The notes under the pieces were generated by a model. That model saw only the letters and a program-made list of their open reading frames with translations, did no database searches and had not been told where the DNA came from. From Nocardioides pocheonensis (GTDB taxonomy: Bacteria > Actinomycetota > Actinomycetes > Propionibacteriales > Nocardioidaceae), in contig NZ_RJSF01000019.1 of the NCBI RefSeq assembly GCF_003725535.1, positions 110,293 through 150,439 of the forward strand: a DNA stretch of 40,147 nt. Reading direction: 5' to 3'. Each line of letters opens with the position of its first letter. Positions within the stretch are counted from its first letter, which is position 1. This document shows positions 1 through 40,147 of this stretch, in pieces. The position numbers and the translations under genes are program-made.

Positions 1-106
1 CGTGGCCAAGAAGGCACCGGCCAAGAAGGCCGCCGCGAAGAAGGCGCCTGCGAAGAAGGCTCCCGCCAAGAAGGCACCTGCGAAGAAGGCGGCCAAGAAG
101 GCCTGA
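1..106 (+). CDS. hup: HU-type nucleoid protein, C-terminal tail (5'-truncated)
   Basis: The window opens inside this gene; 35 codons including the TGA at 104-106 are visible. The translation is only Ala, Lys, Pro and one Val, as repeats of the type AKKAP/AKKAA. Actinobacterial HU proteins (HupB/HupS) carry such a histone-H1-like tail after a roughly 90-residue HU fold; it binds DNA non-specifically and is a site of lysine acetylation in mycobacteria (family knowledge). The HU fold is outside the window, so the assignment rests on the tail and on synteny: in M. tuberculosis hupB lies near fbiD, gpsA and ddl, as here. A different lysine-rich-tailed protein is possible but less likely. The gene ends 30 bp before a strong hairpin. 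Confidence 0.75.
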   Translation, partial: VAKKAPAKKAAAKKAPAKKAPAKKAPAKKAAKKA

Positions 107-135
107 TCGCCCTCGGTCGACCCACGTCGGTCAAC

Positions 136-169
136 GAACGGCGGTGTCCCGCGAGGGGCACCGCCGTTC
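136..169. terminator. Bidirectional terminator between hup and cofC
   Basis: A 15-bp stem (136-150 with 155-169, one G-T wobble) closes a GCGA loop, a GNRA-type tetraloop. It lies between the convergent hup (+) and cofC (-) stop codons and could serve both. There is no long T-run on either side, as is usual in high-GC actinobacteria. Confidence 0.8.
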
Positions 170-207
170 GCGTTCTCCGGGCACCGGTGGCCCGTCGGCT
201 CGCGCCG

Positions 208-843
208 TCAGCTCCCGGCGAGGTGGCCCAGGCCGGCCGCCGCAGCCGCGGTGTGCGGCCCGACCCCGAACTGCAGGGCCCGCTGGAGGTCCGCGGTGGT
301 GTCGACGTCGAGGCGCAGGGAGGCGAGGTCCGCGGTGATGGCCGCGGCTCCGCCGTCCGCGTGCGCACGGGCAGAGTCGGGACCGAAGCGTGGGTCGAGC
401 GCGGTCCCCGGTGGCGCCACCAGCAGCGTCGTGCCGGTGCCGGCGGCGTCGGCGACGAACGACCGACGGTCGAACGGTGCGGCGGTGAGCGCCGCCTCGA
501 GGTCCTCGCTGCGCAGGCACGGCAGGTCGGCGAGCATCACCGCTGTCCCGCGCGCGGGTTCGGCCACCGCGCGTGCCGCGTGCGTCAAAGCGCGGTTCAG
601 GTCGCCGGCGCCCTCGTCGGGCACCACCGTGACGTCGAGACCGGCCAGGACCGGCTCGAGCGCAGTGCGATCGCCGACGACGTGCACCCGTACCAGGGGC
701 GTGCGCAGCGCCGCCGTCACGGCGTCGCGCGCGAACGCCGCCATCAGCTCGGCCCTGCCCACCGCCCCCACGGCGTCGAGGCGGGTCTTCGCTTCCCGGC
801 CGTCCTTGATCGGGATGAGAAGGGTGAACCGCGGAGTCGTCAC
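208..843 (-). CDS. cofC: 2-phospho-L-lactate/phosphoenolpyruvate guanylyltransferase (F420 synthesis)
   Basis: 211 residues from the GTG at 843. The N-terminus TLLIPIKDGREAKTRL fits the nucleotidyltransferase entry motif of CofC/FbiD (IPxKxxxxAKTRL). A central AVMLADLPCLR matches the D-x-P metal/nucleotide motif, and RFGPDSARAHA is the C-terminal family motif. The enzyme activates phosphoenolpyruvate (in actinobacteria) or 2-phospholactate with GTP as the first step of coenzyme F420 side-chain assembly. A longer frame reaches 885, but a GGGAGG sequence (complement of 853-858) sits 9 nt before the 843 GTG and decides the start. The gene is divergent from plsC and convergent with hup. In mycobacteria fbiD also lies beside gpsA and hupB, which supports the call. 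Confidence 0.85.
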   Translation of the reverse strand: MTTPRFTLLIPIKDGREAKTRLDAVGAVGRAELMAAFARDAVTAALRTPLVRVHVVGDRTALEPVLAGLDVTVVPDEGAGDLNRALTHAARAVAEPARGTAVMLADLPCLRSEDLEAALTAAPFDRRSFVADAAGTGTTLLVAPPGTALDPRFGPDSARAHADGGAAAITADLASLRLDVDTTADLQRALQFGVGPHTAAAAAGLGHLAGS

Positions 844-869
844 GACCACGATCCTCCCAGCCTCGTCGG

Positions 870-875
870 TACGCT
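870..875 (+). promoter_or_regulatory. Possible -10 box for plsC-gpsA
   Basis: TACGCT lies 36 nt upstream of the first plsC ATG and fits the actinobacterial TANNNT -10 pattern. No convincing -35 is visible. Confidence 0.35.
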
Positions 876-911
876 CTTCCTGCACGGTCGGGTGGCGACG
901 AGGGGATGCAG

Positions 912-1682
912 ATGCTCAAGGTCCGCAAGGTCCAGGAGAAGCGTGGCTGGGCCTGGGCGACCGTCGTGGCGATCATCAAGCCGCTGCTGATCACGACGAC
1001 GAAGCACGAGTGGATCGACGGAGAGAAGATCCCGGCCTCGGGCGGCTGTGTGGTCGCGATGAACCACATCTCCCACATCGATCCGCTGACGCTGGGCTGG
1101 CTGCTCTACGAGCACGGGCGCCTGGTGCGCTACCTCGCCAAGGACGCCCTGTTCGAGACCCCGGTCGTCAAGCACATCGTCCGTGACGCCAAGCAGATCC
1201 CGGTCTCGCGGCTGACCAGCGACGCCGCCAAGGCGTTCGACGCGGCCTGCCAGGCGGTGCGCGACGGTGAGTGCGTCGGGGTGTACCCCGAGGGCACGAT
1301 CACCAAGGATCCCACCGGCTGGCCGATGCGCGGCAAGACCGGAGCGGCGCGGATCGCCCTCGAGACCGGCTGCCCGGTGATCCCGATCGGCCAGTGGGGC
1401 GCCCAGGACATCCTGCCGGCGTACTCGCTGCGCTTCCACGCCTTCCCGCGGCGCACGGCGCACTACAAGGTGGGAGACCCCGTCGACCTGTCCGACCTGG
1501 TCGGCAGGCCGATCACGAACGACCTGCTCCAGGAGGCGACCGAGCGGATCATGGCGGCGATCACCGACCTCGTGGCCGACCTGCGTGGCGAGCCGGCACC
1601 CGCCGTACGCTTCGACCCACGTGCAGCCGGGGTCCGCCAGATCGGCAATCCCCGCAAGGACAAGAAGCGGAGGCGTGCCTGA
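912..1682 (+). CDS. plsC: 1-acyl-sn-glycerol-3-phosphate acyltransferase
   Basis: 256 residues. This membrane-associated enzyme acylates lysophosphatidic acid to phosphatidic acid. Visible motifs are NHISHIDP (residues 51-58, catalytic His52 and Asp57), VYPEGT (glycerol-phosphate binding) and CPVIPIG (block IV). The C-terminus is very basic, ending in KKRRRA. Two in-frame ATGs compete: 906 directly abuts GAGGGG (900-905), leaving no spacing, whereas 912 has a 6-nt gap, so 912 is preferred. The TGA at 1680-1682 shares one base with the ATG of gpsA, so the pair is translationally coupled. That makes sense because GpsA supplies the glycerol-3-phosphate backbone for phospholipid synthesis. Confidence 0.88.
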   Translation: MLKVRKVQEKRGWAWATVVAIIKPLLITTTKHEWIDGEKIPASGGCVVAMNHISHIDPLTLGWLLYEHGRLVRYLAKDALFETPVVKHIVRDAKQIPVSRLTSDAAKAFDAACQAVRDGECVGVYPEGTITKDPTGWPMRGKTGAARIALETGCPVIPIGQWGAQDILPAYSLRFHAFPRRTAHYKVGDPVDLSDLVGRPITNDLLQEATERIMAAITDLVADLRGEPAPAVRFDPRAAGVRQIGNPRKDKKRRRA

Positions 1683-2683
1683 TGGCCCGGGTCGCAGTCT
1701 TCAGTGCAGGATCGTGGGGTACGGCGTTCGGACTCGTGCTGGCCGACGCCGGCAACGAGGTCCGGCTGCACGCCCGGCGCGAGGACGTCTGCGCGAACAT
1801 CAACGACAAGCACGAGAACCCCGACTACTTCCCCGGCATCGAGCTGCCCGCGGCGGTGCGGGCCACCACGAACGCCGACGAGGCGCTCGACGGTGCCGAG
1901 TTCGTCGTGCTCTCGGTGCCCTCGCAGAGCCTGCGCGACAACCTGACCGGGTGGTCTCCGCTGATCGCCGAGGACGCCGTCTTCCTCTCGCTGATGAAGG
2001 GTGTCGAGCTCGGCACCACCAAGCGCATGAGCGAGGTGATCGCGGAGGTCACCGGCGCCGGTCCCGACCGGATCGCCGTCGTCAGCGGACCGAACCTCGC
2101 CAAGGAGATCGCCCAGCGCGAGCCCGCGGCCAGCGTGGTCGCGTGCGAGGACGAGGACGTCGCCCACCGGATCCAGGCGCTCTGCCACTCCAGGGCATTC
2201 CGTCCCTACCGCAGCACCGACGTGCTCGGCTGCGAGCTCGGCGGGGCCTACAAGAACGTCGTCGGCCTGTGCGTCGGCATGGCGGTGGGTCTGGGCTTCG
2301 GGGACAACACGACGGCGTCGGTGATCACGCGCGGGCTGGCCGAGACGGCGCGGCTGGCGATGAAGCTCGGAGCCGACCCGCTGACCCTGATGGGACTGGC
2401 CGGGCTCGGCGACCTGGTCGCCACGTGCTCCTCCCCGCTCTCGCGCAACCGCACGTTCGGCGAGAAGCTCGGCCAGGGCATGACCACCGAGGAGATCTAC
2501 GCGACCACGAAGCAGGTCGCCGAGGGCGCGAAGTCGTGCTCCTCGATCCTGCAGCTGGCGCGCGACAACGGCGTCGACGCACCGATCGCCGAGCACGTCG
2601 ACGCCGTCGTGCGTGGCGAGATCAGTGCCCGCGACATGATGGACGCCTTCATCGCCCGCGACACCAAGGCCGAGCGCGACTAA
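1682..2683 (+). CDS. gpsA: Glycerol-3-phosphate dehydrogenase [NAD(P)+]
   Basis: 333 residues, the family's normal length. It reduces dihydroxyacetone phosphate to sn-glycerol-3-phosphate for phospholipids. The N-terminal Rossmann motif reads FSAGSWGTAFG (residues 7-17); the first Gly of the usual GAGSWGTA is Ser8. LSVPSQ, SGPNLAKEIA, the catalytic-Lys segment ELGGAYKNVVGL and GLAGLGDLVATCSSPLSRN are all present. The ATG overlaps the plsC stop by one base. The gene ends convergently with the GNAT gene: TAA at 2681-2683 overlaps the opposite TAG at 2680-2682, with no hairpin between. Confidence 0.95.
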   Translation: MARVAVFSAGSWGTAFGLVLADAGNEVRLHARREDVCANINDKHENPDYFPGIELPAAVRATTNADEALDGAEFVVLSVPSQSLRDNLTGWSPLIAEDAVFLSLMKGVELGTTKRMSEVIAEVTGAGPDRIAVVSGPNLAKEIAQREPAASVVACEDEDVAHRIQALCHSRAFRPYRSTDVLGCELGGAYKNVVGLCVGMAVGLGFGDNTTASVITRGLAETARLAMKLGADPLTLMGLAGLGDLVATCSSPLSRNRTFGEKLGQGMTTEEIYATTKQVAEGAKSCSSILQLARDNGVDAPIAEHVDAVVRGEISARDMMDAFIARDTKAERD

Positions 2684-3627
2684 CCCTGGTCGAGGGCGAT
2701 GCCGAGGTTGACCCAGTGGTCGGTGATCTCCATGCCGAGCCCGAGGTAGAGGTCGAGCGCGCCGGTCCGTGAGTCGGTGCTCAGCTCCGAACGGGTGGCG
2801 CCGTGCCGGCGGGCGACGCCGAAGCCGTCCATGAGCAGCGCCTTGGCCAGGCCGCGGCCGCGCCGGTCGCGACGGACGGCCACCTTGGAGACGAAGCCGG
2901 TGTCACCGGACAGCACGATGTGCAGGCCGCCGACGACCTCGCCGCCAGGATCGACCACGACCCGAAGGTTCCACGGCTCGAAACCGGGCCGGCCGACCAC
3001 CTGCGCGATCCAGTCGTCGTAGGACTGCTTCTCGCGGACCGACCACTCGAGGAAGGCGTCCTCGATCACGTCGTGGGCGGCGCGGCGGTCGGCGTCGGAC
3101 TCCGCGACGCGGATCGTGTGGCCCGTCGGGAGCGGCTGCTCGACGAGGCGGTGGTCGTCGGGGAAGACCAGCACCCAGGAGTTCCAGCGCACCCGGTAGC
3201 CGAGCGCCCGCAGCAGCGCCTCTCCCGGCGACCCGACCGGCACCGGCATCCCGATGTCCTGATGGCCGAGGGCGCGGGCGCGGTCCTGCATCCAGCGGGC
3301 CAGCCAGGTGCCGACTCCGCGGCCGTGGTGCCCGGGGTGCACGGCGGCGTCACCACGAGCCGGTCCCATCACCTCGGCGTACGCGATGATCCGCTCGCCG
3401 TCGAGCACGCCGACGGAGTGGCTCGCGAGATCGTGGCTCGGCCGGCTCCAGTCGGCGACCAGGTCGGCCTCCTCGAGGTCGACCTTGCCCAGGACCTGCT
3501 GCTGCTCGGCCGCGACGACCTCGAACACGGCCGCGGCATCGGCGGTGGTGAGCGGTCGGTGGGCGAACCCGTCAGGCAGCCCGGGCAGGTCCGGCGCGTC
3601 CTCTCGCTGCGTCTCGCGTTCGCTCAT
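2680..3627 (-). CDS. Tandem-GNAT N-acetyltransferase
   Basis: 315 residues, about twice a single GNAT domain. The N-terminal half (about 20-165) has a degenerate acetyl-CoA motif, VHPGHHGRGVGTWLA. The C-terminal half (about 180-315) has a typical motif A, VSKVAVRRDRRGRGLAKALL, then ATRSELSTDSRTGALDLY, resembling the paired-domain arrangement of mycothiol synthase MshD and related enzymes. The substrate is not deducible. The ATG at 3625-3627 overlaps the stop of the upstream trans-sulfuration-type gene (ATGA), so the two form an operon. That pairing hints at sulfur or amino-acid chemistry, but this is inference. Confidence 0.8.
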   Translation of the reverse strand: MSERETQREDAPDLPGLPDGFAHRPLTTADAAAVFEVVAAEQQQVLGKVDLEEADLVADWSRPSHDLASHSVGVLDGERIIAYAEVMGPARGDAAVHPGHHGRGVGTWLARWMQDRARALGHQDIGMPVPVGSPGEALLRALGYRVRWNSWVLVFPDDHRLVEQPLPTGHTIRVAESDADRRAAHDVIEDAFLEWSVREKQSYDDWIAQVVGRPGFEPWNLRVVVDPGGEVVGGLHIVLSGDTGFVSKVAVRRDRRGRGLAKALLMDGFGVARRHGATRSELSTDSRTGALDLYLGLGMEITDHWVNLGIALDQG

Positions 3628-4670
3628 GCGGTCGCGAGCGCCGAGGCGAGGTCGTCCCAGAGGTCCTCCACGTCCTCGATGCCGACCGAGAGCCGCACCA
3701 GCCCCTCGGGGATCGTCGTCGGCTCGGAACGCCAGCGTCGCCGGCGCTCGAACGTCGACTCCACGCCGCCGAGCGAGGTCGCGTGCACCCACAGCGACGT
3801 GCTGGCGGTCAGCCGGTCGGCGGCCTCGGCATCGGCGAGCACGATCGAGATCATGCCGCCGAAGCCCGGGTAGCGCACCTCGTGCACGGCCGCGTGCTCC
3901 CCGAGGCGTTTCGCGAGCTCGGTGGCGTTCGCCTGCGCGCGCTCCACCCGTACGCCGAGCGTCCGCATGCCGCGCAGGGCGAGCCAGGCCTCGAACGCAC
4001 CGGGGATCGCGCCGATCAGGTCGCGCCGGCCCTTGAGGACCGCGTGCAGCTCGTCGTCGCGCGTCACGAGGGCGCCCATCACCACGTCGGAGTGACCCGC
4101 GAGGTACTTCGTGACGGAGTGCAGGACGAGGTCCGCGCCGAGGTCGAGCGGCCGCTGGAGCAGGGGAGTGGCGAAGGTGTTGTCCACGACCACCCGCGCG
4201 CCCGCCGCGTGCGCCGCGTCCGCGATCGTCGCGATCTCCGCCACCTCCATCGCCGGGTTCGTCGGTGACTCGATCACGACCAGGGCGGCGTCCGCGCACG
4301 CGGCCACCACGGCGTCGGTGTCCGCGATGTCCACGAGCAGCGCCCGCACCCGCCCGCGGGCCTCGAGGTCGGCGAGCTGCATCAGGCTGCCGTTGTAGGC
4401 GTGCCGCGGCGCCACGACGGTCTCGCCGTGGCCGACCAGGTCCAGCACGGTCGCCACGGCGGCGAGCCCGCTGGCGAAGGCGAGGCACCGGCCGCCCTCG
4501 AGGTCGCCGAGCGTCTCCTCGAAGGCGGTCCAGGACGGGTTGGCGTAGCGGCCGTACTCCCGCTCGCCGCCCGCGACGTACGTCGAGGCCATCGTGATCG
4601 GCACGTTGAGCGGCTCGTCTGGCTCGTGGGGCGGGCGGCCGGCGTGGACCGCGCGAGTGGCTGGACGCAT
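3624..4670 (-). CDS. Trans-sulfuration family PLP enzyme (cystathionine gamma-synthase/lyase-like)
   Basis: 348 residues, slightly short for a family usually near 380-400. The fold-type I PLP family is clear: YGRYANPSW (residues 39-47), FASGLAA, the stacking Tyr in RHAYNGS (Tyr92), Asp163 in VVVDNTF, and the PLP-binding Lys188 in SVTKYLAGHSD. The C-terminal TSLGGVEST and GLVRLSVGIED are also family motifs. Members cleave or form C-S bonds in cystathionine, O-acylhomoserine or methionine; the exact reaction cannot be assigned. The tail is unusual (ERRRRWRSEPTTIPEG) where typical members have a His-Pro-rich segment. The ATG at 4670 is preceded by TACGCT-N6, so the mRNA may be leaderless. The gene is coupled to the downstream GNAT and divergent from ddl. 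Confidence 0.85.
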   Translation of the reverse strand: MRPATRAVHAGRPPHEPDEPLNVPITMASTYVAGGEREYGRYANPSWTAFEETLGDLEGGRCLAFASGLAAVATVLDLVGHGETVVAPRHAYNGSLMQLADLEARGRVRALLVDIADTDAVVAACADAALVVIESPTNPAMEVAEIATIADAAHAAGARVVVDNTFATPLLQRPLDLGADLVLHSVTKYLAGHSDVVMGALVTRDDELHAVLKGRRDLIGAIPGAFEAWLALRGMRTLGVRVERAQANATELAKRLGEHAAVHEVRYPGFGGMISIVLADAEAADRLTASTSLWVHATSLGGVESTFERRRRWRSEPTTIPEGLVRLSVGIEDVEDLWDDLASALATA

Positions 4671-4676
4671 GCCCCG

Positions 4677-4682
4677 AGCGTA
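4677..4682 (-). promoter_or_regulatory. Leaderless-type -10 box for the PLP enzyme gene
   Basis: On the minus strand TACGCT is followed by 6 nt and then the ATG at 4670-4668, placing transcription start at or next to the start codon. It supports the 4670 start over the longer upstream frame. Confidence 0.5.
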
Positions 4683-4739
4683 GGTGCACGTCGTCCGCGA
4701 GCCCCAGGAGGTGGGGTCAGCGGCCGCCGCCGCCGCCGG

Positions 4740-4745
4740 TAGGGT
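4740..4745 (+). promoter_or_regulatory. Leaderless-type -10 box for ddl
   Basis: TAGGGT is followed by 7 nt and then GTG at 4753. No Shine-Dalgarno sequence precedes the start, consistent with a leaderless transcript. Confidence 0.45.
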
Positions 4746-4752
4746 CGTGCGG

Positions 4753-5901
4753 GTGGATGAGCAGCACGCGAGCAGCGCCGAGCACCCGCCCAGGAGGACC
4801 CGCGTCGCCGTCGTCTTCGGGGGTCGTTCGAGCGAGCACGCGATCTCGTGCGTGTCCGCCGGAAGCGTCATCGCCGCGCTGGACCCGGAGCGCTACGAGG
4901 TCATCCCGATCGGGATCACGCCCGACGGACGGTGGGTCCTGGAGTCCGGGGAGCCCGAACGCCTGGCGCTCGGGCCCGCGGGCGAGCTGCCCGCGGTCAC
5001 CGGCGACAAGGAGGTCGCGCTCCGCACCTCGCTCGGCTCGGGGACCGACCTGGTCGTCCACGACGCCAGCGACGTGCCGACCAGCCTCGGCGAGGTCGAC
5101 GTGGTCTTCCCGGTCATGCACGGGCCCTGGGGCCAGGACGGCACACTGCAGGGGCTCCTCGAGCTCGCCGGCGTGCGGTACGTCGGCGCCGGCGTGCTGT
5201 CCTCGGCGGTGGGCACCGACAAGATGTACATGAAGCTGCTCTTCTCCGCGCAGGGCCTGCCCGTGCTGCCCTGGGTGCCGGTCCGCCCCGGCGAGTGGGA
5301 GCGCGACTCCGCCGCGGTCACCGAGGCCGTCGCCGCGCTGCGCTACCCGGTGTTCGTCAAGCCGGCCCGGGCCGGCTCGAGCTTCGGGATCAGCCGGGTC
5401 GACTCTCCCGACGACCTGGGCGAGGCGATCCGGGTGGCCGAGAAGTTCGACCCCAAGGTGCTCGTCGAGGCCGCCGCGGTCGACGCCCGCGAGGTCGAGA
5501 TCGGGGTCCTCCAGGGCCTCGACGGAGCCGCACCCGAGGCCAGCCAGATCGCCGAGATCCGGGTCGACGGCTCGCACGAGTTCTACGACTTCGAGGCCAA
5601 GTACCTCCCCGGCGAGAACACCGCCCTGGACATCCCCGCCGATCTCGAGGAGCACGTCGCGGCGAAGGTCCGCGCCCTCGCCGTGCAGGCCTTCGCCGCC
5701 CTGGACGTCGAGGGACTCGCCCGCGTCGACTTCTTCGTGTTCCCCGACGGCCGGGTCGTGGTCAACGAGGTCGAGACGATGCCGGGCTTCACCAGCACCT
5801 CGATGTTCCCGCGGATGTGGGCGGCCTCCGGGGTCAGCTACCCCGAGCTCGTCGACCGCCTGGTCCAGCTGGCGCTGAGCCGGCCCACCGGCCTGCGCTG
5901 A
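4753..5901 (+). CDS. ddl: D-alanine--D-alanine ligase
   Basis: 382 residues. This cytoplasmic ATP-grasp enzyme joins two D-alanines for peptidoglycan precursors. Visible are the N-terminal VAVVFGGRSSEHAISCVSAG (residues 18-37), PVMHGPWGQDGTLQG, VKPARAGSSFGI (ATP-binding loop), GLARVDFF and the C-terminal metal-binding segment. In that segment the sequence is NEVETMPGFT (338-347): Glu339 is the expected metal ligand, but position 341 is Glu where the family signature has Asn. The reading frame opens far upstream; GTG 4753 is chosen because TAGGGT-N7 precedes it and because homology starts soon after. GTG 4747 is the alternative. Confidence 0.9.
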   Translation: MDEQHASSAEHPPRRTRVAVVFGGRSSEHAISCVSAGSVIAALDPERYEVIPIGITPDGRWVLESGEPERLALGPAGELPAVTGDKEVALRTSLGSGTDLVVHDASDVPTSLGEVDVVFPVMHGPWGQDGTLQGLLELAGVRYVGAGVLSSAVGTDKMYMKLLFSAQGLPVLPWVPVRPGEWERDSAAVTEAVAALRYPVFVKPARAGSSFGISRVDSPDDLGEAIRVAEKFDPKVLVEAAAVDAREVEIGVLQGLDGAAPEASQIAEIRVDGSHEFYDFEAKYLPGENTALDIPADLEEHVAAKVRALAVQAFAALDVEGLARVDFFVFPDGRVVVNEVETMPGFTSTSMFPRMWAASGVSYPELVDRLVQLALSRPTGLR

Positions 5902-5922
5902 TCGCCGGCTGATCGCGGGCTG

Positions 5923-6390
5923 TCAGGAGCAGTGCTTGCCGGTCGACACCGTGTGCGCGCGCACGACGGCGTCGAGGTCGGCCATCACCTCGGCGGGACC
6001 GTTCGGCCGGTAGTGGGCGGGCACCCGCACCTGGAGCACCGGGCTGCGAAACGCCAGGGTCATCACGGCGTCCAGGTGCAGGTCGTCGGCCTGGTCGGAC
6101 GGGACCGACCAGCCGATGCCGTTGCGGGTGATGCACGGGTCACCCGCGAACGACTTCGGCAGCGGCGCCCCGCAGCGCAGCACGATCGCCGGGTCGCCCC
6201 AGGCCGCGGCGTACGTGCTCCCGGTGACCGTGCGCCGGCGCTGCTCCGCCACCGTGTCGGGCAGCACGGACAGCAGCCGCTGGCAGGTCTCGTGCCCGGC
6301 CGCGCTCACCGGGAACCGGTCGACGTGGACATCGTCCCCGCCGCAGCCGGAGAGCAGGAGTCCGGCCGACAGCACGGCGGCGCCCGCCAC
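5923..6390 (-). CDS. DUF3515 family lipoprotein
   Basis: 155 residues from the GTG at 6390. A hydrophobic stretch ends in the lipobox LLSGC (Cys about residue 16), so it is probably a lipid-anchored protein on the outer face of the membrane. The rest resembles the actinobacterial DUF3515 family, of unknown function (Rv2980 occupies a comparable place beside ddl in M. tuberculosis; from memory). Three further Cys-containing segments (ETCQRL, LRCGAP, DPCITR) and a C-terminal Cys could form disulfides. The start is uncertain: from GTG 6390 the signal peptide lacks positive charge, while the open frame upstream encodes ASRRPSPRG but offers only CTG codons. It ends convergently 21 bp from ddl. Confidence 0.75.
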   Translation of the reverse strand: MAGAAVLSAGLLLSGCGGDDVHVDRFPVSAAGHETCQRLLSVLPDTVAEQRRRTVTGSTYAAAWGDPAIVLRCGAPLPKSFAGDPCITRNGIGWSVPSDQADDLHLDAVMTLAFRSPVLQVRVPAHYRPNGPAEVMADLDAVVRAHTVSTGKHCS

Positions 6391-6442
6391 CCCACGGGGT
6401 GACGGGCGCCGGGAAGCCAGGGCGGTCAGCAGGGTGCTGACG

Positions 6443-6679
6443 TCAGATGTGCACGACCGGGCAGGTCAGCGTGCGCGTGATGCCCTCCAGGGTCTGCACC
6501 TTCGCGACCACGAGCTTGCCCAGCTCGTCGACGTTGCGGGCCTCGGCGCGCACGATCACGTCGTACGGACCGGTGACGTCCTCGGCGAGGATGACGCCCT
6601 TGATGTCGGTGATCTTGGCCGCAACCTCGGCCGCCTTGCCGACGTCGGTCTGGATCAGGATGTAGGCCTGTACAACCAT
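6443..6679 (-). CDS. Stand-alone Lrp/AsnC ligand-binding (RAM) domain protein
   Basis: 78 residues, with no helix-turn-helix. The sequence AYILIQTDVGKAAEVAAKI then ITDIKGVILAEDVTGPYDVIV and the ending ITRTLTCPV fit the alpha/beta RAM (AsnC_trans_reg) domain, which binds amino acids and oligomerises. DNA binding alone is not expected; such proteins may sense a metabolite or pair with full-length Lrp proteins (inference). A strong GAGGAG lies about 6 nt before the ATG at 6679. It is divergent from thiL and upstream of the DUF3515 gene on the same strand, 52 bp away. Confidence 0.85.
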   Translation of the reverse strand: MVVQAYILIQTDVGKAAEVAAKITDIKGVILAEDVTGPYDVIVRAEARNVDELGKLVVAKVQTLEGITRTLTCPVVHI

Positions 6680-6798
6680 CTACGTCTCCTCGTGTGGGCG
6701 GTGAGTGGACCGAGTTGCAACCTACCGGACCCACCGGATCGGTGAAACACGCAGCCCGGTCGGCCGCCACCGGCGGCCGGGATGGAAGAGTTGCCGAC

Positions 6799-7776
6799 AT
6801 GACGTCCCCCACGCCGTTCGCCTCCGGCGCCACCGTGGCCGACGTCGGGGAGTTCGGCCTGGTTCGCGAGTTCTCCACCCGCTTCGAGCAGGGCCCGCAG
6901 GTGTACGTCGGCCCGGGCGACGACGCCGCCGTCCTCCGGGCGCCGAAGGGCCACGTCGTGGTCTCGACGGACCTCCTCGTCGAGGGCCGGCACTTCCGGC
7001 GGGAGTGGGCCGAAGCGCGGGACATCGGCCGCCGCGCCGCCGCGCAGAACCTTTCCGACATCAACGCGATGGGCGGTCGCGCGACCGCCCTCACCGTCGG
7101 CCTCGCCCTCCCGCGCGACCTGCCGGCGCAGTGGGTGCTCGAGCTGGCCGACGGGATCGCGGAGGAGGCGGCCCTGGTCGGGGCGAGCATCGTCGGGGGC
7201 GACCTCACCGCGGGGTCGGAGGTGGTGATCGCGGTGACCGTGATCGGCGAGTGCAGCGTCGCTCCGGTGCTCCGCTCCGGCGCGCAGCCGGGCGACGTGC
7301 TCGCGATCGCCGGGAGGCAGGGCTGGGCCGCTGCCGGGCTGGCCGTCCTCGGGCGCGGCTTCCGCTCGCCCCGCAAGCTCGTCGAGGCCCACCAGCGACC
7401 CGAGCCGCCCTACGAGGCGGGTCCCGCGGCCGCCCAGGCCGGAGCCACCGCCATGATCGACGTCTCCGACGGGCTGGTCGCCGACGTCGGGCACGTGGCC
7501 GAGGCCTCAGGCGTCGCGATCGACATCGACCCGACCGCCTTCCCGCTCGACGAGCCGCTGCAGGCCGTCGGCGCGGCGCTCGGCGTCGACCCGATGCAGT
7601 TCGTGCTCGGCGGCGGCGAGGACCACCCGCTGGTGGCGACGTTCCCGCCGGACGTCCCGCTGCCCGACGGCTTCCGGGAGATCGGCCGGGTCAGTACCCT
7701 CGGCGACGCCGGGGTCCCCGCGGTGACGGTGGCCGGCACGGCGTACGAGGGCGTGCCGGGGCACACGCACTTCTGA
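6799..7776 (+). CDS. thiL: Thiamine-monophosphate kinase
   Basis: 325 residues. It phosphorylates thiamine monophosphate to the active cofactor thiamine diphosphate. Family features are VGPGDDAAVL (about 38-46), VVSTDLLVEGRHF, RAAAQNLSDINAMGGRA, the GASIVGGDLT segment, MIDVSDGLVADVGH and GGGEDHPL. Start: ATG 6799 with GGAAGAG 8 nt upstream; the frame extends further upstream but without homology. An 8-bp hairpin (6761-6779) lies between it and the divergent Lrp-like gene. No thiamine riboswitch was seen upstream. Confidence 0.93.
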   Translation: MTSPTPFASGATVADVGEFGLVREFSTRFEQGPQVYVGPGDDAAVLRAPKGHVVVSTDLLVEGRHFRREWAEARDIGRRAAAQNLSDINAMGGRATALTVGLALPRDLPAQWVLELADGIAEEAALVGASIVGGDLTAGSEVVIAVTVIGECSVAPVLRSGAQPGDVLAIAGRQGWAAAGLAVLGRGFRSPRKLVEAHQRPEPPYEAGPAAAQAGATAMIDVSDGLVADVGHVAEASGVAIDIDPTAFPLDEPLQAVGAALGVDPMQFVLGGGEDHPLVATFPPDVPLPDGFREIGRVSTLGDAGVPAVTVAGTAYEGVPGHTHF

Positions 7777-7787
7777 GTCCGAGCCAC

Positions 7788-7878
7788 GGTCTCGCGAGGA
7801 ACGAGCGAGAGCGTGACGCGAGGAGGTTGAGCGAGCGCGCGGGGTGAGCTCGCGAACCCGCGACCGCGGGTCGAGACC
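7788..7878. repeat. Imperfect inverted-repeat element between thiL and rpmB
   Basis: GGTCTCG at 7788-7794 is mirrored by CGAGACC at 7872-7878. The inside is rich in GAGCGAGCGC-type runs (for example GGTTGAGCGAGCGCG near 7826). It resembles the dispersed repeats ending in GGTCTCG/CGAGACC that I recall from Nocardioides intergenic regions, but copy number cannot be checked here. No coding potential is apparent. Confidence 0.45.
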
Positions 7879-7888
7879 CCGAAAAGCA

Positions 7889-7922
7889 GAACGGCGCGCG
7901 TGCCGAAGCACGCGCGCCGTTC
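7889..7922 (-). terminator. Rho-independent terminator of rpmB
   Basis: A perfect 14-bp GC-rich stem (7889-7902 with 7909-7922). On the minus strand the loop reads CTTCGG, the stable UUCG type, and TGCTTTTC follows as a short T-run. It lies 13 bp beyond the rpmB stop. Confidence 0.85.
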
Positions 7923-7935
7923 CGGAAGCGTCAGG

Positions 7936-8121
7936 TCAGCGGGTGACCTTGCCGGCCTTCAGGCAGCCGGTGCAGACGTGGATCCGCTTGGGCGAACCGT
8001 TGACCGTCGCGCGGACGCGCTGGATGTTGGGGTTGAAACGGCGCTTGGTGATCTTGCGCGACCACGGCCGGTTGTTACCGAAACCGGGCTTCTTCGCGCA
8101 GATGTCGCAGACGGCAGCCAC
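7936..8121 (-). CDS. rpmB: 50S ribosomal protein L28, zinc-binding form
   Basis: 61 residues. The sequence AAVCDICAKKPGFGNN with ITKRRFNPNIQ is typical of bL28. Two CxxC pairs (VCDIC near the N-terminus and HVCTGC near the C-terminus) mark the zinc-binding C+ form. The start is GTG at 8121 with AAGGAG about 7 nt upstream; the frame extends 9 codons further to 8148 without homology. A well-formed terminator follows. It is monocistronic and divergent from the DAK2 gene. Confidence 0.95.
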   Translation of the reverse strand: MAAVCDICAKKPGFGNNRPWSRKITKRRFNPNIQRVRATVNGSPKRIHVCTGCLKAGKVTR

Positions 8122-8216
8122 CGGGCACTCCTTGGGTTGAACGGGCATCTCGAAGTCAGGGGCCCGGGCGGGGCGACGGGTCCGGGGGACCCTGACGCGA
8201 CTCGGGCAACCGAAGA

Positions 8217-8222
8217 AGAATA
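8217..8222 (-). promoter_or_regulatory. Probable -10 box for rpmB
   Basis: TATTCT on the minus strand lies about 95 nt before the rpmB GTG. A weak -35-like TTCGCG lies 19 nt upstream. It is the only AT-rich hexamer in the 222-bp divergent region on this strand. Confidence 0.35.
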
Positions 8223-8263
8223 GACGACGGACGCCCCTGCACGCGAATCGGCGGGGGAGTGGC

Positions 8264-8269
8264 TACCGT
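8264..8269 (+). promoter_or_regulatory. Probable -10 box for the fakA-recG-rsmD-coaD group
   Basis: TACCGT fits TANNNT and would give a leader of about 70 nt before the ATG at 8344. The -35 is not obvious. Confidence 0.3.
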
Positions 8270-8343
8270 GTGACCCGCATCGCCGACCCGGTCAGCTCCG
8301 GGACGGGGTCGGGACAGCGTCGGACGAGGGCCGAGAGTGGGAC

Positions 8344-10029
8344 ATGGGTGCGGACACCGAGAGCGGGAGCAGGGCGGGCGCGGAGTCGATCGCGACGTTC
8401 GACCTGAGCACCGTACGCCGGTTCGCCGAGCTCGCCGTCTGGGGCCTGTCCGAGGCGCGTGAGGAGATCGACGCGCTCAACGTCTACCCCGTGCCCGACG
8501 GCGACACCGGCACGAACATGTACCTCACCATGGACGCCGCCCGCGAGGCGCTCGAGCAGCGCCTGGCCGACGCGGGTGCCGACGAGGCCGACGGGGCAGA
8601 CCTGCGCGGCGCGATGCAGGCCTACGCCCGGGGAGCCCTGCTCGGTGCCCGCGGCAACTCGGGGGTGATCCTCAGTCAGCTGATCGGCGCGCTGCTTCGG
8701 CGGATGGCCCAGGGCGCTCCCGACGACCGCTCGGCCGCGGTCTTCGCCGACGGCATGGTCCTCGCGACCGAGGCCGCCTACGCGGCGGTGGGCGAACCGG
8801 TCGAGGGCACGATCCTCTCGGTCGCGCGGGCCGCGACGCTGGCCGCGGTAGCCCGCGCCCAGGATCCCGAGGCGCGCCTGGGCGACGTGCTCGCGGCCGC
8901 GGCCGACGAGGCGCGCGCGGCGCTGGCCCGCACGCCCGACCAGATGAAGCTGCTCCACGACGCCGGCGTCGTCGACGCCGGTGGCCGCGGCCTCTGCGTG
9001 ATCCTCGACGCCGCCGAGACGGCCGTCACCGGGCACCGGTCCGTGGGAGCCCCGGTCCCGATGGGCCGCCACGCGATCCCGCGACCCCTGCCCACCGGCG
9101 ACCTGACGCCCGACGGGCCGGCGTACGAGGTGATGTACCTGCTCGACGCCGACGACGAGGCGATCCCGGAGCTGCGGACCCGGCTCCAGACCCTGGGCGA
9201 CTCGCTCGTCGTCGTCGGCGGTGAGGGGCTGTGGAACGTCCACGTCCACGTCGACGACGTCGGCTCGGCCGTCGAGGCCGGCATCGACGCCGGCCGGCCC
9301 CGCCGGATCCGGGTCACCCACTTCGCCGAGCAGCTGACCCGTGCGCGCGAGAAGCGCGCGGAGCGGCGCGGACGCGCGGTCGTCGTGGTCGCGGCCGGTG
9401 AGGGACTGGCGTCGCTCTTCCGCGAGGCCGGCGCCGAGGTGATCGAGAGCGTGCCGGGCCGCCGGCCGAGCACGGGCGAGATCCTGGAGGCGATCGAGCG
9501 CACCCATGCCGAGGAGGTCGTGGTGCTGCCCAACGACCCCGACTCGCTCGGCGTCGCCGGGGCGGCCGCCGCGGCCGCCGAGGAGAACGGAAACGTCCGG
9601 GTGGTGGTCGTCCCGACCCGCGCCCAGGTGCAGGGCATCGCCGCGATGGCGGTCCACGAGCCGGGCCGCAGCTTCGACTCCGACGTGGTGCACATGACCT
9701 CGGCCGCGCGGAGCACCCGCCACGGAGCCGTGACCGTCGCCGCGAAGCAGGCGATGACGACCGCCGGGCCGTGCGAGCCGGGCGACGTGCTCGGTGTGCT
9801 GCAGGGCGACTTCGCGATCGTCGGCGACGACCTCGTCGAGGTGGCCACCGAGGTGCTCGAGCGGCTCCTCGGCGGAGGCGGCGAGATGGTCACGCTGGTC
9901 ACCGGGCAGGACGCCGACGACCTCGCCGGCCGGTGCGAGGCCTGGGTCGAGGCCCACCATCCTGGCGTCGACGTGCTGGTCTACGAGGGCGGGCAGGCGC
10001 GCTACCCGCTGCTGGTGGCGGTCGAGTGA
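8344..10029 (+). CDS. fakA: DAK2-domain kinase, FakA/YloV-like
   Basis: 561 residues. The N-terminal DAK2 domain (about 20-225) has NVYPVPDGDTGTNM (46-59), the Asp-rich Mg-ATP motif of dihydroxyacetone-kinase L subunits, then the GARGNSGVILSQ motif and DAGVVDAGGRGL. The C-terminal region (about 340-561) is the part shared with FakA/YloV proteins. In Firmicutes FakA phosphorylates fatty acids bound to a DegV/FakB partner; the actinobacterial substrate is not established, and no fakB is present in this window. The gene precedes recG by 19 nt, an order also found in mycobacteria (Rv2974c-recG). Confidence 0.82.
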   Translation: MGADTESGSRAGAESIATFDLSTVRRFAELAVWGLSEAREEIDALNVYPVPDGDTGTNMYLTMDAAREALEQRLADAGADEADGADLRGAMQAYARGALLGARGNSGVILSQLIGALLRRMAQGAPDDRSAAVFADGMVLATEAAYAAVGEPVEGTILSVARAATLAAVARAQDPEARLGDVLAAAADEARAALARTPDQMKLLHDAGVVDAGGRGLCVILDAAETAVTGHRSVGAPVPMGRHAIPRPLPTGDLTPDGPAYEVMYLLDADDEAIPELRTRLQTLGDSLVVVGGEGLWNVHVHVDDVGSAVEAGIDAGRPRRIRVTHFAEQLTRAREKRAERRGRAVVVVAAGEGLASLFREAGAEVIESVPGRRPSTGEILEAIERTHAEEVVVLPNDPDSLGVAGAAAAAAEENGNVRVVVVPTRAQVQGIAAMAVHEPGRSFDSDVVHMTSAARSTRHGAVTVAAKQAMTTAGPCEPGDVLGVLQGDFAIVGDDLVEVATEVLERLLGGGGEMVTLVTGQDADDLAGRCEAWVEAHHPGVDVLVYEGGQARYPLLVAVE

Positions 10030-10048
10030 CGGACCGGGTGGGCTGATC

Positions 10049-12208
10049 GTGCGCGTGGGCTGGGACTCGCCCCTGACCGCGGTGACCGGCAAGGCCACGA
10101 CGAAGGTGGTCAAGGAGACCGGCTTCGCCACGGTGGGCGAGCTGCTGGAGCACTACCCGCGGCACTACGTCGAGCGCGGCCGGCTCAGCGACCTCGGCGA
10201 GCTCACCGAGGGTGACTACCTCTCCCTGGTCGGCCAGATCGTGCACTGCGAGCAGCACAGCTACCAGGACCGCCGCACCAAGCGCACGGCGTACCGGCTC
10301 GAGGTCCGGGTCAAGGCCGAGGACGGCGTCCTGGCGCTGACCTACTTCGACCGGACCAAGGGCAGCTCGGACTGGCACGCCAAGGAGTACGCCGTCGGCC
10401 GGGTCGGGCTCTTCTCCGGCCGGCTCAAGTGGTTCAACAACCACTGGGAGCTGACCAACCCCGACTCGCGGATGTACGTCGAGGACGGCGACGTCCTCGA
10501 CCGGATGCCGGCGCTGATCCCGATCTACAAGGCCGTCGGCAAGCTGAACACCTGGCAGATCGAGGAGACCGTCGGGTTCGCCCTCGACCTCCTCGACGAG
10601 GTCCCGGAGACCCTGCCGGACGCGGTCCGCGCGGGGGAGGACCTGATCGGTCGCGCCCAGGCGCTGCGCTGGATCCACCACCCCGACGACTTCTCCCAGC
10701 TGGGCGCCGCCCGCAAGCGGCTCCGGTACGACGAGGCGTTCGTGACCCAGACCGTCCTCGCCCGCCGCCGGTCGGCGCTCCGGGCGATCCCGGCGTCGCC
10801 CCGCCCGGGGCGCGAGGACGGCATCCTGGCGGCGTTCGACGCCCGGCTGCCGTTCACCCTGACCGCGGGCCAGGCCCGGGTGGGCGAGGAGATCGCCGCG
10901 GAGCTCGCCGCCGCGCACCCGATGCACCGGCTGCTCCAGGGCGAGGTCGGCTCCGGCAAGACGCTGGTCGCGCTGCGGGCGATGCTCCAGGTCGTCGACG
11001 CCGGGGGACAGGCGGCCCTGCTGGCGCCCACGGAGGTGCTCGCCCAGCAGCACCTGCGCTCCATCGAGGGGATGCTCGGCGACCTCGGCCGCGGCGGTCT
11101 GCTCGGCGGCGCGGAGCACGCCACCCGGATCGCCCTGCTCACCGGCTCGATGGGCACGGCGGCGCGGCGCCAGGCGATGCTCGATGCCGCCTCGGGCGAC
11201 GCCGGCATCGTGATCGGCACGCACGCGCTGCTGGAGGAGAAGGTCCAGTTCTTCGACCTCGGGCTGGTCGTCGTCGACGAGCAGCACCGCTTCGGCGTCG
11301 AGCAGCGGGCGGCCCTGACCAGCAAGGCCGGCAACCCGCCGCACGTGCTGGTGATGACCGCGACCCCGATCCCGCGCACGGTCGCGATGACGGTCTTCGG
11401 CGACCTCGACACCTCGACGCTCTCGGAGCTCCCGGCCGGGCGGGGCGACGTGCAGACCACCGTCGTACCGGTCCGGGCGCAGCCGTCCTGGCTCGAGCGC
11501 GCCTGGCAGCGGATCCGCGAGGAGGTCGCCGGCGGCCATCAGGCGTACGTCGTGTGCGCCCGGATCGGCGACGAGCCGCCCGCCGAGGAGGGGCCCGAGC
11601 TGCACGCCGTCGAGGAGCTCGCGCCCGAGCTCGCCCAGGGCGCGCTGCAGGGCCTGCGCGTGGAGATGCTGCACGGCCGGATGACGCCGGACGACAAGGA
11701 CCGCGTGATGCAGGCGTTCGCGGCCGGCGACGTCGACGTGCTCGTCTCCACGACCGTGATCGAGGTCGGGGTCGACGTGCCGAACGCGACCGTGATGGTG
11801 ATCCTCGACGCCGAGCGGTTCGGCGTCTCGCAGCTGCACCAGCTCCGCGGCCGGATCGGCCGGGGCGGCCACCACGGCCTCTGCCTGCTCGTGACCGGCG
11901 CCGCCCCCGACAGCCCGAGCCTGGAGCGCCTGGTGGCGGTCGCCTCGACCCGCGACGGCTTCGAGCTGTCCCGGATCGACCTCGAGCAGCGCCGCGAGGG
12001 CAACGTGCTCGGCGTCGAGCAGAGCGGGCGTCGCTCCGAGCTGCGGCTGCTGTCGGTGCTCAACGACGAGGACGTGATCGTCGCCGCGCGCGAGGCGGCG
12101 AGCGCCTACCTGGAGCAGGACCCCGACCTCGGCGCCACCCCCGGTCTTCGCGGTGCCGTCCTCGCGATCGAGGAGTCCGAGCGGGCCGACTTCCTGGACA
12201 AGGGCTGA
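10049..12208 (+). CDS. recG: ATP-dependent DNA helicase RecG
   Basis: 719 residues. RecG regresses stalled replication forks and migrates Holliday junctions. The N-terminal wedge/OB domain (about 1-150) is followed by superfamily 2 helicase motifs: GEVGSGKT (Walker A, about 298), PTEVLAQQH, VVVDEQHRFG (DEQH box, about 408), MTATPIPRT, and VLVSTTVIEVGVDVPNA plus QLHQLRGRIGRGG (motifs V and VI). The start GTG at 10049 is 19 nt after the fakA-like stop; a second GTG at 10055 is equally possible. No good Shine-Dalgarno is visible. A longer open frame upstream overlaps the kinase gene and is rejected. Confidence 0.95.
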   Translation: MRVGWDSPLTAVTGKATTKVVKETGFATVGELLEHYPRHYVERGRLSDLGELTEGDYLSLVGQIVHCEQHSYQDRRTKRTAYRLEVRVKAEDGVLALTYFDRTKGSSDWHAKEYAVGRVGLFSGRLKWFNNHWELTNPDSRMYVEDGDVLDRMPALIPIYKAVGKLNTWQIEETVGFALDLLDEVPETLPDAVRAGEDLIGRAQALRWIHHPDDFSQLGAARKRLRYDEAFVTQTVLARRRSALRAIPASPRPGREDGILAAFDARLPFTLTAGQARVGEEIAAELAAAHPMHRLLQGEVGSGKTLVALRAMLQVVDAGGQAALLAPTEVLAQQHLRSIEGMLGDLGRGGLLGGAEHATRIALLTGSMGTAARRQAMLDAASGDAGIVIGTHALLEEKVQFFDLGLVVVDEQHRFGVEQRAALTSKAGNPPHVLVMTATPIPRTVAMTVFGDLDTSTLSELPAGRGDVQTTVVPVRAQPSWLERAWQRIREEVAGGHQAYVVCARIGDEPPAEEGPELHAVEELAPELAQGALQGLRVEMLHGRMTPDDKDRVMQAFAAGDVDVLVSTTVIEVGVDVPNATVMVILDAERFGVSQLHQLRGRIGRGGHHGLCLLVTGAAPDSPSLERLVAVASTRDGFELSRIDLEQRREGNVLGVEQSGRRSELRLLSVLNDEDVIVAAREAASAYLEQDPDLGATPGLRGAVLAIEESERADFLDKG

Positions 12209-12213
12209 GTGCG

Positions 12214-12777
12214 ATGACCCGGATCATCGGCGGCTCCGCCGGCGGACGGCGGCTGCGGACGCCGCCCGGTGAGGCGACCCGACCGACCTCCGACCGGGTG
12301 CGCGAGGCGCTGTTCTCGGCCCTCGAGGCCGAGCTCGGCACCCTCCACGGCCTCCGCTTCCTCGACCTGTACGCCGGGTCGGGGGCCGTCGCGCTCGAGG
12401 CGGCGTCGCGTGGCGCGGTCTCGGTCACGGCGGTCGAGTCCGACCGCCGGACGGCCGCGATCGTGACGGCGAACGCCGCGGCGCTCGGTCTCCCGGTCGA
12501 CGTGCGCGCGCAGCCGGTGGCGAGCGTGCTGGCGAGCGCCGCGCCGACGCCCTTCGACGTGGTGTTCCTGGACCCGCCGTACGCCCTGGGGAGCGAGGAG
12601 GTCGCCGAGGTCCTCGCGGCACTGGTCTCCCGCGGCTGGGTCGAGGCGGGCGGCGCTGTCGTGCTGGAGCGCTCTGCGCGTAGCGTGGCACCGAGCTGGC
12701 CGGACGGCCTCGAGGTCCGGCGGCAGAAGAAGTACGGCGAGACGGTGCTCTGGTACCTTCGGCGCGTTTCGGACTGA
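12214..12777 (+). CDS. rsmD: 16S rRNA (guanine-966 N2)-methyltransferase
   Basis: 187 residues. It methylates G966 of 16S rRNA. The N-terminal IIGGSAGGRRL, the SAM-binding motif DLYAGSGA (51-58) and the catalytic DPPY (120-123) identify it. The ATG lies 5 nt after the recG stop. It precedes coaD by 55 nt, the conserved rsmD-coaD order of actinobacteria and many other bacteria. Confidence 0.94.
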   Translation: MTRIIGGSAGGRRLRTPPGEATRPTSDRVREALFSALEAELGTLHGLRFLDLYAGSGAVALEAASRGAVSVTAVESDRRTAAIVTANAAALGLPVDVRAQPVASVLASAAPTPFDVVFLDPPYALGSEEVAEVLAALVSRGWVEAGGAVVLERSARSVAPSWPDGLEVRRQKKYGETVLWYLRRVSD

Positions 12778-12832
12778 TCCGGACACGTTTGGGGACGGCG
12801 GCTCACCCGCCGCGACGTGACAGGAGTGCACA

Positions 12833-13360
12833 GTGCGCAGAGCGGTCTGTCCGGGTTCCTTCGACCCGGTCACCAACGGCCACATCGACATCGTGTCCCG
12901 CGCCTCGCAGCTCTTCGACGAGGTCGTCGTGGCGATCGGGGTGAACAAGGCCAAGGCGAGTGCCCGGCTGTTCTCTGCCGAGGAGCGCATGGAGATGCTG
13001 GAGAAGGCCTGCGCGGACTTCCCGAACGTCACCGTCGCCGGCTTCGAGGGACTGCTCACCACGTTCTGCGAGCAGAACGACATCCGCGCGATCGTCAAGG
13101 GGCTCCGCGCGGTCAGCGACTTCGACTACGAGCTGCAGATGGCGCAGATGAACTCCTCGCTCGTGGACGTGGAGACCGTGTTCATCCCCACCAGCCCCGA
13201 GTACTCCTTCCTCGCCTCCTCCCTCGTGAAGGAGGTGGCGATGTTCGGCGGCGACGTCTCGGCTCTCGTGCCGCCGTTCGTCCTCGAGCGGCTGCACGCC
13301 CGTCTCGCGGAGAAGCGGGCCGAGTCGGCGGGTGACGCAGAAGAAGGTCCGGGCCGATGA
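12833..13360 (+). CDS. coaD: Phosphopantetheine adenylyltransferase
   Basis: 175 residues. It transfers AMP from ATP to 4'-phosphopantetheine in coenzyme A synthesis. The nucleotidyltransferase TxGH motif is at TNGH (14-17) within CPGSFDPVTNGHIDIV; KGLRAVSDFDYELQMAQMN and the C-terminal SSLVKE (equivalent of the ISSTxVRE motif) are present. The start is GTG at 12833 with CAGGAG upstream. The stop TGA (13358-13360) overlaps the next gene's ATG (13357-13359). The last ~15 residues are a variable Glu/Ala tail. Confidence 0.95.
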   Translation: MRRAVCPGSFDPVTNGHIDIVSRASQLFDEVVVAIGVNKAKASARLFSAEERMEMLEKACADFPNVTVAGFEGLLTTFCEQNDIRAIVKGLRAVSDFDYELQMAQMNSSLVDVETVFIPTSPEYSFLASSLVKEVAMFGGDVSALVPPFVLERLHARLAEKRAESAGDAEEGPGR

Positions 13361-13872
13361 GGGACGACATCGACGCCCGCCTGCGCGACCTCCGCGCCGC
13401 GGTCGAGGACGCCCGCTCGGTCCCGATGTCGGCCTCGGTGATGATCAACCGGTCCGAGTTCCTCGACCTGATCGGCGCGCTCGAGGCCGCGCTCGAGCAC
13501 ACCCTCACCGACGCCACCGAGGTGGTCGGCGGCCGCGAGGCCGTCCTCGCCGAGGCCAGCAGCCAGGCGGAGGAGATCGTCCGTGCCGCCGAGATGGAGC
13601 GCGAGGTCCTCGTCTCCGAGACCGACGTCTTCCGGCTCGCCGAGGCCCGCGCCGCGGAGATCACCGAGACCGCCCAGAAGGCCGCCGAGGAGCTCCAGGC
13701 CGAGACCGAGCAGTACGTCGAGGAGAAGCTGGCCAACTTCGAGCTCACCCTCGAGCGCACGCTCGACCTGGTCCGCCGCGGCCGGGCCCGCCTCTCCGGC
13801 GGTCACTCCCACGCCCTCGGCGACGACAGCGACGTCGACGCCATCCACCTCCCGGATCACCTCGAGCGCTGA
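13357..13872 (+). CDS. SepIVA/DivIVA-like coiled-coil protein
   Basis: 171 residues, with no signal or membrane segment. After a short N-terminal part with ASVMINRSEFLDLIGALEAAL (about 26-46), residues 50-140 are Glu/Ala/Lys-rich and predicted coiled coil, ending in a Gly/His/Asp tail. The motif and position match mycobacterial SepIVA (Rv2927c/MSMEG_2416), a DivIVA-family factor essential for division and located just before DUF177-rnc (from memory). It is shorter than SepIVA, which I recall as about 245 residues. Its ATG overlaps the coaD stop (ATGA). A 32-bp-period array begins inside its stop codon. F0F1 subunit-b-like similarity is a generic coiled-coil effect. Confidence 0.7.
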   Translation: MRDDIDARLRDLRAAVEDARSVPMSASVMINRSEFLDLIGALEAALEHTLTDATEVVGGREAVLAEASSQAEEIVRAAEMEREVLVSETDVFRLAEARAAEITETAQKAAEELQAETEQYVEEKLANFELTLERTLDLVRRGRARLSGGHSHALGDDSDVDAIHLPDHLER

Positions 13873-14109
13873 GCGGGCGCTGCGGCTGGGTTGGAGCGCG
13901 GCGAGCGGGTGCTGCGGCTGGGGCGGAACGCGGCGAGCGGGTGCCGCGGCTGGGGCGGAACGCGGCGAGCGGGTGCCGCAGGTGCGTGCCCGTGCCAGCG
14001 CGAGTGCCCGCTCGGCGTACTCGGAGGCAGCCGGAGTGCCCGCTCGGCGTACTCGGAGGCAGCCGGAGTGCCCGCTCGGTGTACCCGGAGGCTGCCGGAC
14101 TGCCCGCTC
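13871..14109. repeat. Inverted 32-bp-period array A (4 direct + 4 inverted units)
   Basis: GAGCGGG occurs at 13871, 13903, 13935 and 13967, and its complement CCCGCTC at 14007, 14039, 14071 and 14103. Every step is exactly 32 bp. Most of the unit is conserved: the units starting at 14007 and 14039 are identical over 32 bp, and the first left unit matches the reverse complement of the second right unit at about 22 of 32 positions. CTG at unit positions 16-18 is kept in most units. It fills the 315-bp gap between the SepIVA-like gene and yceD together with the yceD promoter. It is neither coding nor CRISPR-like. Confidence 0.9.
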
Positions 14110-14136
14110 GGCGGTCGTTTTGGTCGCGGAGCGGGC
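14102..14136 (+). other. Hairpin formed by the last array unit and an extra core next to the yceD promoter
   Basis: GCCCGCTC (14102-14109) pairs with GAGCGGGC (14129-14136), with a further short helix across a G-G mismatch. The right arm is a ninth core motif in left orientation, inside the spacer of the putative yceD promoter. Confidence 0.5.
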
Positions 14137-14148
14137 TACCGATAGACT
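14120..14148 (+). promoter_or_regulatory. Putative promoter of yceD-rpmF-rnc-mutM
   Basis: TTGGTC (14120-14125) and TAGACT (14143-14148) are separated by 17 bp, the best SigA-like arrangement in the gap. The leader to the yceD GTG would be about 33 nt. An array core motif (14129-14135) lies in the spacer. Confidence 0.5.
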
Positions 14149-14187
14149 CCCGTAGGTTCTGCAGAGCCTCGGACCGAAAGTGACATC

Positions 14188-14739
14188 GTGCGCAGCAAGC
14201 TCGACCCGAGAGCGCCGCTCGTGCTCGACACACGCGAGCTCGGCCGCCGCCCGGGGTCACAGCGCATGGTGTCGCTCACAGCCGAGGCTCCTGCAGAACT
14301 TGGCATCGAGATCCTGAGAGTGCCCGAGGGCTCGCCGGTCGACCTGGACCTGCGGCTCGAGGCGGTGATGGACGGGGTGCTCGTCACCGGGACGGCCACG
14401 GCCGACCTGGAGGGCGAGTGCGCGAGGTGCCTGGAGCCGATCGAGGACAGCGTCACGGTCGATCTCCAGGAGCTCTACCTGTACGAACCGGCGGACGGGA
14501 ACGACGAGGACGACGATGTCAGCCGGCTCGAGGGAGACCTGCTCGACCTCGAACCGGTGCTGCGAGATGCGGTGGTGCTCGCGCTGCCGTTCCAGCCGTT
14601 GTGCCAGGACGACTGTCCGGGACTGTGCGTCGAGTGTGGCGCGCGCCTGGCGGACGACCCGGACCACCGGCACGACGAGCCCGTCGATCCACGGTGGGCA
14701 GCGTTGGCCGATCTCGCACCCCATCCAGACGAAGACTGA
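14188..14739 (+). CDS. yceD: YceD/DUF177 family metal-binding protein
   Basis: 183 residues. The family (large ribosomal RNA subunit accumulation protein YceD) is linked to 23S rRNA accumulation and is almost always upstream of rpmF, as here. Visible features are [14 protein letters not shown] in the centre, the acidic stretch after it, and the Cys-rich [15 protein letters not shown], which with the first Cys pair could bind zinc. The start is GTG at 14188. RpmF follows 46 bp later. Confidence 0.88.
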
Positions 14740-14785
14740 ACCACCCGAAGTCGACCGGTCAGCTGACCCGGACAAGGAGTACACC

Positions 14786-14971
14786 GTGGCTGTCCCGAAG
14801 CGGAAGATGTCGCGCAGCAACACGCGTCACCGTCGCTCGCAGTGGAAGGCCGTCGCGCCCTCGCTGGTGAACTGCGCCAACCCTGCCTGCGGTGCCAAGC
14901 ACCTGCCGCACCGCGCGTGCCCCGAGTGCGGCCAGTACGGCGCCAGGGCTGACCGTCGCCAGGTCATCTGA
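14786..14971 (+). CDS. rpmF: 50S ribosomal protein L32, zinc-binding form
   Basis: 61 residues. The start [20 protein letters not shown] is diagnostic of bL32. [10 protein letters not shown] and CPECG give the four-Cys zinc knuckle of the C+ form. The start is GTG at 14786 with AAGGAG 7 nt upstream. It lies between yceD and rnc in the conserved ribosome-assembly cluster. Confidence 0.96.
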
Positions 14972-14987
14972 CCGGGCTGCAAGGCCT

Positions 14988-15752
14988 GTGACGCAGCAGC
15001 CGCACGACCCTGAGCCGTTCAGCGACCTGCGCGCCGCGCTCGGTGATCCGACCCTGGATCCCGAGCTGCTCGAGCTTGCCCTGACGCACCGCTCGTTCGC
15101 GTACGAGAACGGCGGCCTGCCGACCAACGAGCGGCTGGAGTTCCTCGGCGACTCGGTGCTCGGCGTGGTGATCACCGAGACGCTCTACCGCACCCACCCC
15201 GACCTCTCCGAGGGCCGGCTGGCAAAGCTCCGGGCCGCGGTGGTCAACGCCCGCGCCCTGGCCGAGGTGGCCCGCACGATCGGGCTCGGCCCCTACATCC
15301 GCCTCGGCAAGGGCGAGGAGTCCACCGGGGGCCACGACAAGTCCTCGATCCTCGCGGACACCGTCGAGGCGATCATCGGGGCGGCGTACCTCTCCGGGGG
15401 CTTCGAGACCGCCGGCGCGCTGGTGCACCTGCTCTTCGACCCGATGCTCACCGCGGCCGCGGCCCTCGGGGCCGGGCTGGACTGGAAGACGAGCCTGCAG
15501 GAGTTCTGCGCCGAGCACGACCTGGGCGTGCCGCAGTACGTCATCGAGGACGACGGCCCCGACCACCTGAAGACCTTCACCGCGCAGGTCAGGGTCGCCG
15601 ACCGGCTGCACGGCCACGGCGTCGGCCGGTCGAAGAAGGAGGCGGAGCAGCAGGCCGCCGAGTCGGCGTACCGCACGCTCGTCGACGAGCTCGCTCCGGC
15701 CGAGCAGGGCTCGGGCGACGCTTCCGGGGACGCCTCCGCCGCCGGTGCCTGA
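14988..15752 (+). CDS. rnc: Ribonuclease III
   Basis: 254 residues. It cleaves double-stranded RNA, including rRNA precursors. The signature [12 protein letters not shown] (47-58) carries Glu48 and Asp55; [10 protein letters not shown] supplies Asp124 and Glu127, so all four metal ligands are present. The C-terminal double-stranded-RNA-binding domain (about 168-240) ends [17 protein letters not shown] Gly/Ala/Asp tail follows. GTG at 14988 is chosen because homology starts shortly after it. The stop overlaps the mutM start by 8 nt, indicating coupling. Confidence 0.95.
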
Positions 15753-16656
15753 GCTCCCCGAGGTCGAGGTCGTCCGGCGCGGCCTGGACGCTCACGTCCT
15801 GGGCCGCACGATCGAGGCGGTCGAGGTGCTCCACCCGCGCCCCGTACGCCGGCACCTGCCCGGGCCCGAGGACTTCGCCGCGCTCCTGACCGGTCGCGCG
15901 TTCACGGCCGCCCGCCGACGCGGGAAGTTCCTGTGGCTGCCGTTGGACCCGCTGGACGGGGCCGCTCCCGCGGACGCGCTGCTCGCGCACCTCGGCATGA
16001 GCGGCCAGCTGCTCGTGCAGCCGGTCGACGCGCCTGCCGAGCGCCACCTGCGCGTGCGGTTCCGCCTGGGCGCGAGCCCCGCGGGCGGGCCGCTCGACCT
16101 GCGCTTCGTCGACCAGCGAATGTTCGGGGGCCTGTGGTACTCACCCGGCGGGGGCGAGCTGCCCGCGGAGCTGGCCCACATCGCCCGCGACCCGCTCGAC
16201 CCGGACTTCGAGGAGGACGCGTTCGTGCGGCGGGTGCGACGCAGCTCCTCGGGGATCAAGCGGATCCTGCTCAACCAGACGATGCTCTCCGGCGTCGGCA
16301 ACATCTATGCAGACGAGGCCCTCTGGCGCGCGAAGGTCCACGGCGAACGCCGCGGGGACCAGCTGACCCCAGGACAGGTCCGGGAGGTGCTCGAGGCCGC
16401 CCGCGCGGTCATGACGGCCGCGCTCGGTGAGGGCGGCACCTCCTTCGACGCGCTCTACGTCAACGTCAACGGCGAGAGCGGGTACTTCGACCGGTCGCTC
16501 CGGGCCTACGGCCGCGAGGGCGAGCCCTGCGCGCGGTGCGGTACGCCGATCCGGCGGGCGTCGTTCATGAACCGGTCGTCGTTCTTCTGCCCGGTGTGCC
16601 AGCCGGCCCCGCGGGCGCGCCGGCCGCGCGCCGTTCGGGGGAGCATCGGGGGTTGA
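15745..16656 (+). CDS. mutM: Formamidopyrimidine-DNA glycosylase
   Basis: 303 residues. This bifunctional glycosylase/AP lyase removes 8-oxoguanine and formamidopyrimidines. MPELPEVE places the catalytic Pro2 and Glu3; Lys61 in RRRGKFLWL is the conserved DNA-contact Lys. The helix-two-turn-helix region has [17 protein letters not shown]. The C-terminal zinc finger has CARCG and CPVCQ with the Arg of MNRSSFF. A basic extension follows (about 20 residues after the last Cys). GTG at 15745 overlaps rnc by 8 nt. Confidence 0.96.
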
Positions 16657-16679
16657 TCCGGGCTCGCCGTCCATGAGAC

Positions 16680-16716
16680 TCTTGGAGGCGGCCCGGTCAA
16701 GGGCCACCTTCCAAGA
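16680..16716 (+). other. Hairpin between mutM and the 64-residue gene
   Basis: CTTGGAGG and GGCCC (16681-16694) pair with GGGCC and CCTTCCAAG (16701-16715), with one mismatch and one bulge, around a 6-nt loop. It could be the mutM terminator or part of the next gene's leader. No T-run follows. Confidence 0.45.
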
Positions 16717-16737
16717 CTCCCCCCGGAGGACACATCC

Positions 16738-16932
16738 ATGGCCAAGGCTCTCCTCGGCTACATGGGCAGCACCGACCCTCGCGTGACTGCCCGCCTCGCA
16801 CGTGAGAACCACCTCCTGAAGCAGCGGATCGCGGACCTCGAAGCAGCGCACCTGCGCCTCCAGATGGAGAACGACGCGCTCGCCTCGATGGCTGCCGAGT
16901 CTGCCGACGAAGAGGTCCTCGAGCTCGCTTGA
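16738..16932 (+). CDS. Small conserved-looking coiled-coil protein of unknown function
   Basis: 64 residues. The N-terminus MAKALLGYMGSTDPRV is followed by a leucine-heptad region (about 20-55: RLARENHLLKQRIADLEAA, then LRLQMENDAL), predicted to form a short parallel coiled coil, and an acidic tail. There is no membrane segment. A strong CGGAGG precedes the ATG at 16738, and codon use matches its neighbours, so the gene is probably real. I recall similar MAKALLG-type small proteins in other actinobacteria but cannot name a function. It is followed by a hairpin shared with the convergent efflux gene. Confidence 0.75.
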   Translation: MAKALLGYMGSTDPRVTARLARENHLLKQRIADLEAAHLRLQMENDALASMAAESADEEVLELA

Positions 16933-16940
16933 CCCCGACC

Positions 16941-16959
16941 GGCCCACGTTCAGTGGGCC
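16941..16959. terminator. Bidirectional terminator between the small coiled-coil gene and the MFS gene
   Basis: A perfect 7-bp stem, GGCCCAC and GTGGGCC, with loop GTTCA. It overlaps the last codons and stop of the minus-strand MFS gene and lies 8 bp beyond the other stop. Confidence 0.6.
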
Positions 16960-18410
16960 AGCTCGGGCCGCGCGGTCCTCGGCAACAGGAACGCCGCCGC
17001 GAAGCTGGCGGCGTAGCAGCCGACCCCGACGACGATCAGCCACCGGATCGAGTCGGCGAACCCGTGACCGGGCAGCAGGTGGAAGAACAGCGAACCCAGC
17101 ACGGCCACGCCGAGTGCTCCGCAGAACTGCTGCACCGCATTGAGCACTCCGCTCCCCGACCCGATCTCCGTGTCCGCGAGACCGGCGAGGATGATGTCGA
17201 AGAGCGGCGCGAAGATGGCCCCGCTGCCCAGGCCGGTGACGAAGAACCCCGGCGCCAGGTCCCACCCGCTCGTGGCCAGCCCGTGCGCCCGGATGGCTAG
17301 CCACACCAGGCCGAGCCCCGCGGCGAGCACGAGCAGGCCGCCGTGGAGCACCCGTCGCCCGAACTTCGGGCCCAGGGCGGCCCCGGACGCGGCAGCGCCC
17401 ACGGCCATCCCGAGCGCCCACGGAGCGAGGGTGATCCCCGTGTGCATCGGGGCGAAGCGCAGCCCGTACTGCAGGAACAGGTTGATGGTGAGCATGAAGC
17501 CCGACATCGCCGTGAAGAAGCTGCCCAGGAACACCAGCCCGGCGAGGAACGACCGGTTCGACATCAAGGAGCGCTCGATCACCGGGTGACGGGTCCGGCG
17601 CTCGGAGACGAAGAACGCCGCCCACAGCACCGCGCTGCCGGCCAGCATCGCGAACATCCAGCCGGGCCAGCCCTGCTCGTGGCCCTGCACCAGGGGGTAG
17701 ATCAGCGTGATCGAGGCGGCGGTCAGCAGGGACGTGCCGAGCGGGTCCAGGCGGGCGCCGGCGTCTCGGGCGAGGTGGCGGGGCAGGTAGCGGATCGCGA
17801 GGTACGACGCCACGGCGCCGATCGGCACGTTCACCCAGAAGATCGCCCGCCACCCGGTGCCGAGCAGGTCGGCGTGGAGCAGGAACCCCGCGATGATCGG
17901 GCCCATCACGGCCGACAGCCCCATCACGGGGCCGAACGGGATGAACGCCTTCTGCAGGTCGTCCTCGGTGAAGGACGACTTCACCATGGCCAGGCCCTGG
18001 GGGATCATGACCGCCCCGAAGAAGCCCTGCGCGACCCGGGCCGCGATCAGCAGCGTGGCCGTCGGGGCGAGGCCGCACGCCAGCGACGCGACGGTGAAGC
18101 CGACCATCCCGATCGTGAAGAGGCGGCGGCGACCGAAGAGGTCGCCCGCACGGGCCGAGGTGATCAGCCCGACCGCGAAGGTCAGGGTGTACGCCGCGAG
18201 CACCCACTGCAGGGTGCTCTCGCTGCCGCCGATGTCGCGGCGGATCGAGGGCCCGGCCAGGTTGGCGACGGTGGCGTCGAGCAGGTCCATCACGTCGGCG
18301 ACCATCACGACGACGAGCACCATCCAGCGGTGGCGGTACCCGTCGGGACCGACCAGCGAGGACGGGGCTGCGCCGGGGTCCGGCGTACGGGAAGAGACGG
18401 CGGTGGACAT
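16950..18410 (-). CDS. MFS drug-efflux transporter, DHA2 (14-TM) family
   Basis: 486 residues with about 14 hydrophobic segments, the size of DHA2 proton/drug antiporters (QacA/EmrB-like). Family signals are MDLLDATVANLAGPSI (motif D1 type), LTFAVGLITSARAGDLFGRRR (motif A), AARVAQGFFGAVMIPQGLA (motif B) and GPVMGLSAVMGPIIAGFL (motif C, antiporter signature). Substrate unknown. AGGAG lies 8 nt before the ATG at 18410. It is transcribed divergently from the TetR gene across four palindromic operators, the classic layout of a repressed efflux pump. Confidence 0.88.
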   Translation of the reverse strand: MSTAVSSRTPDPGAAPSSLVGPDGYRHRWMVLVVVMVADVMDLLDATVANLAGPSIRRDIGGSESTLQWVLAAYTLTFAVGLITSARAGDLFGRRRLFTIGMVGFTVASLACGLAPTATLLIAARVAQGFFGAVMIPQGLAMVKSSFTEDDLQKAFIPFGPVMGLSAVMGPIIAGFLLHADLLGTGWRAIFWVNVPIGAVASYLAIRYLPRHLARDAGARLDPLGTSLLTAASITLIYPLVQGHEQGWPGWMFAMLAGSAVLWAAFFVSERRTRHPVIERSLMSNRSFLAGLVFLGSFFTAMSGFMLTINLFLQYGLRFAPMHTGITLAPWALGMAVGAAASGAALGPKFGRRVLHGGLLVLAAGLGLVWLAIRAHGLATSGWDLAPGFFVTGLGSGAIFAPLFDIILAGLADTEIGSGSGVLNAVQQFCGALGVAVLGSLFFHLLPGHGFADSIRWLIVVGVGCYAASFAAAFLLPRTARPELAH

Positions 18411-18424
18411 CGCAACTCCTAGAC

Positions 18425-18491
18425 GAACAGTGTTCGGACAACTCGAACACTGTTCTACTCGAACACTGTTCGTTCGTCAAGAACATTGTTC
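18425..18491. promoter_or_regulatory. Four TetR-type operators between the efflux gene and tetR
   Basis: Four near-identical 11-bp palindromes, GAACA-N-TGTTC: 18425-18435, 18445-18455, 18461-18471 and 18481-18491 (the last reads GAACATTGTTC). Start-to-start spacing is 20, 16 and 20 bp, giving two pairs. Operators 2 and 3 overlap the -10 and spacer of the efflux promoter; operator 4 covers the -35 region of the tetR promoter. The likely ligand is the adjacent TetR protein, giving autoregulation and repression of the pump. Confidence 0.85.
18452..18480 (-). promoter_or_regulatory. Promoter of the MFS efflux gene
   Basis: On the minus strand TTGACG (complement of 18475-18480) and TAGAAC (complement of 18452-18457) are separated by 17 bp. 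Operators 2 and 3 lie in the -10/spacer, so repressor binding would block RNA polymerase. Confidence 0.6.
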
Positions 18492-18503
18492 GTTGAATCC
18501 GGT

Positions 18504-18509
18504 TATACT
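18504..18509 (+). promoter_or_regulatory. -10 box of the tetR gene, leaderless type
   Basis: TATACT is followed by 6 nt and the ATG at 18516, so transcription probably starts at the start codon. The -35 region falls within operator 4. Confidence 0.65.
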
Positions 18510-18515
18510 GGTGTC

Positions 18516-19349
18516 ATGGCATCCGAGCCCCACTCCTTCCAGGTCGGACGCGTCAAGGTGACCGCGCCGGAGGCCGTCACCGAGAAGGTCGCCGAGAGCG
18601 TCGCTGCCGTCGTGGGCCAGGTCTTCGGCGGCCGCCCGGGCGCGCAGGGCCGGGCCCGCAAGGCACCGTCGGCCGACCGGCTCTCGGCTGACCGGATCGT
18701 CGAGGTCGCGGTCGACCAGATGCGCGAGCGCGGGTACGACGCCGTGACGATGCGCTCGATCGCCAAGGAGCTCGGCACCGGGCCGGCGTCGCTCTACGCC
18801 CACGTGGCCAACCGTGCCGAGCTCGACCAGCTGGTGGTCGGCTGGGTCTGCGGCCAGTGGCAGGTCCCCGACCCCGATCCGGAGCACTGGGACGACCAGC
18901 TGCGTGACTGCCTCAAGGACATGCTGGCGATCTACCGGGCCAACCCCGGCGTCGCCCGCTGCACCCTGGGCATGATCCCGCTCCAGCCGGGCCTGCTGGT
19001 CACCGTCGAGCGGCTCATCGCGCTCCTCAAGGCGGGCGACGTCCCGGACCAGTACTGCGCGTGGTTCACCGACGTCTCGGCCCTGTACGTCGCCTCGGTC
19101 GCCGTCGAGGAGGACATCTGGCGCGAGCGCCACCGCGGGCAGGACGCCGACGAGAGCGCCACCGGCGAGCACCTCGACGAGGACGCGGCCATCGACCAGG
19201 TCCGGCAGGTCTTCGAGAGCCTGCCCGCCGAGCACTTCCCGCTGCTGCGCTCGATGGCCGCGACGATGACGACCGGCAGCGCCGACGAGCGCTTCGGGTT
19301 CGGTGTGGACCTGCTCGTCGGCGGGCTGAAGGCGCTCAGCGAGCGCTAA
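18516..19349 (+). CDS. TetR/AcrR family repressor of the adjacent efflux pump
   Basis: 277 residues, longer than the usual ~200 because of a ~50-residue N-terminal extension (QVGRVKVTAPEAVTEKV, then a basic Gly/Arg/Ala linker). The DNA-binding domain (about 52-100) reads SADRIVEVAVDQMRERGYD then TMRSIAKELGTGPASLYAHVANR, the TetR helix-turn-helix. The C-terminal ligand domain has a late acidic insert (DADESATGEHLDEDAA). ATG 18516 is chosen over a longer frame because of the TATACT-N6 box. It sits opposite the DHA2 pump with shared operators, so local repression is the best inference. Confidence 0.88.
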   Translation: MASEPHSFQVGRVKVTAPEAVTEKVAESVAAVVGQVFGGRPGAQGRARKAPSADRLSADRIVEVAVDQMRERGYDAVTMRSIAKELGTGPASLYAHVANRAELDQLVVGWVCGQWQVPDPDPEHWDDQLRDCLKDMLAIYRANPGVARCTLGMIPLQPGLLVTVERLIALLKAGDVPDQYCAWFTDVSALYVASVAVEEDIWRERHRGQDADESATGEHLDEDAAIDQVRQVFESLPAEHFPLLRSMAATMTTGSADERFGFGVDLLVGGLKALSER

Positions 19350-19377
19350 ACCGGGTGCGCCCGGCTCGCGACCTGCC

Positions 19378-19383
19378 TAGGGT
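19378..19383 (+). promoter_or_regulatory. Possible leaderless -10 box of the second MFS gene
   Basis: TAGGGT followed by 6 nt and the GTG at 19390; no Shine-Dalgarno is present. The gene could also be read through from tetR, 40 bp upstream. Confidence 0.4.
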
Positions 19384-19389
19384 GCCGCG

Positions 19390-20628
19390 GTGGCCAGACT
19401 CGTCGAGACCCTCGCGCCCCGCCGGCTCGGCGTCGGGTTCCGGTGGCTGATCGCCTCGTCCTGGGCCACGAACCTCGGCGACGGCCTCGCCCTCGCCGCA
19501 GGTCCGCTGCTGATCGCGTCGCACACCCACGACGCGTTCGTCGTGTCTCTCGGCGCGCTGGCCCAGTGGCTGCCCCCGCTGCTCCTCGGCCTGTACGCCG
19601 GGGCGCTCTCCGACCGCCTGGACCGGCGCGCGATCATCATCACGGTCAACCTGCTCCGCGCCTGCGTGCTGCTGGTGCTCTCCGGGTTCATCGTCTCCGA
19701 CCTCGTGTCCGTCCCGGTCGTCGTGGGCGCCCTCTTCCTCCTCGGCGTCGCCGAGGTGTTCGCCGACAACACCTCGGGCACCCTGATGCCGATGCTGGTC
19801 GACCGCGGCGACCTGGCCCTGGGGAACGCCCGCCTGATGAGCGGCTTCATCACCCTCAACCAGCTCGCCGGACCGCCGATCGGCGCAGCGCTGTTCGCCG
19901 CAGGCTCGGCGCTGCCGTTCGTGGCTCAGGCGGTGCTCGTGCTGGCCGGAGTCGGCCTCGTGTCCCGGATCGTGCTACCGCCTCACGGTCGGCCGCCCGA
20001 GGACCGCAGCCACCTGCGCGCCGACGTCGTCGAGGGCATCCGCTGGGTGCGGGGCCACGCGGCGGTCCGCACCCTCGTGCTCACGATCTTCACCTTCAAC
20101 ATCACCTTCGGAGCGGCGTGGTCGGTCCTCGTGCTCTACGCGACCCGCCACCTGGGCATGGGCCCGGTTGGCTTCGGCCTGCTGACGACCACGGCCGCGG
20201 TCGGCGGGCTCGCCGGCACTGCGGCGTACGGGTGGATCACCCGGCGGGTCAGCCTCGGTGACCTGATGCGGATCGGCCTGGTCCTCGAGACCCTGACCCA
20301 CCTGGCACTCGCGCTCACGACCAGCCCTGCCGTGGCGCTGGGCATCTTCTTCGTCTTCGGTGCCCACGCGTTCATCTGGGGGACCACCTCGATGACCGTG
20401 CGGCAACGCGCCGTCCCGACCGAGCTGCAGGGACGCGTGGGAGCGGTCAACGTGCTCGGCACCTACGGCGGGCTGGTGATCGGGTCGGCGATCGGCGGGC
20501 CGCTGGCGCGGCACTGGGGGCTGACCGCTCCGTTCTGGTTCGCGTTCGCCGGGTCGGCGCTCTTCGTGGTGCTGATCTGGGGCCAGCTGAGCCACATCGC
20601 GCACGAGGACGAGCCGGCCGCGACCTGA
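19390..20628 (+). CDS. MFS transporter, 12-TM, EntS-like exporter family
   Basis: 412 residues with about 12 hydrophobic segments. The N-terminus FRWLIASSWATNLGDGLALAAGPLL and motif A-like LYAGALSDRLDRRAIII, with NARLMSGFITLNQLAGPPIGAALF, resemble the MFS_3/EntS group of exporters (siderophores, macrolides). The C-terminal half has TSMTVRQRAVPTELQGRVGAVN, typical of the group. Substrate unknown. It follows tetR by 40 bp on the same strand, so it may also be under that regulator. The start is GTG at 19390. Confidence 0.82.
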   Translation: MARLVETLAPRRLGVGFRWLIASSWATNLGDGLALAAGPLLIASHTHDAFVVSLGALAQWLPPLLLGLYAGALSDRLDRRAIIITVNLLRACVLLVLSGFIVSDLVSVPVVVGALFLLGVAEVFADNTSGTLMPMLVDRGDLALGNARLMSGFITLNQLAGPPIGAALFAAGSALPFVAQAVLVLAGVGLVSRIVLPPHGRPPEDRSHLRADVVEGIRWVRGHAAVRTLVLTIFTFNITFGAAWSVLVLYATRHLGMGPVGFGLLTTTAAVGGLAGTAAYGWITRRVSLGDLMRIGLVLETLTHLALALTTSPAVALGIFFVFGAHAFIWGTTSMTVRQRAVPTELQGRVGAVNVLGTYGGLVIGSAIGGPLARHWGLTAPFWFAFAGSALFVVLIWGQLSHIAHEDEPAAT

Positions 20629-20682
20629 CCCGACACGCGGCCCGTGCCGCCGTACGACGACCCGGGGCACGTAGGCTCGACG

Positions 20683-20778
20683 GTGCCGCTTCCCCCGGCA
20701 GAGGTCCCGCATAGGATCCCTGTTCGCGCGCCCACCGGCCACGTGGTGAGCACAGCGTGGCCAGCACTGTCGGACTGA
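20683..20778 (+). other. Possible leaderless 31-codon ORF upstream of smc
   Basis: GTG at 20683 follows TAGGCT (20672-20677) by 5 nt and runs 31 codons to a TGA at 20776-20778, which overlaps the smc Shine-Dalgarno (TGAGGAG). The peptide is Pro/Ala-rich and unrecognised. A second -10-like TAGGAT (20712-20717) inside it could instead drive smc directly, in which case this ORF is fortuitous. Confidence 0.2.
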
Positions 20779-20789
20779 GGAGCCTCGCC

Positions 20790-23700
20790 TTGTACCTGAA
20801 GAGCCTGACCCTGAAGGGGTTCAAGTCCTTCGCCTCCTCGACCACCCTCCAGCTCGAGCCCGGGATCACCTGCATCGTCGGACCCAACGGCTCGGGCAAG
20901 TCCAACGTCGTGGACGCCCTCGCCTGGGTCATGGGCGAGCAGGGGGCCAAGTCGCTGCGCGGCGGCAAGATGGAGGACGTCATCTTCGCCGGCACCTCCG
21001 GCCGTCCGCCGCTGGGCCGTGCCGAGGTGCAGCTGACCATCGACAACTCCGACGGGGCGCTGCCGATCGAGTACGCCGAGGTCACGATCAGCCGCACGAT
21101 GTTCCGCAACGGCGGCTCGGAGTACGCGATCAACGGCACGTCGTGCCGGCTGCTGGACGTCCAGGAGCTGCTCTCCGACTCGGGCATCGGGCGCGAGATG
21201 CACGTGATCGTGGGGCAGGGGCAGCTCGACTCGATCCTGCACGCCACCCCCGAGGACCGCCGCGGGTTTATCGAGGAGGCCGCCGGCGTCCTCAAGCACC
21301 GCAAGCGCAAGGAGAAGGCGCTCCGCAAGCTGGAGTCGACCGACGGCAACCTGACCCGCCTCAGCGACCTGCTCAGCGAGATCCGACGCCAGCTCAAGCC
21401 GCTGGGCCGGCAGGCCGAGGTCGCCCGGCGCGCCCAGACCGTGCAGGCCGACCTGCGTGACGCCCGCGCCCGGCTGATGGCCGACGACCTCGCCACGGCC
21501 CGGGTCGCGCTCGAGCAGGAGCTGGCCGACGAGAGCGTGCTGGTCGCCAAGCGCGCGGAGGTCGAGGCCGAGATCGCCGCGACCCGCGAGGCCGAGTCCG
21601 CCCTGGAGGCCGCGCTCCGCGAGGACCTCCCCGCCCTCTCGCGCGCCCAGGAGACCTGGTTCTCGCTGTCGGGGCTGCGCGAGCGGCTGCGCGGCACGGC
21701 GAGCCTCGCCGCCGAGCGGGTCCGCAACGCCCAGCAGGTCGCCGAGGAGCGGCCGCCCTCGGGCCGCGACCCCGACGAGCTCGAGGCCGAGGCCGAGCGG
21801 GTGCAGGCCGAGGAGACCGCGATCCTCGCGGAGGTCGAGCACCACCGCGGCGCCCTCGAGCAGGCGGTCACCGCCCGCCAGTCGGCCGAGCAGCTCTTCA
21901 GCGAGGAGGAGCGCCGGATCGCCGGGCTCCAGCGCGCCGCCGCCGACCGGCGCGAGGGCCTGGCGCGACTGCACGGACAGGTCAACGGGCTGCGCAGCCG
22001 CGCCGCCGCGGCCGAGGACGAGGTCGCCCGGCTGGCGGAGGCGCGCGCGGACGCGCTCGCCCGGGCGGAGAAGGCCCAGCACAGCTTCACGTCCCTGGAG
22101 ACCAGGGTGGCCGGTCTCGACGCGGGGGAGGAGGGCCTCGACGCGGAGCACGAGGCCGCCAGCGCGCTCCTCGGGGACATCGAGGAGCGGCTCGCCAAGG
22201 TGCGCGAGGAGGCCCAGGCCGCCGAGCGCGACCGGGGCGCCCTCGCAGCGCGCAAGGAGGCCCTCGAGCTCGGGCTCAACCGCAAGGACGGTGCCGGCGC
22301 CCTGCTGGCGGCCACGGACTCCGTCTCGGGGCTGCTCGGCTCGGTCGCCGCGCTGCTGAGCGTCCGCACCGGCTACGAGGCTGCGATCGCCGCCGCCCTC
22401 GGCAGCGCGGCCGACGCCGTCGCCGTACGCGACGTCGACGCCGCGATCCAGGCGATCGGCCACCTCAAGTCCGACGACCTCGGTCGCGCCGGGCTGCTGC
22501 TCGGCGGCTCGACCGTGGACGAGGACAGCTGGCCCGGGCTGCCTGCCGGCGCCGTGTACGCGACCGACGTCGTCGAGTGCCCGGCCGACCTGCGCCCCGC
22601 GTTGTCCCGGCTGCTGTTCAAGACCGCCGTGGTCGACGACCTCGCCACCGCCCGAGCCCTGGTCGGCGAGGCGCCCGACGTCACGGCCGTCACGCTCGAC
22701 GGCGACCTGCTCGGCGCGCACTTCGCGTCCGGCGGGTCCTCGAGCCAGCCCAGCCTGATCGAGGTGCAGGCCGCCGTCGACGAGGCCGCCGAGTCGCTGG
22801 CCCGCGCGAGCCACGAGCTCGAGCGGCTCACCTTCACCCTCGCCACGCTGGAGGCGGAGCGCGAGGACGCCGCGCGCCGGGCCGACGTCGCTCTCGCGAA
22901 GCTCCACGAGTCCGACGCCGCGCTGGCGGCGGTCGCCGAGGAGCTCGGCCAGTACGGCGCCCAGGCCCGCTCCGCCAAGGCCGAGGCCGCCCGCCTCGAG
23001 CAGGCGATCGCGACCGCCCGCGAGTCGCACGCCTCCCACCTCGCCGGCCTCGCCGAGCTCGAGGAGCGCCTCGCGCAGGCGGAGACCTCCGAGGACGAGG
23101 AGCCCGACACCGACGAGCGCGAGCGCCTCGCCGAGGCGGCCCGTGCGGCGCGTGCCCGCGAGATGGAGGCGCGCCTGGCGCTGCGCACGGCCGAGGAGCG
23201 GGCGCGGGCGCTGCACGGCCGCGCCGACGGTCTCCGCAACGCGGCGCGAGGCGAGCGGGAAGCGCGAGCCCGCGCGATCGCCCGCCGCGAGCAGCTGCTG
23301 CGCGAGGGGCGGGTCGCCCAGGCCGTGGCCCGAGGGGTCGCCGTGGTCCTCGACCGGCTCGAGGAGTCGATCGAGCTGGCCACCATCCAGCGCACCGGCA
23401 TCGAGCGCGGCCGGACCGGCCGGGAGCAGCAGCTCGTCGCCACCCGCGAGAAGCTGCGCACCCTCGGGACGACGCTCGACGAGCTGGTGAACTCCGTCCA
23501 CCGCGACGAGATGGCGCGCACCGAGCAGCGGATGCGGATCGAGCAGCTCGAGGAGCGTGCGCTGGAGGAGCTCGGCCTGGACGCCGACTCCCTCGTCGCC
23601 GAGTACGGACCCGACCAGCCGATCCCGCGCATGCCCGTGGACGACGCGGCCGCGAGCGCGGCCGAGGCGGCGCGAGCCGAGGCCGCCGACGGCGCCGACG

Positions 23701-24386
23701 AGGTCGTCGAGACCTACGCCTACGACCGGGAGGAGCAGCGCAAGCGGTTGCGTGCCGCCGAGCGGGCGCTGGCCCAGCTCGGCCGGATCAACCCGCTCGC
23801 GCTCGAGGAGTTCTCGGCCCTGGAGGAGCGGCACAAGTTCCTCACCGAGCAGCTCGAGGACCTCAAGCGCACCCGCCGCGACCTGCTGGACATCGTGCGC
23901 GAGGTCGACGAGCGGGTGCAGCAGGTCTTCACCGAGGCGTACGCCGACGTGACCAAGGCCTTCGACTCGACCTTCGCCCGGCTGTTCCCGGGGGGTGAGG
24001 GCCGCCTGGTCCTGACCAACCCCGACGACATGCTCACCACCGGCATCGAGGTCGAGGCCCGCCCTCCGGGCAAGAAGGTCAAGCGACTCTCGCTGCTCTC
24101 CGGCGGCGAGCGATCCCTGGTCGCCGTGGCGTTCCTGGTGGCGCTGTTCAAGGCCCGGCCGTCGCCGTTCTACATCCTCGACGAGGTGGAGGCGGCGCTC
24201 GACGACACCAACCTCGGCCGGCTGCTGGAGATCTACGAGGAGCTGCGCGAGAACTCCCAGCTCCTGGTGATCACCCACCAGAAGCGCACGATGGAGGTCG
24301 GCGACGCGCTCTACGGGGTCTCGATGCGTGGCGACGGCGTGTCGGCGGTGATCAGCCAGCGCCTGCGGGAGGCCGAGAGTGCCTGA
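20790..24386 (+). CDS. smc: Chromosome segregation protein SMC
   Basis: 1198 residues, full family length. SMC dimers, with ScpA/ScpB, extrude DNA loops and organise sister chromosomes. Walker A is GPNGSGKSN (31-39); the first coiled coil spans about 170-500; the hinge about 510-645 (LLGSVAALLSVRTGYEAAIAAAL to LLGAHFASGG); the second coil about 650-1010; then signature LSGGERSLVAVAFLVALF (about 1100) and Walker B FYILDEVEAALDD (about 1125). The start is TTG at 20790: YLKSLTLKGFKSFA is the conserved N-terminus and GAGGAG lies 8 nt upstream. An in-frame GTG at 20757 is rejected. The stop overlaps the thioesterase start by 8 nt. Confidence 0.97.
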   Translation: MYLKSLTLKGFKSFASSTTLQLEPGITCIVGPNGSGKSNVVDALAWVMGEQGAKSLRGGKMEDVIFAGTSGRPPLGRAEVQLTIDNSDGALPIEYAEVTISRTMFRNGGSEYAINGTSCRLLDVQELLSDSGIGREMHVIVGQGQLDSILHATPEDRRGFIEEAAGVLKHRKRKEKALRKLESTDGNLTRLSDLLSEIRRQLKPLGRQAEVARRAQTVQADLRDARARLMADDLATARVALEQELADESVLVAKRAEVEAEIAATREAESALEAALREDLPALSRAQETWFSLSGLRERLRGTASLAAERVRNAQQVAEERPPSGRDPDELEAEAERVQAEETAILAEVEHHRGALEQAVTARQSAEQLFSEEERRIAGLQRAAADRREGLARLHGQVNGLRSRAAAAEDEVARLAEARADALARAEKAQHSFTSLETRVAGLDAGEEGLDAEHEAASALLGDIEERLAKVREEAQAAERDRGALAARKEALELGLNRKDGAGALLAATDSVSGLLGSVAALLSVRTGYEAAIAAALGSAADAVAVRDVDAAIQAIGHLKSDDLGRAGLLLGGSTVDEDSWPGLPAGAVYATDVVECPADLRPALSRLLFKTAVVDDLATARALVGEAPDVTAVTLDGDLLGAHFASGGSSSQPSLIEVQAAVDEAAESLARASHELERLTFTLATLEAEREDAARRADVALAKLHESDAALAAVAEELGQYGAQARSAKAEAARLEQAIATARESHASHLAGLAELEERLAQAETSEDEEPDTDERERLAEAARAARAREMEARLALRTAEERARALHGRADGLRNAARGEREARARAIARREQLLREGRVAQAVARGVAVVLDRLEESIELATIQRTGIERGRTGREQQLVATREKLRTLGTTLDELVNSVHRDEMARTEQRMRIEQLEERALEELGLDADSLVAEYGPDQPIPRMPVDDAAASAAEAARAEAADGADEVVETYAYDREEQRKRLRAAERALAQLGRINPLALEEFSALEERHKFLTEQLEDLKRTRRDLLDIVREVDERVQQVFTEAYADVTKAFDSTFARLFPGGEGRLVLTNPDDMLTTGIEVEARPPGKKVKRLSLLSGGERSLVAVAFLVALFKARPSPFYILDEVEAALDDTNLGRLLEIYEELRENSQLLVITHQKRTMEVGDALYGVSMRGDGVSAVISQRLREAESA

Positions 24387-24897
24387 CCGGAGCCGCCCCA
24401 CGCGAGGGGAATACCGGGCTTGGCGGCAGGCGACCACCCGCTGGGCCGACGACGACGTCTACGGCCACATGAACAACGCACGGTACTTCGAGCTGATCGA
24501 CACCGCCGTCAACGTGCACCTCGCCGAGGCCACCGGCGTCGACATCCGCACCCTGCCCGCGGTCGGCGTGGTCGCGGAAGTGTCCTGCCGCTACTTCCGC
24601 GAGGTCGGCTACCCCGACCCGATCGACCTCGGCCTGGCCGTCGAGCGGATCGGCACGTCCTCGATCGTCTACCGGATCGGCATCTTCCAGGGCGGGACCG
24701 GCGGACCGGAGGACGAAGCAGCGGCCGAGGGCCGCTTCGTCCACGTGTACGTCGAGGCAGCCTCCCCGGGACGCGGTGCGGACGACGACGGGCACCGCGA
24801 GGCCCGCCGGTCGGTGCCCGTCCCCGAGATCGTGCGCGCGGCCGTCGAGCCTTTGCTCGCCGACACCTCCGACAGCCCCGACAGCAACGACGGGTAG
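24379..24897 (+). CDS. Acyl-CoA thioesterase, hotdog fold
   Basis: 172 residues. The N-terminal RWADDDVYGHMNNARYFELIDTA (about 21-43) is the 4HBT motif, with the catalytic Asp/Asn region of YbgC/FadM-type thioesterases; GVVAEVSCRYFREVGYPDPI fits the central strand. It hydrolyses acyl-CoA thioesters of unknown chain type. An acidic/Gly insert (GGTGGPEDEAAAEG) and a disordered tail are present. The start is GTG at 24379, overlapping smc by 8 nt, hence probably co-translated, although no functional link to SMC is known. Confidence 0.86.
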   Translation: MPDRSRPTRGEYRAWRQATTRWADDDVYGHMNNARYFELIDTAVNVHLAEATGVDIRTLPAVGVVAEVSCRYFREVGYPDPIDLGLAVERIGTSSIVYRIGIFQGGTGGPEDEAAAEGRFVHVYVEAASPGRGADDDGHREARRSVPVPEIVRAAVEPLLADTSDSPDSNDG

Positions 24898-24975
24898 ACC
24901 GGGCCGGCGGTCGGCGGTTTGGGTCGGCGAGCGACAATGGGGTCGACCGACATCGGGACTCGGGAAGGATCCGTC

Positions 24976-25212
24976 GTGATCGTGCTGGTGCTGCTGATGC
25001 TCGTGATCCTGCTGGTCGCCGGCGCCGTCGTGGTCTACGTCGCGTTCCCGCACCGGGGCGAGGACGTGCCCGGCGCGCCCTGGCTCGGCGAGGCCGTGAA
25101 GCGGGGTGTGGACGGCGTCGGCGAGGCCATCGAGCGCTCCGGCGAGCTGCTCGACGAGCGGATCGCAGACCGTTCCGGCGACGCCGCGGAGCGCGCTGAC
25201 AGCCGACGCTGA
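24976..25212 (+). CDS. Small single-span membrane protein of unknown function
   Basis: 78 residues from GTG 24976, preceded by GGAAGGA. Residues 1-24 (IVLVLLMLVILLVAGAVVVY) form one transmembrane helix; the rest is a soluble segment with amphipathic, Glu/Arg-rich helix (VKRGVDGVGEAIERSGELLDE), probably cytoplasmic. No family recognised. It lies between the thioesterase and ftsY on the same strand, 42 bp from ftsY. A longer frame from 24919 adds a non-hydrophobic N-terminus with no better ribosome site. Confidence 0.65.
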   Translation: MIVLVLLMLVILLVAGAVVVYVAFPHRGEDVPGAPWLGEAVKRGVDGVGEAIERSGELLDERIADRSGDAAERADSRR

Positions 25213-25254
25213 CCCGCGCCTGACTGCGACTCGTCCTCTGGTTGGATGGGTCGC

Positions 25255-26418
25255 ATGATCGGGACAAACGAGCTGCTCCTCCTCGCCGCCGCGATCGCGC
25301 TGCTCGCGGTCGCCCTCGTGGTGGGGCTGGTCCGCTCCGGCGGTCGTCGTCGTACGCCGCCCGCTCCGCCGACGCCGTCGGCCCCGCCGGCAGCCGAGGC
25401 ACCGGCCCCCGGAGCCCCCGGGGAGGCACCGGCCGAGCCGTCGGTCGAGACCCGCGCTCCGGCGGCGCCGACGCTCGAGCGGCCCGAGGGCCGCTCGAGC
25501 CGGCTGGTCCGGCTCCGTCAGCGGCTCGCCGGATCCCAGGGAGGCCTGGGCCGCGGGCTGCTCGCCCTGCTCTCGCGTGACCGCCTCGACGAGGACACCT
25601 GGGAGGACATCGAGGACACGCTCATCACGGCCGACGTCGGGGTCGGCCCCACCCAGGAGCTGGTCGAGAAGCTGCGCACCCGGCTGCGGGTGGAGGGAAG
25701 CAGCGCGGCCGACGCCCGGACCGTGCTGCGCGAGGAGCTGCTCGCGCTGGTCGATCCCTCGATGGACCGCGAGCTCCACCTCGACGGACCCGAGGACGGC
25801 CCGGCCGTCGTGCTCGTCGTCGGGGTCAACGGCGCCGGCAAGACGACGTCGGTGGGCAAGATCGCCCGCGTGCTCGTCGCAGACGGGAAGTCGGTCGTGA
25901 TGGGTGCCGCCGACACGTTCCGTGCGGCGGCGACCGAGCAGCTGACCACCTGGGGCGAGCGGGTCGGGGTCGAGGTGGTCTCCGGCCCTGAGGGCAGCGA
26001 CCCGGCGAGCGTCGCGTTCGAGTCCGTGCGCGCCGGTGTCGAGCGCGGGGCCGACGTCGTCCTCGTCGACACCGCGGGCCGCCTGCAGAACAAGGCCGGC
26101 CTGATGGACGAGCTCGGCAAGGTCAAGCGCGTGATCGAGAAGCAAATGCCGGTGCGCGAGGTCCTGCTCGTCCTGGACGCGACGACCGGCCAGAACGGCA
26201 TGGTCCAGGCGCGGGTGTTCCGCGAGGTGGTCGACGTCACCGGGATCGTGCTGACCAAGCTCGACGGGTCCGCCAAGGGCGGCATCGTCGTGGCCGTGCA
26301 GCGCGAGCTCGGCGTACCAGTGAAGCTCGTCGGCCTGGGGGAGGGTGCGGACGACCTCGCGCCGTTCGACCCCGAGGCCTTCGTCGACGCGCTGCTCGGT
26401 GAGTCGCCGGTCGACTGA
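25255..26418 (+). CDS. ftsY: Signal recognition particle receptor FtsY
   Basis: 387 residues. This GTPase docks SRP-ribosome complexes at the membrane. An N-terminal transmembrane helix (about 5-27) followed by a Pro/Ala-rich linker (about 34-85) is the actinobacterial arrangement. The N domain follows, then the G domain with GVNGAGKTTSVGKIA (about 191), GAADTFRAAA, VDTAGRLQN, TKLDGSAKGG and GLGEGADDLAPF. ATG 25255 is preferred to 25246 because it starts directly before the membrane helix; GGATGGG precedes it. The partner ffh is at 33191. Ends 24 bp from the convergent tetR gene. Confidence 0.95.
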   Translation: MIGTNELLLLAAAIALLAVALVVGLVRSGGRRRTPPAPPTPSAPPAAEAPAPGAPGEAPAEPSVETRAPAAPTLERPEGRSSRLVRLRQRLAGSQGGLGRGLLALLSRDRLDEDTWEDIEDTLITADVGVGPTQELVEKLRTRLRVEGSSAADARTVLREELLALVDPSMDRELHLDGPEDGPAVVLVVGVNGAGKTTSVGKIARVLVADGKSVVMGAADTFRAAATEQLTTWGERVGVEVVSGPEGSDPASVAFESVRAGVERGADVVLVDTAGRLQNKAGLMDELGKVKRVIEKQMPVREVLLVLDATTGQNGMVQARVFREVVDVTGIVLTKLDGSAKGGIVVAVQRELGVPVKLVGLGEGADDLAPFDPEAFVDALLGESPVD

Positions 26419-26442
26419 CCGACGACCGGGGCGCGCGCTCGC

Positions 26443-27072
26443 TCAGCCCTCGCTGCGCGCGGCGATCCCCTCGAGCATGAACTCCACGAAGTCCTCCGCC
26501 TCCTCGGGGGCGGGGACCGGTCGCTCGATGATCGCGTAGAGGATCATCAGGCCGGCGAACCAGTTGACCGCGAGGTCCATCCGGAAGTCCGGACGCAGCT
26601 CGCCGCGGGCGATGCCGCGCTCGAAGAGCTGGCGGGCCGCGGCCTCCTGGCCCTCGAACGCCGACGTGTAGAGGGCACCGATCCGGGGATCGCGCAACGA
26701 CTCCGCGACGGTCATGCGCATGTAGGCCCGCCCGGTGTCGGTGCCGGAGAACGCGAGGGCCTGCCGCGTCGCCTCGAGGAGGTCACCGCGCAGGGAGCCG
26801 GTGTCGGGGATCGGCAGCTGGGTGCTGTACAGCTGCTCCAGCGCTGCGAAGGCGAGGTCCTCCTTGCCGGCCCAGCGGCGGTAGACCGTGGCCTTTCCCG
26901 CACGCGCCCGGGCGGCCACCTCGTCGACCGTCATGTTGTCGAACCCGCGGGTCAGGATCAGCTCGGCGGCGGCCGCCAGGATCCGGTCGTCCGCGCTCGC
27001 GTCCCGGGGACGGCCCTTGCGCCGGGGAGCACGAGGCTCTTCCGGCTGGGCAGGGCTCCCAGACATGGACAC
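26443..27072 (-). CDS. TetR/AcrR family transcriptional regulator
   Basis: 209 residues. A basic N-terminus (PRRKGRPRD) leads into a TetR helix-turn-helix (about 28-75: DRILAAAAELILTRGFDNMTVDEVAARA, then GKATVYRRWAGKE). The C-terminal part fits the TetR_C group with IGALYTSAFEGQEAAARQLFERG. The target is unknown. The start GTG at 27072 is supported by TACCTT-N6 directly upstream; an ATG at 27066 is the alternative. An 18-bp perfect palindrome at 27121-27138 is a candidate operator. It separates ftsY from the divergent amtB locus. Confidence 0.85.
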   Translation of the reverse strand: MSMSGSPAQPEEPRAPRRKGRPRDASADDRILAAAAELILTRGFDNMTVDEVAARARAGKATVYRRWAGKEDLAFAALEQLYSTQLPIPDTGSLRGDLLEATRQALAFSGTDTGRAYMRMTVAESLRDPRIGALYTSAFEGQEAAARQLFERGIARGELRPDFRMDLAVNWFAGLMILYAIIERPVPAPEEAEDFVEFMLEGIAARSEG

Positions 27073-27078
27073 GGGGAC

Positions 27079-27084
27079 AAGGTA
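27079..27084 (-). promoter_or_regulatory. Leaderless-type -10 box of the second tetR gene
   Basis: Minus-strand TACCTT followed by 6 nt and the GTG at 27072. No Shine-Dalgarno precedes the gene. Confidence 0.45.
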
Positions 27085-27120
27085 GGCCTCCCGCTGAAGG
27101 GCCGCTCGGGAAACCCCGGG

Positions 27121-27138
27121 AAATGACCCGGGTCATTT
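27121..27138. promoter_or_regulatory. 18-bp perfect palindrome, candidate operator
   Basis: AAATGACCCGGGTCATTT is a perfect 18-bp inverted repeat without a spacer. It lies 49 bp upstream of the tetR start and 9 bp before a TTGACG on the amtB side, so a TetR dimer bound here could affect both genes. Confidence 0.6.
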
Positions 27139-27147
27139 TCTGGCCAT

Positions 27148-27213
27148 TTGACGTTTTTGCGGCTGGTTCACGTATTCGTAACACGAGCGCGGAACCTGTC
27201 ACGCAACCGAAAC
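27148..27213 (+). promoter_or_regulatory. amtB1 upstream region with GlnR-type box
   Basis: GTCAC-N6-GAAAC at 27198-27213 matches the actinobacterial GlnR half-box pair gTnAc-n6-GaAAc exactly. A weaker GTAAC lies at 27178-27182 and TTCAC-N6-GTAAC at 27167-27182. TTGACG at 27148-27153 is a possible -35, with TATTCG (27173-27178) as a poor -10. Nitrogen control of the amtB-glnK-glnD cluster by GlnR is the expectation in actinobacteria. Confidence 0.5.
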
Positions 27214-27344
27214 GCACGCGCACGGCTCCGCGAAACGTCGGACCGCGACGCTTTCCCCACAGCGTGGCTGGCCCTGGCCCCGACACCGTCGTCCGACCCC
27301 CAGGACCATCGCTGACTCTCTGCTCGCTCACCAATGGAGGTCTG

Positions 27345-29020
<1,676 letters not shown>

Positions 29021-29041
29021 CAGCCCCGGGACAGCAGTGGA

Positions 29042-29082
29042 CCGACAGGGTCGACGGGCATCTCGCCCGTCGGCCCTGTCGG
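29042..29082 (+). terminator. Terminator between the two amtB-glnK pairs
   Basis: An 18-bp stem (29042-29059 with 29065-29082, one G-T pair) closes a 5-nt loop. No T-run. It lies 21 bp after glnK1 and before the amtB2 upstream elements, separating the two cassettes. Confidence 0.75.
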
Positions 29083-29088
29083 CACGCC

Positions 29089-29123
29089 GTAACACGCCTG
29101 TAACGAACGGGGGTCACAGTGAC
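29089..29123 (+). promoter_or_regulatory. amtB2 upstream region, possible GlnR-type sites
   Basis: GTAAC-N6-GTAAC at 29089-29104 resembles a GlnR box (4 of 5 in the second half). The 9-mer CGTAACACG also occurs upstream of amtB1 (from 27177). GTCACAGTGAC (29113-29123) is an 11-bp palindrome ending 5 nt before the ATG. Confidence 0.4.
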
Positions 29124-29128
29124 GGGCC

Positions 29129-30511
29129 ATGACGTCCCTCACCGACGCCGCAGGCGCGAGCCTGCCCTCGTTCACCGCCCACCTGGCTGCGCCCTTGTCC
29201 GCGCCCCTCACCAGCCGGATCGACACCGGCGACACCGCCTGGCTGCTCGCCGCCTCGGCCCTCGTCCTGCTGATGGCCCCCGGCCTGGCGCTCTTCTACG
29301 GCGGGATGGTGCGCTCGAAGAGCGTGCTGAACATGATCATGATGACGTTCGGTGCGCTGGCCGTCATCACGGTCGTCTGGGTGCTCGTGGGGTACTCCCT
29401 CGCGTTCGGCGACGACGTCGGCGGCGGCCTGCTCGGCGACCCGCTCCAGCACCTCGGCCTCCAGTCGCTGATGAAGCCCTCGGCGGACACCTGGCTCAGC
29501 GTTCCGGTGATCCTGTTCGCCGTCTTCCAGGGACTGTTCGCCGTGATCACCGGGGCGCTCGTCTCCGGGGCGATCGCCGACCGCGCACGCTTCGGCGCCT
29601 GGATCGTGTTCGTCGCGGTCTGGACGGTCGTGGTGTACGCGCCGGTCGCCCACTGGGTGTTCGACCTGGACCACCCCGGTCACTCCGGGGGATGGCTGGC
29701 GAACAAGGTCGGCCTGGTCGACTTCGCGGGCGGGACGGCCGTCGAGATCTGCTCCGGCGCCTCTGCGCTGGCGCTGGCGATGGTGATCGGGACGCGGATC
29801 GGCTTCGGCAAGGAAGCGATGCGGCCGCACAACCTCACCCTGGTGATGCTGGGCGCGGGCCTGCTGTGGTTCGGCTGGTTCGGCTTCAACGCCGGCTCCG
29901 CGCTCAAGGCGGACCACACCGCGGCGGTCGTGTTCGTCACGACGCTCTGCGCGGGCGCGGCAGGCGCGCTCGGCTGGCTGGGGATCGAGCGGCTCCGGGA
30001 CGGCCATGCGACGTCGCTCGGCGCGGCCTCGGGCATGGTCGCCGGACTGGTGGCGATCACGCCGAGCTGCTCGTCGCTGTCGCCGCTCGGCGCGCTGGTG
30101 ATGGGCGCCGCCGCGGGCGTGATCTGTGCCCTCGCCGTGGGCCTGAAGTACACCTTCGGGTACGACGACTCGCTCGACGTCGTGGGCGTGCACATGATCG
30201 GGGGCATCGTCGGCACCGTCGGGATCGGCCTGCTCGCCACGGCAGCGGCCCCGGCGGGCATCGACGGCCTGTTCTACGGCGGCGGCGTCGACCAGCTCGG
30301 CAAGCAGGTGCTCGCGGCGGCCGTGGTGCTGGTCTACGCCTTCGTGGCGTCGGGCATCATCGGTCTGGTGGTGGACCGGTTGATGGGCCTCCGCATCGAT
30401 GAGGAGCACGAGGTGAGCGGCATCGACCTGGTGGTCCACGCCGAGACGGCGTACGACCTGCACGCGACGGCCGGGACGCGGACGGGCACCCTGCTCGGCC
30501 ACCGGGACTGA
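29129..30511 (+). CDS. amtB: Ammonium transporter AmtB, second copy (first twin-His replaced by Glu)
   Basis: 460 residues with about 11 transmembrane helices and an extra N-terminal stretch of ~35 residues before helix 1. Overall AmtB features are intact: FYGGMVRSKSVLN, FQGLFAVITGAL, GWFGFNAGSA, Asp198 in VDFAGG and the second twin His at 355 (DVVGVHMIGG). The first twin-His position, however, is Glu206 (GGTAVEICSGAS, codon 29744-29746) against His164 in the first copy. Another difference is HWVFDLDHPGHSGGWL, a longer loop where copy 1 has [10 protein letters not shown] Glu at this position occurs in fungal Mep1/Mep3-type transporters. It forms an operon with glnK2 25 nt downstream. Confidence 0.93.
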   Translation: MTSLTDAAGASLPSFTAHLAAPLSAPLTSRIDTGDTAWLLAASALVLLMAPGLALFYGGMVRSKSVLNMIMMTFGALAVITVVWVLVGYSLAFGDDVGGGLLGDPLQHLGLQSLMKPSADTWLSVPVILFAVFQGLFAVITGALVSGAIADRARFGAWIVFVAVWTVVVYAPVAHWVFDLDHPGHSGGWLANKVGLVDFAGGTAVEICSGASALALAMVIGTRIGFGKEAMRPHNLTLVMLGAGLLWFGWFGFNAGSALKADHTAAVVFVTTLCAGAAGALGWLGIERLRDGHATSLGAASGMVAGLVAITPSCSSLSPLGALVMGAAAGVICALAVGLKYTFGYDDSLDVVGVHMIGGIVGTVGIGLLATAAAPAGIDGLFYGGGVDQLGKQVLAAAVVLVYAFVASGIIGLVVDRLMGLRIDEEHEVSGIDLVVHAETAYDLHATAGTRTGTLLGHRD

Positions 30512-30515
30512 CTGA

Positions 30516-30875
<360 letters not shown>

Positions 30876-30882
30876 CCACGCC

Positions 30883-33135
30883 ATGACCGCGGCCGAGCGC
30901 GCCGAGCGGGCCGCGAAGGCCGACACGCTGTGCCAGGAGGCGTACGCCTCCGTCGGCGCGCCCGACGTCGGCGTGGCACTGGTCGCCGTCGGCGGCTACG
31001 GCCGGGAGGAGCTGGCGCCGTACAGCGACCTCGACGTGGTGCTCGTGCACGACGTCGGCGTCGAGGCCGGCGCCTGGGCGGGCGAGATCTGGTACCCGCT
31101 CTGGGACTCGGGCCTCAAGATCGACCACTCGGTCCGCTCGGCGGCCGAGATGCTCGACCAGGCGGCCTCCGACCTCAAGGTGGCGCTGGGTCTGCTCGAC
31201 GTGCGCCACCTGGCGGGAGACCCCAACCTCACGCTGCGGCTCCGCACGGCGATGCTCGCCTCCTGGCGCCGTGACGCCAAGGAGCGGCTCCCCGAGCTCC
31301 AGGCGCTGGTGCGCGACCGCTACCGCCTGCTCGGCGAGCTCGCGCACAACTCGGTGCCGGACATCAAGGAGGCGACCGGCGGCCTGCGCGACGCGACCGT
31401 GCTCAAGGCCCTGGTCGCCACCTGGCTGGTCGACGTGCCCCACGGCGAGCTGGAGAGCTGCCGGCAGGCGCTCCTGGACGTGCGCGACGCCCTGCACACC
31501 GTCGCCGGCCGCGGCAACGACCGGATCGCCCCGGAGCTGTGGTCGGACATGGCTCCGCTGCTCGACCTGCCGGACGCGGCGGCCGTCCAGCAGCACGTCC
31601 GCGGCCTCGGGCGCCGGATGACCCATCTCTCGCGGCTGACCTGGCGACGCGTCGACGCGGTGCTGCGCCGGCCCCCGAAGGCAACCGCCGGCCGGCGTCC
31701 CCAGCTGGAGTCGATTGGCGGCGGGCTCGCTGTGGCCTACGAGGAGATCGTGCTCGACCGCGACGCCCGGCCGGCCGACGACCCGTGCCTGCTGCTCCGC
31801 GCCGCCGCGGAGGCCGCGGAGCGCGACCTGGTGCTCGAGCCGACGACGACCGCGCGGCTGGTCGCCGACGTGCCGCCCCTGCCCGACCCGTGGCCGGTCG
31901 AGGCGCGCGACCTCCTGGTCCGGCTGCTGGCGGCCGGACCCGGGCTGCTCGCTGTCTGGGAGACGCTCGACGAGACCGACGCCCTCGACACCTTCCTCCC
32001 GGAGTGGGAGCGGGTGCGGCTCCTGCCGCACGCCTCGACCGTGCACCGGTTCACCGTCGACCGCCACCTCGTCGAGACCTGCATCGAGGCGTCCGCGCTG
32101 ATCCGGCGCGTGTCGCGCCCGGACGTGCTCATGGTGGCGGCCCTCCTGCACGACATCGGGAAGGGAGAGCTCACCGAGCACTGCGTCGCGGGGGAGCCGA
32201 TCGCCCGTGCGATCGCGCGGCGGATGGGCTTCGACGAGCGTGAGACCGAGCTGGTCACGGCGCTGGTGCGCTGGCACCTGCTGCTGCCGGAGACGGCGAC
32301 GACGCGCGACGCCGAGGACCCGGCGACCGTCGAGCTCGTCACCAGCCGGATCCGCGACCGCGAGGAGCTCGAGCTGCTGTTCGCGCTCACCGAGGCCGAC
32401 GCCAAGGCGACGTCGGAGAAGGCGTGGACCACGTGGCGCGCCTCCCTGGTCCGGAGCCTGGTCCGCCGGGCCGCGGCCGTGCTCGGCGACGCGCAGGTCG
32501 CGGACGGGCCGGTCCCCGAGCCGGCGTACCGGTCGGTGCAGGTCCCCGACGCCGTGCGGCGCGACCCACGCGACGTCGCCGTCACCGTGGAGGAGGGCGC
32601 CGACGGGTCCCGGGTCACCGTGGTCTCCGGCGACCGGGTGGGCCTCCTCGCCGACGCCGCGGCGATGCTCGCGCTCCAGCGCGTCTCGGTGCGGGCCGCC
32701 CGCGCCTGGAACCTCGAGGAGTTCGGCGTCTCGGTCTGGCACGTCGACCGCACGGGCCTGGACGCGGCGGTGCTGCGCGAGCGGCTCGAGGCGGTGGTCG
32801 AGGGCCGGGTGGACCCCGCCACCCGGCTGCGCCCGACCGGGCCCTCCGTCCTCGCGCCCACCGTGGTGGTGCGTCCCGAGGCATCCGAGCGGGCCACCGT
32901 GCTCGAGGTGCGCGCGGCCGACCGCCCGGGAGTCGTCCACCTGGTGTGTGCGGCGCTCGCCCGGCTCGGCATCACGGTCACCTCGGCGCACGTCGACACT
33001 CTCGGTCCGCAGGCGGTCGACGTCTTCTACGTGCAGGAGTCGGGGGCGGCCGCGCTGAGCGACCGGAGGGCGGCCGACGCCGCGCACGCGGTCCGCGCGG
33101 CCCTGAGCGGGGGCGACGCCGACCCGGGGGCCTGA
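30883..33135 (+). CDS. glnD: PII nucleotidyl-/adenylyltransferase and removing enzyme GlnD
   Basis: 750 residues. It modifies and demodifies PII in response to glutamine; in actinobacteria it adenylylates GlnK Tyr51. The nucleotidyltransferase motif GGYGREELAPYSDLD lies at 37-51. The HD domain has LLHDIGKGE (about 421). Two ACT domains follow (about 570-650 with VTVVSGDRVGLLADAA, and about 670-740 with VLEVRAADRPGVVHLV). The length is shorter than the ~890 of E. coli, normal for actinobacteria. ATG at 30883, 7 nt after glnK2. Confidence 0.94.
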   Translation: MTAAERAERAAKADTLCQEAYASVGAPDVGVALVAVGGYGREELAPYSDLDVVLVHDVGVEAGAWAGEIWYPLWDSGLKIDHSVRSAAEMLDQAASDLKVALGLLDVRHLAGDPNLTLRLRTAMLASWRRDAKERLPELQALVRDRYRLLGELAHNSVPDIKEATGGLRDATVLKALVATWLVDVPHGELESCRQALLDVRDALHTVAGRGNDRIAPELWSDMAPLLDLPDAAAVQQHVRGLGRRMTHLSRLTWRRVDAVLRRPPKATAGRRPQLESIGGGLAVAYEEIVLDRDARPADDPCLLLRAAAEAAERDLVLEPTTTARLVADVPPLPDPWPVEARDLLVRLLAAGPGLLAVWETLDETDALDTFLPEWERVRLLPHASTVHRFTVDRHLVETCIEASALIRRVSRPDVLMVAALLHDIGKGELTEHCVAGEPIARAIARRMGFDERETELVTALVRWHLLLPETATTRDAEDPATVELVTSRIRDREELELLFALTEADAKATSEKAWTTWRASLVRSLVRRAAAVLGDAQVADGPVPEPAYRSVQVPDAVRRDPRDVAVTVEEGADGSRVTVVSGDRVGLLADAAAMLALQRVSVRAARAWNLEEFGVSVWHVDRTGLDAAVLRERLEAVVEGRVDPATRLRPTGPSVLAPTVVVRPEASERATVLEVRAADRPGVVHLVCAALARLGITVTSAHVDTLGPQAVDVFYVQESGAAALSDRRAADAAHAVRAALSGGDADPGA

Positions 33136-33145
33136 GCCGGTCCCG

Positions 33146-33151
33146 TAGGCT
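33146..33151 (+). promoter_or_regulatory. Possible -10 box of ffh
   Basis: TAGGCT in the 55-bp gap after glnD, giving a leader of about 33 nt before the TTG start. No clear -35. Confidence 0.35.
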
Positions 33152-33190
33152 TGGCAGGCGCATCCCGCCGTACGAACCCCGAGGAATCAC

Positions 33191-34732
33191 TTGTTCACCA
33201 CGCTTTCCGACCGGCTGTCCGAGACGTTCAAGGCCCTCCGCGGCAAGGGCCGGCTGTCCGAGGCGGACATCGACGCCACCGCGCGCGAGATCCGGCTCGC
33301 CCTGCTCGAGGCCGACGTCGCGCTGCCGGTGGTCAAGGACTTCATCGCGGCGGTCAAGGAGCGCGCCCGGGGCGAGGAGGTCAGCCAGGCGCTGAACCCG
33401 GCCCAGCAGGTCGTGAAGATCGTGAACGAGGAGCTGGTCGGGATCCTGGGCGGGGAGACCCGCCGGCTGACCTTCGCCAAGACCCCGCCGACCGTGATCA
33501 TGCTCGCCGGCCTCCAGGGCTCCGGCAAGACGACCCTCGCGGCCAAGCTCGCGCTGTGGCTCAAGGACCAGGGCAAGAGCCCGCTGCTGGTGGCCGCGGA
33601 CCTGCAGCGCCCGAACGCCGTGAACCAGCTGCAGGTCAACGGTGAGCGCGCCGGCGTGACCGTCTTCGCGCCCCAGCCGGGCAACGGTGTCGGCGACCCG
33701 GTCGCGGTTTCCCGTGAGGGTGTGGCCGAGGCCCGCCGCACGCTGCACGACGTCGTCATCATCGACACCGCGGGCCGCCTGGGCATCGACGAGGAGCTGA
33801 TGCGCCAGGCCGCGGACATCCGCGACGCCGTCACCCCCGACGAGATCCTGTTCGTCGTCGACGCGATGATCGGCCAGGACGCCGTCAACACCGCCCAGGC
33901 GTTCCTCGACGGCGTCGGGTACGACGGCGTCGTGCTCACCAAGCTCGACGGTGATGCGCGCGGCGGTGCGGCGCTCTCGATCGCCAAGATGACCGGCAAG
34001 CCGGTGATGTTCGCGTCCGCCGGCGAGAAGCTCACCGACTTCGACCTGTTCCACCCCGACCGGATGGCCTCGCGCATCCTCGACATGGGTGACCTGCTCA
34101 CGCTGATCGAGCAGGCCGAGAAGACGTTCGACGCCGAGCAGGCGGCCAAGGCGGCCGCGAAGCTCCAGGAGGGGGAGTTCACCCTCGACGACTTCCTCGA
34201 GCAGATGCAGCAGGTCCGCAAGATGGGCTCGCTGACCAAGATGCTCGGGATGCTGCCGGGGATGGGCCAGTTCCGTGACCAGCTGGAGAACTTCGACGAG
34301 CGCGAGATCGACCGGATCCAGGCGATCATCCAGTCGATGACGCCCGCCGAGCGGGCGAACCCGAAGATGATCGACGGCTCCCGCCGCGCGCGGATCGCCA
34401 AGGGTGCGGGTCGGACCGTCGCCGACGTCAACCAGCTGGTCGACCGGTTCTTCGAGGCCCGCAAGATGATGCAGCAGATGGCGCGCGGCGGCATGCCCGG
34501 CCTTCCCGGGTCTCCCGGGATGGGCCTGGGCAAGAAGGCCAAGGGTCGTCAGGCACCGCAGCAGAAGAAGGGCAAGGGTGCTCGGCGCAGCGGCAACCCC
34601 GCCAGGGCGGCGGCCGAGGCGCAGGGCCAGAAGGACGGCGCACCGGCCGGCTCGGCGTTCGGCCTGCCGGCCGACCTGCCCGAGGACTTCGACCCCAGCC
34701 AGCTCCCCGACCTGTCGAAGTACCTCAAGTAG
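33191..34732 (+). CDS. ffh: Signal recognition particle protein Ffh
   Basis: 513 residues. The N domain (1-90) precedes the G domain with GLQGSGKTT (107-115), AADLQRPNAVNQL, IDTAGRLG and TKLDGDARGG. The Met-rich M domain follows (about 295-435: MLGMLPGMGQF, SMTPAERANPKMIDGSRRARIAKGAG), then a ~75-residue Gly/Lys/Ala-rich C-terminal extension. It binds 4.5S RNA and signal sequences; the RNA gene is not in the window. The start is TTG at 33191 with GAGGA upstream; FTTLSDRL is the conserved N-terminus. Array B begins 16 bp after the stop. Confidence 0.96.
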   Translation: MFTTLSDRLSETFKALRGKGRLSEADIDATAREIRLALLEADVALPVVKDFIAAVKERARGEEVSQALNPAQQVVKIVNEELVGILGGETRRLTFAKTPPTVIMLAGLQGSGKTTLAAKLALWLKDQGKSPLLVAADLQRPNAVNQLQVNGERAGVTVFAPQPGNGVGDPVAVSREGVAEARRTLHDVVIIDTAGRLGIDEELMRQAADIRDAVTPDEILFVVDAMIGQDAVNTAQAFLDGVGYDGVVLTKLDGDARGGAALSIAKMTGKPVMFASAGEKLTDFDLFHPDRMASRILDMGDLLTLIEQAEKTFDAEQAAKAAAKLQEGEFTLDDFLEQMQQVRKMGSLTKMLGMLPGMGQFRDQLENFDEREIDRIQAIIQSMTPAERANPKMIDGSRRARIAKGAGRTVADVNQLVDRFFEARKMMQQMARGGMPGLPGSPGMGLGKKAKGRQAPQQKKGKGARRSGNPARAAAEAQGQKDGAPAGSAFGLPADLPEDFDPSQLPDLSKYLK

Positions 34733-34747
34733 ACCCGGGAGGTCGGC

Positions 34748-34973
34748 GAGCGGGCACGAATGCTGCGCGGGAGCGCGGCGAGCGGGCAGGAATGCTGCGC
34801 GTGAGGGCGGCGAGCGGGCAGGAATGCTGCGCGTGAGGGCGGCGAGCGGGCAGGAATGCTGCGCGCTCTCACCGGCTTCGGGTGCGTCCTGAAGTGGGAG
34901 TGCCCGCTCGGGACGTCCGTGGCCAGTGGGAGTGCCCGCTCGGGGTGTCGGTCGGCAGTGGGAGTGCCCGCTC
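34748..34973. repeat. Inverted 32-bp-period array B (4 direct + 3 inverted units)
   Basis: GAGCGGG occurs at 34748, 34780, 34812 and 34844; CCCGCTC at 34903, 34935 and 34967. All steps are exactly 32 bp. The units at 34780 and 34812 are identical over 32 bp. The linkers differ from array A, but the first left units of A and B share both the first 8 and the last 10 bases. Core, period and CTG at unit positions 16-18 are common (one right unit reads CTT). It fills the 257-bp gap between the convergent ffh and ROK genes. Confidence 0.9.
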
Positions 34974-34989
34974 GGCGTACGGGTTTGGC

Positions 34990-36159
34990 TCACTCCTCCA
35001 GGGCGGCCCGGGCGATCGCCATCGCGATCGCACCGGTGATCTCGGCCCGCGCTCCGAGGGCCGCCGACGCGACCCGCACGGCGGCGGCGGTGGCCGGCTG
35101 GGCATAGCGGTCCAGGGAGGCGCGCACACCCTCGACGAGGGGTGCCGCCGAGCCGAGCGGGCCGCCGACCACGACGAGGCTCGGGTTGATGCTGTTGCAC
35201 AGGTCGGCGAGCGCCCGCCCGACCGTCCGGCCGGCATCGCCGAGCACGCGGCGCACACCGGCGTCCCCCTCGGCCTCGAGGGCGAGCACCCGGTCGACCG
35301 TGAGGGTCTCGTCGTACGCCGGCTCGAGCAGCTCGAGCAGCCTCGGCACCGACACCTCGGTCTCGAGGCAGCCGCGGTTGGTGCACCGGCAGACGCGGCC
35401 GTGCTCGAGGATCTGGACGTGGCCGATCTCGCCGGCGATGCCGGTCGCGCCGCGGTAGAGGCGCCCGCCGAGCACCAGGCCCGCGCCGACGCCGCTGGCC
35501 AGCTTGAGGTAGACGAAGTCGCCGACCCCGTGGGCCGCACCGTGGTGCAGCTCGGCGAGCGCGCCGAGGTTCGCGTCGTTGTCGGCTGCCACCGGGATCC
35601 CGAGCCGCTCCTGCAGCTCGTCGGTCGGGACCAGGTCGTGCCAGCCGGGCAGGATCCCGGACCTGATCTGCGCCGACCGCCGGTCGATCGGCGCCGGCAC
35701 GCAGAGCCCGACGCCGCGCAGGTCCGCGACCTCCCGGCCGCTCGCCCGCGCGAGCGAGCGCACCATCCGGGTCGCCCGGTCGAGGGTCGCGGACCCGTGG
35801 TCGTCCACGTCGACGGGCTGGACGTCCTCGGCCAGGACGACGCCGGACCGGTCGGCGACCGCGACCCGGACGTGGTGGTGCCCGATGTCGATGCCGGCCA
35901 CGCCACCGCGGGCGCTCGTGGCCGCCACCAGCAGCGGGGGCCGGCCGCTGCCACCCTTGTGCGGGCGGCCGCGGTCCGTCGTCTCGACCGCGAGCCCGTG
36001 CTCGATCAGGTCCTGCACGAGACTCGACACGGTCGTCCGCGACAGCCCGGTCGACCGGGCGAGATCGGCCCGGCTCTGGGGACCGTCGGTCAGCAGCGCG
36101 CCGAGGACCGCGCGCCGGTTCGCGGCACGCAGCCGCTCGAGCGAGGTGCGGTCCGCCAT
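34990..36159 (-). CDS. ROK family transcriptional regulator
   Basis: 389 residues. The N-terminal winged helix (about 1-75: RANRRAVLGALL, SRADLARSTGLSRTTVSSLVQDLI) is followed by the ROK sugar-kinase-like domain: GIDIGHHHVRVAVAD, DNDANLGAL, and the zinc motif VCRCTNRGCLE (CxCGxxGC with Thr for the Gly). Such proteins (NagC/XylR/Mlc type) repress sugar genes and respond to sugars or sugar phosphates. It is divergent from a secreted GH3 glycosidase, its likely target. The ATG at 36159 follows TACCGT-N6; an upstream in-frame ATG at 36177 abuts GGAGGA without spacing and is less likely. Confidence 0.9.
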   Translation of the reverse strand: MADRTSLERLRAANRRAVLGALLTDGPQSRADLARSTGLSRTTVSSLVQDLIEHGLAVETTDRGRPHKGGSGRPPLLVAATSARGGVAGIDIGHHHVRVAVADRSGVVLAEDVQPVDVDDHGSATLDRATRMVRSLARASGREVADLRGVGLCVPAPIDRRSAQIRSGILPGWHDLVPTDELQERLGIPVAADNDANLGALAELHHGAAHGVGDFVYLKLASGVGAGLVLGGRLYRGATGIAGEIGHVQILEHGRVCRCTNRGCLETEVSVPRLLELLEPAYDETLTVDRVLALEAEGDAGVRRVLGDAGRTVGRALADLCNSINPSLVVVGGPLGSAAPLVEGVRASLDRYAQPATAAAVRVASAALGARAEITGAIAMAIARAALEE

Positions 36160-36165
36160 GTCGGC

Positions 36166-36171
36166 ACGGTA
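36166..36171 (-). promoter_or_regulatory. Leaderless-type -10 box of the ROK gene
   Basis: Minus-strand TACCGT followed by 6 nt and the ATG at 36159. Confidence 0.45.
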
Positions 36172-36225
36172 GGGCATTCCTCCGGAGAACGCACTAATAA
36201 GGCGCGTGCTGGCGATCTTTCCGCA

Positions 36226-36255
36226 TTGACGCTGCCGAATCCCGGTTCCTAGCGT
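36226..36255 (+). promoter_or_regulatory. Promoter of the GH3 glycosidase gene
   Basis: TTGACG (36226-36231) and TAGCGT (36250-36255), spaced by 18 bp. The leader to the ATG at 36319 would be about 57 nt. The AT-rich CACTAATAAGG (about 36192-36202) just upstream is the only such stretch here and a candidate ROK-binding site. Confidence 0.55.
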
Positions 36256-36318
36256 GACCGGCGACACACTCACCTCGGGGACCGGCTCGACCGGACCCGA
36301 TCTCGGGCAGGAGACGCC

Positions 36319-38331
36319 ATGCACCACCATCCCTCACGGACCCGGCGGCGATCCGCCGCGGTCCTCGTCGCCGCAGGTGCCGCGCTGCTGTCGGCGGCGC
36401 TCGTCGCCCCCGCCGGCCACGCGACCCCCGCCGGCGGCTCCGGCGGGCACGAGCACCACGGCCACGCCCTGCCCTACCGCGACGCGACGCTGCCGACCGC
36501 GACCCGCGTCGCCGACCTCCTCGGCCGGATGACGCTCCAGGAGAAGGTCGGCCAGATGACCCAGGCCGAGCGCGGCGACGTCGCGGCCGACCCGTCGCTC
36601 GTGACGACCTGGGGTCTCGGGAGCCTGCTCTCGGGCGGCGGCTCGGTGCCCGACCCGAACACTCCGGCGGCGTGGGCCGACATGGTCGACACCTTCCAGC
36701 GGGCCGCGCTCCAGACCCGCCTCGGCATCCCGATCCTGTACGGCGTGGACTCCGTGCACGGCCACGGCAACCTCCTGAGCGCGACCGTCTTCCCGCACAA
36801 CATCGGCCTCGGTGCCACGCGAGACCCGCGCCTGGTCCGCAAGGTCGGCGCGATCACGGCCGAGGAGACCCGTGCCTCCGGGCCGCAGTGGACCTTCGCC
36901 CCGTGCGTGTGCGTGGCGCGCGACGACCGGTGGGGCCGCACCTACGAGAGCTTCGGCGAGGACCCGAACCTGGTCGAGTCGATGGAGACCATCATCGACG
37001 GGCTCCAGGGCAAGCCCGGCCAGCTGGACCAGTCGCGCCACGTCCTGGCCACCGCGAAGCACTTCGCCGGTGACGGGCTGACGAGCTACGACGCGACCAA
37101 GGCCGGCACCGGCGCCTACCCGATCGACCAGGGCGTCGACCAGGTCGACCGGGCGACCTTCGACCGGCTCGCCCTGGCGCCGTACTGGCCCGCCGTGCAG
37201 CAGCACCACGTCGGCTCCGTGATGCCCTCCTTCTCCAGCGTCGACTGGACCGAGGACGGTCTCGGCAACCCGATCAAGATGCACGCCAACCGGGAGCTGA
37301 TCACCGGAGTCCTCAAGGGCGCGATGGGCTTCGACGGACTGGTGGTGTCGGACTGGCAGGCGATCAGGCAGCTGCCGGGCGACTACCGCACGCAGGTGGC
37401 CACGTCGGTCGACGCGGGCGTGGACCTGTTCATGGAGCCGTACTCCGGCAGCAGCGTCGGAGCACCCGACTTCATCGCCACGCTCGTGGGCCTGGTGCAG
37501 GACCACACCGTGCCGATGAACCGGATCGACGACGCGGTCTCGCGCATCCTGACGGCGAAGTTCGAGCTCGGGCTGTTCGAGCACCCGTTCACCGACCGCA
37601 GCCACCTCGACGACATCGGCAGCCCGGAGCACCGGGCCGTGGCCCGCAGGGCCGTGCAGGAGTCGCAGGTGCTGCTGAAGAACGACAGCGGAACGCTCCC
37701 GCTCGACGCCGACCACCCGGTGTACGTCGCCGGCAGCAACGCCGACAACATCGGCAACCAGGCGGGTGGCTGGACCCTGACGTGGCAGGGCGGCTCGACC
37801 AACGTGATCCCGGGGCAGACGATCCTCGACGGCATCCGCCACGCGGACGCCCAGGTCACCTACAGCGAGGACGCCGGCGCACCCGTGCCGGCCGGGGCCG
37901 ACGGCATCGTCGTGGTCGGCGAGACGCCGTACGCCGAGGGCTTCGGCGACGTCGGCGGTCCGCAGTGGGCCTACGACCCGGGCGACCACGGGGTCCCGCG
38001 GCCGGCGAAGACCATGGAGCTCTCCGACGCCGACAAGGCGGCGGTCGCGAAGGTCTGCGCGGAAGCCGCGAGCTGCACGGTGGTCGTCGTCTCGGGTCGG
38101 CCGGTCGTGATCGACCCGTCGTTGCTCGGACAGATCGACGCCCTGGTCGCAGCCTGGCTGCCCGGCAGCGAGGGCGAGGGCGTCGCGGACGTGGTGTTCG
38201 GCACGGCGGGGTTCACCGGCCGGCTGCCGGTGACCTGGCCGCGGTCGGTGTCGCAGGAGCCGATCAACGTCGGTGATGCCGACTACGACCCGCTGTACCC
38301 GTTCGGGTGGGGGTTGCGGACGGAGGGCTGA
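36319..38331 (+). CDS. Secreted glycoside hydrolase family 3 beta-glucosidase/exo-glucanase
   Basis: 670 residues. A signal peptide (about 1-36) has RTRRR, then AAVLVAAGAALLSAALVAPAGHA. The His-rich segment GGHEHHGHALPYRD follows. The GH3 (beta/alpha)8 domain has GIPILYGVDSVHGH, RWGRTYESFGEDP, AKHFAGDG and the nucleophile Asp345 in GLVVSDWQAI. The second domain has LLKNDSGTLPLD, and Glu540 in GETPYAEGFGD corresponds to the acid/base region of plant ExoI-type enzymes. It probably releases glucose from beta-glucans outside the cell; substrate not certain. GCAGGAG precedes the ATG. Divergent from the ROK regulator. Confidence 0.92.
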   Translation: MHHHPSRTRRRSAAVLVAAGAALLSAALVAPAGHATPAGGSGGHEHHGHALPYRDATLPTATRVADLLGRMTLQEKVGQMTQAERGDVAADPSLVTTWGLGSLLSGGGSVPDPNTPAAWADMVDTFQRAALQTRLGIPILYGVDSVHGHGNLLSATVFPHNIGLGATRDPRLVRKVGAITAEETRASGPQWTFAPCVCVARDDRWGRTYESFGEDPNLVESMETIIDGLQGKPGQLDQSRHVLATAKHFAGDGLTSYDATKAGTGAYPIDQGVDQVDRATFDRLALAPYWPAVQQHHVGSVMPSFSSVDWTEDGLGNPIKMHANRELITGVLKGAMGFDGLVVSDWQAIRQLPGDYRTQVATSVDAGVDLFMEPYSGSSVGAPDFIATLVGLVQDHTVPMNRIDDAVSRILTAKFELGLFEHPFTDRSHLDDIGSPEHRAVARRAVQESQVLLKNDSGTLPLDADHPVYVAGSNADNIGNQAGGWTLTWQGGSTNVIPGQTILDGIRHADAQVTYSEDAGAPVPAGADGIVVVGETPYAEGFGDVGGPQWAYDPGDHGVPRPAKTMELSDADKAAVAKVCAEAASCTVVVVSGRPVVIDPSLLGQIDALVAAWLPGSEGEGVADVVFGTAGFTGRLPVTWPRSVSQEPINVGDADYDPLYPFGWGLRTEG

Positions 38332-38344
38332 GCGTCCTCCTCGG

Positions 38345-38388
38345 GCGGGCGCGTCCCCGGCTTCGGCGTTGCCGGGGGACGCGCCCGC
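38345..38388 (+). terminator. Terminator after the GH3 gene
   Basis: A ~17-bp stem (38345-38361 with 38371-38388, one bulged G) around a 9-nt loop, starting 13 bp after the stop codon. No T-run. Confidence 0.75.
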
Positions 38389-38430
38389 TGCTGGGCTCAT
38401 CTCTGCGCCATGTCTGGGATCGGCGTGCGT

Positions 38431-38436
38431 TAACGT
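38431..38436 (+). promoter_or_regulatory. Leaderless-type -10 box of the amidohydrolase gene
   Basis: TAACGT followed by 7 nt and the ATG at 38444, with no Shine-Dalgarno. Confidence 0.5.
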
Positions 38437-38443
38437 CGCGCGC

Positions 38444-39517
38444 ATGGCGATCGCGCGGTTCCGGGGAGTCGTGCTCCCCGAGGGGGAGGCGAGGGACCTG
38501 TACGTCGTGGACGGCCGGGTCACCCACGAGCACCAGGCCGGCGCCGAGACGGCCGCCGAGGGCTGGATCGTCCCCGGGCTGGTCGACGCGCACAACCACC
38601 TCGGCCTCGAGGACGACGGCGCCGTCGACGACGCCACGATCGAGGCCCAGGCGCTCGCCGACCGCGACACCGGCACGCTGCTGCTGCGCGACTGCGGCTC
38701 GCCGTCGGACACCCGCTGGGTCCACCGGCGCGAGGACCTGCCCCGCCTGATCCGGTGCGGCCGCCACCTCGCGCGGACGAAGCGCTACATCCGCAACTAC
38801 GCCCACGAGGTCGAGCCCGCCGACCTGCCCGGGTACGTCGCCCGGGAGGCCGAGGGCAGCGACGGGTGGGTGAAGCTGGTGGGGGACTGGATCTCCCGCG
38901 AGGAGGGCGATCTCGCGCCGTCGTTCCCGGCCGACGCAGTGGCGCAGGCGATCGCCGTCGCACACGAGCACGGCGCGAAGGTGACCGCCCACTGCTTCGC
39001 CGTCGACTCGCTCTCGCCGCTGCTCGACGCGGGCATCGACTGCATCGAGCACGGCACCGGCCTGCGCACCGACCACCTCGAGCAGATGGTCGCCCAGCGG
39101 GTCGCGCTGGTCCCGACGGTGCAGCAGACCGACAAGTTCCCCGAGTACGTCGACGCGGCGCGCGAGCGGTTCCCGGCGTACGCGGCCACCATGGAGGACC
39201 TGCACCGGCGGCGCCGCGACGTGCTGATGGCGGCGTACGAGGCCGGCGTGGAGCTGTACGTCGGCAGCGACGGGGGCGGCTCGTCGCGGCACGGCTGCCT
39301 GCACGAGGAGGTCCTCGCGATGGCCGAGATGGGCCTGCCGGCGGAGTACGTCCTCGGCGCGGCGTCGTGGCGCGGCCGGGCATGGCTGGGCTGGAACGCG
39401 ACCCTCGAGGAGGGCGCGCCCGCCGACTTCGTCGTCTACCCCCGCGACCCGCGCAGCGACCTCGGCGTGCTCGCCGAGCCGGCGCGCGTAGTGCTGCGCG
39501 GGGCGCGGGTGGTGTAA
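38444..39517 (+). CDS. Metal-dependent amidohydrolase, imidazolonepropionase/dihydroorotase-like
   Basis: 357 residues. The composite-domain amidohydrolase fold is clear: a beta-sandwich start (RFRGVVLPEGEARDLYVVDGRV), the metal motif VDAHNH (His50, His52), a bridging Lys144 (GWVKLVGDW), His183 (VTAHCF), His203 (CIEHGTG) and Asp276 (GSDGGG), followed by the C-terminal sandwich (GAPADFVVYPRDP). All metal ligands of a binuclear centre are present. The substrate cannot be told; such proteins hydrolyse cyclic amides, dipeptides or related compounds. The long frame upstream (from 38273) overlaps the GH3 gene and is rejected. The TAACGT-N7 box supports ATG 38444. Confidence 0.85.
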   Translation: MAIARFRGVVLPEGEARDLYVVDGRVTHEHQAGAETAAEGWIVPGLVDAHNHLGLEDDGAVDDATIEAQALADRDTGTLLLRDCGSPSDTRWVHRREDLPRLIRCGRHLARTKRYIRNYAHEVEPADLPGYVAREAEGSDGWVKLVGDWISREEGDLAPSFPADAVAQAIAVAHEHGAKVTAHCFAVDSLSPLLDAGIDCIEHGTGLRTDHLEQMVAQRVALVPTVQQTDKFPEYVDAARERFPAYAATMEDLHRRRRDVLMAAYEAGVELYVGSDGGGSSRHGCLHEEVLAMAEMGLPAEYVLGAASWRGRAWLGWNATLEEGAPADFVVYPRDPRSDLGVLAEPARVVLRGARVV

Positions 39518-39542
39518 CCGTCCAGGGGCTCTCCGGGCGGAT

Positions 39543-39571
39543 TTCGTGCGTGCGGGCACCTCTGGCAGAAT
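39543..39571 (+). promoter_or_regulatory. Putative rpsP promoter
   Basis: TTCGTG (39543-39548) and CAGAAT (39566-39571) separated by 17 bp, with TGG before the -10. The leader would be about 125 nt, with AAGGAG 9 nt before the rpsP GTG. Confidence 0.45.
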
Positions 39572-39702
39572 GGCGCGCTGAGTCTTGTGCGTGAGGGACC
39601 CTCTCACCCCGATCGCGCGAGCCCTTTCGAGCGGCCGACCCGGTCCCCACCTGGTGGCGGGCTGCTCACCCACCACAGAACATCCAAGGAGACACCACAA
39701 AC

Positions 39703-40147
39703 GTGGCCGTCAAGATTCGCCTGAAGCGCATGGGCAAGATCCGCCAGCCGTACTACCGCGTCGTCGTCGTCGACTCCCGCAAGAAGCGGGACGGCCGCGT
39801 GATCGAGGAGATCGGCAAGTACCACCCGAAGGAGGAGCCCTCGTTCATCGACGTGGTCTCCGAGCGGGCGCAGTACTGGCTGGGCGTCGGCGCGCAGCCG
39901 ACCGAGGCCGTCGAGGCGATCCTCAAGGTGACCGGCGACTGGCAGAAGTTCAAGGGCCTTCCGGGCGCCGAGGGCACCCTCAAGGTGGCCGAGCCGAAGC
40001 GCGACAAGACCGAGATCTTCAACGAGGCGCTCAAGGACTCGGCGAACGAGCCGAAGTCCGAGGCCGTCACCAAGAAGGCCGCCGCCAAGAAGACCGCGGC
40101 GAAGAAGGCCGAGGAGGCGCCTGCTGCCGAGGCTCCGGCCGAGGAGG
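39703..40147 (+). CDS. rpsP: 30S ribosomal protein S16 (3'-truncated by window)
   Basis: 148 codons are visible without a stop. The start [20 protein letters not shown] is diagnostic of bS16, and the core ends near residue 85. It is followed by the extended actinobacterial tail, here Lys/Ala/Glu-rich ([22 protein letters not shown]). The start is GTG at 39703. In actinobacteria rpsP is normally followed by a KH-domain gene, rimM, trmD and rplS, which would lie outside the window. Confidence 0.96.

Follow-up and report, generated by a model that had tools for sequence, protein, structure and literature searches.

Tn7-type ends carry several transposase sites. The arrays described below resemble such ends, and MITEs, in having inward-facing inverted ends composed of several sites and in occurring as short copies without a gene. 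A second likeness is to the REPIN-RAYT systems, in which short inverted repeats outside genes occur in many copies per genome, each repeat type adjoining the single-copy gene of a distinctive enzyme, and this gene is inherited in place (PMC3116915); the REP unit is characterized as a short palindrome with a GTAG/CGTC-type tag (PMC3733652). On the protein side, the type IV toxin-antitoxin antitoxins AbiEi and Rv2827c are reported to autoregulate through several 23-bp inverted repeats (PMC7319586); known members of the group bind several 23-bp repeats near their own gene. The Vsr/DUF559/EDxHD endonucleases, among them Escherichia coli Vsr and the homing endonuclease I-Bth0305I, share the Vsr-type fold, in which acidic and His residues are conserved. 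Here, we describe a repeat array of Nocardioides pocheonensis (array A) that is, quite probably, a dispersed non-coding inverted-array element, the units of which are predicted DNA sites of a chromosomal protein of the same genome that joins the last two folds (AbiEi-Vsr).

The window (the whole stretch of DNA analyzed, 40,147 nucleotides) carries array A between two co-directional genes on the + strand, one called SepIVA-like in an earlier note on this DNA and without Pfam or NCBIfam matches (13357..13872), the other belonging to the YceD family (PF02620; 14188..14739); gene calls were made with a home-made frame score. The left run (13870..13998, + strand) consists of four 32-bp units that start at 13870, 13902, 13934, and 13966 and reads away from the stop codon of the upstream gene. 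The right run (14002..14113, - strand, limits as in Tandem Repeats Finder) faces it, with CCCGCTCG cores at 14007, 14039, 14071, and 14103. The core positions and the period proposed in the earlier note were reproduced: GAGCGGG is exact at 13871, 13903, 13935, and 13967, CCCGCTC is exact at the four right-hand positions, and Tandem Repeats Finder gives a period of 32 for both halves. The first core does overlap the upstream stop codon (TGA, 13870-13872), as had been claimed, and a recount by hand of left unit 1 against the reverse complement of right unit 2 returned the same 22 of 32 matches. The array is genuine, and chance falls far short of explaining it: the window has 11 GAGCGGG-N25-GAGCGGG pairs, and 100 dinucleotide shuffles yielded none. 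The supposed ninth core at 14129 is part of the flank and not of the array, since GAGCCGGG occupies the aligned place in the array-free spacer of the closest relative.

For comparison we used 24 genomes of the genus, including the window's own genome (G000). The closest relative by YceD identity (G001, 89%; assembly 75% complete) has 76 bp before yceD as against 315 bp in G000, a difference of 239 bp that approximates the length of the array, and the sequence 3' of array A aligns with the G001 spacer in a gapped alignment. The extra spacer, to which no strand is assigned, spans 13873..14111, its right boundary being approximate. A 32-step core is absent from the 400 bp before yceD in all 23 other genomes, which speaks against a fixed site such as the nucleoid or segregation site suggested in the earlier note, and these alignments make array A a gain of the G000 lineage. 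The gene upstream of yceD is the same as in G000 in 14 of the 23 and is coaD in 9; in G007, which is among the 14, the place of array A is taken by an element from another repeat family. No target-site duplication was visible at the single empty site compared, that of the diverged G001.

Array A is one copy of a dispersed family. The pattern CGAGCGGG-N25-GAGCGGG has 19 forward and 26 reverse matches in G000 versus 1 for the reversed pattern, and arrays occur at about 14 places, in 12 of which a run lies just past a stop codon. The earlier note had considered that the design might occur only in this strain, and it does not: three cores in exact step were found in 8 of the 24 genus genomes (and in none of 34 sampled genomes of other genera). 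The core common to the units is CGAGCGGGC, while the remainder varies between species and is alike within one species; positions 1-22 and 29-32 of the unit are better conserved and 23-28 worst, genomes differing among themselves. At 43 loci from four genomes, 149 of 162 same-strand neighbor steps of 12-80 bp are exactly 32 bp, a partly circular figure, the loci having been picked for 32-bp steps. Across 51 loci from eight genomes, 49 of 82 runs start -3 to 34 bp past the stop of a coding-like frame on the same strand (median, 5 bp), an opposite-strand stop adjoins 5 runs, 2 of which are also counted in the 49, and 10 runs were flagged inside a predicted open reading frame. Among opposite-strand neighbors no more than 150 bp apart, 24 pairs face inward and 4 outward. 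Each outer end of an element is thus marked by a core, and the element often occupies the whole stretch between a stop codon and the next gene end. The sense orientation of the runs was at first suspected to be an RNA or termination signal, an idea that was dropped: runs seem to follow a sense rule because an inward-facing element lies between gene ends, and RNA is not required. Since yceD is co-directional, no convergent gene adjoins the right run of array A.

The window contains a second array of this family, overlooked in the earlier note, at about 34736-34975, between ffh (SRP54; 33191..34732, + strand) and a convergent ROK-family gene (34990..36330, - strand). Its left run (34736..34865, + strand) has four cores, the first 14 bp past the ffh stop codon, and its right run (34893..34975, - strand) has three, with 15 bp separating the outer core from the end of the ROK gene. 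By eye, the ffh loci of G006, G012, G014, and G015 (L190, L191, L201, and L194) have other inverted repeats, not arrays, directly past the ffh stop codon. Two further features were seen: a perfect 16-bp tandem repeat of ACTCGAACACTGTTCT (1.9 copies, window positions 18441-18471) adjoins an MFS transporter gene and is possibly a repressor operator, and a longer hairpin-like stretch with similar ends, GATCGCCGAGCGGGCA or like GGCCCGCTCGGCTCC, adjoins some arrays (L061, L064, and L068).

In G000, the unit of array A also surrounds a gene (C40:880759-881703), which sits between inward-facing runs of it, and in G007, too, a gene of this family is enclosed by facing runs of the same unit. Both products match AbiEi_4/AbiEi_1. 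The G000 product is an AbiEi-like winged-helix part (the first 200 residues have the AbiEi fold and match AbiEi models) fused to a Vsr-type nuclease domain; the Vsr-type fold with its conserved acidic and His residues is present, and nuclease activity is predicted. The DUF559 model is passed by some family members and not by the G000 array gene. Since the units of array A are those that flank the AbiEi-Vsr gene, the repeats and the protein appear to belong together, as the halves of a system not yet described. Eight wider intervals between facing runs were read, of which two hold an AbiEi-Vsr gene, five another gene, and one no clear gene; the remaining intervals can be read as a pair of separate elements, one at each end of a gene. 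The presence of other genes between facing runs slightly lowers our confidence in the reading favored here.

Members of the family are deposited as "hypothetical protein," "AbiEi family antitoxin domain-containing," or "very-short-patch-repair endonuclease," and a search of the open-licence PMC literature found neither a role in print for AbiEi-Vsr proteins nor a description of AbiEi/DUF559/Vsr genes linked to dispersed repeats. A profile built from nine AbiEi-Vsr proteins found relatives in all 24 genus genomes (21 at E 1e-60); across the Nocardioidaceae, 256 of 341 genomes have matches at that threshold or better. The gene stays in place: neighbors are shared by 26 of 26 pairs of at least 70% identity, 30 of 44 at 60 to 70%, 157 of 569 at 50 to 60%, and 81 of 1,270 at 40 to 50%.

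Other partners were tried and rejected. The plain DUF559 family (PF04480) is present in 19 of 24 genomes but is untied to the arrays (array-rich G019 has no match), and the narrower profile A1 tracks them better. As for a phage origin, 49 viral contig stretches matched a peptide pattern and none encodes a relative. Other DUF559 genes of the genus (L257, L259, and L273; also L260, L263, and L267) are flanked by other inverted repeats, for example of TGACGTCATACGAG type at 52-63 bp, and are perhaps further repeat-nuclease pairs. Clustered 32-bp CCGAGCGGGC pairs are abundant in a distant actinobacterium, Curtobacterium pusillum (L078, L089, L093, L097, and L116); the best relative there is flanked by another unit, and any tie between it and these arrays would be tentative.

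Tandem arrays are concentrated beside the gene. At 60 loci of relatives, the 54 kb flanking the gene contains 61 arrays, and the remaining 413 kb of these loci contains 8. An independent sample of 40 loci from other genera gave 38 in 36 kb versus 3 in 274 kb, with a flanking array at 27 of the 40 genes (on both sides in 10), and 20 further loci (6 from the genus and 14 from other genera) gave 23 in 18 kb versus 5 in 140 kb, with a flanking array at 15 of the 20 (on both sides in 7). Loci outside the genus were chosen in order of profile rank; rows close to a contig end were skipped, as were a few more. A tandem period of helical class lies beside 27 of 28 close members (genus plus two named relatives), several of which had contributed to the profile. 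No flanking tandem array accompanies the four weaker genus matches (L299-L302) or many of the distant ones. The 61 flanking periods are 21 (11 arrays), 22 (21), 31 (1), 32 (16), 33 (3), 37 (1), 42 (1), 43 (1), 44 (5), and 66 (1), and those of the eight stray arrays 22 (4), 32, 33, 44, and 66. Whole-turn classes (2, 3, 4, or 6 turns), which make up 29% of the lags scanned, thus hold 60 of the 61 flanking periods (binomial p about 1e-31, ignoring the kinship of loci and with classes named after the data had been seen). Unit sequences differ widely between families, so that this is hardly one inherited repeat, and whole-turn periods across such different units argue for a protein on one face of the DNA. 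Among the readings offered in the earlier note, the helically phased protein-binding array therefore fits best; the phasing recurs across many unit sequences, and the binding itself is what we infer.

The clade to which a protein belongs also predicts the period class of its array. On an IQ-TREE phylogeny of 67 proteins, the two-turn versus three-turn label (50 rows) requires 3 changes, compared with a mean of 16.7 and a least value of 11 in 200 shuffles, close kin being counted more than once. The protein L294 (in-frame stop) sits on a long branch, and dropping its label still leaves 3 changes over 49; the fragment L295 was excluded from the trees. A clade of 30 proteins (support 100/99) comprises 21 two-turn and 2 "4-turn" members and 7 without an array; outside it are 27 three-turn members, 2 two-turn (L283 and L363), 1 "4-turn," 2 "6-turn," and 5 without an array.

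Genomes with several family members have several units. The two AbiEi-Vsr genes of G000 differ in unit and period, and both units have dispersed copies; the 22-bp unit of the second (C38:35435) has 29 genome hits, 4 of them at the gene (control, 2), and several copies lie in inward groups at a 22-bp step. In G007, four members have four units, and that of L396 has 102 hits (control, 0). The best 100 of these form 37 clusters, including the gene's own; the same-strand step is 31 or 32 in all but one of 37 cases, no pair faces outward, and eight clusters are of the form "++--" and about 110 bp long. Dispersed units best resemble the gene-flank units of their own genome in G000, G003, G008, and G019, and not in G009 (8 units); in G017 they fit by eye. 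The orthologous genes L375 and L386 (89% identity) have, by eye, the same repeat in different unit numbers.

A repeat family that lies beside its own enzyme gene and is dispersed in the same genome is present here, matching RAYT by analogy and with a different enzyme. In contrast to the single palindromic REPs of REPIN-RAYT, the units are helically phased direct repeats in two inward runs, and the enzyme is an AbiEi-Vsr fusion. The RAYT enzyme (Y1_Tnp) was ruled out as partner, Y1/HUH transposases (PF01797) having no match in the 24 genus genomes, with a control search positive in 5 of 14. The G000 unit consensus, CGAGCGGGCACTGCTGCTGCG.., is non-palindromic by eye. With the enzyme absent and the units non-palindromic, the system would work like REPIN-RAYT without being a member of it. 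It also differs from the AbiEi antitoxins, in the additional C-terminal Vsr-type nuclease domain and in the genome-wide dispersal of unit copies, and from the Vsr/DUF559/EDxHD endonucleases, in a gene that lies outside an intron and is tied to repeat arrays.

These observations suggest how the two halves might act together. The AbiEi-type winged-helix part would bind one site of roughly 22-26 bp per unit, and whole-turn spacing would place neighboring molecules on one face of the DNA, where they could bind cooperatively. An inward pair of runs would bring two protein stacks, and with them the Vsr-type nuclease domains, together. More speculatively, the nuclease, acting on its arrays, might make new copies of the element, by a REPIN-RAYT-like logic with an unrelated enzyme. 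Equally conjectural is the last step, in which insertions would persist mainly past stop codons because they do least harm there, and perhaps also serve as terminators.

Immobile sites would be an unlikely alternative, although it survives better than the others: an AbiEi-type repressor would regulate its own gene through the arrays beside it, and the dispersed arrays would be its regulon or titration sites. The autoregulation of AbiEi and Rv2827c through several inverted repeats is a precedent (PMC7319586), and arrays do occur upstream of the AbiEi-Vsr gene start; however, they are also found downstream of the gene, the dispersed ones are mostly past stop codons and not in promoters, and, of the 24 genomes compared, G000 alone has array A. 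There is a smaller chance that the arrays are host elements of gene ends, either bidirectional terminators or supercoil-relief sites, which expanded near the AbiEi-Vsr gene by chance. Their position past stop codons and between convergent genes would suit this, as would the near-perfect inverted repeats of the G007 elements (by eye), the better-than-shuffled folding of array A, and the TTTT at 14118-14121, 3' of it. That TTTT, however, is also present in the array-free relative, and this reading does not explain why the arrays go with one protein family, why their periods are helical, or why the protein clade predicts the period. The arrays may nevertheless have a terminator side effect.

A slimmer prospect still is a transposon with an unrecognized transposase, for which the AbiEi-Vsr gene would be one of several passengers between inverted arrays. 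The architecture occurs both with and without an internal gene, and genes other than AbiEi-Vsr fill five of the eight intervals read, but it is the AbiEi-Vsr family that lies between such arrays in dozens of loci, its clades predict the period, and the neighbors of close homologues are conserved. The RNA rod of short helices raised in the earlier note, which would lie in a 3' untranslated region, is rejected as very improbable: the folding of array A (z -7.45) supports it weakly at most, but the halves are not locus-specifically complementary outside the core (in G000, mean 0.41 within six loci versus 0.42 between loci; sd, 0.08), the window has no Rfam match at gathering score, and the periods follow the helical turns of DNA.

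We thus favor dispersed arrays that are predicted sites of the AbiEi-Vsr protein. A broader and distinctly more tentative proposal, which we hold at somewhat less than even confidence, is that the AbiEi-Vsr proteins of Actinobacteria and their phased arrays may constitute a new class of dispersed-repeat system, with two- and three-turn sites, inward pairing, nuclease-driven copying past stop codons, one protein per repeat dialect, and several dialects per genome. Each AbiEi-Vsr protein gains a predicted DNA target and a testable job, and the natural two-turn and three-turn arrays beside sister proteins are a ready-made test of a protein that measures helix spacing. The maintenance and spread of short repeats in compact bacterial genomes are now debated in terms of REPIN-RAYT; if true, the proposal would add a second solution, one that relies on an unrelated enzyme.
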